NCBI GenBank assembly: GCA_000016765.1
Contig: CP000699.1
Location: 1,550,001-1,614,000 of the forward strand
DNA: 64,000 bases
Source of the DNA: Rhizorhabdus wittichii RW1
GTDB lineage: Bacteria > Pseudomonadota > Alphaproteobacteria > Sphingomonadales > Sphingomonadaceae
Direction: 5' to 3'
Positions 1 to 64,000 of the stretch are shown piece after piece. Position numbers and translations under genes: made by a program. Below the pieces are notes generated by a model. The model saw only the letters and a list, made by a program, of their open reading frames with translations, ran no database searches and was not told where the DNA came from. How positions within the stretch are numbered: position 1 is the stretch's first letter; every line of letters begins with the position of its first letter.

Positions 1-130
1 GCGGCGCGTCGCGGTCGGGGGCGCCCTTGGGCAGGCCCGCCCGCGCCTTCTTCCGAGACACCGCTTCGTCGAGCATCAGCCGGACGCCGGCGGCGCCGGC
101 ATCGGCGAGGTCCAGGAAGCTCCGCGTCAC
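1..130 (-). CDS. argF: Ornithine carbamoyltransferase, N-terminal fragment cut by window edge
   Basis: The minus strand from base 130 reads VTRSFLDLADAGAAGVRLML and then an Arg/Lys-rich stretch typical of the start of sphingomonad ArgF, which makes citrulline from ornithine and carbamoyl phosphate. The start is a GTG that shares four bases (GTGA) with the argD stop, so the two genes are translationally coupled. Only about 43 codons are visible; the carbamoyl-phosphate site lies outside. The assignment rests on the short N-terminus plus the argD-argF gene order usual in this group. Confidence 0.75.
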   Translation of the reverse strand, partial: MTRSFLDLADAGAAGVRLMLDEAVSRKKARAGLPKGAPDRDAP

Positions 131-1317
131 GCCGAGGGCTCGTAGGTCCGCGCGCCGGCCGAGAGCTTCTCGATGCACTCGGCGATGTGGCTTTCCTCGA
201 TCACCAGCGGCGGCAGGATGCGGACGACATTCTCGCCCGCCGCCACCGTCAGCAGCCCGTGATGGTCGCGCAGATGCGCGACGAAGGCGCGCGCCTCGAC
301 CGCGTCCTTCAGCTTGATGCCGATCATCAGGCCGAGGCCGCGGACGCTGTCGAACACGCCGTCATGGTTGGGGATGAGCTGCTCGATCGCCTGGCGCAGC
401 CGATCGCCGGTCGCGCGGACATTGGCGAGGAACTCGTCGTTGACCGCGACCTTGAACACCGCCTCGCCCGCCGCCATGGCGAGCGGATTGCCGCCATAGG
501 TCGAGCCATGGGTGCCGAACACCATGCCCTTGGCCGCTTCCTCGGTGGCGAGGCAGGCGCCCAGCGGGAAGCCGCCGGCGATGCCCTTGGCCACCGCCAT
601 GATGTCCGGCGTGATGCCGTACTGCTCATGCGCGAAGAAGGTGCCGGTCCGGCAATAGCCGCACTGCACCTCGTCGAGGATCAGCAGCAGCCCCTGCTCG
701 TCGCAGATCTGGCGCAGGCCCTTGAGGAATTCGGGCTTCGACGGGGTCATGCCGCCCTCGCCCTGCACCGGCTCGACCAGGAAGCCGGCGGTGGTGGCGT
801 CGACCGCCGCCCGCGCCGCTTCGAGATCGTTGAACGGCACCACCTGGAAACCCGGCAGCAGCGGCTCGAAGCCGTCGCGCATCTTGGGCTGGCTGGTGGC
901 CGAGATCGTGCCCAGCGTCCGCCCGTGGAAGGCGTTCGAGAAGCTGATGATCTTGGTCCGCTCCGGGCTGCCGTTGACATAATGGTAGCGGCGCGCGGTC
1001 TTGATCGCGCACTCGACCGCCTCGGCGCCCGAATTGGTGAAGAACACCGTGTCGGCGAAGGTCTTGTCGACCAGCTTCTGGGCGAAAGCCTCGCCCTGCG
1101 GGCTGCCGTAGAGGTTCGAGGTGTGCATCAGCGTCGCCGCCTGGTCGGCGATCGCCTTGACCAGATCGGGATGGCCATGGCCGAGGATATTGACCGCGAT
1201 GCCGCTGGCGAAGTCCAGATAGCGCTCGCCGCGCTCGCCGATCAGGTAGCAGCCTTCGCCTCGTACCGGACGCACGCCGCACCGCGGATAAACCGGCATG
1301 AGCGGGGTGATGGTCAT
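127..1317 (-). CDS. argD: Acetylornithine/succinyldiaminopimelate aminotransferase
   Basis: Protein of 396 residues, a normal length for class III PLP aminotransferases of arginine biosynthesis (N-acetylornithine to N-acetylglutamate semialdehyde; may also serve lysine synthesis). Visible signatures are NSGAEAVECAIKTAR, the ILDEVQCGYCRTG block with the cofactor-binding Asp, and AVAKGIAGGFPLGA carrying the Schiff-base Lys. The start at 1317 follows a GGAAAGGGAG ribosome site; the open frame continues to 1431 but that part would run through the leader hairpin. First gene of an argD-argF operon with a GTGA overlap. Confidence 0.93.
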   Translation of the reverse strand: MTITPLMPVYPRCGVRPVRGEGCYLIGERGERYLDFASGIAVNILGHGHPDLVKAIADQAATLMHTSNLYGSPQGEAFAQKLVDKTFADTVFFTNSGAEAVECAIKTARRYHYVNGSPERTKIISFSNAFHGRTLGTISATSQPKMRDGFEPLLPGFQVVPFNDLEAARAAVDATTAGFLVEPVQGEGGMTPSKPEFLKGLRQICDEQGLLLILDEVQCGYCRTGTFFAHEQYGITPDIMAVAKGIAGGFPLGACLATEEAAKGMVFGTHGSTYGGNPLAMAAGEAVFKVAVNDEFLANVRATGDRLRQAIEQLIPNHDGVFDSVRGLGLMIGIKLKDAVEARAFVAHLRDHHGLLTVAAGENVVRILPPLVIEESHIAECIEKLSAGARTYEPSA

Positions 1318-1365
1318 GGCAAAAACTCCCTTTCCTTCCAAATCGGTGATCGAACTCCGAAACGC

Positions 1366-1390
1366 AAAAAGGCGGCCCTCCCGGCCGCCT
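1366..1390 (-). terminator. Terminator-like hairpin in the argD leader
   Basis: On the minus strand an 8-bp perfect stem (AGGCGGCC / GGCCGCCT, 5-base loop) is followed at once by a run of five T. It lies between a promoter-like pair and the argD start, so it is in the 5' leader, not at a gene end. Flanking CTCCGA and TCGGAG could close a larger stem. It may be an attenuator or only a stabilising hairpin. Confidence 0.6.
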
Positions 1391-1401
1391 GTCGGAGAGC
1401 G

Positions 1402-1431
1402 CATATAGTGATGTGGGCCGATGCTCGTCAA
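1402..1431 (-). promoter_or_regulatory. Candidate promoter of argD-argF
   Basis: Minus strand: TTGACG (1431-1426), an 18-base spacer, then TATATG (1407-1402). Transcription would begin a few bases before the leader hairpin at 1390, so the hairpin would form the very start of the mRNA. Confidence 0.5.
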
Positions 1432-1509
1432 ACGCTTCGTCGCGGACCGGCGGCGGGGCGCCCGGCGCGGCCATTGACGCGAATCCGCGAGACCGGTCTA
1501 ACCGCGCCC

Positions 1510-1917
1510 ATGGAGCCATCCCCGAACCACATCGAATGGCGCGGCGCGTTCACCAATGACGAGGTCAACGCGCTTCACGCCGAATGCTTCGACCACCGCC
1601 CGTTCGACGACGACTGGTGGTCGCAGGTCAACCGCTTCAGCCTCGGCTGGGTCTCCCTGCGCCACGCGGACGCGCTGATCGGCTTCGTCAACGTCGCGTG
1701 GGACGGCGGCGTCCATGCCTTCATCCTCGACACCATGGTATCGACGGCGTTCCGGCGGCGCGGACTGGCGAAGATGCTGATCGACGAAGCGGTCGCCCAG
1801 GCGAAGCGGACCGGCTGCGAATGGCTGCACGTCGACTTCGACCCGCACCTGCACCCCTTCTATTTCGAGGCCTGCGGCTTCACGCCGACCGACGCCGGGC
1901 TGATCCCGCTGCGATAG
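1510..1917 (+). CDS. GNAT family N-acetyltransferase
   Basis: Protein of 135 residues covering one GNAT fold, which transfers an acetyl group from acetyl-CoA. The acetyl-CoA loop is recognisable as MVSTAFRRRGLAKMLIDEAV (an RRGLA form of the Q/RxxGxG/A motif), followed by the C-terminal FYFEACGF segment common to the family. The ATG at 1510 is the only start that gives a compact single domain; the long open frame to its left is antisense to argD. Substrate unknown. It is transcribed divergently from argD. Confidence 0.75.
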   Translation: MEPSPNHIEWRGAFTNDEVNALHAECFDHRPFDDDWWSQVNRFSLGWVSLRHADALIGFVNVAWDGGVHAFILDTMVSTAFRRRGLAKMLIDEAVAQAKRTGCEWLHVDFDPHLHPFYFEACGFTPTDAGLIPLR

Positions 1918-1924
1918 GACCGCC

Positions 1925-2335
1925 TCAGCGGCGCAGCACCAGCTCACCGGTGCGCGGATCGACCAAGGTCACATTCTCCAACGCCTGGAACCGCCATTCG
2001 CCGGCGCGGCGGGTGGCCACCGCCATGATCAGCGTGTCGACAGGGTGCGGCCCCGCCGGATGGGCGGCGCCGGCGTTGAGGCGCGACCAGAAATGCAGGA
2101 TCGCCGCGTCGTCCGAGATCGGATCGACGTCGGGCGCGTCGATCTCCAGGGTCGAATCGCTGTAGACCGACGCGTGGATGCCCGCATGGCCGGCGACGAT
2201 CTGCTCGACGCCGCGCCAATAGGTGCCGAAGCGGTTCACGAAGGTCGCATCGGCGTGGAACAGCCGGCCGAACGCGTCCATGTCGTGCGCGTTCCACGCC
2301 GCCTCGAAACGTCGGGTGAGATCGGCGGGCGTCAT
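1925..2335 (-). CDS. SgcJ/EcaC-like NTF2-fold protein
   Basis: Protein of 136 residues beginning MTPADLTRRFEAAWNAHDMD, a typical opening for the SgcJ/EcaC branch of the SnoaL/NTF2-like superfamily, whose members are small cone-shaped barrels with varied or unknown roles. The sequence continues with AFGRLFHADATFVNRFGTYW and ends with DPRTGELVLRR. The start at 2335 has GAAGGA six bases upstream; an alternative ATG at 2362 also has a purine-rich site. It converges on the GNAT gene with a seven-base gap. No substrate can be proposed. Confidence 0.65.
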   Translation of the reverse strand: MTPADLTRRFEAAWNAHDMDAFGRLFHADATFVNRFGTYWRGVEQIVAGHAGIHASVYSDSTLEIDAPDVDPISDDAAILHFWSRLNAGAAHPAGPHPVDTLIMAVATRRAGEWRFQALENVTLVDPRTGELVLRR

Positions 2336-2466
2336 CGCGCATCCTTCAAGCCGGTTGCCCATGCTCCCTTCCTATCGGCGCCCATCGGGAAATTCCAACC
2401 GCTCGCATCAGCCGGCGGAGCCTTGCGCGGGGAAAGCTCGTTCGCTTCCGGTCCCATGGGAGAGGA

Positions 2467-2511
2467 ATGATGGACAAGGCTCATCCCGATCATCACGGCG
2501 GCGGCCGATGA
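2467..2511 (+). other. Possible 14-codon leader ORF upstream of the GFA gene
   Basis: ATGATG at 2467 follows a GGGAGAGGA ribosome-site sequence and opens a 14-codon frame, MMDKAHPDHHGGGR, whose TGA overlaps the ATG of the next gene as ATGA. The downstream gene has a poor ribosome site of its own, so coupling is plausible. No conservation can be checked here. Confidence 0.2.
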
Positions 2512-2966
2512 CGGCCGGCGACGCTTCGCGGACGGGCGGCTGCCTGTGCGGACGAATCCGCTATCGGCTGGCGAGCGCGCCGTTCGATCCCGGCTATTGC
2601 CATTGCCGCATGTGCCAGCGCTTCGGCGGCGCGCCGGTGATGGCCTTCGCCTCGGTGCCGCTGGTCGATTTCCATGTCGAGGCGGGCGATCCGGTCCGCT
2701 ACCGATCGTCGGAGATCGGCGAGCGCTGGTTCTGCCGCGACTGCGGCAGCTCGCTCGCCATGCGGGTCGATCGCGCGCCCGGGCTGATCGACTTCACCAT
2801 GGCGACGCTCGACGATCCGACCTGGCTGCCGCCCGCCTTCCATATCTGGCGCGAGAGCCGGATCGGCTGGTTCGACACGATCGACGCGCTGCCCCGGCAC
2901 GAACGCGAACGGCCCCGGCCCGTCGCGCCGAGTCCCGCCGTCGCCGGGCTGCCGCTTCCTTCCTGA
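2508..2966 (+). CDS. GFA family (Mss4-fold) zinc protein
   Basis: Protein of 152 residues with the cysteine layout of the glutathione-dependent formaldehyde-activating enzyme (GFA) family: GGCLCGRIRY near residue 10, CHCRMCQRF near residue 30, and WFCRDCGSSL near residue 75. These Cys pairs bind zinc in the Mss4-like fold. Most members of the family are not proven formaldehyde enzymes, so the role stays open. The ATG at 2508 is chosen because the domain begins about ten residues later; upstream in-frame sequence is not domain-like. Confidence 0.75.
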   Translation: MTAGDASRTGGCLCGRIRYRLASAPFDPGYCHCRMCQRFGGAPVMAFASVPLVDFHVEAGDPVRYRSSEIGERWFCRDCGSSLAMRVDRAPGLIDFTMATLDDPTWLPPAFHIWRESRIGWFDTIDALPRHERERPRPVAPSPAVAGLPLPS

Positions 2967-3048
2967 CGCCGGTCGGGCGGGGGTGGCGCGCATTTCGGAG
3001 GCTGATTTTCTTGCCGCGTCGGGCCTCGCCCGCTAAGGGCCGCCGGTC

Positions 3049-4449
3049 ATGCAGTATGTCAGCACCAGGGGCTCGGCCCCGCGCCTCGGATTCGAAGACG
3101 TCACGCTCGCGGGACTCGCGGCGGACGGCGGCCTCTATGTGCCCGAACAATGGCCGGTCTTCTCGACCGCCGAGATCGCGGCGCTGCGCGGCCTGTCCTA
3201 TGTCGACACCGCCGTCGCGGTGATGAAGCCGTTCGTCGCCGGCGCGCTCGACGATGCCGAGCTGAAGGAGCTGTGCGAGGCCGCCTATGGCCGCTTCGCC
3301 CATGCCGCGGTGGTGCCGCTCAAGCAGCTCGACCATCGCCAGTGGCTGATGGAGCTGTTCCACGGCCCGACGCTCGCCTTCAAGGACGTCGCGCTCCAGC
3401 TGCTCGGCCTGCTGTTCGAGCGCTTCCTGGCGAAGCGCGACACCCACCTGACCGTGATCGGCGCGACCAGCGGCGACACCGGCTCGGCCGCGATCGACGC
3501 GCTGGCCGGCCGCGCCAAGGTCGACATCTTCATGCTCCACCCCAAGGGCCGCGTGTCCGAGGTGCAGCGCCGGCAGATGACGACCGTGCTGGCCCCCAAC
3601 GTCCACAACATCGCGATCGAGGGCAGCTTCGACGACGCCCAGGCGCTGGTGAAGGCGATGTTCGCCGACGCCGACTTCGCCGGGCGCTTCAACCTGTCGG
3701 CGGTCAATTCGATCAACTGGGCCCGGCTGATGGCGCAGGTGGTCTATTATTTCTACGCCGCCGTCCGCCTCGGCGCGCCCGACCGGCCGGTCGCCTTCTC
3801 GGTCCCGACCGGCAATTTCGGCGACGTGTTCGCGGGCTATGTCGCGGCCAGGATGGGCCTGCCGGTCGCGCGGCTGATCGTCGCGACCAACGTCAACGAC
3901 ATCCTCCACCGCGCGCTGTCGGCCGGCGACTATTCGGTCGGCACGGTGACGCCGACCGCGGCGCCGTCGATGGACATCCAGGTCAGCTCCAATTTCGAGC
4001 GGCTGCTGTTCGACCTGCACGGCCGCGACGGCGCCGCGACGGCGGCGACGATGGAGGGGTTCGAGGCGAGCAGGCGGCTCGACATCCCCGCGACGATGCG
4101 GGCCGAGGCGGCCGGGCTGTTCTCGAGCGCCCGGATCGACGCCGACCGGATGCAGATCGCGATGCGCTGGGCGCATGACCGCGCGGTCGAGACGATCGAC
4201 CCGCACAGCGCGATCGGCCTCGCCGCCGCGCAGGACAGCGATCTCGATCCCTCGATCCCGATCGTCACCCTCGCCACCGCGCACCCCGCCAAGTTCGGCG
4301 ACGCGGTCGAGCGCGCCACCGGCACCCGCCCGACCCTGCCCGCCCGGATCGGCGAGCTGTTCGAGCGGCAGGAGCGCTACGCCGTCCTCCCCGCAGAGAT
4401 CGGCGCGATCGAGGGCTTCGTCGCCGAACAGGCCGCGACGGCGGCCTGA
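3049..4449 (+). CDS. thrC: Threonine synthase
   Basis: Protein of 466 residues, full length for bacterial ThrC, the PLP enzyme that converts O-phosphohomoserine to threonine. It opens MQYVSTRGSAPRLGFEDVTL, carries the cofactor Lys at residue 112 in HGPTLAFKDVALQLL, and has the GATSGDTGSAAI phosphate-binding loop. FSVPTGNFGDVFAGYVA matches the conserved later block. It is followed after five bases by an M16 peptidase gene, an order often kept in sphingomonads. Confidence 0.95.
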   Translation: MQYVSTRGSAPRLGFEDVTLAGLAADGGLYVPEQWPVFSTAEIAALRGLSYVDTAVAVMKPFVAGALDDAELKELCEAAYGRFAHAAVVPLKQLDHRQWLMELFHGPTLAFKDVALQLLGLLFERFLAKRDTHLTVIGATSGDTGSAAIDALAGRAKVDIFMLHPKGRVSEVQRRQMTTVLAPNVHNIAIEGSFDDAQALVKAMFADADFAGRFNLSAVNSINWARLMAQVVYYFYAAVRLGAPDRPVAFSVPTGNFGDVFAGYVAARMGLPVARLIVATNVNDILHRALSAGDYSVGTVTPTAAPSMDIQVSSNFERLLFDLHGRDGAATAATMEGFEASRRLDIPATMRAEAAGLFSSARIDADRMQIAMRWAHDRAVETIDPHSAIGLAAAQDSDLDPSIPIVTLATAHPAKFGDAVERATGTRPTLPARIGELFERQERYAVLPAEIGAIEGFVAEQAATAA

Positions 4450-4454
4450 CGCCC

Positions 4455-5687
4455 ATGACCGGCCCGCATCTCCACCGGCTGGCCAACGGCTTCACCATCG
4501 CCGCCGATCCGATGGCGGGGGTCGAGACGATCGCGATCGGCCTGCACGTCGACTGCGGCGCCCGGCACGAGGAGGCGCGGGCCAACGGCCTCGCCCACCT
4601 GTTCGAGCATATGGTGTTCAAGGGCGCGGGCGGGCGCAGCGCACGGGAGATTTCCGAGGCGGTCGAGAATGTCGGCGGCTATCTCAACGCCTATACCTCG
4701 CGCGACCAGACCGCGTTCCAGGCGCGGCTGCTCGCCGAGCATCTCGACCTCGGCATCGAGCTGATCGGCGACCTGATCCGCAAGCCGCATTTCGATGCCG
4801 GCGACCTCGCCCGCGAGAAGGACGTGGTGCTGCAGGAACTGGGCGAGGCGCGCGACCTGCCCGACGACATCATCAACGATCATTTCCATTCGACCGCCTG
4901 GCCGGGCCAGGCGTTCGGCCGCCCGGTGCTGGGCGGCGAGGAGACGATCGCCGCGATCGCGGTCGACGATCTCCACGCCTGGACGCGCAAGCATTACCGG
5001 CCCGAGAACATGGTGCTGGCGGCGGCGGGCAAGATCGACGTCGACCGGCTGGTCGCGCTGGCCGAGGCGCGCTTCGGCGACATGGAGCCGGCCCCCCGCC
5101 CGGTCGCCGAGCTGGCCGCCTATCGCGGCGGCACCTTCGTCGAGCGCCGTCGGCTGGAATCGGCGCACATCCTGTTCGGCTACGAAGGCGTCAGCTATTT
5201 CGACCCGTCCTATTATCCGCTGCTGCTGTTCAGCCAGGCGGCGGGCGAAGGCAGCTCGTCGCGGCTGTTCCAGTCGATCCGCGAGGAACGCGGCCTCGCC
5301 TATTCGGTCGGCACCTCGGTCGCCGCCTGGCGCGACACCGGCATGCTGACCGTCTATCTCGCCACCGCGCGGCGCGAGGCGCAGAACGCGACCGACCTGT
5401 CGCGCGCGCTGCTGCGCGACGTGGCGGCGACCCTCACCCCGGTCGAGCTCGACCGCGCCAAGGCGCAGATCCGCGCGACCATCCTGATGGCGCTCGAATC
5501 GGTCCAGGGCCGCGCCGACCGGCTGGGCTTCCAGACGCTGGTCCACGGCGCGCCGATCGAGCCGGCGACGATCGTCGCCCGGATCGACGCCTGCACCCTC
5601 GACGAAGCCCGCGCCGCCGGCGCCCGCCTGCTCGAAGGCCCCGAGACGCTGGCGACGGTGGGCCCCGCGCTCAAGGCGGCGGCGTGA
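4455..5687 (+). CDS. M16 family zinc metallopeptidase (processing-peptidase type)
   Basis: Protein of 410 residues with the inverted zinc motif HLFEH (residues 48-52, HxxEH) inside ANGLAHLFEHMVFKG, and the distal Glu region about 75 residues later (AFGRPVLGGEE follows it). Two M16 halves fit the length, as in PqqL/MPP-like peptidases; no signal peptide is seen, so it is probably cytoplasmic. Its distance from thrC is five bases, consistent with co-transcription. The exact substrate is unknown. Confidence 0.88.
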   Translation: MTGPHLHRLANGFTIAADPMAGVETIAIGLHVDCGARHEEARANGLAHLFEHMVFKGAGGRSAREISEAVENVGGYLNAYTSRDQTAFQARLLAEHLDLGIELIGDLIRKPHFDAGDLAREKDVVLQELGEARDLPDDIINDHFHSTAWPGQAFGRPVLGGEETIAAIAVDDLHAWTRKHYRPENMVLAAAGKIDVDRLVALAEARFGDMEPAPRPVAELAAYRGGTFVERRRLESAHILFGYEGVSYFDPSYYPLLLFSQAAGEGSSSRLFQSIREERGLAYSVGTSVAAWRDTGMLTVYLATARREAQNATDLSRALLRDVAATLTPVELDRAKAQIRATILMALESVQGRADRLGFQTLVHGAPIEPATIVARIDACTLDEARAAGARLLEGPETLATVGPALKAAA

Positions 5688-5710
5688 CGCGCGACGTTCG
5701 TTCCCAAAGG

Positions 5711-5794
5711 CGTCATCCCAGCGAAAGCTGGGATCTCACTTCTTTCCGGCGACAGGAAGAAGGCAGGGAGATTCCAGCTTTCGCTGGAATGACG
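5711..5794. repeat. REP-like inverted pair
   Basis: Two 27-base arms (5711-5737 and 5768-5794) are inverted copies, matching at 25 of 27 positions. Each arm is itself a hairpin of the type GTCATCCCAGC-GAAA-GCTGGGAT. The same design recurs at 54333, 56496 and, in a second sequence family, at 11131 and 58324. Confidence 0.85.
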
Positions 5795-5816
5795 AACCAG
5801 GGCTGAGCGAAAGATC

Positions 5817-6683
5817 ATGAACCTCACCACCCTGATCGCCGAGCCCTGGGCCGATTACGGCCTGGTCGATTCCGGCCATGGCCGGAAGCTCGAACGCTAT
5901 GGCCGCTTCCGCTTCATCCGGCCCGAGCCGCAGGCGATGTGGGCGCCCGCCTCGCCCAACTGGGAGGCGGACGGCGACTTCATCGGCGCATCGGACGAGG
6001 ACGGCGGCGGCCAGTGGCACCTGTCGCGCGACGTGCCGCGCGGCGGCTGGCACCTGCGCTGGGAAGAGGTGCGCTTCACCGCGCAGAACACTCCCTTCCG
6101 CCACCTCGCCTTCTTTCCCGACATGGCGCCGCAATGGGCATGGATGCGCGACCGGACGGCCGAGGGCGACGAGGTGATGAACCTGTTCGGCTATACCGGG
6201 GTCGGCACCCTCGCGCTGGCCGCCAGGGGCGCGCGGATGACCCATGTCGACGCATCGAAGAAGTCGGTCGAGGCGGCCAAGGCCAACGCCTTCCTGTCGG
6301 ACATGGCCGACCGGCCGATCCGCTGGATGGTCGACGACGCCGCCAAGTTCACCGCGCGCGAGGTGCGGCGCGGGCGGCGCTATGACGGCATCTTCCTCGA
6401 CCCACCGAAGTTCGGGCGCGGCCCCAATGGCGAGACCTGGCGGCTGGAGGAGGGCCTGCCCGGCCTGATCGCCGATTGCCGCGCGCTGCTCGATGACCGG
6501 TCGAAGTTCCTCGTCCTGACCGTCTACGCGATCCGCATGTCGGCGCTGGCGATCGGCGAACTGCTCCGCCAGGCGATGGCCGACCTCGGCGGCGCCGTCG
6601 AGGTCGGCGAGATGGCGGTGCGGGAGGAGGAACGCGGCCTCTTGCTGCCGACGGCGATCTTCGCGCGGTGGTCGCGGGACTGA
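5817..6683 (+). CDS. Class I SAM-dependent methyltransferase (RlmI/RlmK-like)
   Basis: Protein of 288 residues. The SAM-binding motif I is NLFGYTGVGTLALAARGA, followed by THVDASKKSVEAAKANA and the catalytic-loop block FLDPPKFGRG (DPPxF), the pattern of COG1092 23S rRNA cytosine methyltransferases. It lacks an N-terminal PUA domain, so it is shorter than RlmI. The last 40 residues are duplicated in decayed form at 7691-7837. Target RNA unproven. Confidence 0.82.
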   Translation: MNLTTLIAEPWADYGLVDSGHGRKLERYGRFRFIRPEPQAMWAPASPNWEADGDFIGASDEDGGGQWHLSRDVPRGGWHLRWEEVRFTAQNTPFRHLAFFPDMAPQWAWMRDRTAEGDEVMNLFGYTGVGTLALAARGARMTHVDASKKSVEAAKANAFLSDMADRPIRWMVDDAAKFTAREVRRGRRYDGIFLDPPKFGRGPNGETWRLEEGLPGLIADCRALLDDRSKFLVLTVYAIRMSALAIGELLRQAMADLGGAVEVGEMAVREEERGLLLPTAIFARWSRD

Positions 6684-6745
6684 TCCACGGCTGACATCAT
6701 CTGCGGGCTCTGGCATGCTCCCGTCATCACCATAGCGAGTGAACG

Positions 6746-7654
6746 ATGCTGCACCACGCCAGAAGCATTCTAGCCTGCCTCACGCTGATATTGGCAGCCT
6801 CCGCAAGCGCTTCGGCCTATAAGGATCTCCAGCGCCTTATCGAGGGGCGGGCGCAGCAATATACCGAACGACGTCCCGCGCTGGAGCAACGTACCCAGCA
6901 ATCGGCCGCGATTGCGGTTCGATCGATCCAGACCATCGAGCCATCAGCAGCGCAGGCACTGGATACCGCACTCGCGGACACCCGCCAGCTCTCCTATCTA
7001 CACGGCCGCTATCAGACGCTCTGGGCGCTGCGCCAGCATATGGAAAAGAAGCCGCCACTGATCGCCAGCGAGGTGTGGCTGCAACAGCAGGTCGCGGCCA
7101 TCAAGGCGAAGATGGCCGCTGCGGACTCGGCGGAGAACGATGTGCGGCGGACCGCCCCCGGCAAGGACGTGCCGCTGATCACATGGGTGGGTGCTATCGA
7201 ACGCCTGGCCCAGGACCGAGGCTATAACGAAGGAGCCGTCGCCGAACTGAGCCTGATCAATGAAGATCTCCGCGCTTATTACGCGGCGCGCGCCGAAGAG
7301 CATGAGAGGGCGGTCCGCCTGCGCACCGCGCTATTGATCGCACTTGCGGCGACGCTGTCCAGCCAGCAGGCGGAAACGCGCGATCTGGGCGTGGATTCGG
7401 TGGCCAACGGCGTAACGATATGCCCCGACGGAACCTATGTCGGCGGCAAGACCTGCAACATGACTCCCAACGGGCGATATGTCGGCGGCACTCCGCAAAT
7501 GACGCCCAACGGTGATTATGTGGGAGGCAAGCCTCGGATAGCCCCGGATGGCAGCTATGTCGGAGGATCGGGCAAGGTTACCATGTGCCCGGACGGAACC
7601 TATGTCGGCGGCGCCTGCAAGATGACACCAAGAGGAACTTATGTCGGCAATTGA
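6746..7654 (+). CDS. Secreted protein with C-terminal YVGG tandem repeats
   Basis: Protein of 302 residues with a signal peptide (ILACLTLILAASASASA, cleavage near residue 23), a helical middle section rich in Gln, Arg and Ala (about residues 25-215), and six tandem repeats at residues 226-302 of the form (C/T/A)P(D/N)G-x-YVGG-x3-5. Two of the six begin with Cys. The gene sits between a methyltransferase and a broken copy of that gene's 3' end, in DNA visibly richer in A and T than its surroundings. No family function is recognised; the repeats suggest a surface or envelope-exposed beta structure. Confidence 0.7.
   Translation: MLHHARSILACLTLILAASASASAYKDLQRLIEGRAQQYTERRPALEQRTQQSAAIAVRSIQTIEPSAAQALDTALADTRQLSYLHGRYQTLWALRQHMEKKPPLIASEVWLQQQVAAIKAKMAAADSAENDVRRTAPGKDVPLITWVGAIERLAQDRGYNEGAVAELSLINEDLRAYYAARAEEHERAVRLRTALLIALAATLSSQQAETRDLGVDSVANGVTICPDGTYVGGKTCNMTPNGRYVGGTPQMTPNGDYVGGKPRIAPDGSYVGGSGKVTMCPDGTYVGGACKMTPRGTYVGN
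7421..7651 (+). repeat. Six tandem PDGxYVGG coding repeats
   Basis: In-frame repeats of 9 to 15 codons in the last quarter of the preceding gene. The codons for YVGG vary little (tatgtcggcgg or tatgtgggagg), while the linkers differ, so the array is old enough to have diverged in its linkers. Confidence 0.75.
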
Positions 7655-7690
7655 TCCGGCCCGCTTCCCCCGCGCATTGGATCATTGACG

Positions 7691-7837
7691 GTGCCCCTGA
7701 CCCACCAGCGCCTCGATCGCCTCCGCCACATCGCCGATCCGGGCGGCATCGTCGAGGTAGGCGGGACGGCGGTGCGCGAGGGGGAATGCGGGCTGTTGCT
7801 GGCGATGCCCATCTTCGCGCGGTGGTTGCGAGACTGA
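7691..7837 (+). pseudogene. Degenerate 3'-end copy of the upstream methyltransferase
   Basis: In frame to a TGA at 7835-7837 the DNA encodes IVEVGGTAVREGECGLLL and then AMPIFARWLRD, closely matching the end of the methyltransferase at 5817-6683 (VEVGEMAVREEERGLLLPTA, then IFARWSRD). The matching part runs to the stop codon and is lost upstream near 7691. It looks like the surviving tail of a second copy, separated from the intact gene by the YVGG-repeat gene. Confidence 0.8.
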
Positions 7838-7856
7838 TTGCCTCTCGAGCAAAAGC

Positions 7857-8267
7857 CTAATGTCGAGCTTTTTGAGAAGCCGTTCCGCACCCATTGGCAA
7901 CGATCGGTTCCAGGCTTCTCCGCTGGTCTCCATTGCAAGCGACCTCCACGCTCTGGTCGCCCACCTCCATCCGACAATTGCTCGGCATATGGGCCGTCAT
8001 ATATTCGAAGCCATAGCTCCGCGTCACACCCTCGCGCGTGAAGGTCACACAGATCACGCCTTCTCGTCCCTTTGCGGATGCCAGGCCGACGAACTGGCCA
8101 GGCGACAATCTGGCGACCCGTTTCGCGTCACCGGCGAAATCGACCGAAACGTCGGACAAAGATTCAGCGGACCGGTTATGAAGCGTCACCGATTTGGGAG
8201 AGATGTCCTTGCAGGCCGTCAGCAATAGACCGATCAGCGAAATCGCCAGGGCGCGCGTGGCGATCAT
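7857..8267 (-). CDS. Small lipoprotein of unknown function
   Basis: Protein of 136 residues with a lipoprotein signal ending in LLLTAC (lipid-modified Cys19) followed by a region of beta-rich character (KSVTLHNRSAESLSDVSVDF). A GGGAAAT ribosome site precedes the ATG at 8267; further upstream in-frame codons are unlikely because they would bury the lipobox. Two Cys remain in the mature part outside the lipid anchor. It is the third gene of a minus-strand operon of small envelope proteins. No family recognised. Confidence 0.6.
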   Translation of the reverse strand: MIATRALAISLIGLLLTACKDISPKSVTLHNRSAESLSDVSVDFAGDAKRVARLSPGQFVGLASAKGREGVICVTFTREGVTRSYGFEYMTAHMPSNCRMEVGDQSVEVACNGDQRRSLEPIVANGCGTASQKARH

Positions 8268-8299
8268 TGGATTTCCCTTCCCGCAGATCATGGAACCCT

Positions 8300-8491
8300 T
8301 CAGCGATCCTCGTCGAACTGGCGTATGATCGCCGCCAGCAAAGGCAATCCAAGGAAGAAGAACCAGAACGCCCAACCGGGAGGCCCTTTATCGACGCCGG
8401 GTGGCGGATCACCTGGAAAACAACTCGGCGCCCAATAGGAAAAATAGACCAGCACGAATACCCAAAACAAGGTCCAGCGAAGGGTCTTCAT
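8300..8491 (-). CDS. Small membrane protein, two TM segments
   Basis: Protein of 63 residues with two hydrophobic stretches (about residues 5-21 and 40-56) joined by a Pro/Gly-rich loop (PGDPPPGVDKGPPG). It begins MKTLRWTLFWVFVLVYF and has a GAAGG ribosome site. It lies 25 bases after its upstream neighbour and 32 before the lipoprotein gene, so the three are probably one operon. Function unknown. Confidence 0.55.
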   Translation of the reverse strand: MKTLRWTLFWVFVLVYFSYWAPSCFPGDPPPGVDKGPPGWAFWFFFLGLPLLAAIIRQFDEDR

Positions 8492-8516
8492 TTTTGATTG
8501 CCTTCAGCATCCAAAG

Positions 8517-9035
8517 TCATGGAACCGAGGTGTCGCTCGTCCCACTCGCTTTCGGGATCGGCCAGAAACTATTTCCTTCGTTCGGCAGATAGGAGGTCTC
8601 ACGCTTGCCAAACTTTGGATCGTCATCCGCACCACCATTATGCAGCCATGCCGGTGGCCCTTCATGGGGGAAATTAAAGGCTCGGATGAGCTTTTTCGTC
8701 TCGGTGTCGAAGCAAAGCGTCTGCGAACCGCTGATCCCCATGCCTCGCAACCCCACACAGGTTTCGTTCGGGAAATCGACTATACTCGGCCATGTATCGA
8801 GATAATAATCCTCATCGCTCATCGGAAACTGACTCTTCCTCGACAGCGTCACCGATCGCGATATTATGTCATTATCGTTGAGAAGGCCTTGTTTATATTC
8901 ATTACACAAAGACTCCTTCCGATGACGTCCATATAACTCGTAAAATTGCCAGATATTGCCGAACGCCAGACAGAGAGCGATGATAACGATCCATCGCTTC
9001 AATCCCCATGCCTCACCCTTCTTCGGGAAGATCAT
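8517..9035 (-). CDS. Membrane-anchored protein of unknown function
   Basis: Protein of 172 residues with one N-terminal membrane anchor (WIVIIALCLAFGNIWQFYEL, about residues 14-33) and a soluble C-terminal part containing several Cys (CNEYKQG, ETCVGLRG, SQTLCFDTETKK). AGGAAG precedes the ATG at 9035. It heads the three-gene operon 9035-7857 in the AT-richer block. The section FDTETKKLIRAFNFPHEGPP suggests a compact globular domain. No family recognised. Confidence 0.55.
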   Translation of the reverse strand: MIFPKKGEAWGLKRWIVIIALCLAFGNIWQFYELYGRHRKESLCNEYKQGLLNDNDIISRSVTLSRKSQFPMSDEDYYLDTWPSIVDFPNETCVGLRGMGISGSQTLCFDTETKKLIRAFNFPHEGPPAWLHNGGADDDPKFGKRETSYLPNEGNSFWPIPKASGTSDTSVP

Positions 9036-9127
9036 GCCGTCTTCCTATTCCCCCGCATCCGGCCCGGACATTCAGGCCGATCCGGGAAAATATCAAGAAC
9101 AAAATATAAACACCTGCGGATCGACCG

Positions 9128-9421
9128 CTACTCGGCAAGCGCCTCGATCGCCTCCGCCATCGCGACGTCGCGGTGCGACAGGCCGCCCGCGTCATGGGTG
9201 GTCAGCAGGATGTCGACCCGGTTCCAGACGTTCGACCATTCGGGATGATGGTCGTGTTTCTCGGCATAGAGCGCGACCCGGGTCATGAAGGCGAAGGCCG
9301 CGGAGAAATCGGGGAAGGTGAAGCTGCGGCTGATCGCGTCGCGGCCGTCGTCATAATCCCAGTCGGGCAGGGCATCGAGCGCGTCGGCGCGCTCCTCGTC
9401 GGTGAGGGGTTCGATCGACAT
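9128..9421 (-). CDS. phhB: 4a-hydroxytetrahydrobiopterin dehydratase
   Basis: Protein of 97 residues, the usual size of pterin-4a-carbinolamine dehydratase, which recycles the pterin cofactor of phenylalanine hydroxylase. The signature EKHDHHPEW (residues 54-62) and the later [20 protein letters not shown] block with the third His are both present. Divergent from a zincin gene. No phhA is in the window. Confidence 0.93.
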
Positions 9422-9470
9422 GGCATCCTCCGCTGGCGCGATCCGTTTCTGCTCTTTATGTCGGCCGAAG

Positions 9471-9872
9471 ATGAACGAAGGTCAAACCCTGGCGCCCGGC
9501 GCCGACCGGATCGAGGCGATCGCGCGCGCGACGATCGCGAAGCTGCCGCCCGCCTTCGCCCGCCACCTGGGCGACGTCGTCCTGAAGATCGAGGAATTCG
9601 CCGACGACGCCACCCTCGACGAGATGGGGATCGAGAATCCGTTCGAGCTGACCGGCCTCTACACCGGCCTGCCGATCGGCGCGAAGTCGGTCGATCATTC
9701 GGGGACGATGCCCGACATGATCCACCTGTTCCGCCGCGCGATCCTCGACGAATGGGTCGAGACCGGCGTCACGCTGGAGGCGCTGGTCGCGCATGTCGTG
9801 ATCCACGAGATCGGTCATCATTTCGGCCTGTCCGACGCCGACATGCACGCGCTCGAGGAGATGGCCGGCTGA
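9471..9872 (+). CDS. Small metallopeptidase-like protein (zincin, DUF1025 type)
   Basis: Protein of 133 residues with [14 protein letters not shown] (HExxH at 112-116, then a downstream Asp), the pattern of the minimal zincin family that many proteobacteria keep near ccm or acetylglucosamine genes. A second conserved block is GLYTGLPIG. The ATG at 9471 gives a start just before the domain; a longer frame to 9402 overlaps the phhB start and is unlikely. Its TGA overlaps the ccmA start (TGATG). Confidence 0.78.
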
Positions 9873-10456
9873 TGGCCGCACGGCTGGCGTTCGACCGGGT
9901 CGCCTGCCTGCGCGGCGACCGGCTGCTGTTCGAGGGGCTGAGCTTCGCCCTGGAAGCCGGCGGCGCGGCGCTGCTGACCGGCCCCAACGGCGCGGGCAAG
10001 TCGAGCCTGATGCGGATCGCGGCGGGCCTGCTCCCCGCCTCGGCCGGCGCGGTGGCGCGCGAGGGCGGAGTCGCCTTCGCTGGAGAGGCCGCCGCGCTCG
10101 ATCCGCGCCTGCCGCTGGCCCAGGCGCTCGGCTTCTGGGCGAAGCTCGACGGCGCCTCGCCGGCCGATGTCGACGCCGCGCTCGACCGGATGGCGATCGC
10201 CAATCTCGCGCCGGTGCCGGTCCGCCTGTTCTCGACCGGCCAGCGCAAGCGCGCCGCGATCGCCCGGGTGATCGCCGGCCGGGCGGCGATCTGGCTGCTC
10301 GACGAGCCCGGCAACGGCCTCGACGCCGCCTCGATCGGCCGGCTCGCCGAGGCGATGGCCGCGCACCGGGCGGCGGGCGGGATCGTCGTCGCCGCGACGC
10401 ACCAGCCGCTGGCGCTGCCCGGCGCGGTCGAGATCGCGTTGGGGATGCGGGCATGA
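9872..10456 (+). CDS. ccmA: Heme exporter ATP-binding protein CcmA
   Basis: Protein of 194 residues, a short single-domain ABC ATPase. Walker A is GPNGAGKSS (residues 37-45), the signature region is the CcmA-like FSTGQRKRAAIARV, and Walker B is IWLLDEPGNGLD. It works with CcmB in releasing heme-CcmE for cytochrome c maturation. It overlaps ccmB by four bases (ATGA). Confidence 0.9.
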   Translation: MAARLAFDRVACLRGDRLLFEGLSFALEAGGAALLTGPNGAGKSSLMRIAAGLLPASAGAVAREGGVAFAGEAAALDPRLPLAQALGFWAKLDGASPADVDAALDRMAIANLAPVPVRLFSTGQRKRAAIARVIAGRAAIWLLDEPGNGLDAASIGRLAEAMAAHRAAGGIVVAATHQPLALPGAVEIALGMRA

Positions 10457-11100
10457 GCGCCTGGGCCGCGATCGTCCTTCGCGACGTCCGCCTCGCCTAT
10501 CAGGGCGGCGGGGCGCTGCTGCCGCTGATCTTCTTCCTGCTGGTCGCGACGCTGTTCCCCTTCGCGGTCGGGCCGGACGGCGCGCTGCTGGCGAAGGTGG
10601 GCGGCGGTGCGCTGTGGATGGCGGCGCTGCTCGCGGCGCTGCTGCCGGTCGACCGGCTGGTCGCGCCCGACGCCGAGAGCGGCGTGCTCGACCAATATGC
10701 GGTGCGCGGCCTGTCGGACGAGGGCGTCGCCGCCGCCAAGATCGCCGCCCACTGGCTGGGCTTCGGCCCGCCGCTGATGATCGCCGCCCTGCCCGCCTCC
10801 GCGCTGCTCAAGCTCGACGGGGCGATGCTCGGCCGGCTGGAGCTGGGCCTCGCCATCGGCACCCCCGCGCTTGCCGCGCTGGGCGTGATGACGAGCGCGC
10901 TGACCCTCGGCCTGCGCGGCGCGGGGGCGCTGGCGGGGCTCGTCATGCTGCCGCTCGCGGTGCCGCTGCTGATCTTCGGCGCCGGCGCGCTGGGACCGGA
11001 CGGCATGGGCGCGCTCAAGCTGCTCGGCGCCACCGCGCTGGTCCTCACCGCGCTGGCGCCCTTCGCCGCCGGGGCGGCGCTGCGGGCAAGTCGGGACTAA
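10453..11100 (+). CDS. ccmB: Heme exporter membrane protein CcmB
   Basis: Protein of 215 residues with about six membrane helices and the CcmB landmarks LRDVRLAYQGGGALLPLIFF near the N-terminus and LLPVDRLVAPDAESGVLDQY (the conserved ExGxLDQ loop). It is the permease partner of CcmA in the inner membrane. The usual ccmC does not follow; a repeat region and convergent ptrB do. Cytochrome c maturation matters here because two PQQ enzymes in the window carry CxxCH domains. Confidence 0.9.
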   Translation: MSAWAAIVLRDVRLAYQGGGALLPLIFFLLVATLFPFAVGPDGALLAKVGGGALWMAALLAALLPVDRLVAPDAESGVLDQYAVRGLSDEGVAAAKIAAHWLGFGPPLMIAALPASALLKLDGAMLGRLELGLAIGTPALAALGVMTSALTLGLRGAGALAGLVMLPLAVPLLIFGAGALGPDGMGALKLLGATALVLTALAPFAAGAALRASRD

Positions 11101-11130
11101 GCCGGCCCGGGCGCCCACGGTGCTCATCAT

Positions 11131-11216
11131 GCTGAACTCGTTTCAGTATCCGAAGACGCAACGCTGCGCTTCTTGCTCCGACGTTGCGTTTCTGGATCCC
11201 GGATCAAATCCGGGAT
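11131..11216. repeat. Composite palindromic repeat region between convergent genes
   Basis: Holds three elements: GCTGAACTCGTTTCAGTATCC (11131-11151, described here as GCTGAA-ctcg-TTTCAG), related to the arms at 58324; ACGCAACG and CGTTGCGT as an inverted pair (11156, 11182); and a perfect stem ATCCCGGAT-CAA-ATCCGGGAT (11196-11216). It lies between ccmB and ptrB, which converge, and may act as a bidirectional terminator. Confidence 0.7.
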
Positions 11217-11225
11217 GACGAAAAG

Positions 11226-13319
11226 TCAGGCCCCCGCGCCGCCCATCTGCGTCAGCACGAACGCATAGGCCTCCGCATCCTCGCGCAGCGATTCATAGCG
11301 GCCCGACTTGCCGCCATGCCCCGCGCCCATGTTGATCTTGAGCAGCAGCAGATGGTCGTCGGTCTTGGTCGCGCGCAGCCGGGCCGCCCATTTGGCGGGC
11401 TCCCAATAGGTGACGCGCGGATCGTTGAGGCCGCCGGTGATCAGCATCGGCGGATAGGCTTTCGCCGCGACATTGTCATAGGGGCTGTAGCTGCGGATCA
11501 GCTCGAACGCCGCCGGGTCGGTGATCGGATTGCCCCATTCGGGCCATTCGCCCGGCGTCAGCGGCAGGCTTTCGTCCTGCATCGTGTTGAGCACGTCGAC
11601 GAAGGGCACGTCGGCGACCACCGCGCCCCATAGCTCGGGATCGGTGTTGGCGACCACGCCCATCAGTTCGCCGCCCGCCGAGCCGCCGTTGATCGCGATC
11701 TTGCCGGCGCTGGTGAAGCCCGCCGCGATCAGCCCCTTCGCCGCGTCGGAGAAATCGTGGAAGGTGTTCCAGCGCTGCTCGGCCTTGCCCTGCAGATACC
11801 AGTCATAGCCGAGGTCGTCGCCGCCGCGGATATGGGCGATCGCATAGGCCCAGCCGCGATCGACCATCGACAGCCGCACGGTCGAGAAGCCCGGCGGGAT
11901 CGCATGGCCATAGGCGCCATAGGCATAGAGGAACAACTTGCCCGACCCGTCCTTCGGGAAGCCCTTGCGATAGACCACCGACACCGGGATCGCCTTGCCG
12001 TCGCGCGCAGGGACCATCAGCCGCTCGGTCGCGTAGAGCGACGGATCATAGCCCGACGGGATCTCCTGCACCTTGAGCGTCGTCAGCGTCCGTGCGGCGG
12101 GATCATAGTCGAACACCGTCTGCGGCGTGACCATCGACGCATAGCTCAGCCGATAGGCGGCCGGGTCATATTCGGGGTTGCTGCCGAGGCCGGCAGTGTA
12201 GCTCGCCTCCGGAAAGGCGATGCGGTGCTCGGCGCCGTCATAGCCGCGCAGGCGGACCTGATCGAGCCCGTCGACCCGTTCGGTCAGCACCAGATGCCTG
12301 GCGAAGGCGGTCAGCCCGCGAATGTAGACGCGGTCCGAACCGGCGATCACCGTCTCCCACCGGCCCGGATCGGCCGGATCGGCGCGCGCCACGCGAAAGT
12401 TCACATGGTCGTCGTTGGTCAGGATCCAGAGCGACCCATGCGCGCTGTCGACCGTATATTCGCGCTTCACCTGCCGCGCGCTGACCAGCAGCGGCGCGGC
12501 GCCCGGATCGTCAGCGGGGACGAGGCGGACCTCGCTCGTCTGGTTGTCGCCGGTGGCGATGACGATCCAGCGCTCGTCCTGAGTCTTGCCGACGCCGACG
12601 TTGAAGCCGAGCTCCTCGGTCTCCTCGTACAGCGTCCGGTCGGTCGCCGGATCGGTGCCGAGGATGTGGAGCCGCGCGCGATAGGTGCGCCAATTGTCGT
12701 TGACCTCGGTGTAGGCGAGGCTGCGCGAGTCATTGCCCCAGGCGACCGCGCCGTTGGCGACCGTCGTGACCGTCTCGATGTCCTGCCCGGTGGCGAGGTC
12801 GCGGATGCGCAGCTCGAACCGCTCGGCGCCGCTGCGGTCGGCCGACCAGGCGGCGAGCCGGCCGTCGGGGCTGACGCTCAGCACCTGCAGGCGGAAATAG
12901 TCGACCGTCGCGGCCTCGGCCGGCTCGTCGAGGATCACCGTCCCGGTGGCATCGGCATCGGCATCGGCATCGGCGCCGCCGTCGGCGGGCTTGCGATACC
13001 AGAGGCGATATTGGCCGCCCGGCTTGTAGGCCCACCAGTAGAGCCAGTCGCCGTCCTTCCGGGGGACGCTGGCGTCGTCCTCCTTGAGGCGGCCCTTCAT
13101 CTCGGCGAACAGCGTCTCGACCAGCGCCGCGTGCGGCTGCATCGCCGCCTCGAAATAGGCGTTCTCCTCGCGCAGATAGGCGAGGACGTCGGGATCGTCG
13201 ACGGTCGGATATTTCGGGTCCTTGAGCCAGGCCCAGGGATCGTCGATCGTGCGGCCGTGGCGGCTATAGCTGTGCGGACGGCGGGCCGCGACGGGCGGCG
13301 CAGGCAGGTCGTGGGTCAT
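11226..13319 (-). CDS. ptrB: Oligopeptidase B-like S9 family serine peptidase
   Basis: Protein of 697 residues with the propeller plus alpha/beta-hydrolase layout of the prolyl oligopeptidase family. The nucleophile is Ser547 in INGGSAGGELMG, with GGLNDPRVTYWEPAKWAA (Asp region) and GAGHGGKSGRYE (His) after it. The opening DPWAWLKDPKYPT and HIRGGDDLGYDWY match oligopeptidase B. It cleaves short basic peptides in the cytoplasm. An Ala-Asp repeat (ADADADADA, near residue 117) from a GGCATC microsatellite is an oddity in a surface loop. Confidence 0.9.
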   Translation of the reverse strand: MTHDLPAPPVAARRPHSYSRHGRTIDDPWAWLKDPKYPTVDDPDVLAYLREENAYFEAAMQPHAALVETLFAEMKGRLKEDDASVPRKDGDWLYWWAYKPGGQYRLWYRKPADGGADADADADATGTVILDEPAEAATVDYFRLQVLSVSPDGRLAAWSADRSGAERFELRIRDLATGQDIETVTTVANGAVAWGNDSRSLAYTEVNDNWRTYRARLHILGTDPATDRTLYEETEELGFNVGVGKTQDERWIVIATGDNQTSEVRLVPADDPGAAPLLVSARQVKREYTVDSAHGSLWILTNDDHVNFRVARADPADPGRWETVIAGSDRVYIRGLTAFARHLVLTERVDGLDQVRLRGYDGAEHRIAFPEASYTAGLGSNPEYDPAAYRLSYASMVTPQTVFDYDPAARTLTTLKVQEIPSGYDPSLYATERLMVPARDGKAIPVSVVYRKGFPKDGSGKLFLYAYGAYGHAIPPGFSTVRLSMVDRGWAYAIAHIRGGDDLGYDWYLQGKAEQRWNTFHDFSDAAKGLIAAGFTSAGKIAINGGSAGGELMGVVANTDPELWGAVVADVPFVDVLNTMQDESLPLTPGEWPEWGNPITDPAAFELIRSYSPYDNVAAKAYPPMLITGGLNDPRVTYWEPAKWAARLRATKTDDHLLLLKINMGAGHGGKSGRYESLREDAEAYAFVLTQMGGAGA

Positions 13320-13358
13320 TTCCGGAACCTCGGGGATCAGGCGGGAAGCAGGCGGCGA

Positions 13359-13931
13359 TCAGGCGGGCAGCAGCGCCACGAGCAGCGCGCGTTCGGCCTC
13401 CTGCAGCTCCTGGAGCTGGCCCTGCGCCTCGGCGATCGCGGCCTCGCTGGCCGAATCGCCGGCATCGACCGCCGCCTCGCGCCGCCGGTCGAGCTCGGCG
13501 AGCGCGTCGGCGACCGGCAGGCGGGCGATATCGGCGTTGCTATAGGCCTGCTGCCCGGCGACCCAGGCCTCGCTGCCCTCGGGCGCGGAGCGGCCCGCTT
13601 CGATCGCGGCGCGCGCCTTCTCGACCTCGGCGCGGAACGCCGCGTCGGCGCTGCGCGCGCCGGCGACGATCTGGGCGATGTCGGCCGAGGGCGCCGGCGG
13701 CGCGGGCGTGGCCGGCGCCGCCGGGGGCACCGCCTCCGCCTGCATCACCTCCCGCTCGATCGGGCGCGGCACCAGCGACGGATAGCCGGTCCGCGTGTCG
13801 GCGCAGCCGGCCAGGCCCGCGAGCCCGACGAGGCCGGCGAGCCCCGCAAGGCCGATGCGACCGACGCGACCAGCGCGACCGACGGGGCCCGCGCCGAAGA
13901 TAGGAAAGGCAGGGAAAAGGCGGCTTTTCAT
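13359..13931 (-). CDS. Putative lipoprotein with coiled-coil tail
   Basis: Protein of 190 residues. The signal is unusual, made of Gly-Leu-Ala triplets (GLAGLAGLVGLAGLAG) ending at Cys43 in LAGCAD. A Pro/Ala linker follows (PPAAPATPAPPAPS) and then a helical, Glu/Ala-rich region that could form a coiled coil (AEVEKARAAIEAG, LQELQEAERALL). The ATG at 13931 is preferred over the TTG two codons earlier. It has no recognised family; similar small lipoproteins occur near oligopeptidase genes in this group. Confidence 0.55.
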   Translation of the reverse strand: MKSRLFPAFPIFGAGPVGRAGRVGRIGLAGLAGLVGLAGLAGCADTRTGYPSLVPRPIEREVMQAEAVPPAAPATPAPPAPSADIAQIVAGARSADAAFRAEVEKARAAIEAGRSAPEGSEAWVAGQQAYSNADIARLPVADALAELDRRREAAVDAGDSASEAAIAEAQGQLQELQEAERALLVALLPA

Positions 13932-13971
13932 GGTCAAGCTCTAGGCCCGCGATAAAATCTGCGCAACGGGG

Positions 13972-14000
13972 TTGCGTCCGGCGCGATCCCCGACTAGATG
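13972..14000 (+). promoter_or_regulatory. Promoter of tRNA-Arg
   Basis: TTGCGT (13972-13977), a 17-base spacer and TAGATG (13995-14000), ending 13 bases before the tRNA. Confidence 0.55.
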
Positions 14001-14013
14001 CCCCCCTCACAGC

Positions 14014-14090
14014 GCGCCCGTAGCTCAGCTGGATAGAGCATCAGACTACGAATCTGAGGGTCGGACGTTCGAATCGTTCCGGGCGCGCCA
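14014..14090 (+). tRNA. tRNA-Arg (anticodon ACG)
   Basis: A 77-base cloverleaf with a 7-bp acceptor stem GCGCCCG / CGGGCGC, discriminator G, encoded CCA, D-loop AGCTGGATAGA and T-loop TTCGAATC. The anticodon loop CTACGAA gives ACG, to be edited to ICG for CGU/CGC/CGA codons. The start of a large catabolic region lies just downstream. Confidence 0.96.
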
Positions 14091-14340
14091 ATTTTCCAAA
14101 AAGACCTAAGTCGAACCGTCACTCTAATCCGTTTCCTAGAAACGGTGTAGCGTTACGCGCCGTCGATGTTTTTTGGCTGCAGGGTTTTGCCGGCTCGCTT
14201 CGGCTAAAGCGGCCTGACGTTCCGCCGCACGATGACCCGATTTTTGAGATAAGCGGCGCATTCGACGGGCGGGAAGTGGTCGAGTCCCCCCCTGCCGCCT
14301 CAGGATCAGCGATGCACCGCTATAGCCCGGGACCGCACAC
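14091..14340. other. Noncoding stretch after tRNA-Arg
   Basis: No supported gene. It contains a perfect dyad CCGTTTC-CTA-GAAACGG (14129-14145) without a T-run. No integrase or repeat of the tRNA 3' end was seen, so a tRNA-targeted island is not shown. Confidence 0.5.
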
Positions 14341-15618
14341 CTAGAATTGCGTCACGACGGCGTCGAGGATTCGATAATCGTCGTCGACCATGAGCAGATA
14401 TTTCCATTTGTCGAAGGTGGTGCAGGGATGGGAACAGCCGAGCGCCATGAGGTCACCGACATCAATGGGGTGGTCCACCGGCAAGGTTATCCAGGCATGC
14501 TGATCGTTGAGGCCTGACACCGCCAGGCCATCGGATAGCGCCTCCGCCATCATGCTCCCGCGCCGGGCCCAGCCGACCGGTCGCGGCGGTTCGATGTCGT
14601 AGGAGATGTCGCGCTTGCCAATACCGACGATCACCCGGTTGGGCTCCGGCCGGGACAGCACGTGCCCCCACACTTCGATGGCCGGCTGGAAAGGGCGGCG
14701 AAATCCGATCGCGCCCCGCAAATCGGGATCACGTTGCGCGCGCGCGTACATGCCATGATCGTTGGTGATGTAGCAGCCGCTACGGAGCACGTAATCCGCA
14801 GGAAACGGCCATTTCGCCATCTCCTCGGCGACCTGTTCCAAAAAGGCCGATCCGCCGGCGGAAAAGATCAACCGCATGTCGCCGGGCAGTCCCGTCGATA
14901 TATGCGCGGCCGTACGTCGTACCAGGTCGAGCTGGCGTCTCACCCGTTCCGCGCCCGCCCGATCCAGCGAAACCACCCCTTCGAATGCCTCCACGCCGCG
15001 TAGCCGCAACTGGGGCAGAGCGTCGATCGCGGACATGAGCGCGATCGCCTCCTCCTCTGTCCGCACACCCCCGCGCGTGCCGGGCATGCCGATCTCGATG
15101 AGTACGTCGAGCGGCCTTTCCAGGCCGCGCGCAAGAGCCGCCTCCGCCAGCAGGCGCGCCCCTCGGCCGCTGTCGACCAACGAGAAGAACTCGAAGGCGG
15201 GATCGGCAGCCAGCTCATCGAGGACATAGGACAGGCCCGTCGGATCGACGAGCTGGTTGGCATAGAAGATCCGGTCGATGCCGGCCTGCCGATAGGTCTG
15301 CACATGGGCGACGGTGGCCGCCGTGAAGCCCCAGACGCCATCCTCTTCCTGCAACGCGAAGAGCTGCGGCGCCAGCGTCGTTTTGCCGTGTGGCGCCAGA
15401 TGCAGTGACGTGTCGCGAAGAAACTCCCGCATGGCGGCGCGATTGCCGTCGATCGCGCTGCGCTTGAGGATGCAGGCCGGGAACAGGACGTCACCGTCGA
15501 ACAATCCCCACCGGCCCTCCGCCATCGCCGAAGCGGGCCTGCCGATCGAGGCGGCGGGAACGCCCTTCGTACCGACGGGGATCGGCGCCGAGACGAACGG
15601 CTCGGTCCTCACCGCCAT
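14341..15618 (-). CDS. PLP enzyme of the D-threonine aldolase / D-serine dehydratase (DSD1) fold
   Basis: Protein of 425 residues with an alanine-racemase-like N-terminal barrel. The cofactor Lys79 sits in LAPHGKTTLAPQLFALQ, and the C-terminal metal-binding pair His-x-Cys appears in GCSHPCTTFDKWK. Members act on D-threonine, D-serine or D-3-hydroxyaspartate, cleaving or dehydrating D-beta-hydroxy amino acids. It is the last gene of the five-gene operon starting at 20390, together with a DadA-like oxidase and an M81 peptidase. Which D-amino acid it uses cannot be read from the sequence. Confidence 0.82.
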   Translation of the reverse strand: MAVRTEPFVSAPIPVGTKGVPAASIGRPASAMAEGRWGLFDGDVLFPACILKRSAIDGNRAAMREFLRDTSLHLAPHGKTTLAPQLFALQEEDGVWGFTAATVAHVQTYRQAGIDRIFYANQLVDPTGLSYVLDELAADPAFEFFSLVDSGRGARLLAEAALARGLERPLDVLIEIGMPGTRGGVRTEEEAIALMSAIDALPQLRLRGVEAFEGVVSLDRAGAERVRRQLDLVRRTAAHISTGLPGDMRLIFSAGGSAFLEQVAEEMAKWPFPADYVLRSGCYITNDHGMYARAQRDPDLRGAIGFRRPFQPAIEVWGHVLSRPEPNRVIVGIGKRDISYDIEPPRPVGWARRGSMMAEALSDGLAVSGLNDQHAWITLPVDHPIDVGDLMALGCSHPCTTFDKWKYLLMVDDDYRILDAVVTQF

Positions 15619-15654
15619 GAAGCACCTGCCTCCCGCAGGGCGCCGATCGAACGA

Positions 15655-16419
15655 CTATTGGGCATAAACGGCGCCTCCATTGACGTAGAGCGTGGTGGTA
15701 TTGACCCATCGCGCCTCGTCGGAGGCAAGGAAGACGGCTGCATCGGCCACCTCCTCGGGCTCTCCGGGCCGGGTGAAGGGGGTGGGCGCGCCCATGATCG
15801 GCGCCGATCCGACCGGGCCGACGTCGAGACCGGCGATGCGGTCGGTACGGGTCAGCCCCGGCGCCAGCGACACCGAACGAACGCCGCGCGGGGCGACTTC
15901 CCGCGACAGCGCGCGGGCCATTTGCTCGATCGCAAGCTTGATCGACGCGTAGAGGCAATGCTGGGGGACCGCTACCCGCGTGGTTCCCGAAGAGATGCAG
16001 ATGATGGCGCCGCCATCCCGCACGCGCCGGCCGGCCTCCTGCAAGGCGATGATATAGCCTTTGAGGACCGCGAGCTGCTGGTCGATATCGGCTTCGCTCA
16101 ATTCGGTGGGCTTGCCTTCCCCCCAGCCGGGATGGGCATTGTTGACGACGATATCGAGCCCGTCGAACACCGTGCCGGCTTGTGCGAACAGCCGTCGCAA
16201 TGCGGCTGGATCGGCGCTGTCGGCCTGGATCGCCACGGCATCGCTGCCCAGCGCCTTGATCCTGTCGACGACCGCCTCGGCCGCCGCCTGGTCGGCGACG
16301 TAGTTGACGATCACGCGGGCCCCTTCGCGGCCATAGGCCTCGGCAATGGCCCGCCCGATCCCGCGCGACGCGCCGGTGACGAGGGCCACCTTCCCGGCCA
16401 GTCGACCTGCTGACGTCAT
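15655..16419 (-). CDS. SDR family NAD(P)-dependent oxidoreductase
   Basis: Protein of 254 residues with the Rossmann motif VTGASRGIGRAIAEA, NNAHPG in place of the common NNAG, catalytic Ser in ICISSGTT and YASIK (Tyr-x3-Lys). The C-terminal block FLASDEARWVNTTTLYVNGG is family-typical. The start at 16419 has GGGAGAG nine bases upstream. It is the fourth gene of the operon, 44 bases after the MFS gene and 36 before the PLP enzyme, suggesting oxidation of a hydroxyl on the same substrate. Confidence 0.88.
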   Translation of the reverse strand: MTSAGRLAGKVALVTGASRGIGRAIAEAYGREGARVIVNYVADQAAAEAVVDRIKALGSDAVAIQADSADPAALRRLFAQAGTVFDGLDIVVNNAHPGWGEGKPTELSEADIDQQLAVLKGYIIALQEAGRRVRDGGAIICISSGTTRVAVPQHCLYASIKLAIEQMARALSREVAPRGVRSVSLAPGLTRTDRIAGLDVGPVGSAPIMGAPTPFTRPGEPEEVADAAVFLASDEARWVNTTTLYVNGGAVYAQ

Positions 16420-16463
16420 CCTCGTCTCTCCCTGATCACGTCCATGATTCACGATGCGCGGCG

Positions 16464-17717
16464 TCATTCCGGCGCGACGGTCTCGAAAACGGGGTATCGG
16501 CCGAGCAATAGGATGGGCACGATCGCCACCGCCAGAGCGATCGCGCAGCAGATCAGGCCGATAGCGTAATTGCCGGCCAGATCGAAGGCACGCCCCAGAA
16601 GCGCGGGCCCGCCGCCCGCGCCGATCGCGAACAGGCCGAACAGGATGCCATAGACCGCACCATAGCTGCGGACGCCGATATAGCGGGCGATCAGGAAGGC
16701 GAGCAGATCATATTCCATCCCCGCCGCTGCACTGAGCGCGGCGACGGCGATCATCGCCTGCACATGGGTGATCTGATCCTGGGCCAGCAGCATGCAGCCT
16801 GCGGACGCGAGCAGCAGCAGGACGGCGGCGACGGCGGGTGCCCAGAAATGATCGATCAGCCATCCGCCGGCGATCCGTCCGATCAGGATGAACCCGCCCA
16901 TCAGCGACGTGATGCGGACGACGTCCTCCGGCCCGACGCTGACCGCCTGGAGGATGTTCTCCATATTGGGCAGCGGGGCGCCGTTGGCGAAGGCGATCGG
17001 CGTGAAACCCAGCGCGATGAGCCAGAAGGCCCGGCTCTGGAAAGCTTCGCCGCGCGTCATCCCCGGCAGCGCCGCCGGTGCGGAGACGGCGCTTTCAGGC
17101 ACGCTCGCCACGGCCCCTTCGGAGCGACGGGGAAAGCCCCAGAGGATCAGCGGTATGCCCACCACTATCGGGACCGCGCCGATCGCGACCATCGTCATCC
17201 GCCATCCGAGCGGATCGATCGCCCAGTTGGCGAACAGCTTCACCAGGATGGCGCACAGGCCCGAACCGGACAGGGTGATGCCGAGCGCGATGCCACGCTG
17301 GCGCGAGAAATTCCGGCTGATCGCATGCGAGAAGGTGATCGCGGTCGCGCCCATCCCGAACAGCGCGAAGCAGAACCAGCTCAGATAATATTGGACGATC
17401 GATCCGGTCGCGAGCGCGAAGCTGGCATAGCCGATCCCCAGCCCCGCGAGCGAGATCGCCCCGATCCCGCGCGATCCATATCGGTCCACGCGCCTGCCGA
17501 CGATCGGCCCCACCAACAGGATGAGGACCGAGCTGAGCGCCAGCCCGCCCATGATCGCCGCGAAAGACCAGCCGAACGCCTTGGCGAAGATGGGGGCGAA
17601 GATGCCGATGCTGAACAACGCCAGCGTCGGCATGCCCATCGCGGCGCACAGCGTCGCCGCGACAAGCAGCTTCCAGTTCTGGCGAAGTTCGGAGGCCGGC
17701 GCCGTCACCTCATTCAT
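16464..17717 (-). CDS. MFS transporter
   Basis: Protein of 417 residues with about twelve membrane helices. The loop 2-3 motif is GPIVGRRVDRYGSRG, the expected place and pattern for MFS carriers. The start at 17717 overlaps the end of the M81 gene by eight bases, so the two are translated together. It likely carries the compound, or a piece of it, handled by the neighbouring peptidase and oxidoreductases across the inner membrane. A peptidase-carrier pairing also exists in microcystin (mlr) clusters, but that does not identify the substrate. Confidence 0.85.
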   Translation of the reverse strand: MNEVTAPASELRQNWKLLVAATLCAAMGMPTLALFSIGIFAPIFAKAFGWSFAAIMGGLALSSVLILLVGPIVGRRVDRYGSRGIGAISLAGLGIGYASFALATGSIVQYYLSWFCFALFGMGATAITFSHAISRNFSRQRGIALGITLSGSGLCAILVKLFANWAIDPLGWRMTMVAIGAVPIVVGIPLILWGFPRRSEGAVASVPESAVSAPAALPGMTRGEAFQSRAFWLIALGFTPIAFANGAPLPNMENILQAVSVGPEDVVRITSLMGGFILIGRIAGGWLIDHFWAPAVAAVLLLLASAGCMLLAQDQITHVQAMIAVAALSAAAGMEYDLLAFLIARYIGVRSYGAVYGILFGLFAIGAGGGPALLGRAFDLAGNYAIGLICCAIALAVAIVPILLLGRYPVFETVAPE

Positions 17718-19242
17718 CGTCTTTCTCCACCGCCGTATGGGCGGCCTCGCCGTCCAGGCCGAGAGGATCGGCCGTCCGCGGAAAATAATCGGCATCGCTT
17801 TTGCGGGCGTAATCGATCGCCGCGAAATCCATGTTCAGCGCGCCCGGCGTCGCCACCCAGAGGATGGTTTCGGCGATCGACTGGAAGCGCGAATGGAAAT
17901 GCTGGCTCGACTTGACGGCGACGACATTCCGCGCGGCCACATCGATCCCCAGTCCCGTGAACATCGAGGGGTCGAAGGTCTGGGCCCGGATGCTGGTGAC
18001 GACGATGTCGATGCCGTCCGCTTCGATCCAGGCGGACAGGCCCAGCGGACAGGTCGACCCGCCCAGCCCGACCTGATGATGATCCTCGACATAGTTCCGG
18101 ACCACGGCCCTCAGATCGAGATGGTCGCCCGACGCCTTGCCGGTCTTGCCCCCCAGCCGCAGGTCGAGCACCGCCCCCCGCCCGGCCTCCCGGCACATCC
18201 GGGCGACCATCGGATCCCAGAAGCCGCCGACCGCCGCATTGGTGACGCCCCGTGCCAGCATCCGACGAAGCAGGGCGACATTATCGCCCGGCGCGCCGCC
18301 GCCGGGATTATCGCCCATATCGGCGAGCACCGTCAGGCCCGGACGATCCGCAGCGCTGTCCAGCGCCTCGTCGATGGTCGGCAGACTGGGCAACAACGCC
18401 TGCCGGAGCCGGTAGAATTGCCGCCCGATGCTGGCCGCCGTTGCTTCCGCCAGTGCCGGCGCATCGTTCGTGGTCACGAGCACGCGCGAGCCGCTGGCCG
18501 ACATGTCGCCCCAGGGAAAACCGTGCGCGAGGCCGACCGACAAGACCGCGGGCTCACGTTCGGCGGCCCGCATCGCATCGACGAAACCCAGCATGGGCTG
18601 GCCCGTCGTGGGATAGAAACCGACCATGCGGCAGTCGAAGATAGCCGAACAGGGGTGGGCCTCCCCCAGTGCAGTGGCGACGCATATGTCGTGAAGATCG
18701 CGCGCCCTGCCGACGAAATCATCGTGGGGATATTCCTTCATCAGGACCACGGCATCGGCGGCTTCGATCAGTTCCTGCGACAGATGGCAGTGCGGATCGA
18801 GCTCGACGCCAATGACGGCCTTTTCGCCGACCACCGCCCGCACCGCCCTGACCAGATCGACCTCGCAGGAGACACGTTGCGTCGTGACCATGGCCCCGTG
18901 CAGGAACAGCAGCACGACATCCACCGGCCCGGCGGCCCGCAGGTCTGCTACGATCTCGTCCCGAAATCCCTCATAGACCGACTGCACGGTAGGGCCGGAC
19001 GGGTGCGCCAGCGCGAACAGGCTGGGCGTGAAGCGATGCCCGTCGCGCTCGGAAAGGTCACGCCACAGACGCGCCGCCGCATGATCCGCCCCCTGCCCTT
19101 CCAACGCCGCCGCGCCCCGCAGCAGTCCGCCTTCCTCGAACGCCTGCAGCCCGGCGACGAAAGGCGAGAAGGTATTGGTCTCGCATTGCAGGCCAGCGGC
19201 GAAGACGCCCAGGGGTCGACGCGTGGCAGGCCCCCGCGTCAC
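17710..19242 (-). CDS. M81 family metallopeptidase (MlrC-like)
   Basis: Protein of 510 residues with the M81 opening GVFAAGLQCETNTFSPF, the metal-binding DPHCHLSQEL (D-x-H-x-H) and the KEYPHDDFVGRA block. The founding member MlrC opens linear microcystin products; many homologues have other, unknown substrates. No signal peptide is visible, so it is cytoplasmic. A GTG start overlaps the stop of the preceding oxidoreductase (GTGA). The C-terminal part (STCPLGLSAWIEADGIDIVV and SSQHFHSRF) is the expected second M81 domain. Confidence 0.87.
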   Translation of the reverse strand: MTRGPATRRPLGVFAAGLQCETNTFSPFVAGLQAFEEGGLLRGAAALEGQGADHAAARLWRDLSERDGHRFTPSLFALAHPSGPTVQSVYEGFRDEIVADLRAAGPVDVVLLFLHGAMVTTQRVSCEVDLVRAVRAVVGEKAVIGVELDPHCHLSQELIEAADAVVLMKEYPHDDFVGRARDLHDICVATALGEAHPCSAIFDCRMVGFYPTTGQPMLGFVDAMRAAEREPAVLSVGLAHGFPWGDMSASGSRVLVTTNDAPALAEATAASIGRQFYRLRQALLPSLPTIDEALDSAADRPGLTVLADMGDNPGGGAPGDNVALLRRMLARGVTNAAVGGFWDPMVARMCREAGRGAVLDLRLGGKTGKASGDHLDLRAVVRNYVEDHHQVGLGGSTCPLGLSAWIEADGIDIVVTSIRAQTFDPSMFTGLGIDVAARNVVAVKSSQHFHSRFQSIAETILWVATPGALNMDFAAIDYARKSDADYFPRTADPLGLDGEAAHTAVEKDDE

Positions 19243-20390
19243 GCCGCCGTTCCCTCGACAGCCAGCGACGGCCGATTGGGATCGAGCGCCCGTGCGTCGA
19301 CGCCGTGGTCGGCAAGCCGCTGCGGCAGCGCCTCGCCCATCAGGAGCGCCGCTGCCAGCCGCCCCAGCGCCGGAGCCGTCTGAATGCCATAACCGCCTTG
19401 CCCGGCCAGCCAGAAGAAGTTCGGAACCGCCCCGTCGAACCCGACCACGGGGGTCTTGTCCGGCGCGAAACTCCGCAACCCGGCCCAGCTGCTGCGGACC
19501 CGTCGGAAGGTCAACGCGGCAACCGCCTCCACCCGGTCGATCGCGATCGCGATGTCCAGTTCTTCGGGGTGGACGTCACCGGGTTCGACCGGCGTCTCGT
19601 CGGCCGGAGAAAGCAGGAGACCACCCGATTCCGGCCGGAAATAGAATTGCTCGTCGATGTCGACCACCATGGGGCAGCCATGGTCGACGGCATCGCCCGC
19701 GATATCGGCCAGCACCATCGTCCGCCGCATCGGCCGGATGCCGCGAGGCGCCGCGCCTGCCATGCCCGCCAGCCGATCCGCCCAGGCGCCCGCGGCATTG
19801 ACCAGGACATCGGCGGTGAAATCCCCCTTGGGCGTATGAAGCGTCCAGGCGCCATCAAGCCGCGCTATCGCCGAAACGGACGCGGACCCTGCATATTCCA
19901 CGCCGCGCGCCCTGGCCTGCCGGAGGAAAGCCGAGTGCAGCAGGCTGACGTCCAGGTCCATGGCATCGGGTTCGTACAGGCCGCAGGCGATGGAATCGGG
20001 CTTGAGATAGGGCACCATCGCAACGGCCTCGGCCACATCGACCAATCGCGTCGCCCCCCGCACGTCCGGCTCCTCCAGCATTTTTTCCAGCGATGCCGAC
20101 TGGTCCCCGCCGACGAGAAAGAGAACACCCCGATCCGATATCAGCGGCGCGTCGCAGAAACCGTCCGGCGGGGAGGAGAAGAAGTCGAAACTCGCGCGCG
20201 ACAATGCCCGCACCGGCGCATTTCCGTAAATTCCCGAGAAGATCGCCGCCGACCGCCCCGTGGAATGGAAGCCGGGCACATCCTCACCCTCCACCAGCAA
20301 CACGCGCTGGCCGGTCGGCAGATTCGCCGCGAGCGACGCCCCGGCGATACCGGCGCCGACGATGGCGATATGGAAATGAGGTGCAGTCAT
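19239..20390 (-). CDS. DadA-like FAD-dependent D-amino-acid dehydrogenase
   Basis: Protein of 383 residues with the N-terminal FAD site IAIVGAGIAGASLA, the DadA/DauA-like GFHSTGRSAA, and the late WAGLRSFAPDKTPVVGFD and GQGGYGIQTAPA blocks. The closest recognisable type is bacterial D-arginine dehydrogenase, which oxidises D-amino acids to imino acids; glycine-oxidase-like enzymes are an alternative. It is the first gene of the five-gene operon and lies 88 bases after the XRE-cupin regulator, with a candidate operator between. Confidence 0.85.
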   Translation of the reverse strand: MTAPHFHIAIVGAGIAGASLAANLPTGQRVLLVEGEDVPGFHSTGRSAAIFSGIYGNAPVRALSRASFDFFSSPPDGFCDAPLISDRGVLFLVGGDQSASLEKMLEEPDVRGATRLVDVAEAVAMVPYLKPDSIACGLYEPDAMDLDVSLLHSAFLRQARARGVEYAGSASVSAIARLDGAWTLHTPKGDFTADVLVNAAGAWADRLAGMAGAAPRGIRPMRRTMVLADIAGDAVDHGCPMVVDIDEQFYFRPESGGLLLSPADETPVEPGDVHPEELDIAIAIDRVEAVAALTFRRVRSSWAGLRSFAPDKTPVVGFDGAVPNFFWLAGQGGYGIQTAPALGRLAAALLMGEALPQRLADHGVDARALDPNRPSLAVEGTAA

Positions 20391-20450
20391 CGATCCCCCT
20401 TGACGTTGCCCGCCGGGGTTTACGCAAGCCGCTTCAACTTAACAAGTACG

Positions 20451-20479
20451 ATAGGAAAATTTTTATTATTCGCTAAATT
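20451..20479. promoter_or_regulatory. Candidate operator, copy 1 (upstream of the five-gene operon)
   Basis: A 29-base AT-rich element with a left arm ATAGGAAAA and a right core ATTCGCTAAATT (20468-20479). The same 12-base core and a matching AGGAAA arm occur at 29061-29090 upstream of the TonB receptor; with one gap, 23 positions agree. The arms are related as an inverted repeat (TTTAGCGAA facing ATAGGAAAA), as expected for a dimeric regulator. It also abuts the stop codon of the XRE gene. Confidence 0.55.
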
Positions 20480-21231
20480 CAACCCTTGCCAATCGACCGA
20501 CGCCTGGGACCGGCAGCACCGGAAGTCTTGCGGGTTCCGCCATTTCCGATCCGCCGGCCGCCCTTCACGGCGGGTGCATGCGCGCGATCATTGCCCATGG
20601 GAGTGTCGCCTTCCTCCGACTGCGCCTTTTCGATCAGCAGCGACCGATCATCCTTGGTGCAGGCGCAGAGGAATTTGGCCTTCTCGCAATCGACCGCGAT
20701 ATAGGCGTGCCCCATCGTGCTATCGATATAGAGCGATTCGCCGACGGTCAGCCGGACGGGGTTGTAAAACTCCGTGTAGACGAGGAGGTTTCCCTCGAGG
20801 ACGTAGAGGAATTCCTCGCCCTCGTGGCGGATCATATCTCCGAATTCCTCGATCGACTTCGCGGTCGTTTCACCGAGAATGGGAATGATCGCCTTCTGGG
20901 CGAGATCGGTATTGAGATAGCGGTAGTTATAGAAACGAGCGTCGATTTCGTAGGAATTGTCCTCTCGTCCGACGCTCCTGCGGGCGGTGACCATCGCCCG
21001 GGCAGGCGCCTCGGACATAGCCGGATTCGAAAAGATATCGACGAGATCGATCGACAGTCCTTTCACGACTTGCATCAGCTTGTCGTAGGTCAGCGACATA
21101 TGGCCGTTTTCCACCTTCGAAATCGTGGAAATCGCCAATCCCGTCATCCGCGAGACGTCGGATATCTTCCAGTTGTTGGATTTGCGAATGGCCCGCAATC
21201 GGGCTCCCAGATCGGCGATGTCCTGCGTCAT
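20479..21231 (-). CDS. XRE-family regulator with C-terminal cupin domain
   Basis: Protein of 250 residues. The N-terminal helix-turn-helix (about residues 8-65) reads LGARLRAIRKSNNWKISDVS and MTGLAISTISKVENG; the C-terminal cupin (about residues 120-205) shows MIRHEGEEFLYVLEGNLLVY and VGESLYIDSTMGHAYIAVD. This architecture (PuuR-like) senses small metabolites, often amino acids or amines. A basic, Gly-rich tail of about 40 residues follows the cupin, longer than usual. It lies between the divergent parts of cluster A and is the best candidate for the local regulator. Confidence 0.85.
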   Translation of the reverse strand: MTQDIADLGARLRAIRKSNNWKISDVSRMTGLAISTISKVENGHMSLTYDKLMQVVKGLSIDLVDIFSNPAMSEAPARAMVTARRSVGREDNSYEIDARFYNYRYLNTDLAQKAIIPILGETTAKSIEEFGDMIRHEGEEFLYVLEGNLLVYTEFYNPVRLTVGESLYIDSTMGHAYIAVDCEKAKFLCACTKDDRSLLIEKAQSEEGDTPMGNDRAHAPAVKGGRRIGNGGTRKTSGAAGPRRRSIGKG

Positions 21232-21469
21232 GATTCCACACTCTTTCCGATCGGGCATCCGGGCCGCAACGCCTGAAATCCCGCTGACCAAGGGTTTTCA
21301 GCGGCTTACAGAAGTGCGAAAGGCGGGGCAACAATCCCGTTTTCGTACCGGTCATGCGCACTTTCCTAAATTGCATGGGTCGCATCCTACCGACCGGACT
21401 ACCCGGCGATCGGATTGTCCGGGTCCGAACCATGACGATAATTGCGGGTTGCGATCCGGGAGACCCTTC

Positions 21470-21970
21470 ATGGCCGACAGCCTTCAGACTTTATTGGACA
21501 AGCGCGCGCTCGACGAGATGGTGTACAAGTGCATGCACGCCATGGATACTCACCAATGGGCGCTCTACCGGGCCAATATCGTCGAGGATGCGACCTTCGA
21601 CTTCACCGATCATGGCGTTGCGACCGACGATGCCGCGGAGCCGATGCGCGGTGCCGACAATTATCTCGAAATCCTGGCCTCGGTCATCACCGGTTTCGAT
21701 TCCACCCAGCATGTCGTGAGCAACATGTATCACGAGGTCGAAGGGGATAGGGCCCGGACCAGATGCTATATCCAAGCCGAGCACTTCCTCAATAACGACC
21801 GGGGCGATCGCCGGGTGGCCTGCGGTGGCCGCTATCTGATCGACGCCATCCGCACGCCCGACGGATGGAAGATCAAGCACCTGAAATTCCAGACCTTCTG
21901 GTTTACCGGAAACACGACGCTCTACGAACTCGCAGGTCGTGCGAGCGCGGCGAAGCGCGTGGCCGCATGA
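21470..21970 (+). CDS. SnoaL-like NTF2-fold protein
   Basis: Protein of 166 residues of the nuclear-transport-factor-2-like superfamily, with the early block RALDEMVYKCMHAMDTHQW, then DFTDHGVATDD and the late GGRYLIDAIRTPDGWKIKHL. Such proteins act as isomerases, dehydratases, or small subunits of oxygenases; none is specified here. The ATG at 21470 follows CGGGAGAC. It is divergent from the XRE-cupin gene and first in a plus-strand run that leads to the MalT-like regulator and GGT homologue. Confidence 0.75.
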   Translation: MADSLQTLLDKRALDEMVYKCMHAMDTHQWALYRANIVEDATFDFTDHGVATDDAAEPMRGADNYLEILASVITGFDSTQHVVSNMYHEVEGDRARTRCYIQAEHFLNNDRGDRRVACGGRYLIDAIRTPDGWKIKHLKFQTFWFTGNTTLYELAGRASAAKRVAA

Positions 21971-22131
21971 CGCTCCGCGGGACGCCGAAGACCGCCTTGC
22001 CAGTGGGGATCGATGATCCTAATTTTCACATTCTATGTCGTATCGGAAAATATGTCGGCCAAAATGGGCATGAGGAACGGTCCGCCCGGATTGCCGCCGG
22101 CCTGCCCGCCCATCGCCGATCGCCGGGATGA

Positions 22132-24648
22132 ATGATGACGGCCGGCCGCTCCTTCGATCAGCATGACTGGTTGCGCGATCCTTTGGCGCCGCCGATCCTG
22201 CTGGTGGAGGCCGGCGCCGGATACGACAAGACGCGCTGGTGCGAAACGCTGCGGGACCGGGCGCTGGAAGCCGGGTTCACCACGCTCTTCATCGAGCCCG
22301 CGTCCACATCGGCCAGCCAACTCGGAGAACTGGTCGATGCGGCCGAGCGCGGCGCCGGTCCGTTGCTGCTCGTCATCGACGGTTTCGATCGCGCACCCGA
22401 CCGGCGGTTCGGCGAAGCGATCGCGGATATCAGCGCCCGGCAGCGCCCCGGTGACCGGATCGCCATCGCCTCGCGGAACCGGATTGCCATCCGCTTTCGG
22501 CGGCGCTGGATCAGCGGTGGCGCGGCGCGCGTGAACGAAGCCGCCCTCGGCTTCGGGCGCGACCAGACCGCCGCGCTGTTCGAGGGGGCCTTGCCCGACA
22601 ACGCCGTCGACATGGTGCTGGCATGGAGCGAGGGCTGGCCTACGGCTGTCGAGGCGGTCCATCTCGGCTGGCAGCGAAAGCGCAGGACCCACGACGCGAA
22701 CGACATGGCCCGGCTGATCGATGAGATCTGGCCGGACGTCGCCTCCTATATCGAAGACGAAATCCTGTCCGATCTCGCCGCACCCCAGCGCGACCTGATG
22801 ATCCGGACCGCCTTCCTCGAAACCTTCGACGGCGATCTGGCCCATAAGCTCACGGGCGATGCCTCGACCTGGGATGTTCTGGACCAGCTCGTCGATCGTC
22901 ATGTGCTGGCGGCGGACGAGGGTTCCGATCCCTCCTATCGCTGCCATCCCCTTGTGCGCCGCCGATTGGAGAGCGATCTCCGCAAGCGCGGCGGAGAGTT
23001 TCGCCATCTGGCACGAAAGGCCGCCCAGATCTTCTGGCAGCGGCAGGACGTGCAGCGGGCCATCACCTGCGCCGATCTCGCCGGTGACGGCGCCCTGGCC
23101 GCCCGCTGGGCGCTGTCGCTCGACACGGCGATGTTCGGCGTCTCCCGCGGCGGCAGGGAACTGCGCGAGGTCATGCAGCATGTCCCGGTCGACATTCTCG
23201 AAACCAAACCGCGCCTGGCCCTTGCCCATGCCTTCCTGGCCGCCAAAAGCGGCCGGATCGATGTCGCCGATCGCATCCTGCAGCATGTCCGCACGACGGA
23301 GCTGAATGGCGCCGCCGGATCCGACCGGCTGCTCGCCCGCGACACGGCGATCGTCGAGGTGGCCATCGCCATGTATGACGGCCGCGGCTTCGGCGGGCCG
23401 GCGCTGGCCGCGCTCGATATGATCGAAGCGGTCAGCTACGGCGACGAGGGCATTCGCGGCTTCGTGGAGAATGTCCGATGCGCCATCGCTTTCGATGCCA
23501 GCGACTTTCCCGAAGCCCTCGCCCGCTATCGCAACGCGCTTCATTTCTACACCTGCCAGAACGCCACCAATGGACTCGGCTACATCCATCTCCATTCGGG
23601 CAGGATCTACGCGGAAATGCTGAACATCGAGGCCTGCGCACGGGCCTATGACCATGCCCGGCAGCTCTTTCTGGAACAGCGCCCGCAGGACGAGCAGTCG
23701 CTGCGATTGATCAAGCCGCTGCAGGCCCGGCTTGCCTATGATCAGGGCCGGTTCGAGGAGGCGCAACGCCTCAGCGACGGCTTTGCGGCGGAAGTCGGCC
23801 AGGGCGGATATTATTGGGACGCCCTCTATCTGGGCTTCCGCACGGCGGCGAAGCTGGCCGCCCGCCGTCATGGCGACGCCGATGCGCGGCGGACGCTCGA
23901 CGGAGCGATCGAGTTCGCCCGGCTGAACCGGATCGGCCATCTCGAACATCTCCTCCTGCTGGAACGAGCGGCCCTCGCGCCGGAAAGCGACGATGTCGCG
24001 CACCTGCTCGATCGCGGGCCGCTTCACGCAGCCTCCCCTCTTCCCTGGCGCATCCGCGATCTTCGCGCGGTCGTACGGGCGCGCCGCGACGCCATGGCCG
24101 GCGACCTCGACGGAGCCCTCGCCCGTCTCTTCGCCCAACTGGACGAATGCCATGTCCAGGGTCGCCAGCGGTCGCGGATCGACCTGTTGATCGCGGCCTC
24201 CCTGCTGCTCGATCAGGGACAGCGGCGCGAGCGTGCGATCGACATGTTGCACGAGGCGACCCGGCTGGCGCGCAAGGGCCATATCGTGGCCCCCTTCATC
24301 GAGAATGGACGGGATGCCCTGGCGCTGTTGTCCCTGCTTGCATCGGGGGCTGTCGACGGCAATGGGGCAGGGATCGGCAACGACCCGTTCGTCAGCCAGG
24401 TCCTTGCGCTCCAGGACGAGGCGCCATCGGGGCCCGCGACCCTCCTGAACCAGCGCGAGCGCGACATATTGCGCCACCTGGCCGAGGGCATGAGCAACAA
24501 GCTGATCGCCCGGCAGCTCAACATCTCGCCCGAGACGGTGCGCTATTATCTGAAGGGCATCTACGAGAAATATGGCCTGCACGGCGGCTATGCCAATCGC
24601 CGCGCGCTGGCCCATTTCGTGACGCAGACCAGCGCCACGCACCACTGA
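22132..24648 (+). CDS. Large MalT-like LuxR-family regulator with degenerate P-loop
   Basis: Protein of 838 residues. An N-terminal STAND-type ATPase region shows a degenerate Walker A (EAGAGYDKTRW) and Walker B LLLVIDGFDRAP; a long helical TPR-like middle (about residues 330-720) follows, and a C-terminal LuxR helix-turn-helix reads LLNQRERDILRHLAEGMSNK, LIARQLNISPETVRYYLKGI. MalT-type proteins bind an inducer and ATP before activating nearby operons. It lies among cluster A catabolic genes, so it is a second candidate local regulator. Confidence 0.82.
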   Translation: MMTAGRSFDQHDWLRDPLAPPILLVEAGAGYDKTRWCETLRDRALEAGFTTLFIEPASTSASQLGELVDAAERGAGPLLLVIDGFDRAPDRRFGEAIADISARQRPGDRIAIASRNRIAIRFRRRWISGGAARVNEAALGFGRDQTAALFEGALPDNAVDMVLAWSEGWPTAVEAVHLGWQRKRRTHDANDMARLIDEIWPDVASYIEDEILSDLAAPQRDLMIRTAFLETFDGDLAHKLTGDASTWDVLDQLVDRHVLAADEGSDPSYRCHPLVRRRLESDLRKRGGEFRHLARKAAQIFWQRQDVQRAITCADLAGDGALAARWALSLDTAMFGVSRGGRELREVMQHVPVDILETKPRLALAHAFLAAKSGRIDVADRILQHVRTTELNGAAGSDRLLARDTAIVEVAIAMYDGRGFGGPALAALDMIEAVSYGDEGIRGFVENVRCAIAFDASDFPEALARYRNALHFYTCQNATNGLGYIHLHSGRIYAEMLNIEACARAYDHARQLFLEQRPQDEQSLRLIKPLQARLAYDQGRFEEAQRLSDGFAAEVGQGGYYWDALYLGFRTAAKLAARRHGDADARRTLDGAIEFARLNRIGHLEHLLLLERAALAPESDDVAHLLDRGPLHAASPLPWRIRDLRAVVRARRDAMAGDLDGALARLFAQLDECHVQGRQRSRIDLLIAASLLLDQGQRRERAIDMLHEATRLARKGHIVAPFIENGRDALALLSLLASGAVDGNGAGIGNDPFVSQVLALQDEAPSGPATLLNQRERDILRHLAEGMSNKLIARQLNISPETVRYYLKGIYEKYGLHGGYANRRALAHFVTQTSATHH

Positions 24649-24824
24649 GCCGGACCACGCCGCCGGCATCGAGCGACGCTACCCCTCCGCCTACCCCTCT
24701 CCCGACTTCAATGCGTCGGCAGCCCCGATCATAGTCGGATCGGCCTCGCATTTGGTGGAAAGGAAATTCCCGGACACCGTCTCCGAGGGCCCCGCCGAAG
24801 ACGCGGTTCCGGGATCCGTTCGAT

Positions 24825-26408
24825 ATGCTGCACTCCGTTCGTTCGCTGAGAGGGATGGTCACCTCCCCTCACCATCTGGCCAGCCAGGCCGGCCTCGATG
24901 TTCTGAAAGACGGCGGGAGCGCCGCCCAGGCCGCGGTGGCCGTCGCGGCCTGCCTCGCCGTGGTCTATCCCCACATGACCAGCATCGGCGGCGACAGCTT
25001 CTGGCTGATATCCGAGCCAGACGGGGACGTGTGGGCGATCGACGCCTGCGGGCGGGCTGCCGGCAATGCCAGCCTCGACCGCTATGCCGGACGGGGCGAA
25101 ATCCCGCGACGGGGCCCGCTGGCCGCGAACACCGTGGCTGGCACGATATCCGGCTGGGCCGCGCTGCTCGGTACGGATGCCGCCCATCGAGACCTGCGCG
25201 CGCGCCTCCTGCGCGATGCGATCGCCCACGCCCGCAGCGGCGTCGTGCTGACCGAAGTCGGCGCGGAGATCCTCAGTTCCAAGAGCGGGGAGCTGGCGAG
25301 CCAGCCAGGCGACTATGCCCGGATATTCGAACCTGCGGGCCGGCCGCTGCGCGTCGGGGAAGCATTTGTCCAACCGGCGCTGGCCGTCACCCTGGAACGG
25401 CTGGCCTCCGATGGCTTCGGCGATTTCTACAAGGGTGCGCTGGCCCGCGACATGGCCGCCGATCTGGCGGACCTGGGCAGCCCGCTCTCGTTCGCGGATC
25501 TCGCCGCGCACGGCGCCGAAAGGGTCGATCCTCTATGCCTGCGGCTGCGCGATGCGCGGCTGTTCAATCTGCCGCCGCCGACCCAGGGTCTCGCTTCGCT
25601 GCTCATCCTCGCGCTGTTCGATCGGATGCAGGCCGGCCTGCCCGACAGCTTCGAACATGTTCACGCGCTGGTCGAGGCGACCAAGCAGGCTTTCCTGATC
25701 CGCGACCGCGAGGTCGGGGACCCGGCCCATATGCAGCTCGACTATCGCGCCCTCCTCGCTGACCGGGGTGCGCTCGATCGCATGGCCGCGTCGATCGATC
25801 CGGCCCGCGCCTTGCCCTGGCCGGCGCCCGTGGGCGGCGGAGACACCACCTGGTTCGCGGCGGCGGACGAACGCGGGCAGGTCGTCAGCGGCATACAGAG
25901 CATCTTCTTCGAATTCGGCTCGGGCCTGGTGCTCCCGCGCACGGGGGTGATCTGGCAGAACCGCGGCAGCAGCTTCCGGCTCGCCGACCGGGGATGGAAC
26001 TGCCTGCACCCCGGCCGCAAGCCGTTCCACACGCTCAATCCGGCCCTGGCCCATTTCGACGACGGCCGGGTCATGGCCTATGGCACCATGGGCGGTGAAG
26101 GGCAGCCGCAGACCCAGGCGGCGATATTCTCGCGCTATGCGCGGTTCGGCGTCCCGCTCCAACAGGCGATAACCGCCCCGCGCTGGCTGCTCGGCCGCGC
26201 CTGGGGCGATGTCAGCACCACGCTCAAGCTCGAGGATCGCTTCGCTCCGGACCTTTACCGCCGGCTCGCGGAAGCCGGGCATGACGTCGAGCTCGTCAAA
26301 GGCTTCTCGTCGCAGATGGGCCATGCCGGCGCGATCGTCCGCCATCCCCAAGGATGGCTCGAAGGGGCGTCGGACCCGCGCAGCGACGGCAGCGCCGCGG
26401 GATGGTGA
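24825..26408 (+). CDS. Gamma-glutamyltransferase family protein
   Basis: Protein of 527 residues with the GGT fold: ASQAGLDVLKDGGSAAQAAV (residues 18-37), MTSIGGDSFWLI, and the putative nucleophile Thr341 in GGGDTTWFAAADERGQVVSG, then GLVLPRTGVIWQNRGSSF and YGTMGGEGQPQTQ. Ntn hydrolases of this family mature by self-cleavage before that Thr. The usual TTH is TTW here, and no signal peptide is seen, so a role in classical glutathione use is doubtful. Its neighbours suggest cleavage of a gamma-linked or N-acyl bond in the pathway substrate. Confidence 0.8.
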   Translation: MLHSVRSLRGMVTSPHHLASQAGLDVLKDGGSAAQAAVAVAACLAVVYPHMTSIGGDSFWLISEPDGDVWAIDACGRAAGNASLDRYAGRGEIPRRGPLAANTVAGTISGWAALLGTDAAHRDLRARLLRDAIAHARSGVVLTEVGAEILSSKSGELASQPGDYARIFEPAGRPLRVGEAFVQPALAVTLERLASDGFGDFYKGALARDMAADLADLGSPLSFADLAAHGAERVDPLCLRLRDARLFNLPPPTQGLASLLILALFDRMQAGLPDSFEHVHALVEATKQAFLIRDREVGDPAHMQLDYRALLADRGALDRMAASIDPARALPWPAPVGGGDTTWFAAADERGQVVSGIQSIFFEFGSGLVLPRTGVIWQNRGSSFRLADRGWNCLHPGRKPFHTLNPALAHFDDGRVMAYGTMGGEGQPQTQAAIFSRYARFGVPLQQAITAPRWLLGRAWGDVSTTLKLEDRFAPDLYRRLAEAGHDVELVKGFSSQMGHAGAIVRHPQGWLEGASDPRSDGSAAGW

Positions 26409-26445
26409 GCCGCCGCCCCGATTTCCTCCTCCAACAGGTCAATCG

Positions 26446-28206
26446 ATGAACAGTCACAGCTCCAAGGTCATAGCCCTCAGCCGCGCGATGCCCCAGATGG
26501 TCGAAATGCGCGGCCGTCCCGTGCAAAGCTCCATCGTCCGCGATCCGATACCCGGCCCTCTCGAGATCGTCAGCGACGGGCCGGCAGACAATATGACCGC
26601 GGTCCATACCGAACATATGCTTGCCTTCAACGCCGAGCATTATGATTTCTGGGCAGCCGAGACCGGCACCGACCGACAGCGGTGGAACTGGGCGTGGTGG
26701 GGCGAGAATCTCACCATTACCGGCGTCGATGAGGAAAGCCTCCGCGTGGGCGATATCGTCCGGATCGGCACCGCCGAGTTCCGGGTCACCTCGCCACGCA
26801 TCCCCTGCTTCAAGGTCGCCTGGCGGATCGACCAGCCGGACACGATCCTTCCGCGCATGATGGAGACCGGCAAGGTCGGCATCCATCTCGAGGTGCTGCG
26901 CCCCGGGGAGGTTTCGATCGACGACCTCATCGAGGTCGAAAGCCCGAACCCGGAGAATATCAGCCTGGCCGAATTGTCGCGCCTGCTGCTCTCGCTGTCC
27001 CCGGACGATCTTCCGTCCCTCAAGCGGGCCTTGGCACTGCCCGCCCTTGGGGCCAAGGCGGCGAAGACCGTGCGCCAGCGCATCACGCTCATCGAAGACC
27101 GCGAACGCATGCGGATCGGGCGCTGGCGGGGTTGGAAGCCGTTCACCGTCACCGATATCGTCGAGGAAACGAAGGACATCCGTTCCTTCTTCCTCACCCC
27201 GCAGGACGACGCCCCCCTGGCGCCGCCGGCCGCCGGCCAGTTCCTGACCGTCAGAACCGAACGGGACGGCGAAGGCGAACTGGTTCGCCCCTGGACGATC
27301 AGCGGCATCGATCTCGACGCGCGCCATTATCGGCTGTCGATCAAGGAGATCGATGGCGGCGCGGCGTCCACCCGCATGCACCGACATGTCGCGGTCGGCG
27401 ACACGGTGATGGTCCGCCCGCCCGCGGGACAGTTCGTCCTCGATCGCTCGGGCTTCCGCAGGGTCGGGCTGGTCAGCGCGGGCATCGGCGTCACCCCGAT
27501 GCTGCCCATGCTGCTCGCCCATATCGAACGCGGCGACAACGCGCCGCCGCTATTGTGGCTGGAAGTGGTTCGCAACGGCGCCAGCCACGCCTTCAGGGAC
27601 GAGGTCGCGCGCCTGCTGCGCCAGGTGCCCAAATTGGAACGCCACATCTTCTACACCCAGCCGGCCGCCGATGACCGCCTGGGCATCGATTATGATCACG
27701 CCGGACGGCCGACGACGGAGCAGGTGGCATCGCTCATCGGCGCGCCCTATCCGATCAACCCCTTCGGCCGCGAAGTGCCGATGCCGGGCAAGGAAACCGA
27801 ATTCTATATCTGCGGGCCCCAGGCGTTCGAGGCTCTGACCCGCGAAAGCCTGTCGCAGCTTGGCGTGAAGGCGGAACTCATCCGCTCCGAAACCTTCGTG
27901 ACGACGACATCGGAGACCGGTGAAGGCGTCGTCCCGACCGTCGAGCGATCGACGGTCCGTTTCGCCGAGTCCGGGGTGACCGCCGAATGGCATGCCGATG
28001 ACGGGCTGACGCTGCTGGACCTCGCGGAAGCGGCGGGGCTGTCGCCGCTCTACGCGTGCCGGACCGGCGTCTGCCAAAGCTGCCAGTGCCCGCTTCGATC
28101 GGGCGAGGTCAGCTATAGCCCGGTGCCGCCCATCATGCCGGCAAGCGGCCAGGTGCTGATCTGCTGCGCGCGCCCAGCCAGCGCCGAGATGGACCTTGCG
28201 TTGTAA
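26446..28206 (+). CDS. MOSC-FNR-ferredoxin fusion protein
   Basis: Protein of 586 residues with three parts: a YiiM-like MOSC domain (about 1-170, with GENLTITGVDEESLRVGDIV and SPRIPCFKVAWRID bearing the conserved Cys), a ferredoxin-NADP-reductase-like flavin/NAD domain (about 225-470, with RPWTISGID, GIGVTPMLPML and YICGPQAF), and a plant-type 2Fe-2S domain whose ligands are Cys538, Cys543, Cys546 and a Cys at 573 or 574. It is an electron-transfer chain attached to a sulfur/molybdenum-cofactor-carrier-like domain. Known relatives feed electrons to oxygenases or reduce N-hydroxylated compounds; the partner here is not evident. Confidence 0.82.
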   Translation: MNSHSSKVIALSRAMPQMVEMRGRPVQSSIVRDPIPGPLEIVSDGPADNMTAVHTEHMLAFNAEHYDFWAAETGTDRQRWNWAWWGENLTITGVDEESLRVGDIVRIGTAEFRVTSPRIPCFKVAWRIDQPDTILPRMMETGKVGIHLEVLRPGEVSIDDLIEVESPNPENISLAELSRLLLSLSPDDLPSLKRALALPALGAKAAKTVRQRITLIEDRERMRIGRWRGWKPFTVTDIVEETKDIRSFFLTPQDDAPLAPPAAGQFLTVRTERDGEGELVRPWTISGIDLDARHYRLSIKEIDGGAASTRMHRHVAVGDTVMVRPPAGQFVLDRSGFRRVGLVSAGIGVTPMLPMLLAHIERGDNAPPLLWLEVVRNGASHAFRDEVARLLRQVPKLERHIFYTQPAADDRLGIDYDHAGRPTTEQVASLIGAPYPINPFGREVPMPGKETEFYICGPQAFEALTRESLSQLGVKAELIRSETFVTTTSETGEGVVPTVERSTVRFAESGVTAEWHADDGLTLLDLAEAAGLSPLYACRTGVCQSCQCPLRSGEVSYSPVPPIMPASGQVLICCARPASAEMDLAL

Positions 28207-28285
28207 CCGCCTCCCGCAACCGGCGGCAGCGTCCAGAGCATCCTGGCCGGCCGCCGGGACGGTGCGCGCCGCCACGCGCCGGGGG

Positions 28286-28924
28286 CTATGCCGCCCGGCG
28301 CGAACGGGCGGCGATGAGAAGGAACAGCGGCAACAGGAGGAACGGCAGGACGACCGACAGGGTCAGCGCGAATTGCGGCGTCCCGCCATAAGCGTCTCCC
28401 AAGCCCGCGTAGAAGAAACCCACGCTGAGGCTCCCGATCAGATTGCCCAGCGCGAAGCGCGCGTGCGGCATGCGGGTCATGCCGGCCAGGCAGGACAGCA
28501 CTTCCGGTACGATCGGGATCCAGCGCGAGATGATGATCGCGCCGAAGCCATATCGCTCGAACAGGGCGTGAAGCTTCTCCATATCCTCTTCGCCCGCGAT
28601 GAACCGTGCCGCCCGCTGCCCCATGACGCGCGACAGCCAATAGGCGATGGTTCCGGCCAGAAAGGTCCCGGCACTCGCCAGGACGCCGCCGACGAACCAG
28701 CCATGCACCAGCCCGAACCCCGTCATGATCGCATGTGCCGGCGTCGGGATGAACAGATCGGCCGAAATCGCGGCAATTCCCGCTACCGCAGCCAGGGACC
28801 CATGCTCCTTGAGCAGAAAAATGATCCTCTCGAAATTCAGATAATCTTCGATTCGGTCGCCGAAAATCACAACCGGTATCGCGAATATCGTCACGATGAA
28901 TATCACGATGAGGATTATTCTCAT
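28286..28924 (-). CDS. DedA/VTT-domain membrane protein
   Basis: Protein of 212 residues with five or six membrane segments. The DedA/VTT pattern is visible in FIPTPAHAIMTGFGLVHGWF, LASAGTFLAGTIAYWLSR (G-x3-G) and RYGFGAIIISRWIPIVPEVL (the conserved R-x3-P). Such proteins are lipid scramblases that carry C55-isoprenyl or phospholipids. It is transcribed away from the TonB receptor, sharing a 207-base AT-rich promoter region with it, so it may be co-regulated or simply a bystander. Confidence 0.75.
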   Translation of the reverse strand: MRIILIVIFIVTIFAIPVVIFGDRIEDYLNFERIIFLLKEHGSLAAVAGIAAISADLFIPTPAHAIMTGFGLVHGWFVGGVLASAGTFLAGTIAYWLSRVMGQRAARFIAGEEDMEKLHALFERYGFGAIIISRWIPIVPEVLSCLAGMTRMPHARFALGNLIGSLSVGFFYAGLGDAYGGTPQFALTLSVVLPFLLLPLFLLIAARSRRAA

Positions 28925-29131
28925 GATTTCTCTTCCACAGCATGAAGGAGATTTTGATCTCCGACGATGATATTTTAGAAATACTTATATGCACTCACGA
29001 AGGTCAACATAAATTTCCTATACGATATTTTTCTTCGCAATTTTCGATAAATATGAGATCAAAGGAAATTATTTTCCGATTCGCTAAATTAATCAGCGAT
29101 CGGCCGCGCTACAAAAAAGGGGAGGCTACGA
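28925..29131. other. Divergent AT-rich promoter region
   Basis: No gene. It is far richer in A and T than the rest of the window and holds operator copy 2 (29061-29090) and a further half-site-like AAATTTCCTATACG (29011-29024), the inverted form of the arm seen at 20451. It separates the DedA-like gene (minus) from the TonB receptor (plus). Confidence 0.6.
29061..29090. promoter_or_regulatory. Candidate operator, copy 2 (upstream of the TonB receptor)
   Basis: A 30-base element with arm AAAGGAAATT and core ATTCGCTAAATT (29079-29090), 41 bases before the receptor start. It matches copy 1 at 20451-20479, including all 12 core bases. The internal GGAAATTATTTTCC is also nearly palindromic. Confidence 0.55.
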
Positions 29132-31381
29132 ATGAACAAATCCAGATTTTTCAGCCTGATCGCGACGTCGTCGTTGATCTGCCTGCTGCCGGGCGGCGCC
29201 CTGGCACAGTCCGACTCACCGGCGGCCGAAGGCGGGCTTGCCGACATCGTCGTCACGGCGACGAAATCGGGACAGACGGCGCTTCAGTCGACGCCTCTCG
29301 CCGTTTCCGCCTTCTCCGGGCAGGAATTGAGCCGCACGAGCACGACCGGGGTCGCCGACCTGGCACGCTATACGCCCAGCCTGAAGGTCGGCGAGGTCAC
29401 CGCGAGCCCGTCGATCTACATCCGTGGCATCGGCACCAACAATGTCTTCAACGGCTCGGACCCGAATGTCGCGATGCTGCTCGACGGCGTGTATCTCGCG
29501 CGCGCCTTCCAGCAATATTCGGACTTTTTCGACGTCGACCGGGTCGAGGTGCTGCGGGGCCCGCAGGGCACGACCTTCGGACGCAACGCCGTGGGCGGCG
29601 TCATCAACATCGTATCGCGCCGGCCTTCGGACGAGTTCGAGGGCAAGGCCAAGCTCACCGTGGGCAATTACGACCTGATCCGTGGCGAAGCCTTCGCGTC
29701 GGGGCCGCTGATCCCCGATGTCCTGGCGGCCAGCGTCGCGGGCAATTACGAATATCACAAGCCCTACAACCGCAACATCGTGCCCGGAAAGAAAGGCGTG
29801 GCGAGCGCCGACCGCGGCGGCATGCGGATGCAGGTCCGGTGGACGCCCAACGACATGATCGATGCCACCACCCGCATCGACTATAACCGGCTGTCCCAGG
29901 CAATGCAGAGCTACGACCATCTGCTGGTCCCCTACCCCGCCTTCCTCGCCCCCTTCTTCAGCCTCGCGAACTCGACGGTCGGCAAATATCACACCGTCGC
30001 GCTGGATAGCCCCGGCCATATCCTCAACAAGGCCTGGGGCATCGCGGAGGACGTGACCTTCACCTTCAGCGAGCAGGTGTCGCTCCGCTCGATCACCGCT
30101 TACCGCGACAGCCGCTACAGCCTGTCGCTGGACGCGGACGCCAGCGAAGTCGCCGCCGCCGAGATATTCCAGGGCGAACGCGCCAAGCAGTTCAGCCAGG
30201 AGTTCAACCTCGTCGGCAATTTCGACGATTTCGACGGCGTCCTCGGCCTCTACTACATCAAGGAACACAACCGGTCGGACAACAGGGCGATCATCTACCC
30301 GCCCTTCGGCGGCGAGCTGAACGTCATCGCGCCCGATCTGCGCGCCAATTCCAAGGCCGTCTTCGCTCAGGGTTCCTACCATCTTCCGGCCGGCTTCAGC
30401 GTGACGGCCGGCGGGCGCTACACGAAGGACACCAAGAAGTTCGACCAGATCTATTCGAGCTTCGATTTCAGCAATCCCCCCGCCGTCGGCGGCCAGCTCC
30501 CCGGCTTCCCCTTCGATCCGCCACGGCTGCGGCGAAGCTGGGACGATTTCTCGATGAAGCTGGGTGTGGACTGGCAGGCGAACCGCGACATCCTGGCCTA
30601 TGCGACCTATTCGGAAGGCTTCAAGAGCGGCGGGTTCAACTATGCCGCGATCAACACCGCCGGCATCAGCTTCGAGCCCGAGCATCTCAAGAGCTACGAG
30701 CTGGGCCTGAAGACCCAATGGCTCGACCGGCGCGTGCGGCTGAACCTGACCGGTTTCCGTTATGACTATTCCGGCCTGCAGGTGCAGCAGTCGCTTTCGC
30801 CCGGCAACGTCCAGATCACCAACGCCGCGACCGCAAGGGTCAAGGGCATCGAAGCGGAGCTCGTGGCCCAGGCCACGCCGCGCCTCACCCTGTCCGCCAA
30901 TCTCAGCTATCTGGACGCGAAATATCGTCGCTTCCCCACGGCGTCGGTCCCGGACGCGCTCGTGCCCTTCGTGGAGGACGATCCGCGCTTCACGCCCGGC
31001 GACGACGATGCCGAGGATTCGGGCCTGTTCAACGCTTCGGGCAATCGCCTGAACAACGCGCCCCGGCTGTCCTACACCCTCTCGGCCAAATACACCCAGC
31101 CGATCGGTCGGGGCGAAGCCTATCTGGCGGCCGATTATTATCACCAGAGCAGCACCCATTTCGATGCGTCCAACGCCGCGATCCTGCGCGAGCCCGGCTA
31201 TGGCCTCGTCAATCTCGCGATCGGCTACAATTCGCCGGACCGGCTGTGGAACATCCAGTTGCTCGCCAAGAATCTGCTCGACGAGGACTATTTCGTGGTG
31301 CGGGCCGCGAATGGCCTGGTGCCTTCCGCGCCCAGCGGGCCGCCGCGGACGGTGATGTTCAGCGTGATGCGTTCCTTCTGA
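29132..31381 (+). CDS. TonB-dependent outer-membrane receptor (cluster A)
   Basis: Protein of 749 residues with a signal peptide ending GGALAQS, a TonB box ADIVVTATKSG (about residues 36-46), a plug with VDRVEVLRGPQGTTFGRNAV and GGVINIVSRRP, and a 22-strand barrel ending in the aromatic VMRSF. No STN signalling domain precedes the plug, so it does not signal through an anti-sigma factor. It should import the substrate of cluster A. GST, monooxygenase and hydrolase genes follow on the same strand. Confidence 0.93.
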   Translation: MNKSRFFSLIATSSLICLLPGGALAQSDSPAAEGGLADIVVTATKSGQTALQSTPLAVSAFSGQELSRTSTTGVADLARYTPSLKVGEVTASPSIYIRGIGTNNVFNGSDPNVAMLLDGVYLARAFQQYSDFFDVDRVEVLRGPQGTTFGRNAVGGVINIVSRRPSDEFEGKAKLTVGNYDLIRGEAFASGPLIPDVLAASVAGNYEYHKPYNRNIVPGKKGVASADRGGMRMQVRWTPNDMIDATTRIDYNRLSQAMQSYDHLLVPYPAFLAPFFSLANSTVGKYHTVALDSPGHILNKAWGIAEDVTFTFSEQVSLRSITAYRDSRYSLSLDADASEVAAAEIFQGERAKQFSQEFNLVGNFDDFDGVLGLYYIKEHNRSDNRAIIYPPFGGELNVIAPDLRANSKAVFAQGSYHLPAGFSVTAGGRYTKDTKKFDQIYSSFDFSNPPAVGGQLPGFPFDPPRLRRSWDDFSMKLGVDWQANRDILAYATYSEGFKSGGFNYAAINTAGISFEPEHLKSYELGLKTQWLDRRVRLNLTGFRYDYSGLQVQQSLSPGNVQITNAATARVKGIEAELVAQATPRLTLSANLSYLDAKYRRFPTASVPDALVPFVEDDPRFTPGDDDAEDSGLFNASGNRLNNAPRLSYTLSAKYTQPIGRGEAYLAADYYHQSSTHFDASNAAILREPGYGLVNLAIGYNSPDRLWNIQLLAKNLLDEDYFVVRAANGLVPSAPSGPPRTVMFSVMRSF

Positions 31382-31435
31382 CCTCGGAGGGAGGCGGCAT
31401 CACCGCCTCCCTCCATTTTTCACACGGGCTTACCG

Positions 31436-32044
31436 ATGAAACTCCATACCAACCGGACGGGTGCCAATTGTCGACGCGTGGCGATCTATCTCGCCGAAAA
31501 AGGACTGGCGATCGAAGCCGTCCATCTCGATCTCTCCTCCGGTGAATTGAAGACGCCCGCCTTCCGGGCCATCAATCCCGCCGGCCTCGTACCGGTCCTC
31601 GAACTCGACGACGGCAGCTATCTTCCCGAATCCACCGCGATCATCGAATATCTCGAGGAACTTCATCCCGAACCCTGCCTGATCGGCACGACGCCGCGAC
31701 ACCGCGCCCATGTCCGCGCGATCGAACGGATCGCCAGCGACCTGGGCGTCCTCACCATCGCGGCGATGCAGCACACCCACCCCTATTTCGCCGCGCGCCT
31801 GAAGCAGGAACCCAGCGTCGGCGCCGCGCTGCAAGGCTTGGTCGACCAGCACCTGACGACCCTCGAACGGCATATCGGCGATTTCCCGTTCCTCGCCGGA
31901 GAACGGCTGACGATCGCGGACATCGTGCTGTTTCCGCTGTTCCAGACCTGCCGGGAACGCATGGGCATTCCCTTCGGCGCCGAGCAGCCCCGGCTTTCGG
32001 CCTGGTATGACCGCTTCGCAAAGCGGCCGAGTGCGCAATATTGA
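31436..32044 (+). CDS. Glutathione S-transferase family protein
   Basis: Protein of 202 residues with an N-terminal thioredoxin-like domain (KLHTNRTGANCRRVAIYLAE, then NPAGLVPVLELDDGSYLPES with the cis-Pro and glutathione-binding Glu-Ser) and an all-helical C-terminal domain (FLAGERLTIADIVLFPLF, the N-capping box). It follows the TonB receptor by 54 bases. With a GGT homologue nearby, a glutathione-conjugation step in cluster A is possible, but the conjugating substrate is unknown. Confidence 0.87.
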   Translation: MKLHTNRTGANCRRVAIYLAEKGLAIEAVHLDLSSGELKTPAFRAINPAGLVPVLELDDGSYLPESTAIIEYLEELHPEPCLIGTTPRHRAHVRAIERIASDLGVLTIAAMQHTHPYFAARLKQEPSVGAALQGLVDQHLTTLERHIGDFPFLAGERLTIADIVLFPLFQTCRERMGIPFGAEQPRLSAWYDRFAKRPSAQY

Positions 32045-32066
32045 ACGGATCGGAATCGAGGTGGAT

Positions 32067-33248
32067 ATGACTGAAGATGATGCGACATCCCCGATCGCGG
32101 GAAAGAAGATCGCGATCGTCGGCGCCGGCCCGTCCGGACTCACGCTGGCCAGGTTGCTGCAGATGCGGGGCGGATCGGTGACCGTCTACGATCTCGATCC
32201 CTCGCTGGCAGCACGCAACCAGGGCGGATCGCTGGACTTGCATGAGGCGTCCGGCCAGCTCGCCTTGAAGAAGGCTGGCCTGCTGGACCTGTTTCACGCG
32301 GCCGCGCGCCCCGAGGGCCAGGCAACCCGCGTCCTCGACCATCACGGCAAGATCTACGTCGACCTGCGGCCGTCCGACGAGACCTCGACTCGTCCGGAAA
32401 TCGACCGCGGCACCTTGCAATCGATCCTTTTCGATTCGCTGGAGCCCGGCACGGTGAAATGGGGGCGCCGCCTGCTGTCAGTGGAGCGAAACGAGGGAGG
32501 CGGGCTTTGCCTGCGCTTTGCAGACGACACGACCGAACAGGCCGATCTCGTCTTCGGCAGCGACGGCGCCTGGTCGCGGGTGCGCCCGATGGTGTCCCCC
32601 GACAAGCCGCGCTATTCCGACATCACCTTCATCGAAGGGCGGATTTCCGCGGCCGATACCGATTGGCCCGATATCTCCCGCCTCGTCGGCGAGGGAGCCA
32701 TCATGGTCACCGGCGACAACCGCGCGATCCTGGCGCAGCGCAATTCGGACGGGCATATCCGCCTCTATGCCTGCCTGCGCGAGACGGAGGAGTGGATTGC
32801 CCGCCAGGCGTTCGATTTCACGGATCCCGCGTCGGTCCGCACGAAGCTGCTTGCCCATTATGCGGGCTGGTCGCCCGAGATGTTGCAGATGCTGACCGCA
32901 TCCGACGATCAATTCGTCCTGCGCCCGATCTACACCCATGAACCCACGCAGCACTGGACGCCGCAACCCGACGTCACGTTGACGGGAGATGCCGCCCATG
33001 TGATGCCGCCTTTCACCGGGAAGGGCGTCAACCTTGCCATGCAGGACGCCCTCGAGCTTGCCGACGCATTGACCGGCGGCGAGCATGCCGACGTCGCCTC
33101 GGCGCTCCGCGCATATGAAAGCGGCATGCTGGCACGGATGGAAAAGGAAATCCGATTGGTGCTGCACGACCAGGACATATTCGTTTCGCCCATTGCCCCC
33201 CAGGGCGTGATCGAACTGTTCGAGGCGCGGCTGAGAGGGGAAGGCTGA
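32067..33248 (+). CDS. FAD-dependent monooxygenase (TetX/PHBH class)
   Basis: Protein of 393 residues of the class A flavoprotein hydroxylases. The FAD fingerprint is IAIVGAGPSGLTLARLLQMR, the substrate-side block is NQGGSLDLHEASGQLALKKA (as in TetX), the second motif is LVFGSDGAWSRVR (DG), and TLTGDAAHVMPPFTGKGVNL is the GD motif. These enzymes hydroxylate with NADPH and O2. The ATG at 32067 follows GAGGTGG. It lies between the GST and an esterase in a plus-strand operon. Confidence 0.88.
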   Translation: MTEDDATSPIAGKKIAIVGAGPSGLTLARLLQMRGGSVTVYDLDPSLAARNQGGSLDLHEASGQLALKKAGLLDLFHAAARPEGQATRVLDHHGKIYVDLRPSDETSTRPEIDRGTLQSILFDSLEPGTVKWGRRLLSVERNEGGGLCLRFADDTTEQADLVFGSDGAWSRVRPMVSPDKPRYSDITFIEGRISAADTDWPDISRLVGEGAIMVTGDNRAILAQRNSDGHIRLYACLRETEEWIARQAFDFTDPASVRTKLLAHYAGWSPEMLQMLTASDDQFVLRPIYTHEPTQHWTPQPDVTLTGDAAHVMPPFTGKGVNLAMQDALELADALTGGEHADVASALRAYESGMLARMEKEIRLVLHDQDIFVSPIAPQGVIELFEARLRGEG

Positions 33249-33251
33249 CCG

Positions 33252-34103
33252 ATGTCCGCCACCCTCTCGATCCAGACCGATCTCGTTTACGCCACCACCC
33301 CGGCGGGAGAATTGCGGGGCGATCTCTATCGCCCAGCGGGAGACGGTCGCTTTCCGCTGCTGATCGCGGTGCCCGGCGGCGCGTGGCGGGTTTGCAATCG
33401 CGCGAAATGGCGGGATTGGGGTGAATATCTCGCCGGGCGGGGCTATGCGCTGTTCGCCATCGATTACCGGACGGCCACCCCGCAGAGGACGGCCTTCCCC
33501 GAAGCGCCCTGCGATCTCCTCGCCGCCATTCGCCATGCGCGCGGCAATGCCTCGACGCTGTCGGTCGATCCCGACCGGATAGGCCTGTTCGGTGCCTCGG
33601 CCGGCGCGCATCTTGCCGCATTGGCGGCACTGGCACCCGAGCATCGAGCCTTCGAGGCATCGAAGAGCCTCAACGGCTTCGGCTCGATTGCCGCGCATGT
33701 GAAGGTCTTGGTGGGGGCCTACGGAATCTACGATCTGTTCCGCCACTGGCAGGATGACCTGGCGCTCAACCCGCCGCCGGACGGCAATGTCGTGCGAAAC
33801 CTGCTGGGTTGCGACCCCTTCGACAATCAACAGCGCTATGTCGATGCATCCCCGCTGCGCCAGATCAGCTACGCCGCGAACAAGGTCTCCGCCCTGATCG
33901 CTTGGGGCGGAGACGATGAATTCGTGAACCCGGCGCAGTCGGAGATTTTCGTTCGCGCGCTGCAACAGGCCCGATTCAACGTCCGCACCCACAAGGCCGT
34001 GGGGGCATCGCATTTCTGGGTCAACCACGCCTTGTCCGACCCGCTGGGCCACAGCGCGCGCTTCGCACCCGTGCTTGCTGAGTTTCTCGATTCCTTCCTG
34101 TGA
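33252..34103 (+). CDS. Alpha/beta-hydrolase (BD-FAE/esterase type)
   Basis: Protein of 283 residues. The nucleophile is Ser117 in GLFGASAGAHLAALAAL; the oxyanion region is VPGGAWRVCNR; the Asp is in AWGGDDEFVNPAQ and the His in GASHFWVNH. It has no signal peptide and probably cleaves an ester in the cytoplasm, three bases after the monooxygenase gene and likely in the same transcript. The closest named groups are carotenoid-ester and feruloyl-type esterases (BD-FAE), which does not fix the substrate. Confidence 0.83.
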   Translation: MSATLSIQTDLVYATTPAGELRGDLYRPAGDGRFPLLIAVPGGAWRVCNRAKWRDWGEYLAGRGYALFAIDYRTATPQRTAFPEAPCDLLAAIRHARGNASTLSVDPDRIGLFGASAGAHLAALAALAPEHRAFEASKSLNGFGSIAAHVKVLVGAYGIYDLFRHWQDDLALNPPPDGNVVRNLLGCDPFDNQQRYVDASPLRQISYAANKVSALIAWGGDDEFVNPAQSEIFVRALQQARFNVRTHKAVGASHFWVNHALSDPLGHSARFAPVLAEFLDSFL

Positions 34104-34225
34104 AAATCTGGCGTCCTGCATGATCGCCGCGCCGATCCCTCGCCGGCGTCGGATCTCGTCGGCCATCGCATCTGGTCCGATCGGCTGGTTGTACGAAGAA
34201 GAGGGAAGCAGCTCCGCCGGTTCGC

Positions 34226-35818
34226 TCACTTCATCGCGGGGACCATGCGGATGATCTGTGACGGGAGGTTCATCGCGACATAGAGGCTTCCGTCCGGCGC
34301 CTCGGCAACGTCGCGGACGTTGCCGTGCCGTTCGAAGAGCAGTTCCTGTTCGGTCACCGCATCATGCTCGATCGTCAGGCGCAGCAGCTTCTGCTGGCGA
34401 AGCGAGGTGACGAGCAGGCTGTCGCGCCAGGCGGGGAATGCCGTGCCGGAATAGAAGAGGATCGACGATACCGCGATCGACGGCGTCCAGTGAACGACCG
34501 GGGCGATGAAGCCGGCACGGTCGATCGGGCGCGACGGCGCGGTCAGTTCGATCGCCGCTTGCGAATGGCCGAGCGGATAGGCCGGGTCGAACGGACGCCC
34601 GTCATAGCCCATGCCGAAGGTCGCGAGCGGCCAGCCATAATTGCCGCCGCGCCGGATCAGGTTGAGCTCGTCGCCGCCGCGCGGGCCATGTTCGGACGAC
34701 CAGAGCCGGCCGCTGCGCGGATCGACGGCGAGGCCCTGGGGATTGCGATGGCCGAAGCTCCAGATCGTCGGATCGGCGCCCGGCACGCCGACGAACGGAT
34801 TGTCCGGCGGAACATGGCCGTCGTCGGCGACGCGATGGATCTTGCCGTTGGGGGTGGCGATGTCCTGCGCCTCCATCGCCGAATAGGCCCGGTCGCCGAC
34901 CGTGATGTAGAGCATCCCGTCGCTGCCGAAGGCGAGCCGGCCGCCGAAGCTCGGCGAGAGACGATAGCTTTCGGGCGCGGCCTGCCAGATCGTCGTCCGG
35001 TCCACCATCGCGTTGCCGGCGAGGCGGAAGCGGATCACCTTGAGCTGCGACGCGGTGGAGAAGCAATAGATCCGCCCGGCGCATTTCCGCGCCTCGCCGA
35101 ACCGGTCGGGCATCTCGTCGGTATAGGCGAGGTAGAGATAGCCGTTGCGCCGATAGTCGGGATGCCGCGCCAGGCCCAATATCCCGCCCTGCCCGAAGTC
35201 ATGGACGATGGCGGGGACGTTGGCGATCGGCGGGCCGACCTCGCCGCCAGTGGTGACGATGCGCAGCCGGCCCGGCCGTTCGCTGACGAGCATCCGGTCC
35301 GGCGACAGGAACAGGATCGACCAGGGCGTGTCGAGCCGCCCTTCGCCGACCACCGTCTCGAAGCGGAAGGCGGCGTGCGCGCTCGTCTGCGGACCGGTCG
35401 GGAAAGGCAGCGATTCGACCGTCCGCGCCTTGATATAGTCGGTCCCCTTCTCGCGGATCAGCGCCAGCAGGCCGAGCCGCTCATTCTCGGCCAGCGAAGC
35501 GGCGAAAGCGGGCATCCCCTTGTCGGGCACGCCCTCCGCGATCGTCTTCAGGATCGCGGCATCGTCCCCGCCGTGGATCCATGTCGCATCGATCAGCGAG
35601 GGGCCGATCCCGCCGGTCATGTCGGCGCCGTGGCAGCCCGCGCAGCTCTTCTCGAAGATCTGGCTGGTCAGCGGCACCGGCGATCGCGCGTCGAGGCCGT
35701 AGACCGCCGCCTGCTCGTCGACCGCCTGCGCGGACAGCAGCGCCGGAACCGCCGCCGCCCCGATCAGCAGCGCGAGGAGGCCCCAGGAACGGGCGGGCCG
35801 GGAGGAAGGACGGGTCAT
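34226..35818 (-). CDS. PQQ-dependent sugar dehydrogenase with N-terminal cytochrome c
   Basis: Protein of 530 residues. A signal peptide (to about residue 30) is followed by a cytochrome c domain with heme site C59-A-G-C62-H63 and then an aldose-sugar-dehydrogenase beta-propeller (GSDGMLYITVGDRAYSAMEA, WSFGHRNPQGLAVD, EHGPRGGDELNLI). This soluble glucose dehydrogenase fold binds PQQ and calcium; the attached heme would pass electrons on in the periplasm. Its start overlaps the end of the next PQQ gene (ATGA). It may oxidise an aldose, or the alcohol of cluster B. Confidence 0.85.
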   Translation of the reverse strand: MTRPSSRPARSWGLLALLIGAAAVPALLSAQAVDEQAAVYGLDARSPVPLTSQIFEKSCAGCHGADMTGGIGPSLIDATWIHGGDDAAILKTIAEGVPDKGMPAFAASLAENERLGLLALIREKGTDYIKARTVESLPFPTGPQTSAHAAFRFETVVGEGRLDTPWSILFLSPDRMLVSERPGRLRIVTTGGEVGPPIANVPAIVHDFGQGGILGLARHPDYRRNGYLYLAYTDEMPDRFGEARKCAGRIYCFSTASQLKVIRFRLAGNAMVDRTTIWQAAPESYRLSPSFGGRLAFGSDGMLYITVGDRAYSAMEAQDIATPNGKIHRVADDGHVPPDNPFVGVPGADPTIWSFGHRNPQGLAVDPRSGRLWSSEHGPRGGDELNLIRRGGNYGWPLATFGMGYDGRPFDPAYPLGHSQAAIELTAPSRPIDRAGFIAPVVHWTPSIAVSSILFYSGTAFPAWRDSLLVTSLRQQKLLRLTIEHDAVTEQELLFERHGNVRDVAEAPDGSLYVAMNLPSQIIRMVPAMK

Positions 35819-37941
35819 CGGGGCGATCTCCGGTCGGATTTGAGCCTGAACGCCCACAGCCGCACCCCGCCCGCGGGCGCGTCGATCTCCGGGGTGAGCG
35901 CGCGGGCGGTGACGTCGTTCGGGCTACCGCCGCCGGTGGTGACGGCGAGATACTGGACGCCCCCGGCCATGAAGCTGATCGGGCTCGCGCTCGGCACCTG
36001 GTCGAGCTTCAGCGCCCAGAGCGTGTCGCCCGAGCGGCCGTCGACCACCCGGAAAATACGATCGCGCGCACCATAGGCGACAATGCCGCCCGCCGTCGCC
36101 AGCACCGAGCCCGCCGACGGCGCGCGCTGGCGGCGGACCCATTTCACCTTCATGCCGTCGGGGTCGATCGCGGCGAGGCCGCCCAGATTGCCGTCGTCGG
36201 CGCGGGGCGGCGTCATCCCGAACGCGATGTCGAAGCCTTCGCCCTTCCGCCAGGAATAGTGCATGCACGACAGGGTGAAGGGCACGTAGATCAGCCTGCG
36301 GCCGGGATCATAGGCGGTCGACGGCCAGTTCCTGACCCCGGTGGCGAAGGGGCAGATGAACCTGGACCGGTCCGGATCGGGATCGAGCGCCGGATCGGTG
36401 ATCTTCCGGCCGGTGCGGGGATCGATCGCCTTGACCAGATTCTGGAAACCCATGTCGACCGATCCGACATAGGCGCCGGTCTTCGCGTCGAGCAGGTCGA
36501 GGATTCCGATCTTGCCGATCGTCGCCACCACGCGCCGCTCGCCGGTCCGGGTGCGCAGCGGGATGACCTGCCGCTCGAACGCCCAGTCGAAGTCCCACAC
36601 CTCGCGCGGCATGTGCTGGTAGAACCAGACGAGCCGGCCCGTGTCGGGATCGAAGGCGAGCGTCGAATTGGTGTAGAGCGCGTCGTTGGTCGTGCCCGCG
36701 CGGGCCGGTTTCCGCATCAGCGGGGCGATATGATAGGTCTGGCCGGTCCCGATCAGGATCAGGTCGTCCTCCGCATCATAGGTGGCGGTGGCCCAGATCG
36801 ACGCGCCGAACCGCTCGGCGCGCGGGGCACCGTTCCAACTGTCGGGCTCGCCGGTCGCTATCGTGTCGAAGCGCCACAGCTCCTTGCCGGTCTCCGCATC
36901 GAGCGCGACGACGAAGCAGCCCTTCGGCTCGCCGACGCCCGCGCAGCCGGCCATGCCCTGGATGATCTTGCCGCGCACCGCCAGCGGCCCCGCGCTGATC
37001 ATCAGCGTGCCGCTGCTGCTGGCGATCAGATGGTCCCACAGCAGCTTGCCCGATCGCATGTCGAGCGCGAGCATGTGGTTGTCGGAGGTCGGCACGTAGA
37101 GCCTGTCGCCATAGATCGCCATGCTGCGCGGCTGGCTGATCGGCAGGCCGGGCGGCGACGGGCGGCTGAAGGTCCACAACGGATCGCCGCTGGCGGCGTC
37201 GATCGCGAGGACGGTGCCGGAGCTGTTGACGAACATCACCCCGTCATGGACCAGCGGGGTGATGCCGTTGGTGCCGTTCGGCAACGCCAGGCTCCAGGCG
37301 ACCTCGAGCTGGGATGCGTTGGCGGCGGTGATCTGCGTCAACAGGCTTGCGCCGGCGCCGTCATAGCTGCGGCGCCAGTGCAGCCAGTCGCCGGGCGCGG
37401 GCGCGCGGAGATCGGCGTCGGACACCGTCCGCAGCGCGGCCAGCGTCTCGCGGCGCTGCCGGACCACCTGCTCATAATAGCGATCGTAATTCGGCTCGGG
37501 CTGGTCGAGGTTGCGAACCTCGGTCGCACTGGCATCGGCGGCCTTCGCGGCGCCGGCCTTCGCACCGCCCGCCGGATCGAGGTCATTGGCGCGGGCGATC
37601 GCCGCGACGATCCCGGCATAGGCGTCCGGCGGCAGCGAGCCGGGATCGCTGGGCGGCATGGTCTCGCTTATGTGGACGGCGAGCCGGTCCATCCGCGGCG
37701 CCCATTTCGCGACGAAGGACGCGCCCTTCAGCGCCGGGCCGAAACCGCCCTGGAAGTCCTGGCCATGGCAGGCGGCGCAATGGACCGCATAGGCCGATCG
37801 CGGCCCGGGCGCGTCGGACGCCCGCGCCCGGCCGGCCGGCGCGACGGCCATGATCGCCCCGGCGGCGATCACGCACAGGGCGGGAAGGACCGCCGGCGCA
37901 GCCCGCCGCGCGGCCGGGATGGAGCCGTGACGCACGCTCAT
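35815..37941 (-). CDS. Quinohemoprotein (PQQ) alcohol dehydrogenase with N-terminal cytochrome c
   Basis: Protein of 708 residues: signal peptide (to about residue 42), cytochrome c with C55-A-A-C58-H59 (CAACHGQDFQGGFGPALKG), then a PQQ propeller of eight-bladed type (WSLALPNGTNGITPLVHDGV, TYDAEDDLILIGTG, YQHMPREVWDFDW, GGLAAIDPDG). In most quinohemoprotein alcohol dehydrogenases the heme domain is C-terminal; a heme-first order is reported for polyvinyl-alcohol dehydrogenase. The substrate is therefore probably a secondary or polymeric alcohol, by inference. It overlaps its neighbours by four bases on both sides. Confidence 0.87.
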   Translation of the reverse strand: MSVRHGSIPAARRAAPAVLPALCVIAAGAIMAVAPAGRARASDAPGPRSAYAVHCAACHGQDFQGGFGPALKGASFVAKWAPRMDRLAVHISETMPPSDPGSLPPDAYAGIVAAIARANDLDPAGGAKAGAAKAADASATEVRNLDQPEPNYDRYYEQVVRQRRETLAALRTVSDADLRAPAPGDWLHWRRSYDGAGASLLTQITAANASQLEVAWSLALPNGTNGITPLVHDGVMFVNSSGTVLAIDAASGDPLWTFSRPSPPGLPISQPRSMAIYGDRLYVPTSDNHMLALDMRSGKLLWDHLIASSSGTLMISAGPLAVRGKIIQGMAGCAGVGEPKGCFVVALDAETGKELWRFDTIATGEPDSWNGAPRAERFGASIWATATYDAEDDLILIGTGQTYHIAPLMRKPARAGTTNDALYTNSTLAFDPDTGRLVWFYQHMPREVWDFDWAFERQVIPLRTRTGERRVVATIGKIGILDLLDAKTGAYVGSVDMGFQNLVKAIDPRTGRKITDPALDPDPDRSRFICPFATGVRNWPSTAYDPGRRLIYVPFTLSCMHYSWRKGEGFDIAFGMTPPRADDGNLGGLAAIDPDGMKVKWVRRQRAPSAGSVLATAGGIVAYGARDRIFRVVDGRSGDTLWALKLDQVPSASPISFMAGGVQYLAVTTGGGSPNDVTARALTPEIDAPAGGVRLWAFRLKSDRRSPR

Positions 37942-38990
37942 CGCGTCGGATCGAAGACCACCTTGCCGATGCCGCCTTCGCGCGCATCGAACCGGGCATA
38001 GCCCTCGGCGCCTTCGGACAATCCCATGCGATGCGTCACCAGCGCCTCGAGCGCGCCGGTGTCGATCCGGCCCGCCTCGATCGCGCCGAACAGCGCGGGC
38101 AATTCGGCCTGGACCGAACAGACGCCGATATGGAAATCGAGATTCTTGAGCATGCTGCCGATGATCGGAAAATCGATCTGCGGGCTTTCGCTCAGCCCGA
38201 CGACGGACACCCGCCCGCCCTTGCGGACCATGCCGATCGCAAGGCCGATCGTGACGGCGCTTCCGTTCGCATCCAGCACGACATCCGGGCCGTCGCCGCC
38301 GGTCAGCTCGATCGCCGCCTGCACCACGTCCGCCGCCTCGATCGGCTCCGCGCCCAGCAGGGCCGCCGCCGCCCGCCGGCTCCGCAACAGGTCGATGCCC
38401 AGGACGCGCTCGGCGCCCATCGCCTTCGCCGCCATCACCGCCTGCTGGCCGACCGGCCCCAGGCCGATCACCGCGACGACGTCGCCGGGCCGGACCCGCG
38501 CGCGGCGGGCGCAGAACCAGGCGGTCGCCAGATTGTCGGTCAGCATGATCCCGACCTCGTCCGACAGGCCCGGCGGCAGCCGCCACAGGTTGCGGTCGGC
38601 ATTGGGCACCGCCACGGCCTCGGCCTGGCTGCCGCCGATGCCCGGGAAACCCTGCCCGTAGATCATCGGGGCGCTCTGCGTCCGGCACAGATAGACGTCG
38701 CCCGCCCGGCAAGGATCGCACCGTCCGCACCCCAATATGGCGGGGAGCAGGACACGGTCGCCGACCCGGAAGTCGCGCACCTCCGATCCGACCTCGACCA
38801 CCTCGCCGACCGCCTCGTGGCCGATGCAGTAGGAACCATGCGCGGGCGCGCCATGATAGAGGTGCAGGTCGCTGCCGCACAGGCCGCACATCGTCGTCCT
38901 GACGAGCGCGCCCTGCCGGTCGGGCAGGATCGGATCGGGAACCGATTCATAGCCGATCCGCCCCGGCCCCAGATGGATGAGCGCCTTCAT
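37938..38990 (-). CDS. Zinc-dependent alcohol dehydrogenase (MDR)
   Basis: Protein of 350 residues. The catalytic-zinc ligands are in TTMCGLCGSDLHLYHG and GHEAVGEVVEVG; the structural zinc loop is CGRCDPCRAGDVYLC. The NAD site is VAVIGLGPVGQQAVMAAKAM. It oxidises alcohols or reduces ketones in the cytoplasm, unlike the periplasmic PQQ enzymes downstream. A strong GGAGGA site lies before the ATG at 38990; its stop overlaps the next gene. Confidence 0.92.
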   Translation of the reverse strand: MKALIHLGPGRIGYESVPDPILPDRQGALVRTTMCGLCGSDLHLYHGAPAHGSYCIGHEAVGEVVEVGSEVRDFRVGDRVLLPAILGCGRCDPCRAGDVYLCRTQSAPMIYGQGFPGIGGSQAEAVAVPNADRNLWRLPPGLSDEVGIMLTDNLATAWFCARRARVRPGDVVAVIGLGPVGQQAVMAAKAMGAERVLGIDLLRSRRAAAALLGAEPIEAADVVQAAIELTGGDGPDVVLDANGSAVTIGLAIGMVRKGGRVSVVGLSESPQIDFPIIGSMLKNLDFHIGVCSVQAELPALFGAIEAGRIDTGALEALVTHRMGLSEGAEGYARFDAREGGIGKVVFDPTR

Positions 38991-39045
38991 GAAATCCTCC
39001 AACCGGGCCGCGCGCCCGCGACCGTTCCGTTCCCTGCCCCCCGTT

Positions 39046-41637
39046 TCACCGAATGCGAACCCGCAGCATCACGCCATAGGTCGCCGGGGCGCCCGCCGTC
39101 TGGAAGTTGGTATCGAGCCCGATATTCCTCGCGACGACATAATATTTGTTGAAGACGTTCCGGCCGAAAGCGGTCAGCTTCCAGCTGTCGTCCTCGGCGC
39201 CCAGGCCCAGCCGGACGTCGACCGTCTCATAGCCGGGGATCCTGAAATCGCCGGCCAGCAGGATGCGGTTCTCGAAGGTCGCGTTCGATCCGCCCTGATA
39301 GCGGATGCCGGCGCCGACGAACGGCTTCAGGCCGCCCGCCGTCCATTCATACTGGACGTCGGCATTGGCGCTGAACTTCGGCGTGAACGGCAGCGCCGAT
39401 CCCTTGAAGTCGCCGGTATAGCCCTGGTTGTTGTAGACCGGCAGGCCGTCCGCCGTGGTCCGGAAGGTGCCGGACACCCTGGACTTCAGATAGGTCGCGC
39501 TGCCGTTGAGGGTCAGGCCGTCGACCGGCTCGGCGAACAGCTCGCCCTCCAGGCCCCAGACATAGGATTTGGGAACGTTGACCAGCTTTTCGAGCAGGCC
39601 GAAGATCGGCACCAGCAGCCGGGCGCGGACCTGCTTGTTGGTATAGTCGTAATAGAAGGCCGCGCCGTTGACGCGCAGGCGCCCGTTCAGCAGCGGCGCC
39701 TTGAAGCCGGCTTCATAGGCGATCACCTTTTCCTGGACGGCGGGGTCATATTCGTCGGTCACGGTCGCGCCGATCGCCGAGAACAGGCCGGCCTTGTAGC
39801 CCTGCTTGATCGTCGCATAGATCAGCGTGCCCTGGTCGAACTTGTAGTTGGCGCCGAGGTGGAACGACCAGTTGTCCTGGTTCAGCTTCAGGTTGAGGCG
39901 CGAAATCTGCGGGGCGTTCAGGGTCGTGCCGTTCTGGCCGTCGCCGAGCGGGAGGCAGTCGCCCTGCCGGACCTGCGTCGTGAAGGGCGGCAACCCGCGC
40001 AGCACGTCGGACAACAGGCCGAAGGTCGTGGTGAAATTGGGCGTGGTGACGAAGGACGGCTCGAAATAGCAATAGGACCCGGTCAGCTTGTTCTTCGTAT
40101 AGCGAAGGCCGGCCTGCACGGTCAGGTTGCCGGCCACCTCATATTCGACATTGCCGAAGGCGGCATAGGTCTTCTGCGAGGTGCGGATGTCGCCCTGAGT
40201 ATATTCGATCGGCAGGCCGACCGGCGCATTGAGCGTGCCATGGGCGAAATCGTAGAGGAAACCCTGCGACGCCCGGATATTGTCGTAGGTGGCGCCGGCG
40301 ATCCAGTGGAGGGCGTCGGTCTTGCCGGCCAGCCTCAGCTCCTGGTTGAAGCTGCGGACATTGCCGGTCAGGATCGAATCAATGCCGCGCGCGGCGGTCG
40401 CATCGAGATCGGCCACATAGTTCATCTTCTGCTTGGCGAGCGCCGAGAGCGAGGTGAGCGCGATATCGTCGGTCAGGTCATAGTCCGCCCGGACGATCCC
40501 CTGATAATAGTCGTTATGGTTGCGCCGCAGGAAGCCCGGCGTCCATTCCGCCTGGCGCGCATTGGTGGCGAGCGGCGTGCCCAGCAGCTCGCGCGAGCCC
40601 TCCGCCAGATCGGGGATCGACGGGATGGGAGCAACGCCGTTCATCCGCGCGACGATCAGCGCCTGGCGGCCCAGGAAGCTCGCGTCATAGTTCGGCGAGC
40701 CCGGGGTGGTGATCCCGGCATAGCGCGCCTCGTCGACATAGCCATAGGGGTTGGCCGTCGCCGGGTCGGCATTGGCCGCCGCCAGCGCGGAGGCGCTGTA
40801 GATGTTGAAATTGGTGCCGGCATATTGCGACGCGATCGGATCGGAACGATCGCGGACGCCGGTCAGGCTCGCCTGCACCCGCAGCCGGTCGACCGGCTTC
40901 CAGTCGATCGAGAGGCGGCCCTGGAGCCTGCGGGTGGCGCCATTCTCGTCGTCGGGCCGGGAGATGCTGCGTTGCCAGGCGCCGCCCTGGACCGCGCCGA
41001 CCGCCAGCCTGGCCTTGAAGCTGTCGGTCAGCGGGCCGCTGACGAAGCCGCTCGCGCTCATCTTGCCGAAGCGTTCATAGCCCAGATCGCCGCCGGCTTC
41101 GAAATGGTCGGTCGGCTTGGCGACGATATAGTTGATCGCGCCGCCGGTCGCGCTCTGCCCGAACAAGGTGCCCTGCGGTCCCTTCAGCACCTCGACCCGC
41201 TCGAGGTCGAGATCGAGCGCGCCCGACATGATCGGGACGTTGCGGGGCACCTCGTCGGTGTAGATGGCGACCGCAGGGGCGCCGCCGAAGGCGGATTCGA
41301 ACAGGCCGATCCCGCGCAGCGTATAGACCGGGGTCGCGTAGATGCCCTCGGTATAGGTGAAGCCCGGCACGATCTTGACGAGATCGGCGGGCCCCTGGAC
41401 GCCGCGGTCGCTGAGCGTCGCCGCGCTCGCCGCCTGGATGGTCATGCCGACATTGGCCAGCGACTGCTCGCGCTTCTGGGCGGTGACGACGATGTCGCCC
41501 AGTTCGGGCCTGTCGGCATGGGCGTCGTCGGAGGTCGGCTGCACGGCCTCGGCCCTGGGCTCGGCCTGGGCCAAGGCGGCGGCCGAAAAGGACAGCGTGA
41601 CGAGAGACACTGTACAGAATAATACCGATGTCCGCAT
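39046..41637 (-). CDS. TonB-dependent outer-membrane receptor (cluster B)
   Basis: Protein of 863 residues with signal peptide (AALAQAEP), TonB box GDIVVTAQKREQSLA (about residues 51-65), a plug with LERVEVLKGPQGTLFGQSAT and GGAINYIVAKP, and a long barrel. It has no STN domain. The last residues are MLRVRIR, without the usual C-terminal Phe or Trp used by the BAM complex. It starts the operon with alcohol and PQQ dehydrogenases, and its long plug and barrel loops fit a bulky hydrophobic substrate. GGGAGGA precedes the ATG. Confidence 0.92.
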   Translation of the reverse strand: MRTSVLFCTVSLVTLSFSAAALAQAEPRAEAVQPTSDDAHADRPELGDIVVTAQKREQSLANVGMTIQAASAATLSDRGVQGPADLVKIVPGFTYTEGIYATPVYTLRGIGLFESAFGGAPAVAIYTDEVPRNVPIMSGALDLDLERVEVLKGPQGTLFGQSATGGAINYIVAKPTDHFEAGGDLGYERFGKMSASGFVSGPLTDSFKARLAVGAVQGGAWQRSISRPDDENGATRRLQGRLSIDWKPVDRLRVQASLTGVRDRSDPIASQYAGTNFNIYSASALAAANADPATANPYGYVDEARYAGITTPGSPNYDASFLGRQALIVARMNGVAPIPSIPDLAEGSRELLGTPLATNARQAEWTPGFLRRNHNDYYQGIVRADYDLTDDIALTSLSALAKQKMNYVADLDATAARGIDSILTGNVRSFNQELRLAGKTDALHWIAGATYDNIRASQGFLYDFAHGTLNAPVGLPIEYTQGDIRTSQKTYAAFGNVEYEVAGNLTVQAGLRYTKNKLTGSYCYFEPSFVTTPNFTTTFGLLSDVLRGLPPFTTQVRQGDCLPLGDGQNGTTLNAPQISRLNLKLNQDNWSFHLGANYKFDQGTLIYATIKQGYKAGLFSAIGATVTDEYDPAVQEKVIAYEAGFKAPLLNGRLRVNGAAFYYDYTNKQVRARLLVPIFGLLEKLVNVPKSYVWGLEGELFAEPVDGLTLNGSATYLKSRVSGTFRTTADGLPVYNNQGYTGDFKGSALPFTPKFSANADVQYEWTAGGLKPFVGAGIRYQGGSNATFENRILLAGDFRIPGYETVDVRLGLGAEDDSWKLTAFGRNVFNKYYVVARNIGLDTNFQTAGAPATYGVMLRVRIR

Positions 41638-41808
41638 AAATCCTCCCATTGATATTACGTCTTGCGCCCATTTCCCGAAGTCGTCGATCGGTCGCCGGAC
41701 AGTCGAGCAAATGGCCGATCATATGGATTGCCTTGGCCGGCCGCATGCGGCGGTCGTGCAATATCGTCTATTCTTGCGACATCCTCCCTCAAAGGGCGCC
41801 GGCCGTCT

Positions 41809-41826
41809 GTCCCCGACATCGGGGAC
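41809..41826. promoter_or_regulatory. Candidate operator O1 (cluster B)
   Basis: Perfect 8-bp arms GTCCCCGA and TCGGGGAC around CA. The reverse form agrees at 16 of 18 positions with O3 at 45066-45083 in the other divergent region of cluster B, so a shared regulator, most simply the LuxR protein at 44150, may bind both. Confidence 0.55.
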
Positions 41827-41858
41827 GGTGCCGCCGGCATCGGTCATGCCGCCGGGAA

Positions 41859-41876
41859 GTCCCCGATAGAGGGGGC
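41859..41876. promoter_or_regulatory. Candidate operator O2, weaker copy
   Basis: GTCCCCGATAGAGGGGGC keeps the left arm of O1 and most of the right arm (14 of 18 positions). Its centre is 50 bases from that of O1, close to five helical turns, which would place two bound dimers on the same face of the DNA. Confidence 0.4.
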
Positions 41877-42060
41877 ATATTCCAGTCCCGGCGTGACTAG
41901 GCTGAGGGTCGAGGTTTCCGATTCAGCGGCGGTTCGAACCAATACCGGCGCCGGCACCCTACGACCTTCCGTCATGAAAGGGACGACGCCATGCATGGAA
42001 CGCAAGACATATGCCGGTGACGTCATCCGTCCTGTCGGAATCCTCAAGGAGGATGTTCTG

Positions 42061-43311
42061 ATGAAAAGTATCTTTTTCCATATGCAGGGGTATCGCGACA
42101 TGCCCCGTGACTTCGCGCAGCGCTATGAAAGCGTCTGGATCACGCCGCCGAGCGACGAACTCTGCGATCCGGAAACCGCCGGCAAATATTTCCGGTGGAA
42201 CATGGAGGAACTCGAACTCGCCGACGAGCTGGGCTTCGACGGGCTGGGCATCAACGAGCATCACCAGAACGCCTATGGCTTCCCGGTCTCGCCCAATCTG
42301 ATGGCGGCGATCCTCGCCCGGCGGGAATCGAACGCGGCGATCATCAACCTCGGCAACACGCTGCCGCTCTACAATCCGCCGATCCGCGTCGCCGAGGAAT
42401 TCGCGCTGCTCGACTGCCTGAGCGGCGGGCGGCTGGTCGCCGGCATCCCGGTCGGCACGCCGATGGACACCGTCGGCTGCTACGGCCTGCCGCCCACCCA
42501 GGTCCGCGCCCGCTATTATGAGGCGCACGACCTCATCAAGCAGGCCTGGACCCGGCCGGGGCCCTTCCCGTTCAACGGCCGCTTCACCAAGCTGCGCTAC
42601 GTCAACCCCTGGCCGAAGCCGATCCAGAAGCCGCACCCGCCGATCTGGCTGGCCGGCGGCGGGTCGATGGAGACCTGGAAATTCGCGACCGACAACAATT
42701 ATGCCTACAACTTCCTGAGCTTCGGCGGTCCGCTGGCCGCCAAGGCGATGATGCAGGGCTATTGGGACCAGGTCGAACGGGCCGGGCTCGACGACAATCC
42801 CTATCGGGCCGGCTTCGCGCAGATGGTCGTGGTGGGCGAGACCGATGCCGAGGCCGAGCGGCTCTACCTCGATCACCTGCGGAACTTCTTCGCCATCTCG
42901 ATGCACACGCCGCCGCATTTCGCGGGCATCCCCGGCGTGATGACGACCGACAGCATCCGGAATCTCGTCAAGAAGAACGTGAACCTGACCTACAAGCAAT
43001 ATGAGAATCCCTATGAGACGAGCTGGAAGGACATCGTCGAAAGCCGTCGCGTGATCGGCGGAAGCCCGGAGACGGTCGCCGACGTCCTGGAGGAGTCGAT
43101 CCGCGACCTGCGCGTCGGCCATCTGATGTTCATCCTGCAGATCCAGTCGATGGATCGCGAACTCACGGAATATAATATGCGCCTGTTCGCCGAGAGGGTG
43201 ATGCCCCGGATCCGTCGCATCTGGGACGACGAGGGCCATGTCGATCACTGGTGGCCGGCCCGCGCCACCACCCAGCGAAAAAGCGCCGGAACCCTGGAGG
43301 TGGTGGCATGA
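42061..43311 (+). CDS. LLM-class flavin-dependent monooxygenase
   Basis: Protein of 416 residues of the luciferase-like fold: WNMEELELADELGFDGLGIN followed by EHHQNAYGF (the EHH signature), NLGNTLPLYNPPIRVAEEFA, LDCLSGGRLVAGIPVGTP, and PIWLAGGGSMETWKFA. Members use reduced FMN and O2 for hydroxylation or Baeyer-Villiger oxygen insertion. A flavin reductase is not next to it. ATG 42061 follows AAGGAGG; its TGA overlaps the hydrolase start. Oxygen insertion into a ketone made by the PQQ or Zn dehydrogenases is a reasonable guess. Confidence 0.87.
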   Translation: MKSIFFHMQGYRDMPRDFAQRYESVWITPPSDELCDPETAGKYFRWNMEELELADELGFDGLGINEHHQNAYGFPVSPNLMAAILARRESNAAIINLGNTLPLYNPPIRVAEEFALLDCLSGGRLVAGIPVGTPMDTVGCYGLPPTQVRARYYEAHDLIKQAWTRPGPFPFNGRFTKLRYVNPWPKPIQKPHPPIWLAGGGSMETWKFATDNNYAYNFLSFGGPLAAKAMMQGYWDQVERAGLDDNPYRAGFAQMVVVGETDAEAERLYLDHLRNFFAISMHTPPHFAGIPGVMTTDSIRNLVKKNVNLTYKQYENPYETSWKDIVESRRVIGGSPETVADVLEESIRDLRVGHLMFILQIQSMDRELTEYNMRLFAERVMPRIRRIWDDEGHVDHWWPARATTQRKSAGTLEVVA

Positions 43312-44096
43312 CCATGGCGACGATCGAACCGATCGAGATCAATGCGCGCTTCGTGCCCAATCCGGTCCTGGTGAAAGGCGAAGGCCGTCCCCTCGTCTAT
43401 CTGCACGGCCTGATCGGCCAGGAATGGCCGGACCTGCTCGATCGCCTGTCGGGCCGGTTCAGGGTCCACGCGCCGGCCCATGCCGGCAGCACCGATGCGC
43501 GCGACCTGGAATCGCTCGACGGCTTCTCCGACCTCGTCCTCTATTATGACGACCTGTTCGACCGGCTGGGCCTCGACCAGTTCGACCTCGTCGGCCACAG
43601 CTTCGGCGGCGCCGTCGCCGCCGAATATGCCGCGACCTTCAACCGCCGCGTCCGCAAGCTGGTGCTGATCGACGCGCTCGGGCTGTGGGACGACGATCAT
43701 CCGGTCGCCGATCACCTGCTGGCGCCGGAAGCGACACGACGCGGCCTGCTCTATCACGATCCGGAGTCGCCGGCGGCGCTGGCCCGCCACAAGCTGCCGG
43801 AGGGACAGGAGGAGATGCTGGCCGCGATGATCGGCGACATCACGGCGCTGGCGAGCACCGCGCATTTCTTCCACCCGATCCCCGAGCGCGGCCTCGACCG
43901 GCGCCTGCACCGCATCACCGCCGAAACGCTGGTGATCTGGGGCGAGGCCGATCGCCTGACGCCGCCCTTCTACGGACGCGCCTTCGAAACTGGCCTGCAA
44001 CGCGCGCGGCTGGCGATCGTCCCGGATGCCGGGCATTCGCCGCACATCGAGCAGGCGGCGCAGGTCGAGGCGCTCATTTCCGGCTTCCTTGCCTGA
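43308..44096 (+). CDS. Alpha/beta-hydrolase coupled to the LLM monooxygenase
   Basis: Protein of 262 residues. HGLIGQEWPDLLDRLSGRFR gives the oxyanion region, Ser98 lies in DLVGHSFGGAVAAEYA, the Asp in IWGEADRLTPP and the His in PDAGHSPHIEQ. No signal peptide is present. It shares ATGA with the LLM gene, so the two are made together and the hydrolase probably opens the ester or lactone formed by that oxygenase, or a C-C bond of the meta-cleavage type. A GGAGGTGG site precedes the start. Confidence 0.87.
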   Translation: MTMATIEPIEINARFVPNPVLVKGEGRPLVYLHGLIGQEWPDLLDRLSGRFRVHAPAHAGSTDARDLESLDGFSDLVLYYDDLFDRLGLDQFDLVGHSFGGAVAAEYAATFNRRVRKLVLIDALGLWDDDHPVADHLLAPEATRRGLLYHDPESPAALARHKLPEGQEEMLAAMIGDITALASTAHFFHPIPERGLDRRLHRITAETLVIWGEADRLTPPFYGRAFETGLQRARLAIVPDAGHSPHIEQAAQVEALISGFLA

Positions 44097-44149
44097 ATGA
44101 CGCCACCGGCGGTCGACGCCCCTCCAGGCATCGGCCGCCGCCCCTCCTT

Positions 44150-45004
44150 TCAGTTGCCGGGATGGGCGAGCCGGGCGATCGGGCCGCTGATCGCCTCCAG
44201 CCCGGAAATCGACCTTATGTACCACAGGAACAGGTCGTAGCGGTTCGCCAGTCCCAGCCGGCCATAGGCGCGCTTGCGATAGGTGGTGACGGTCTCCAGC
44301 CCGACATTGAGGTCCAGCGCGATCCCCTCGACCGAGAGGCCCGCCAGGATGCGAGCGCAGACCTCCACCTCGCGCCGGGGCAGGCCCTCGTCGGCCTGTC
44401 GGATATTCTCCTCGATCACCTCCTTGCGGGTCAGCGACCGCAATAGATGGTCGGTCTTGTCGAGCAGCATCGCATGTTTGGCGATCGCCGAGATCAGGCT
44501 TGCGCCGACATGGCAGAGATGCGCGACGTCGGCGTCGTGGAACTTGCCCCGGCCGGGCGTCCGGAACAGGCCCAGCAGGATCGGCCTGCTCTGCGCATAG
44601 CCCGCGAACAGCAGGCGATCGACCACCTCCGACCGATAGATCTCCGTCGCCAGACAGGGGTCCAGCTCGTCGCGCGGCATGTGCAGCAGGATCGGGTCGC
44701 TGTTGCCCAGATGGGAATTGGCGATCTTGATGCCGGGATCGATCTTCCAGTGCTGGCCTTCGACATAGGGCGAATAGCCCTCGCGGGCATGACGCTTTCC
44801 CTGGAGGCTCGACAGGCCGATGGTCTTCGGCCGCTCGGCCGAAAGCTCGACGAAGATGCAGCTTTCGGCCCCGAAGGCCTGCGCCGTATAGTCCATCAGG
44901 ATGTCGGTGAAATCATTCGCGCCGACAGCGTCTATCACGGGCGCGAGCGACGCCCCGGCAGAGGCGCCGACCAGGTCCACGGTCCATGAGTCGCGATGGT
45001 GCAT
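44150..45004 (-). CDS. LuxR-family transcriptional regulator (cluster B)
   Basis: Protein of 284 residues. The C-terminal helix-turn-helix reads LPRREVEVCARILAGLSVEG and IALDLNVGLETVTTYRKRAY. The N-terminal half (about residues 25-190) looks like an autoinducer- or GAF-like sensing domain of unknown ligand; no luxI or histidine kinase is near. It lies between the LLM operon and the divergent esterase-ligase operon. A GGGAGAG site precedes the ATG, and O3 lies 62-79 bases upstream of the start. Confidence 0.83.
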   Translation of the reverse strand: MHHRDSWTVDLVGASAGASLAPVIDAVGANDFTDILMDYTAQAFGAESCIFVELSAERPKTIGLSSLQGKRHAREGYSPYVEGQHWKIDPGIKIANSHLGNSDPILLHMPRDELDPCLATEIYRSEVVDRLLFAGYAQSRPILLGLFRTPGRGKFHDADVAHLCHVGASLISAIAKHAMLLDKTDHLLRSLTRKEVIEENIRQADEGLPRREVEVCARILAGLSVEGIALDLNVGLETVTTYRKRAYGRLGLANRYDLFLWYIRSISGLEAISGPIARLAHPGN

Positions 45005-45065
45005 TGTTGCGTCTCTCCCGAATGTCGGCCTTGGACCGGCCGGCAAAACCCGGATTCGACCTCCC

Positions 45066-45083
45066 GTCCCAGATGCCGGGGAC
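45066..45083. promoter_or_regulatory. Candidate operator O3 (LuxR gene and esterase-ligase operon)
   Basis: GTCCCAGATGCCGGGGAC, a near-palindrome matching O1. It is placed between the luxR-type gene and the divergent esterase gene, where autoregulation and activation of both directions would be expected. Confidence 0.5.
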
Positions 45084-45135
45084 TTCGGCCGATCCCGCAA
45101 GCGACTACCCTGCGCCAGACGAGACACCGACGCCA

Positions 45136-45152
45136 CCCCATCCGATATGGGG
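45136..45152. promoter_or_regulatory. Dyad CCCCAT-N5-ATGGGG
   Basis: Perfect 6-bp arms, five-base spacer, 17 bases before the esterase start. It has the same CAT-N5-ATG core as the dyad at 41835-41851, but the outer bases differ, so it may be chance. Confidence 0.3.
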
Positions 45153-45168
45153 CCCGCATGGAGGACAT

Positions 45169-46095
45169 ATGGCCCTTGACCCCGAAATCGCCGGCTTCCT
45201 GGAACAGATGCAGGCGGCAGGCTTCCCCGCCTTCGGCAGCATAGCCGCGCCGGACCTGCGGCGTTTCCTGAAGGGCCTGGCCGAGATGGCGCCAGCGGGG
45301 CCAGCCATGGCGACGGTGCGCGACGTCATGGCCGAAGCCGGCGGACAACCAGTTCCCATCCGCCTCTACGTCCCACGGACCGCGCCGCGCGCGCTGATCC
45401 TCTTCTTCCATGGCGGGGGCTGGACGATCGGCAGTGTCGCGGAAAGCGACGGCTTCGCCCGCCTCCTCGCCGGCAGCCTCGGCTGCGCGGTGGCCAGCGT
45501 CGATTATCGGCTGGCGCCCGAGCATCCCTTTCCGGCGGCGGTGGACGACGCCTTCGCCGCGCTGCGCTGGATCGCCGATCATGGCGCGGAGCTGCTCGGC
45601 CAGCCATGCCCGCTGCTGCTGTTCGGCGACAGCGCCGGCGCCAACCTGGCCGCGGTCGCCACCCTGCTGGCGCGCGATGCGGGCGGGCCGGCGATCGCCG
45701 GGCAGGTCCTGCTCAACCCGTCGACCACCCCCGACGCCGACAGCCGCCCGGCCGGCGACATCGACTCCCCCTTCATCACCCGCGACGAGATCGCCTGGCT
45801 GTTCGATCAATATGTCCCCGATCGCACGATGCGGCGGGACCCTCGCTTCGCGCCGCTCGGCGCCGCGAGCCACGCCGCCCTGCCCCCCGCCCTCATCCTC
45901 ACCGCCGAGCACGACCTGCTGCGGACCGACGGCGAGGCCTATGCCGAGACGCTCGCCAGCGCCGGCGTCCGGGTAGTGGCGAAACGCTATCCCGGCGCTA
46001 TCCATAGCTGGCTCACCCTCAACCCCGCCTTCGCCCTCAGCCAGCAGGCCCTGGCCGACATCGGCCGCTTCGTCGACGAACTGCTCGATGGCTGA
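45169..46095 (+). CDS. HSL-family alpha/beta-hydrolase (esterase)
   Basis: Protein of 308 residues with the hormone-sensitive-lipase signature HGGGW (81-85) and the nucleophile Ser155 in [15 protein letters not shown], plus [12 protein letters not shown]. The Asp and His are in [17 protein letters not shown] and PGAIHSW. These esterases prefer short acyl or bulky alcohol esters. The start at 45169 has GGAGG. The stop overlaps the AMP-ligase start by eight bases. Confidence 0.88.
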
Positions 46096-47878
46096 GCCGA
46101 GCCATGTGCATGGCGCGGCCGAGCCGGCGCTATGGGAGATGACGATCGGCGAAGCGCTGGACGCCGCCGCCCGGCGCTGGCCCGAGCGCGAGGCGCTGGT
46201 CGATTGCGGGCAGGCGGTGCGGCTGAGCTGGCGCGATCTCGCGCGCCGCGCCGGGGATTTCGCCGCGGGCCTGCTCGCGCTCGGCCTCGCGCCGGGCGAC
46301 CGGATCGGCATCTGGTCGCTCAACCGGGTCGAATGGGCGATCACCCAGTTCGCCGCCGCCAAGGCCGGGCTGGTGCTGGTGACGATCAACCCCAACTACC
46401 GGCTGTCGGAGCTCGAATATGCGCTCCGCTCGGTCGGCTGCGCGGCGGTGGTGACGGCGTCCGTCTTCAAGTCGAGCGACTATGTCGGCATGCTGCGGAC
46501 GCTGATGCCGGAAATGGCGGCGGGCCCCGGCTTCGTCGCGGAACGGCTGCCCGCGCTGCGCCACGTCATCCAGATGGACCCCGAGCCGGTCGCGGGGGCC
46601 GTGGCCTTCGCGACGGTTGAAGCGCTGGGACGCGACGCCGGACCGGCGCGGCTCCGCGCGCTGGAGGGTGTCCTCGGGTCCCGCGACCCGGTCAACATCC
46701 AGTTCACCAGCGGCACCACCGGCCTGCCCAAGGGCGTGACGCTCAGCCATCGCAATATCCTCAACAACGGCTATTTCACCGGCCTGAAGCTCAAGCTGAC
46801 GGCTCAGGACCGGATCTGCATCCCGGTGCCGCTCTATCATTGCTTCGGCATGGTGATGGGCAATCTCGCGGCCGTCACCCATGGCGCCGCGATGGTCTAT
46901 CCCGGCGAGGGCTTCGATCCGCTCGCCACCCTCGCCGCCCTGTCCGGCGAGCGCTGCACCGCGCTCTACGGCGTGCCGACCATGTTCATCGCCCAGCTCG
47001 AGCATCCCGCCTTCGCGGCGCACGACCTCTCCAGCCTGCGCACCGGCATCATGGCCGGATCGCCCTGCCCGATCGAGGTGATGCGCAAGGCGATCGACCG
47101 GATGAACCTGCGCGAGATCACGATCTGCTACGGCATGACCGAGACCAGCCCGGTCAGCTTCCAGAGCGAGACCGACGACCCGGTCGAGCTGCGCGTCGGA
47201 ACGGTCGGCCGGGTCCACCCGCATCTCGAGGTCAAGATCGTCGATGACGCGGGGGAGACCGTGCCGCGCGGCGTGGCGGGCGAGTTGTGCACCCGCGGCT
47301 ATTCGGTGATGCTCGGCTATTGGAACGACCCGGAGCAGACCGCCGCCGCGATCGACGATGCGGGCTGGATGCACAGCGGCGACCTCGCGACGATCGACGA
47401 GGACGGCTATTGCCGGATCGTCGGCCGGATCAAGGACATGGTGATCCGGGGCGGCGAGAATCTCTACCCGCGCGAGATCGAGGAGTTCCTCCACACCCAT
47501 CCGGCGATCCGCGACGTCGCGGTCTTCGGCGTCCCCGACCGGCATTATGGCGAGGAGCTATGCGCCTGGATCATCCGCCACGACGGCGCGCCGATCGACG
47601 AGACCGAGGTCCGCGCCTTCTGCCGGGGCCACATCTCGCACCAGAAGATTCCCCGCCATATCCGCTTCGTCGATGCCTTCCCCCTCACCGTCACCGGCAA
47701 GGTCCAGAAGTTCGTCATGCGCGAACAAATGGTCCGAGATTGGGAGGACGCCTCGACGCCGGGCCGGGAGCCCGATCACATCACGCCGGCGCGCGATCCC
47801 GCAGGTCGCGCACCCGCGCCGCCTTGCCCGACGAACGCGGCAGGGCGCCCGATTCGACGATCCGGGTCCGGGCGCTGA
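46088..47878 (+). CDS. Acyl-CoA synthetase (AMP-binding)
   Basis: Protein of 596 residues, ANL superfamily: P-loop [20 protein letters not shown] (about residue 200), [12 protein letters not shown] (A5), [34 protein letters not shown] and the C-terminal lysine [13 protein letters not shown]. It resembles fatty-acyl-CoA synthases (FadD3/AcsA type), activating a carboxylate with CoA. Homologues end about 540-545 residues in; a Pro/Arg-rich tail of about 45 residues overlaps the antisense 3' end of paaK by 98 bases, so the true stop may reflect drift. Confidence 0.9.
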
Positions 47879-49070
47879 TGCCGATCACCTCCTTGACGTA
47901 GCCGGCCAGGCGGGCGCCCTCGGCGCCGCCGCGGGTCTCGTCGCAGTCGAGGCGGCGCTCGACGATGATCAGCACCTCGTCCATCCGGCCCGGACGGGTG
48001 ATCTCGACCTCGAAATGCGGGGCGAGGCCCTCGCACTTGAGCACCTGCTCCTCGATCTGGGTCGGGAAGACGTTGACGCCGCGGATGATCAGCATGTCGT
48101 CGCTGCGGCCGGTGATCTTCGCCATGCGGCGCATCGGCACCTCGATGCCGGGCAGCAGCCGGGTGAGGTCGCGGGTGCGGTAGCGGATGATCGGCAGCGC
48201 CTGCTTCGTCAGCGAGGTGAAGACCAGTTCGCCCTCCTCGCCGTCGGGCAGCACCTCGCCGGTCGCTGGGTTGATCACCTCGGGGTAGAAATGGTCTTCC
48301 CAGATGGTCGGCCCGGCCTGCGACGCCACGAACTCCTGCGCGACGCCGGGGCCCATCACCTCGGACAGGCCGTAGATGTCGCACGCCTTGATGTCGAACG
48401 CCTCCTCGACCTCGCGGCGCATCGCCTCGGTCCAGGGCTCGGCGCCGAAGATGCCGTATTTGAGCGAGCTCGCGCGCGGATCGATGCCCTGGCGGCGGAA
48501 CTCGTCGAGGATCGCCAGCATGTAGCTCGGCGTCACCATGATGATGTCGGGCTTGAAGTCGCAGATGAGCTGCACCTGCTTCTCGGTCTGGCCGCCCGAC
48601 ATCGGGATGACGGTGCAGCCCAGCGCCTCCGCGCCGTAATGCGCGCCGAGGCCGCCGGTGAACAGGCCGTAGCCGTAGGATATCTGGGCCTTCATGCCCG
48701 GCCGGCCGCCGGCCGCGTGGATCGAGCGCGCGACCAGGCTCGCCCAGGTCTCGATGTCGCGCTTGGTATAGCCGACCACCGTCGGCTTGCCCGTCGTCCC
48801 CGACGAGGCGTGGATGCGCGACACCTGCTCCTGCGGCACCGCGAACATCCCGAACGGATAGGTCGCGCGCAGGTCGGCCTTGGTGGTGAAGGGGAAGCGG
48901 GCGAGGTCCGCGAGCGTGGTCAGGTCGTCGGGGGTCACCCCGGCCGCGTCGAACGCCTTCGCATAATGGGGCGAGTTGGCATAGGCATGCGCCAGCGTCG
49001 ATTTCAGCCGCTCGAGCTGGAGCGCCCGCAGTTCCGCCAGATTCGCGGGGCCATAATCGACCTCAGCCAT
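47781..49070 (-). CDS. paaK: Phenylacetate-CoA ligase
   Basis: Protein of 429 residues with [20 protein letters not shown] (P-loop), the PaaK-type [16 protein letters not shown] opening, [17 protein letters not shown] and the C-terminal domain ([20 protein letters not shown]). It makes phenylacetyl-CoA, the entry step of the Paa pathway, and uses ATP. GGAGAGG precedes ATG 49070. No other paa gene is in the window, so it is isolated here, or shared with cluster B, whose ligase it converges on. Confidence 0.9.
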
Positions 49071-49308
49071 GATCCTCTCCCTCCATTCCTGCGCACGACC
49101 CACGGCGGCCGGAGCGATGGCATGGCGCCCATAGTGGACCGTGCCGACGTTCCCGACAACCGGACGAAACCCCGAAGCCGAGCAGGCGTGGATGACGAGA
49201 ATCGCCTGTCCGCCCACCGCTCCGACGCCCCGCTGATATAATTAAACGTCTGGTCGATCAATATATGAAACGCCCGAAAATCGGGATCGGAATCGAGTTT
49301 CGGCCGGA
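49071..49308. other. Intergenic region between paaK and the efflux gene
   Basis: No gene. It has an AT-rich patch (about 49232-49268, TATAATTAAACG and CAATATATGAAACG) that may hold the paaK promoter on the minus strand; no clear operator was recognised. Confidence 0.4.
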
Positions 49309-50325
<1,017 letters not shown>

Positions 50326-50333
50326 GGCGGCTC

Positions 50334-50609
50334 CTAACGAAAGTGACGGCGCAGGACGGTCGAAAGCTCGTCGGCCCCCGCCTTCCGCTCCTCGTCCGAC
50401 AACCCCTCGGCGGCGACATGCTCGCGCAGGTGCTCCTCGACCAGTTCGTCCATCAGCCCGGCGACCGCCCCGCGCACCGCCGCGACGAGATGGAGCGTCT
50501 CGCTGCACCCCGCCTCGGCCTGGATCGAGCGTTCGACCGCCCCGACCTGCCCGGCGATCCGTCGTACCCGGGCGATCAACTGATCACGATTCTTTGCGAT
50601 ATGTCCCAT
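50334..50609 (-). CDS. RcnR/FrmR-family metal-sensing repressor
   Basis: Protein of 91 residues, all-helical DUF156. It has His3, Cys35, His60 and His64, the same four positions that bind nickel and cobalt in Escherichia coli RcnR, which distinguishes it from copper-sensing CsoR or formaldehyde-sensing FrmR. It should repress the efflux gene dmeF on the same transcript. Together the two are a self-contained Ni/Co efflux operon. Confidence 0.85.
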   Translation of the reverse strand: MGHIAKNRDQLIARVRRIAGQVGAVERSIQAEAGCSETLHLVAAVRGAVAGLMDELVEEHLREHVAAEGLSDEERKAGADELSTVLRRHFR

Positions 50610-50612
50610 AGC

Positions 50613-50629
50613 ATAGGGGGGTACCCTAT
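50613..50629. promoter_or_regulatory. Candidate RcnR-type operator
   Basis: ATAGGGGGGTACCCTAT: arms ATAGGG and CCCTAT flanking a G-rich centre, a few bases before the repressor start. DUF156 repressors bind G/C tracts flanked by A/T, so this suits autoregulation. Confidence 0.6.
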
Positions 50630-50788
50630 ATCAACGACGGGCGCAATCGATCGCCGACCGCATGATCGCGTTCGATTCGGCGAAGCCGGGATGATGGTGC
50701 GGAAGGAGGACGGGCGGCGATCGGCCGCCGCCTTCCGTCCTCGATTTCGCCGGGCCATCTGGGGGAATGGCGTGGTTCCGGCAAGTGA

Positions 50789-50865
<77 letters not shown>

Positions 50866-50878
50866 ACCAAGGCTGCGC

Positions 50879-50907
50879 GCTTTAGGGAGGGTTTTGCCGC
50901 TTGGCAA
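50879..50907 (-). promoter_or_regulatory. Promoter of tRNA-Pro
   Basis: Minus strand TTGCCA (50907-50902), 17-base spacer, TAAAGC (50884-50879), about 14 bases before the tRNA 5' end. Confidence 0.5.
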
Positions 50908-50997
50908 GCGCGCGGTTGCCCTTGACCTGCGGAACGTGATAGGCGCGCGCCACTTCGGGGTCCCATCGGGCCCGCTTTTTCCGGGATACCAGATAAG

Positions 50998-51336
<339 letters not shown>

Positions 51337-51343
51337 TCCGCAC

Positions 51344-52939
51344 ATGCTCGATTTCCCGCGCTGGAAGGTCTGGTCGATCTGTCTGCTGCTGGCGGCGGGC
51401 ATCCTGCTGTCGCTGCCCAGCTTCATCCCCGAATCGACGATCGAGCGCGCCGGCCTGCATGGCCTGCCGCGCATCAACCTCGGCCTCGACCTTTCGGGCG
51501 GCAGCCACCTGATGCTGGAGGCGGACACCACCGACCTCGCCAAGCAGAACATCGCGAAGATGGAGGAGCAGGTCCGCACCGAGATGCGCCGCGCCGATCC
51601 GCCGATCGCGATCGGCGACATCTCGACGACGGGCGGCCGCCTCTCCTTCTTCGTGCGCGACGCCAGCCGGATCGACGCCGCGGTCGAGCGGATCCGCACG
51701 CTGACCCAGCCGTCGGGCATGACCGGCCAGCGCGACTGGGACGTGCAGGTGGTCGATTCGACCCGCATCGTCCTGACCCCGACCAAGCAGGGCCTGGCCC
51801 AGGCGACCGACAGCGCGATGCAGGTCGCGACCGAAGTCGTCCGCAAGCGCATCGACGAGATGGGCACCCGCGAGCCGACGATCATCCGCCAGGGCGCGGA
51901 GCGCATCGTCGTGCAGGTGCCCGGCCTCCAGAACCCGGCGGCGCTCAAGGCGCTGCTCGGCCGCACCGCGAAGCTCGAATTCAAGCTGGTCGACCTGACC
52001 GCCGATCCCGCCGCCGTCGCGCAAGGGCGCGCGCCGGTGGGCAGCGAGGTCGTCGCCTATGCCGAGCCCGGCCAGGCGCCGATCGCGGTCAAGCGCCGCG
52101 CCATGCTGAGCGGCGACGAGCTGATCGACGCCAAGCTCAGCTACAACAGCCAGACCAACGAGCCGGTCGTCTCGATCACCTTCAACAGCGAAGGCGGTCG
52201 CAAATTCGCCCGCGTCACGCAGGAGAATGTCGGCAAGCCCTTCGCGATGATCCTCGACGGCAAGGTGCTGTCGGCGCCGAACATCAACGAGCCGATCCTG
52301 GGCGGACAGGCGCAGATCTCCGGCCGCTTCACCACCGACAGCGCCAACCAGCTCGCCATCGCGCTGCGCTCGGGCAAGCTGCCGGTCGCGCTCAAGGTGG
52401 TCGAGGAGCGCACCGTCGGCCCCGATCTCGGCGCCGATTCGATCCGCGCCGGCACCCTCGCCAGCGTGATCGCAGTGGTCGGCGTCGTGATCTTCATGCT
52501 CGTCAGCTACGGCCGCTTCGGCTTCTACGCCAACCTCGCCGTGGTGATTAACGTCTTCGTGATCCTCGGCATCATGGCGCTGCTCAACGCGACGCTGACC
52601 CTGCCGGGCATCGCCGGCTTCGTGCTGACGATCGGCACCGCGGTCGACGCCAACGTGCTGATCAACGAACGCGTCCGCGAGGAGCTGCGCCGTGGGCGCT
52701 CGCCCACCCAGGCGGTCGAGCATGGCTATAAGGAAGCCAGCCGGACGATCTTCGAGGCGAACGTCACCCACGCCATTGCGGGGCTGATCATGTTCGTGCT
52801 CGGCTCGGGCCAGGTGAAGGGCTTCGCGGTCGTTCTGCTGATCGGCATCGCGACCTCGGTGTTCACCGCCGTCGTCTTCACCCGCATGCTCGTCGCGCTG
52901 TGGCTCCGCCACAAGCGGCCCACCAGCATCCATATCTGA
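51344..52939 (+). CDS. secD: Protein translocase subunit SecD
   Basis: Protein of 531 residues with six membrane helices and a large periplasmic domain. The diagnostic RINLGLDLSGGSHLMLEADT, the later TAVDANVLINERVREELRRG (helix-4 D and R) and FEANVTHAIAGLIMFVLGSG are present. It uses the proton gradient to pull exported proteins through SecYEG. Second gene of yajC-secD-secF. Confidence 0.96.
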   Translation: MLDFPRWKVWSICLLLAAGILLSLPSFIPESTIERAGLHGLPRINLGLDLSGGSHLMLEADTTDLAKQNIAKMEEQVRTEMRRADPPIAIGDISTTGGRLSFFVRDASRIDAAVERIRTLTQPSGMTGQRDWDVQVVDSTRIVLTPTKQGLAQATDSAMQVATEVVRKRIDEMGTREPTIIRQGAERIVVQVPGLQNPAALKALLGRTAKLEFKLVDLTADPAAVAQGRAPVGSEVVAYAEPGQAPIAVKRRAMLSGDELIDAKLSYNSQTNEPVVSITFNSEGGRKFARVTQENVGKPFAMILDGKVLSAPNINEPILGGQAQISGRFTTDSANQLAIALRSGKLPVALKVVEERTVGPDLGADSIRAGTLASVIAVVGVVIFMLVSYGRFGFYANLAVVINVFVILGIMALLNATLTLPGIAGFVLTIGTAVDANVLINERVREELRRGRSPTQAVEHGYKEASRTIFEANVTHAIAGLIMFVLGSGQVKGFAVVLLIGIATSVFTAVVFTRMLVALWLRHKRPTSIHI

Positions 52940-52953
52940 TCGGAAACAGAGCC

Positions 52954-53919
52954 ATGCGTCTGCTGAAACTTGTTCCCGACAACACCAATATCGGCTTCGT
53001 CCGGGTCCGCTTCATCGCCTTCGTCATCACCGCGCTGCTGACCATAGCGTCGCTCGCGGTGGTCGGCGCGCGCGGCCTCAACATGGGCGTCGACTTCGTC
53101 GGCGGCCTGATGATCGAGGCGAAATTCCAGACCGTGCCGCAGCTCGATGCGGTGCGCAGCAACATCGACGGCCTCGGCGTCGGCGTCAGCTCGCTCCAGC
53201 AGTTCGGCGACCCGAAGACCGTGTCGATCCGCCTGCCGATCCCCGAGAGCAGCGACGAGGGCGCGACCAACGCCGTCGTCAGCAAGGTCTCGGCCTCGCT
53301 GGTCAAGCAGTTCCCCGGCGTCACCTTCACCCGCTACGACACCGTGTCGGGCAAGGTGTCGGAGGAGCTGATCCAGAACGGCGTGCTCGCGGTCATCCTC
53401 GCGGTGCTCGGCATCGCGATCTTCTCCTGGCTGCGCTACGAATGGCAGTTCGGCGTGTCGACCTTCGTCGCGATCGTCCACGACGTGCTGATGACGCTGG
53501 GCTTCTTCGCGCTGACGCAGCTCGAATTCGACCTCAACATCGTCGCCGCGGTGCTGACGATCATCGGCTATTCGATCAACGACAAGATGGTGATCGACGA
53601 CCGCATCCGCGAGAACATGCGCAAATATCGCCAGATGGACATGAAGGCGCTGATCGACCTGTCGGTCAACGAGACGCTGCCGCGCACCGTCATGACCTCG
53701 GTCACGGTGATGCTGGCGCTCGGCGCGCTGCTGCTGTTCGGCGGCCATGTGCTGCGCGGCTTCGCGGCGGCGATGATGCTCGGCATCGTCGTCGGCACCT
53801 ATTCGTCGGTCTACGTCTCGTCGTCGCTGCTGATCACCCTCGGGCTCGAGCCGCAGCGCTTCTCCGCCAAGCCCAAGGAAAGCCGGCCCGACGCCGAGCG
53901 CGTCGGCCCGCAGCCCTGA
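52954..53919 (+). CDS. secF: Protein translocase subunit SecF
   Basis: Protein of 321 residues with six membrane helices. Signatures: GLNMGVDFVGGLMIEAKF, LTIIGYSINDKMVIDDRIRE and the TVMTSVTVMLALGALLLFGG helix. It pairs with SecD. The ATG at 52954 lies 14 bases after secD. Its TGA overlaps the next start (TGATG). Confidence 0.96.
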   Translation: MRLLKLVPDNTNIGFVRVRFIAFVITALLTIASLAVVGARGLNMGVDFVGGLMIEAKFQTVPQLDAVRSNIDGLGVGVSSLQQFGDPKTVSIRLPIPESSDEGATNAVVSKVSASLVKQFPGVTFTRYDTVSGKVSEELIQNGVLAVILAVLGIAIFSWLRYEWQFGVSTFVAIVHDVLMTLGFFALTQLEFDLNIVAAVLTIIGYSINDKMVIDDRIRENMRKYRQMDMKALIDLSVNETLPRTVMTSVTVMLALGALLLFGGHVLRGFAAAMMLGIVVGTYSSVYVSSSLLITLGLEPQRFSAKPKESRPDAERVGPQP

Positions 53920-54296
53920 TGGTCAGCTTCGACCGGGAGGAAGCGCCGGGCGGCCCCACCATCCGGGGCTTTTCCGGCACCGCCTTCCGCGTCGCGGACC
54001 GGATCGTGCCCGGCGGGCTGTGGCTGACGCCGGACAATGCGCTCGACTGGGCCCCGCCGGCGTTCGAGGCGCTGAGCGTCGACGACGTGGCGGGGCTGGT
54101 CGCGATCCAGCCGCCGCCCGAATTCCTGCTGCTCGGCACCGGTCCGACGATGCGCCGCCCCTCCCCCGCCTTCGTCGCGGCGATCGAGGCGCTCGGCTTC
54201 GGGGTCGAACCGATGGACAGCCGTGCCGCCGCCCGCGCCTGGAACGTACTGCGCGGCGAGGACCGCTGGATCGTCGCGGCGTTCATGCCGTTGTGA
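53919..54296 (+). CDS. Mth938-like domain protein
   Basis: Protein of 125 residues of the Mth938/NDUFAF3 fold: VPGGLWLTPDNALDWAPPAF, LLLGTGPTMRRPSPAFVAAI, GVEPMDSRAAARAWNVLRGE (the TPxA-x6-N/L-type tail). In mitochondria the homologue assembles complex I; the bacterial role is unknown. The gene overlaps secF by one base and so belongs to the yajC-secDF operon, a common arrangement in this group. Confidence 0.82.
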   Translation: MVSFDREEAPGGPTIRGFSGTAFRVADRIVPGGLWLTPDNALDWAPPAFEALSVDDVAGLVAIQPPPEFLLLGTGPTMRRPSPAFVAAIEALGFGVEPMDSRAAARAWNVLRGEDRWIVAAFMPL

Positions 54297-54332
54297 TCAC
54301 ACGCTGAACCCTAACAGCCGTCATACTTTTTA

Positions 54333-54360
54333 GCCGTCATGCCAGCGAAGGCTGGCATCC
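54333..54360. repeat. REP-like single hairpin
   Basis: Perfect stem ATGCCAGC-GAAG-GCTGGCAT inside GCCGTCATGCC...GGCATCC, the same family as the pairs at 5711 and 56496 but without a paired second copy. Confidence 0.8.
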
Positions 54361-54407
54361 ATGTCTGTCTCCTTCTCAGATGCCGTCTGGCTGATGAGAG
54401 ACATGGG

Positions 54408-54425
54408 CCCCTGCCTCCGCAGGGG
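54408..54425. terminator. Hairpin between convergent genes
   Basis: CCCCTGC-CTCC-GCAGGGG, perfect 7-bp stem, seven bases from the glycosyltransferase stop. It lacks a T-run, so a terminator role is only possible. Confidence 0.35.
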
Positions 54426-54431
54426 CGACGG

Positions 54432-55607
54432 TCAGCGGTGCTTCTCCACAAGCCCCGCGAGATGCGCGTACAGCGCCGCGCTGTTCCGCTCCCAACTGAA
54501 CCGCGCCGCCGCCTCGGCGACCTCGGCCTGCGGGCGCGGGTCGGCCAGCACCGCGCGGATGCCCTCGGCGATCGCCGCCGGGGTCCGATCGACCAGCCGG
54601 CCGGCAGCGGGGCGGTCGACCACCTCGCGCGCGCCGCCGACGTCGGTGATCACGATCGGCGTGCCGCAGGCGATCGCCTCGACCCAGACATTGGCGAGCC
54701 CTTCCGATGCGGAGGGCGCCGCCATCACGTCGGCCGCCGCGAACAGCCCCGGCAGCTCGTCATGCGGCAGCGCGCCGAGCAGCCTGACCCGATCGTCGAG
54801 CCCGGCCCCGGCGATCCGCGCGGCGAGCGCCTCCCGCTCGGGCCCGCGCCCGGCGATCAGCAGGGTGGCGCCGGGCAGCTCCCTCATCGCGTCGACGAGC
54901 AGCGCATGGCCCTTGAGCGCGATCAGGTTGCCGGCGCTCGCCACCAGCGGCCCCGTCACGCCCAGCGCGGCCTTCGCCGCCGCCCGGTCGCGCGGGTGGA
55001 AGGCCGATGCGTCGACGCCGGTATGGTGGACGCGGATGCGCTCCCCCGGCAGGCCGAGCGCGATCATGTCGTCGCGCAGCGCCGCCGACACGGCGAGCAT
55101 CCCGTCCGCCGCCCGTCCCGCCGCGACGATCTTCGCCCGGCAGGCCGGCTTCGCGCCCCACAGGTGGATGTCGCTGCCGCGCGCCTTGATCGACACCGGA
55201 ACGCCGAGCCGCGCGCCCAGCCGCACCGCCGCCGGGCCGTCGGGATAGAAGAATTCGGCATCGATCACGTCGAAGGGGAAGGTCGCCCGGATCGAATCGA
55301 GCAGAGGCGCGACGCTGCGCGCCAGGCTCCACGGATTGATCCGGCCCCCGATCATCGGCAGCGTCGCGAAGCGCGGACGATGGACCTCCAGCCCGTTCCA
55401 CATCTCGCGTTCGGGCAACTCGGCGAGCGCGCGATAGGCCGGATGACGCCGCGCCCAGCGGGTCGGCGGCAGCGCGAAGGGCGCGACCACCCGCACCTCG
55501 ACGCCGGGCAGCGCCGCCAGAGCGCGGGTCTGCCGCTCGACGAAGCCGCCGAAGCCGGGCCGGGTGCGATCCGGATAGAGGGTGGACAAGGTCAGGACCC
55601 GTAACAT
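54432..55607 (-). CDS. Glycosyltransferase family 4
   Basis: Protein of 391 residues with the GT-B fold. The N-terminal part opens MLRVLTLSTLYPDRTRPGFG; the nucleotide-sugar binding domain shows SAGNLIALKGHALLVDAMRE and the E-x7-E motif in SASEGLANVWVEAIACGTPI, with DVGGAREVVD after it. It would transfer a sugar to an exopolysaccharide or lipid precursor; the linkage is unknown. The ATG at 55607 has AAGGGC upstream. It diverges from bamD. Confidence 0.85.
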   Translation of the reverse strand: MLRVLTLSTLYPDRTRPGFGGFVERQTRALAALPGVEVRVVAPFALPPTRWARRHPAYRALAELPEREMWNGLEVHRPRFATLPMIGGRINPWSLARSVAPLLDSIRATFPFDVIDAEFFYPDGPAAVRLGARLGVPVSIKARGSDIHLWGAKPACRAKIVAAGRAADGMLAVSAALRDDMIALGLPGERIRVHHTGVDASAFHPRDRAAAKAALGVTGPLVASAGNLIALKGHALLVDAMRELPGATLLIAGRGPEREALAARIAGAGLDDRVRLLGALPHDELPGLFAAADVMAAPSASEGLANVWVEAIACGTPIVITDVGGAREVVDRPAAGRLVDRTPAAIAEGIRAVLADPRPQAEVAEAAARFSWERNSAALYAHLAGLVEKHR

Positions 55608-55698
55608 TGCCCTTACATTAACGTGTTGCCGACGCCGCGCACCCCCTCTCTTCGCGGCCATTGCGGCCGGAAGATTTGCCCCGTAAAGAGGCGATCCT

Positions 55699-56484
55699 AT
55701 GCTGCGTAAAGTCTCCCGCCCGATCGCGCTGATGATCGCCGCCGCCACCCTGGTTCCGCTGGCCGGCTGCGCCACCAGCAAGAACAAGGGCGACACCAAA
55801 TATGTCGCCCGCGACGTGGACACGCTTTACAACGCGGCCAAGGAGCGGCTCGACCGGCACCAGTACAAGCTGGCCGCCGCGCTGTTCGACGAGGTCGAGC
55901 GCCAGCACCCCTATTCGGTCTGGGCCCGCCGCGCGCAGCTGATGAGCGCCTTCTCCTATTATCTGGCGCGCCAGTACACCGAATCGATCGCCTCGGCGCA
56001 GCGCTTCATCTCGATCCATCCGGGCAACCGCGACGCGCCCTATGCGCTCTACCTGATCGCGATCGACTATTATGAGCAGATCCAGGACGTCACCCGCGAC
56101 CAAAAGCTGACGCAGAACGCGCTCGACGCGCTCAACGAGCTGATCCGCCGCTATCCGGATTCGCGCTACGCCGCCGACGCGCGCGTCAAGGTCGACCTGG
56201 TCAACGACCATCTCGCCGGCAAGGAGATGGAGATCGGCCGCTTCTACCAGCGGCGCGGCGACTGGCTCGCCTCGGTCGTCCGCTTCCGCACCGTCGTCGA
56301 CAAATACGACACCACCAGCCACACGCCCGAGGCGCTGATGCGGCTGACCGAAAGCTATCTGGAGCTGGGCGTCCCCCAGGAGGCCGAACGCGCCGCGGCG
56401 GTGCTGGGCGCCAACTATCCGGGCAGCAAATGGTACCAGCACTCCTATGAGCTGCTGCGGAAGAAGGGCATCTCGGCGAGCTGA
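55699..56484 (+). CDS. bamD: Outer membrane assembly lipoprotein BamD
   Basis: Protein of 261 residues with lipid-modified Cys24 in VPLAGCATS and five TPR-like units, of which DTLYNAAKERLDRHQYKLAA and LFDEVERQHPYSVWARRAQL are the opening. It belongs to the BAM complex that inserts outer-membrane barrels such as the TonB receptors of this window. The length is normal for alphaproteobacteria. Confidence 0.93.
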   Translation: MLRKVSRPIALMIAAATLVPLAGCATSKNKGDTKYVARDVDTLYNAAKERLDRHQYKLAAALFDEVERQHPYSVWARRAQLMSAFSYYLARQYTESIASAQRFISIHPGNRDAPYALYLIAIDYYEQIQDVTRDQKLTQNALDALNELIRRYPDSRYAADARVKVDLVNDHLAGKEMEIGRFYQRRGDWLASVVRFRTVVDKYDTTSHTPEALMRLTESYLELGVPQEAERAAAVLGANYPGSKWYQHSYELLRKKGISAS

Positions 56485-56495
56485 GCTTCAACTCG

Positions 56496-56597
56496 CCGTC
56501 ATCCTGGCGAAGGCCAGGATCTCATTGCCCTTCCCCGTGGGTCGCCTGCGTGACGGAAGAAGAAGAAGGGAGATCCTGGCTTTCGCCAGGATGACGG
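56496..56597. repeat. REP-like inverted pair
   Basis: Two 28-base arms (56496-56523 and 56570-56597) are inverted copies matching at 27 of 28 positions. Each holds the hairpin GTCATCCTGGC-GAAG-GCCAGGAT or its complement. It lies between bamD and fliM. Confidence 0.85.
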
Positions 56598-56705
56598 AGG
56601 GGACTACTTCCTTCCCCCCCATCATCAATTCGTTAACCACCTTCGATCTATAGCGAATCCCGCCGGCAGCCCCGGCACGGACCGTTCGGGATATTCGCTG
56701 ATTCG

Positions 56706-57701
56706 ATGACGCGCGCAGCTTCCAGTCTTTCGGGTGACGAGGTCGCCGCGCTGATGGACGAGCTCAGCGACATCTCCTTCGACCAGGAGGGCGTCGAGCC
56801 GCCCAAGGTCCGCCAGGTCCGCGACGTCGAGCCCTATGCGCTCGGCCAGCGCAAGGACCGGCCGGTCGCGCATCTCGCCCATCTCGAGCGGATGAACGAG
56901 CGGATCGCGCGCCGCCTGCGCGACGTGATCGAACCGATCGCCCAGACCCGCAGCAAGGTCGATCCGATCCCGCTGGAAACCCGCCGCTTCGACGAGTGGC
57001 AGCGCAACCAGGCCGACCATATGAGCCTCAGCCTCTTCCGGGTCCGCCCGGTCAAGGGGATGATGATGGTCGCGGTCGAGCCGAGCTTCGTCACCAACAT
57101 GGTCGACGCCTTCTATGGCGGCACCGGCAACGGCCTGACCACCAAGGGCGGCGAGTTCACCCCCTCCGAGCAGCGTCTCCAGCGCCGGCTGACCGACGCG
57201 ATCGTCGAGGTGCTGACCCGCGTGTGGAGCGACACCTTCCCGCTCCAGTTCGATTTCTCGACCCACGAGACCAACGCCGCCTTCGCCAACATGGTCCGCG
57301 CCGACGAGCCCGTCGTCGTCCAGAGCTTCACGATCAAGCCCGGCATGTCGCGCTCCACCCGGGTCGAGATCCTCTACCCGCTGTCGCTGCTCCAGCCGAT
57401 CGAGGACCAGATCGCCGCGCGCACCCAGGCGGGCGCCGACGGCGACGATCCCGAATGGAAGGGCAAGCTGCTCACCGCGCTCGACGCCGTCGCCCTGCCC
57501 GTCCGATCGGTGCTGGCGCGGCCGGAGATGAGCGTGGCGCAGCTGCTCGCGCTCAAGCCCGGCGACGTCATCCCGGTCAATCTCTCGCAGACGGTTCCCC
57601 TTCTCGTCGGCAACCGCCGCTTCGCCGAAGGCACGATCGGCGAGCAGGACGGCCGCGCCGCGCTGATGATCGAAAGCCTCAACAAGGAAGTGCTGAAATG
57701 A
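56706..57701 (+). CDS. fliM: Flagellar motor switch protein FliM
   Basis: Protein of 331 residues. The N-terminal CheY-binding-like motif is SSLSGDEVAALMDEL; the middle CheC-like domain has GMMMVAVEPSFVTNMVDAFY and YGGTGNG; the C-terminal SpoA domain ends PVNLSQTVPLLVGNRRFAEG. It forms part of the C-ring that switches the rotor. fliN overlaps by four bases. Confidence 0.94.
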   Translation: MTRAASSLSGDEVAALMDELSDISFDQEGVEPPKVRQVRDVEPYALGQRKDRPVAHLAHLERMNERIARRLRDVIEPIAQTRSKVDPIPLETRRFDEWQRNQADHMSLSLFRVRPVKGMMMVAVEPSFVTNMVDAFYGGTGNGLTTKGGEFTPSEQRLQRRLTDAIVEVLTRVWSDTFPLQFDFSTHETNAAFANMVRADEPVVVQSFTIKPGMSRSTRVEILYPLSLLQPIEDQIAARTQAGADGDDPEWKGKLLTALDAVALPVRSVLARPEMSVAQLLALKPGDVIPVNLSQTVPLLVGNRRFAEGTIGEQDGRAALMIESLNKEVLK

Positions 57702-58021
57702 CCGACATGTCCGACGTTCCCGCGGTTCCCGGCGCCGCCGAGCTGGCGGGGCGCGACAATCTGCGGCTGCTGGCGGACATCCCGCTGCGCCTGTCGGTCG
57801 AGGTCGGCAGCACCTCGCTCCGCCTCGCCGAGCTGATGGACCTCAACGCGGGCAGCGTGGTCGAGCTCGACCGCCAGGCCAATGAATTGCTCGACATCAT
57901 GGTCAACGGCACCCTCGTCGCGAAAGGCGAGGTAGTGACAGTGAACGGAAAGTTCGGAATAAGGGTGGTCGACATCGTCGCCGCCGACGCGCGGCTACCG
58001 GGAATCGAACGCCGCCAATGA
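57698..58021 (+). CDS. fliN: Flagellar motor switch protein FliN
   Basis: Protein of 107 residues, one SpoA domain: DIPLRLSVEVGSTSLRLAEL, MDLNAGSVVELDRQANELLD and VNGKFGIRVVDIV. It stacks under FliM in the C-ring. Both ends overlap neighbouring genes (ATGA each), so the three flagellar genes are tightly coupled. Confidence 0.93.
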   Translation: MTDMSDVPAVPGAAELAGRDNLRLLADIPLRLSVEVGSTSLRLAELMDLNAGSVVELDRQANELLDIMVNGTLVAKGEVVTVNGKFGIRVVDIVAADARLPGIERRQ

Positions 58022-58305
58022 TGCTGGATTACCTGTTGCGATTGCTGCTGCTCGTCCCGCTGGTCGCGGGGCTCGCTTATGGTTCGCTGTGGCTGTGGCG
58101 CAAGCTCCAGCCCGGCATCGCCATCGGCAACAGGAACAGGGCGATCCGCATCGTCGACGCGATCCCGATGGGCGCCACCGGCCGCCTCGCGGTGGTCGAG
58201 TTCGCCAACCGCCACATCCTCGTCGCCGTCTCGCGCGGCCGCATCGAGAAGATCGCCGAGGCCCCCGCCGACGGGGCCTTCGTGCTGCCGGACGAGGACA
58301 TCTAG
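58018..58305 (+). CDS. fliO: Flagellar biosynthetic protein FliO
   Basis: Protein of 95 residues with an N-terminal membrane helix (LLRLLLLVPLVAGLAYGSLW) and a cytoplasmic part (RIVDAIPMGATGRLAVVEFA, then NRHILVAVSRG), the FliO pattern. FliO helps assemble the FliP ring of the export gate. The usual fliP and fliQ do not follow; a long inverted repeat and dxs do. Confidence 0.82.
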   Translation: MMLDYLLRLLLLVPLVAGLAYGSLWLWRKLQPGIAIGNRNRAIRIVDAIPMGATGRLAVVEFANRHILVAVSRGRIEKIAEAPADGAFVLPDEDI

Positions 58306-58323
58306 GCCTCCCCTCCCCTTTTT

Positions 58324-58455
58324 CGTCATGCTGAACTTGTTTCAGCATCCACCAGAAAGCGGGAACAGGTTCCGAGGCTTCTGCCGCCACGGCCCGATCA
58401 CCGCCTGTTCTGTCTCCAGCCTCCCGGTGGATGCTGAAACAAGTTCAGCATGACG
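58324..58455. repeat. Perfect 30-bp inverted repeat between fliO and dxs
   Basis: Arms 58324-58353 and 58426-58455 are exact inverted copies, separated by 72 bases. Each arm contains the hairpin GCTGAA-CTTGT-TTCAGC. It sits between convergent genes and shares its sequence family with the element at 11131. No transposase is present. Confidence 0.9.
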
Positions 58456-58472
58456 ACGGGAGTGGGAGAGGG

Positions 58473-60392
58473 TCAGGCGCTCTCTTCGAGGCCCTTGCTG
58501 TTCCGGTGCAGCGCCGCGAGCACCGTCGCGACGATCGATTCGGCATCGAGGCCCGCCTCGGCATATTGCTTCTCGGGCTTGTCATGCTCCTGGAAGGCGT
58601 CGGGCAGGCGCATCGTCCGCAGCTTCAGGCCGCCGTCGATCAGGCCGAGGTCCGACGCGAGGGTCAGGACATGCGCGCCGAGGCCGCCGATCGCGCCCTC
58701 CTCGATCGTCACCGCCACCTCATGGCTGGTCAGCAGCGTCTGGATCATCGCCTCGTCGAGCGGCTTGGCGAAGCGCAGGTCGGCGACCGTCGTCGAAAGG
58801 CCCAGCGCATCGAGCTGATCGGCGGCGCGCAGCGCCTCGCCCAGCCGGGTGCCGAGCGACAGGAGCGCGACCGTCTTGCCCTCGCGCACGATCCGGCCCT
58901 TGCCGATCGCGAGACGCTCGGGCGCGGCGGGCAGCGCGACCCCGACGCCGTTGCCGCGCGGATAGCGCAGCGCGATCGGGCCGCTGTCGTGGACGGCGGC
59001 GGTGTGGACCATGTGGACCAGCTCCGCCTCGTCGGCCGCCGCCATCACCACCATGTTCGGCAGCGTCGCCAGATAGGTGATGTCGAAGCTGCCAGCATGG
59101 GTCGAGCCGTCGGCGCCGACCAGGCCGGCGCGGTCGATCGCGAAGCGCACCGGCAGGTTCTGGATCGCCACGTCGTGGACGACCTGGTCATAGGCGCGCT
59201 GCAGGAAGGTCGAGTAGATCGCGCAGAAGGGGCGATAGCCCTGCGCGGCGAGGCCGGCGGCGAAGGTCACCGCATGCTGCTCGGCGATGCCGACGTCGAA
59301 GCTGCGCTCCGGGAAGGCCTTGCCGAATTTGTCGAGGCCGGTGCCCGAGGGCATCGCCGCGGTGATCGCGCAGATCCGGTCGTCGCGCTTCGCCTCGGCG
59401 ACCAGGGCGTCGGCGAAGACGCCGGTGTAGCTGGGCGGGCCCGGCGGCGCCTTGGCCTGCACCCCGGAGACGACGTCGAACTTCTGGACGCCGTGATATT
59501 TGTCGGCCGCCGCCTCGGCCGGGGCATAGCCCTTGCCCTTGTTGGTGACGACGTGGATCAGGATCGGGCCATGGTCGCCGTCGCGGACATTCTCCAGGAT
59601 CGGCAGCAGATGGTCGAGATTATGGCCGTCGACCGGGCCGACATAATAGAAGCCCAGTTCCTCGAACAGCGTGCCGCCGGTCGCCATGCCGCGGGCATAT
59701 TCCTCGGACCGCTTGGCGAAGTCGTGGATCGGCCGGGGCAGCTTCTGCGCCACCCGCTTGGCGAAGCCGCGCATCGACAGGAAGGGGCGCGAGGAGACGA
59801 TCTTGGCGAGATAGGCCGACAGCGCGCCGACCGGCGGGGCGATCGACATGTCGTTGTCGTTGAGGATGACGATCAGCCGGTTGCCCGCCTGCTTGGCGTT
59901 GTTCATCGCCTCATAGGCCATGCCCGCCGACATCGCGCCGTCGCCGATCACCGCGATCGCGCGGCCTTCCTTGTTCGCCAGCTTGTTGGCGACGGCGAAG
60001 CCGAGCGCGGCCGAGATCGAGGTCGAGCTGTGCGCCGCCCCGAACGGATCATATTCGCTCTCGGACCGCTTGGTGAAGCCCGACAGCCCGCCGCCCTGGC
60101 GCAGCGTGCGGATGCGGTCGCGCCGGCCGGTCAGGATCTTGTGGGGATAGGCCTGATGGCCGACGTCCCAGATCAGCACGTCGCGCGGCGTGTCGAAGAC
60201 ATAATGGAGCGCCACCGTCAGCTCGACGACGCCGAGCCCCGCGCCGAGATGTCCGCCGGTCACCGACACCGCCGAAATCATCTCCGCGCGCAGCTCGTCG
60301 GCGAGCTGGCGCAAATCCGCCGGCTTGAGGCGTCGCAGGTCTTCGGGCGTGCTGACGGTGTCGAGAAGCGGCGTTGGAGGACGGTCGTTCAT
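58473..60392 (-). CDS. dxs: 1-deoxy-D-xylulose-5-phosphate synthase
   Basis: Protein of 639 residues, full length. The thiamine-diphosphate motif is [20 protein letters not shown] followed by ILNDNDMSI (GDG-x..-N); [17 protein letters not shown] and [16 protein letters not shown] are diagnostic. It condenses pyruvate and glyceraldehyde 3-phosphate, the first step of the MEP isoprenoid pathway. The ATG at 60392 opens [20 protein letters not shown], as in other members. Confidence 0.95.
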
Positions 60393-60439
60393 CCTGCTCG
60401 CCTTAGCCCCATTGAACCCTCGTAGCCAGCGCAGATGCG

Positions 60440-60916
60440 TCAGGCCGCGTCGCCTTCCGAACATTGCGCGCAGCATCCGCGCACCTCGATCACCGGGCGG
60501 AGATTGGTGAAGCCGGCCTTCTCCGCCGCGCGCCGAACCGATCCGGTCAGCGCGTCGTCGTCGACATGGCTGGCCTGCCCGCAGCTGTCGCAGACCAGGA
60601 AGATGCAGTCATGCTGGCACTCGGGATGGGCGTTGACGATATAGGCGTTGGCGCTTTCCACCCGCCGCGCCAGATTGGCCGCCACGAACACGTCGAGGAT
60701 GCGATAGACGCTGTTGGCGGCGACCCGCCGGCCGGTCGATCCGGACACCGCCTCGGCCAGGTCGTAGGCGGAAGCGGGCTTGGTCGCGGCGCTCAGCGCG
60801 GCGAAGATCTCGGCCCGCATCGGCGTCCACTGCTCGCCCGCGCGCTCGAAGGCGCGCTGCGCGGCATCGGCCAGCGACTGGCCCTCGTGGAGCCGGTGAT
60901 CATGCGCGGTTGCCAT
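60440..60916 (-). CDS. zur: Fur-family zinc uptake regulator (Zur)
   Basis: Protein of 158 residues. The helix-turn-helix region is [20 protein letters not shown] followed by [20 protein letters not shown]. Structural zinc is bound by CDSCGQ and CCAQCSE near the C-terminus; the sensing region has [16 protein letters not shown]. With many Cys and no typical Fur metal set, it is assigned to Zur. It follows a MerC-like gene on the same strand. Confidence 0.85.
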
Positions 60917-60954
60917 GTCGGTAATCTAGGCCCCGTCAGGGGGGCATACAAGCC

Positions 60955-61332
60955 TTACCAGGCGTGGGCGCGCCGGTTCAGGAAGTGGGCGCCCGCGACC
61001 GCGGCGACGCCGGCCATGGTGAAAGCCGCCTCGATGACGCCGTGCGGCACGGTCAGCGCGGCCGCCATCAGCGTGATCCCCATGGCCCCCAGCATCACCG
61101 GAATCGGCCGACGATGCTGGGTGAAGCCCCGGCCGAGGCCGACGATCGCGAGGAGGATCGCCAGCACCAGCCCGCCCTCATGGATCGCGGGATGCAGCAG
61201 GAAGCCGCCCGCCGTCGCCAGTACCGCGACCAGCAGCACGCTCGCCGCGCAATGCACGAAGCACAGCGCCGACAGGCCTATGGCCAGTCGGTCGAACAGG
61301 TCGCGGGCGGGGGTCGGGCGAGTCACGGACAT
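60955..61332 (-). CDS. MerC-domain membrane protein
   Basis: Protein of 125 residues with four membrane helices. The first has the metal-binding pattern LSALCFVHCAASVLL (C-x3-C), as in MerC, but no mer operon is present, so a zinc or other metal role next to zur is more likely. The ATG at 61332 has AGAGGAGT. A dyad at 61370 lies upstream. Confidence 0.8.
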   Translation of the reverse strand: MSVTRPTPARDLFDRLAIGLSALCFVHCAASVLLVAVLATAGGFLLHPAIHEGGLVLAILLAIVGLGRGFTQHRRPIPVMLGAMGITLMAAALTVPHGVIEAAFTMAGVAAVAGAHFLNRRAHAW

Positions 61333-61369
61333 ACTCCTCTCCCGCCGCAAATGGCATGTTCACGTCGAA

Positions 61370-61382
61370 GATACAATATATC
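61370..61382. promoter_or_regulatory. Candidate zinc-regulator dyad upstream of the MerC-like gene
   Basis: GATACAATATATC, AT-rich with arms GATA and TATC, resembles the AT-rich centre of Fur/Zur-family boxes. It lies about 40 bases before the MerC-like start, so Zur control of this gene and of zur is plausible. Confidence 0.35.
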
Positions 61383-61412
61383 ATTGCCATTCGGACGGAG
61401 ATTTTCTTCCGC

Positions 61413-62081
61413 TCAGCGCGCGAGGCGGTAGCCGACCCCCGGATCGTTGACGATCAGCGACGGCCGCGCCGCATCCTCCTCCAGCTTCTGCCGCAGGTTG
61501 CGGACGACGACGCGCAGATATTCGATGTCCTTCTCGTGCGCGGGGCCCCAGATCGTCCGCAGCAGCTGGCCATGGGTCAGCACCCGGCCGGGATGGGCGG
61601 CCAGCTCGGCGAGCAGCGCGAACTCCTTGCGGGTCAGGTGGACCTCCTCCCCGCTCCGCTCGACCCGGCGCGCGGCGAGGTCGATCATGATCTCCCCGGC
61701 GCTCAGCCGCTCCTCCCCGCGCCGGCCGGCATGGCGCGCGGCGGTGCGCAGCCGGGCGAGCAGTTCCTCGCTGTCGAACGGCTTGGTGACATAATCGTCG
61801 GCGCCGAGGTCGAGCGCGGCGACCTTCTCGTCGGTCGCGTCGCGCGCCGACAGGATGATCAGCGCCGGATCGCCGTCGGTCTTGAGCAGCGGGATCAGCT
61901 CGATCCCGTCGCGGTCGGGCAGGCCGAGGTCGAGCAGGATCGCCGCCGGCCGCTCCGTCCGGGCGAGGCGCAGCGCCGATGCGGCGTCGCCCGCCTCGGC
62001 CACGTCATGCCCCGCCCGCTTGAGCGCGACGCCGAGCAGGCGGCGTATCTGCGGCTCGTCGTCGACGATCAGGACCTTCAT
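61413..62081 (-). CDS. kdpE: KdpE response regulator
   Basis: Protein of 222 residues: receiver domain with the phospho-acceptor Asp51 in AILLDLGLPDRDGIELIPLL and Lys in DYVTKPFDSEELLARLR, and an OmpR-type winged helix (LTRKEFALLAELAAHPGRVL). The stem GPAHEKDIEYLRVVVRNLRQ is KdpE-specific. It activates the potassium-pump operon kdpFABC. Its start overlaps kdpD (ATGA). Confidence 0.94.
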   Translation of the reverse strand: MKVLIVDDEPQIRRLLGVALKRAGHDVAEAGDAASALRLARTERPAAILLDLGLPDRDGIELIPLLKTDGDPALIILSARDATDEKVAALDLGADDYVTKPFDSEELLARLRTAARHAGRRGEERLSAGEIMIDLAARRVERSGEEVHLTRKEFALLAELAAHPGRVLTHGQLLRTIWGPAHEKDIEYLRVVVRNLRQKLEEDAARPSLIVNDPGVGYRLAR

Positions 62082-64000
62082 GCCAGCGCCTCCGGATCGA
62101 TCCGGACGACCAGCCGGTCGGGCCAGGACAGGGTGAAGCGCGCGCCCTGCGGATCGGCGCAGCGTTCCGCCCGGATGTCGACCTCCATCGCCGCGGCGAA
62201 GTCGCGCGCGATGGCGAGGCCGAGGCCGGTGCCGCCCCGCGCGCGGTCCGATCCGTCGAAGCGGGTGAAGGTCTCGAACACCGCCGTCTCCTTGCCTTCG
62301 GGCAGCCCCGGCCCCTCGTCGCGGATCGCCAGCGACAGGCCGTCGGGCCCGCGCCGCGCGCCGATCCGCAGCGGCGTGCCGGGATGGGCGTAGCGGCCGG
62401 CATTGTCGAGCAGGTTGATCAGGACATGGTGGAGCAGCTGCGGGTCGGCGCGGACCATCGGCAGCTCGGGCGGGATGTCGAGCAGGATATCGTGCCCGTC
62501 GAGCGTCTTGCGCACGGCATGGACCGCGCTCGCCACCGCATCGGTCAGGTCGATCGGCTCGATCGCCAGGGTGATCGCCCCGGCCTGCGCGCGCGCCATG
62601 TCGAGCAGGTTGCCGACGAAACGGTCGAGCCGCTCCACCTCACCGTCGAGCGCGTCGACGATCGCCGCATCCGTCGGGGCGAGCGCCGATTGCCCGAGCT
62701 CGCCGATCGCCGAGCGGATCGTCGTCAGCGGCGTGCGCAGGTCGTGCCCGACCGAGGAGAGCAAGGCGGCGCGGAGCCGGTCGCGGCTGCGCACCACGTC
62801 GAGCTCGCGCATCGCCTCGGCGAGCTGCATCCGGTCCATCGCCAGCGCCGATTGATGGGCGAGGCTGAGCAGCAGCGGCAGCTCGTCGGAGCGGATCGCC
62901 GCGCCATCCGGATCGACATGCGCGACCGCCAGCGCGGCGAGGGTCCGGTCGCCCTTGGCGATCGGCTGGAACAGCCAGTCCGACGCGGTCAGCGTGTCGG
63001 AACCGCGCCCGGCGGGCTTGCCCTTCTCCAGCGTCCAGTTGGCGGCGGCGAGGTCGAGCTGGTCCGGCTCATGCCCGGTCGGGACCGCCGCGACCAGCGC
63101 CGCGCCGGCCGGCGACGGCATGAACAGCATGGCGTTGACGTTGAACAGCCGGGCGATCTCCCCGCAGATCGCCTGGGCCAGTTCGTCGGGATTGGCGGCG
63201 TCGGCAATGCGCTGCGCGAAGCCGGCGAGCGCCGCGTTCTGCCGCGCCGAGCGGTTGGCGAGCTCGGCCTGCGCCCGCATCCGCGCGGCGAGCTGGCTCG
63301 TCACCACCGCCACGATCAGCAGCACGAAGAAGGCGATCACGTTCTCGGGATTGCTGATCGACAGCGTGTAGAGCGGCGGCAGCAGGAAGAAGTTGTAGGC
63401 GAGCGCCGAGACCAGCCCCGCGAACAGCCCCGGCCGCAGCCCGAAGCGCCCCGCCGCCGCGAGCACCGGCAGCAGGAACAGCATCGCGACATTGTTGAGG
63501 TCGAGCAGCTGGCGCAGCCCGACCGCGCTGGCGACCGTCGCCGCGACCATCGCCAGCGACCAAAGGAAGGGACGCGCCTCCAGTCCCTCGCGCCAGGTCC
63601 GCCGCGCCGCCAGCCCCGCCCCGGCCTGCCCCGCGATGGGCAGGACATGGACGGCGACCCCTTCGGCGCTGCGCACGATCCGGTCGACCACCGATCCGTG
63701 GCGCAGCTCGAACCACCAGCTGCGCGACGACTTGCCGAGCACCAACTGGGTCGCGCGATAGTCGCGCGCATAGCCGGCGAGCCCGCTCACCACGTCGGTC
63801 GCCGGCACCGATGCCGTCCCGCCGCCGAGCTGCGCGGCGAGCGCCAGGGTGCGCGCCAGCCGCTCGCGCTCGGCCGCGCCGAAGCCCGACGAGCGGCCGG
63901 TCTCGACATGGATCGCGGTCCAGGGCGCGCGCAGCGCGTCGGCCAGCCGCTTGGCGGCGCGGACCAGGGCCTCGGCCTCGGGCCGCTCGCTGACCGCGAC
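62078..64000 (-). CDS. kdpD: Sensor kinase KdpD, N-terminus cut by window edge
   Basis: The frame is open to base 64000 with no start codon in a suitable place, so the first part is outside. Seen here (640 residues): end of the UspA-like domain (RAPWTAIHVETGRSSGFGAA), four membrane helices, a GAF-like part, and the kinase core with SSVGHDLRTPLTTIRSAIGE (H box), NLLDNAGRYAHPG (N box), DEGPGLPEG and GTGLGLAIARDF (G boxes). It senses potassium limitation and phosphorylates KdpE. Confidence 0.93.
   Translation of the reverse strand, partial: VAVSERPEAEALVRAAKRLADALRAPWTAIHVETGRSSGFGAAERERLARTLALAAQLGGGTASVPATDVVSGLAGYARDYRATQLVLGKSSRSWWFELRHGSVVDRIVRSAEGVAVHVLPIAGQAGAGLAARRTWREGLEARPFLWSLAMVAATVASAVGLRQLLDLNNVAMLFLLPVLAAAGRFGLRPGLFAGLVSALAYNFFLLPPLYTLSISNPENVIAFFVLLIVAVVTSQLAARMRAQAELANRSARQNAALAGFAQRIADAANPDELAQAICGEIARLFNVNAMLFMPSPAGAALVAAVPTGHEPDQLDLAAANWTLEKGKPAGRGSDTLTASDWLFQPIAKGDRTLAALAVAHVDPDGAAIRSDELPLLLSLAHQSALAMDRMQLAEAMRELDVVRSRDRLRAALLSSVGHDLRTPLTTIRSAIGELGQSALAPTDAAIVDALDGEVERLDRFVGNLLDMARAQAGAITLAIEPIDLTDAVASAVHAVRKTLDGHDILLDIPPELPMVRADPQLLHHVLINLLDNAGRYAHPGTPLRIGARRGPDGLSLAIRDEGPGLPEGKETAVFETFTRFDGSDRARGGTGLGLAIARDFAAAMEVDIRAERCADPQGARFTLSWPDRLVVRIDPEALA

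Follow-up and report, generated by a model that had tools for sequence, protein, structure and literature searches.

A recurrent inverted repeat predicted to place three promoters of a Rhizorhabdus wittichii RW1 degradation cluster under a LuxR-type regulator

Three dyads, O1, O2 and O3 (Table 1), in a window of Rhizorhabdus wittichii RW1 DNA (the whole 64,000-nucleotide stretch that was analysed) are predicted to be operators of a LuxR/GerE-domain protein encoded beside them, one per promoter, acting by class II activation; we put the probability of this reading at roughly 80%. In sequence and promoter distance the dyads match a site found repeatedly next to related regulators in other bacteria, so that they very likely are the landing sites of this regulator. 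The first-pass annotation had read the three sites by eye, and its observation is correct and stronger than its reader could see. All positions, arms and mutual matches were confirmed: O2 is identical to O1 at 14 of 18 bases, with centres 50 bp apart, and O3 matches reversed O1 at 16 of 18 bases, O1 and O3 being separated by 3.3 kb. It noticed no further such site in the window, and GTCCC-N8-GGGAC with up to one mismatch indeed occurs in the 64 kb only at O1, O2 and O3. Our own gene-calling script labelled O1–O3 as coding because of long upstream open reading frame extensions in its gene calls.

Table 1. Predicted operators, promoter elements and genes of the cluster (positions within the window)
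Feature	Position	Strand	Remarks
O1, proposed LuxR operator of leftward tonB-ADH promoter	41809..41826		GTCCCCGACATCGGGGAC; perfect arms, exact family dyad
O2, proposed LuxR operator of LLM-hydrolase promoter	41859..41876		GTCCCCGATAGAGGGGGC; 1 mismatch to GTCCC-N8-GGGAC
O3, proposed LuxR operator of esterase-ligase promoter	45066..45083		GTCCCAGATGCCGGGGAC; exact family dyad
GAGGAT, weak -10-like hexamer for tonB	41781..41786	-	22 nt from O1; predicted
TAGGCT, -10-like hexamer for LLM-hydrolase	41898..41903	+	21 nt from O2
TACCCT, -10-like hexamer for esterase-ligase	45106..45111	+	22 nt from O3
PQQ dehydrogenase with cytochrome c domain	35815..38889	-	PF01011, PF13442
TonB-dependent receptor	39046..41649	-	PF00593, PF07715
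Luciferase-like (LLM) monooxygenase	42061..43311	+	PF00296; start from AAGGAGGA-like ribosome site
Alpha/beta hydrolase	43251..44096	+	PF00561; ORF as listed, true start may be further in
LuxR/GerE-domain regulator, 284 aa	44150..45004	-	PF00196 match over residues 208-260 with E 7.5e-9; subfamily alignment
HSL-type esterase	45169..46095	+	PF07859; NF058653 from about residue 66 of longer ORF
AMP-binding acyl-CoA ligase	46088..47878	+	PF00501

The GerE domain of the regulator scored 35.5 bits against a cut-off of 23.5 and was its sole Pfam match at E 0.001, residues 1–207 matching no Pfam family; its profile matched the HTH chains of FixJ, NarL and GerE in the PDB. There is no sign of acyl-homoserine-lactone sensing, because the N-terminal part has no Autoind_bind match. 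The Pfam search found no receiver domain of the kind seen in NarL/FixJ response regulators, and the 284 residues gave no ATPase match to the large ATP-binding domain of MalT/LAL-type proteins; the MalT NCBIfam model reached 21.6 bits, over the HTH part only, against a cut-off of 537. The protein carries the TYRKRxY recognition-helix signature and lies near GTCCC-N8-GGGAC with a -10 element at about 22 nt, the combination that marks its subfamily. Our literature search found no description of an operator for this subfamily.

We scanned the predicted intergenic DNA of 43 loci around distant relatives of the RW1 LuxR protein, the five weakest of 48 loci (L104-L108, E 3e-10 to 2e-5) having been dropped from all counts. 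An unbiased de novo scan of all 5-base dyads with spacers of 0–20 ranked GTCCC-N8-GGGAC first (36 copies in 23 of 43 loci) and TCCCC-N6-GGGGA second (20 copies in 18 loci); the best unrelated dyad reached 7 loci. Locus counts of this kind are not independent, because the LuxR loci have common ancestry. Exact intergenic copies of GTCCC-N8-GGGAC numbered 36 across 63 kb from the LuxR loci and 0 across 30 kb from the control loci, with none in any of twenty control loci, and copies with up to one mismatch numbered 70 and 1, respectively; the control loci all came from six sphingomonad genomes, at round coordinates that we picked, so the betaproteobacterial background is covered only by within-locus spacer and reversed-arm controls. 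Spacing was specific, with 31 exact copies of TCCCC-N6-GGGGA in 24 loci compared with 0 for a control of the same composition. In the flank to the left of O1 (AGAC on the minus strand), each base is the commonest at that position in the relatives. Speaking against the operator reading, eleven of the 43 loci had no intergenic dyad with up to one mismatch, convergent gaps not being counted. In its favour, no intergenic site was found at the four other RW1 paralogue loci. Conservation in orthologous clusters, the check proposed by the first-pass annotation, could not be shown literally, because we found no close orthologue of the regulator, the LLM gene or the region; what is conserved is the dyad within the regulator subfamily. 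Contig C235 of genome G399 was rejected as an orthologous cluster: it has the LLM-hydrolase-esterase-ligase order, with proteins 32–41% identical, but gave no LuxR match, and no such dyad was among the sites listed for it.

Single dyads are unremarkable genome-wide. GTCCC-N8-GGGAC occurs exactly at 6 places in the 5.9-Mb RW1 genome, making it rarer than its backward control (10 places); O1 and O3 account for two of them, three fall inside predicted genes, and the last is intergenic but has no -10 element at the right distance. Both TCCCCGANNTCGGGGA and GTCCCCN6GGGGAC have their only exact RW1 copy at O1. We rejected the 16-mer TCCCCGANNTCGGGGA as a family motif that is too narrow, its inner GA..TC being present in few relatives only; 8 more genomic places lie within one mismatch of it. 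Within the window, GTCCCCGANNTCGGGGAC with up to three mismatches gave 6 matches, three of them away from O1–O3, against a shuffle mean of 1.2, and none of 100 shuffles attained 6. Of 397 family genomes, 46 carry exact GTCCCCN6GGGGAC, and 39 of these 46 have no LuxR-subfamily gene (E 1e-25). The 18-mer is weak as a genome-scale LuxR marker (7 of 32 LuxR-positive genomes versus 39 of 365 others), although four of those seven LuxR-positive genomes have a LuxR-subfamily gene no more than 12 kb from the site. The strict composite of dyad and -10 element had 8 matches in 80 genomes, five of them with a LuxR-subfamily gene at most 24 kb away, and by our own count its backward control was commoner (21 places versus 8). 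A random frequency elsewhere would, according to the first-pass annotation, have spoken against the sites; the dyad is indeed at a background-like frequency genome-wide, but its local association is above background. What is non-random is the clustering, the promoter geometry and the recurrence beside related LuxR genes; we rejected chance as a reading of O1–O3.

Of 129 oriented windows, 24 had a -10-like TAnnnT at a gap of 22 nt on the downstream side of the dyad, and no other gap exceeded 5. At 21–23 nt there were 31 cases against an expected 3.5 (shuffle mean), and the largest of 500 shuffles gave 10. This fixed 22-nt gap suggests that the dyad covers the -35 region, the arrangement typical of class II activation, and the distances at O1–O3, measured to predicted hexamers only, are compatible with a class II activator promoter. 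O3 with TACCCT is the sole strict composite match in the RW1 genome. GAGGAT agrees with TATAAT at A2, A5 and T6 only; this weak -10 at O1 and the one arm mismatch in O2 are the weaker points of the model. No -10-like element was found at the matching distance on the luxR side of O3, and control of luxR by O3 is not supported. The proposal of a single LuxR regulon is strongly backed by the comparison with LuxR relatives, but the geometry supports three predicted transcription units (tonB-ADH, LLM-hydrolase and esterase-ligase) rather than the four first proposed.

The mechanism that we propose is conventional. A LuxR dimer would bind GTCCCC-N6-GGGGAC (core GTCCC-N8-GGGAC), and the bound dyad, about 21–22 nt upstream of the -10, would occupy the -35 region; with a -10 taken to start at -12 it would extend from about -52 to -35, transcription starts being predicted accordingly. 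From there the protein would recruit RNA polymerase in the class II mode used by LuxR at the lux box, switching on the degradation cluster from the three promoters assigned in Table 1. The signal is probably a pathway substrate or intermediate, sensed by the N-terminal domain.

We infer activation, although the sign of regulation is unreadable from sequence and a dimer over the -35 region can block RNA polymerase. Repression by the same protein, with a pathway compound releasing it, is unlikely: the exact 22-nt gap to the -10 across many loci suits polymerase contact better than simple blocking, and neither 41600–42080 nor 44980–45190 yielded a sigma-70 promoter-like pair (0 and 0), which fits the expectation for activator-dependent promoters. 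Slightly less probable still is a joint cooperative or looping operator serving one promoter, which the O1–O2 distance of about five turns would allow, since pair distances of 26, 26, 29, 33, 38, 46 and 50 bp show no helical period and the -10-like elements of pairs face outward only (A2 and T6 in 10 of 14 outward hexamers and 0 of 14 inward hexamers, across seven side-by-side pairs). O1 and O2 appear to serve one divergent promoter each. That the dyads belong to a different regulator which happens to be linked to LuxR genes is, in our view, very unlikely. The loci were selected by LuxR, and IclR- and MarR-type genes occur in 8 loci each; however, identified non-LuxR regulator families reach at most 8 of the 43 loci (a partial count, 10 of 22 listed families being annotated), the other families found in them reach at most 22, and all six LuxR paralogues of genome G303 are accompanied by CCCC-N6-GGGG-type sites in the contigs examined. 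The dyads are G+C-rich inverted repeats whose arms enclose a 6-base loop, and several stand directly behind luxR genes, but terminator or other RNA hairpins are hardly credible, given that no terminator-like site coincides with O1–O3 (the one match, 41749–41768, lies elsewhere), that convergent gaps make up 20% of intergenic bases yet hold 3 of 81 spacer-5/6 sites, and that 38 of the 81 lie in divergent gaps.

Beyond RW1, we lean slightly towards a broader reading of operator-mediated activation, in which an uncharacterised ligand-sensing LuxR subfamily of alpha-, beta- and gammaproteobacteria would control catabolic islands (TonB receptors, P450s, PQQ dehydrogenases, CoA transferases, ring hydroxylases) through a promoter code of GTCCCC-N6-GGGGAC, 22 nt and TAnnnT, with a 17-bp N5 form in betaproteobacteria. 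Where a genome has several LuxR paralogues, changes in the outer bases may separate their regulons, as suggested by GCCCCC...GGGGGC sites that adjoin tonB genes in genome G303. If this is true, a short sequence rule predicts the target genes of each subfamily member, among them genes for transport, oxidation and CoA activation that belong to unknown pathways of pollutant-degrading sphingomonads and their relatives; orphan catabolic clusters would become defined regulons, with ready inducible promoters for identifying their substrates.

In the lux system of Vibrio fischeri, LuxR activates in class II fashion from the lux box, an imperfect inverted repeat some 20 bp long that covers the -35 region and is centred near -42.5. 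A GerE-domain regulator and an inverted repeat over the -35 region, the latter predicted here, are common to the RW1 system; by contrast, the dyad sequences are unlike each other and the RW1 regulator lacks the Autoind_bind match. CrbR is a LuxR-family activator of carbon-source genes that acts through an imperfect inverted repeat, the ACTU motif (PMC5715377); it resembles the RW1 regulator in family and in the inverted-repeat form of its site, but is a response regulator with a different motif (sites such as CGCTACCATGGTCGAAT). The dormancy regulators DevR/OsdR are likewise GerE-domain proteins with G-rich palindromic sites, one listed site being GGGGACGATCGTCCCC (PMC5069765); they differ in being response regulators and in their half-site order, which is GGGAC...GTCCC there and GTCCC...GGGAC in RW1.

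All three 18-base dyads, O1, O2 and O3, are present in the window as the first-pass annotation had described them, which had noticed no such site elsewhere in the window; GTCCC-N8-GGGAC, allowing up to one mismatch, matched only O1, O2 and O3 in the 64 kb. In the whole genome (5,915,246 bases in three contigs; the window is bases 1550001-1614000 of the 5,382,261-base chromosome), the exact dyad occurs at 6 places, compared to 10 for a backward control. O1 and O3 account for two of the six, and a promoter of the right geometry is absent at the other four. Taken by itself, the exact 18-mer makes a poor genome-wide marker.

Sites and genes in RW1, with the hexamer found outward from each site
Feature	Position	Strand	Hexamer	Distance (nt)	Operon
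O1	41809-41826		GAGGAT	22	tonB-ADH, leftward
O2	41859-41876		TAGGCT	21	LLM-hydrolase, rightward
O3	45066-45083		TACCCT	22	esterase-ligase, rightward
Window LuxR gene	44150-45004	-			
Gene beside cluster, above NCBIfam cut-off for phenylacetate-CoA ligase PaaK	47781-49217	-			
Second LuxR-subfamily member	G000:C1:856308-857009				

GerE was the sole Pfam domain found in the window LuxR; phmmer found no PDB relatives, and a profile of the protein gave only helix-turn-helix matches to PDB (17 at E 0.1; best FixJ, 8e-5). A protein search at E 1e-20 found relatives in 7 of 397 family genomes, RW1 included, those outside RW1 being 26-40% identical; a profile search at E 1e-25 found the subfamily in 32 of the 397. 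RW1 has five full-length members. The profile match runs across one TGA in the second RW1 member, and likewise in members from three other genomes (G174, G320, G381). Thirty-seven relatives aligned with the window LuxR are 24-36% identical to it, and all share an invariant T, RKR and Y around the recognition helix, where the sequence reads TYRKRxY, with one THRKR.

A profile-guided contig scan yielded 48 LuxR-relative loci; the analysis used the 43 that scored best, all at E 2e-19 or lower. We counted all 1024 5-base arms, with spacers of 0-20, in their 63 kb of predicted intergenic DNA. The top dyad was GTCCC-N8-GGGAC (36 copies, 23/43 loci) and the second TCCCC-N6-GGGGA (20 copies, 18/43 loci); combined, these are the arms of O1. 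The best unrelated dyad reached 7 loci, and reversed-arm controls with the same spacing gave none in the LuxR loci. No exact GTCCC-N8-GGGAC occurred in 20 control loci, which held 1 intergenic near-match compared to 70 in LuxR loci. With up to one mismatch and convergent gaps left out, the site is present in 32 of the 43 LuxR loci and absent from 11. A spacer-5 form has 17 copies in 10 loci, of which 9 are betaproteobacterial judging by their titles; eight betaproteobacterial relatives (L061, L070, L073, L075, L079, L080, L081, L083) have the 17-bp GTCCCC-N5-GGGGAC, sometimes inside script-predicted genes.

Of the 36 exact sites, 17 lie in divergent, 18 in co-directional and 1 in convergent gaps; their median distance to the closest predicted gene start is 56 bp. 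Searching outward from each dyad, toward the gene, we found TAnnnT at gap 22 in 15/94 windows of the initial set, and in 24/129 after adding nine loci and related arm patterns. At 21-23 nt, it occurred in 31 windows from 23 loci, compared to 3.5 in shuffles. If the -10-like hexamer starts at -12, the dyad would span about -52 to -35. Neither the O1/O2 nor the O3 region yielded a canonical sigma-70 pair, which fits activator-requiring promoters.

Seven divergent gaps, O1/O2 included, contain two sites 26-50 bp apart; in R. histidinilytica, a pair lies between PQQ dehydrogenase and P450 genes. The -10 bases A2 and T6 occur together at 10/14 outward-facing and 0/14 inward-facing positions (L089 and L090 are near-duplicates). 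Because these bases face outward, O1 and O2 would most simply serve one promoter each.

We searched 80 genomes (32 LuxR-positive, 48 not) for the strict composite (GTCCC-N8-GGGAC, 21-23 nt, TAnnnT). Five of its 8 places are near a LuxR-subfamily gene: O3, two in G174 (about 16 and 23 kb), one in G162 (about 18 kb) and one in G017 (about 7 kb). The other three (G199, G015, G043) are not. Since the backward control is commoner (21 places by our count), this test rests on location, not number.

Pfam matches identify a TonB receptor and PQQ dehydrogenase leftward, an LLM monooxygenase and hydrolase rightward and, further on, the leftward GerE-domain regulator, then a rightward esterase and acyl-CoA ligase. 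On a 6.8-kb contig from another genome of the genus (L040; G399, C235), genes for LLM, hydrolase, esterase and ligase follow one another as in the window, at 32-41% protein identity, with no LuxR match. Among 20 genes adjoining sites or LuxR genes of relatives, 18 had Pfam matches, including PQQ dehydrogenase, P450, CoA transferase III, zinc ADH, glyoxalase-type, ring hydroxylase, MmgE/PrpD, amidohydrolase, NIPSNAP, hemerythrin and FAD oxidoreductase. In the sphingomonad G303, tonB genes are preceded by GCCCCC...GGGGGC sites, with TAGCTT at 22 nt; the outer bases differ (L044:4599, L045:3323, L045:8334). G303 has six LuxR-subfamily members on two contigs, several adjoining TonB receptor genes. 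Sphingobium plasmids pTK2 and pMI1 (L056, L057) carry members within near-identical catabolic islands, alongside P450, LeuCD-like and HMG-CoA lyase genes.

O1-O3 are very probably operators of the window LuxR, through which it would activate three operons in class II fashion. Control by a single LuxR, as first predicted, is strongly supported by comparison with relatives; of the four transcription units predicted, support extends to the three operons faced by -10-like hexamers, the one at O1 being weak. We found no description of the operator or LuxR subfamily in open-licence literature, and the motifs in PMC5715377 and PMC5069765 differ from the window dyad. The mechanism would be conventional; what is new are the predicted operator, its promoter grammar and the LuxR subfamily.
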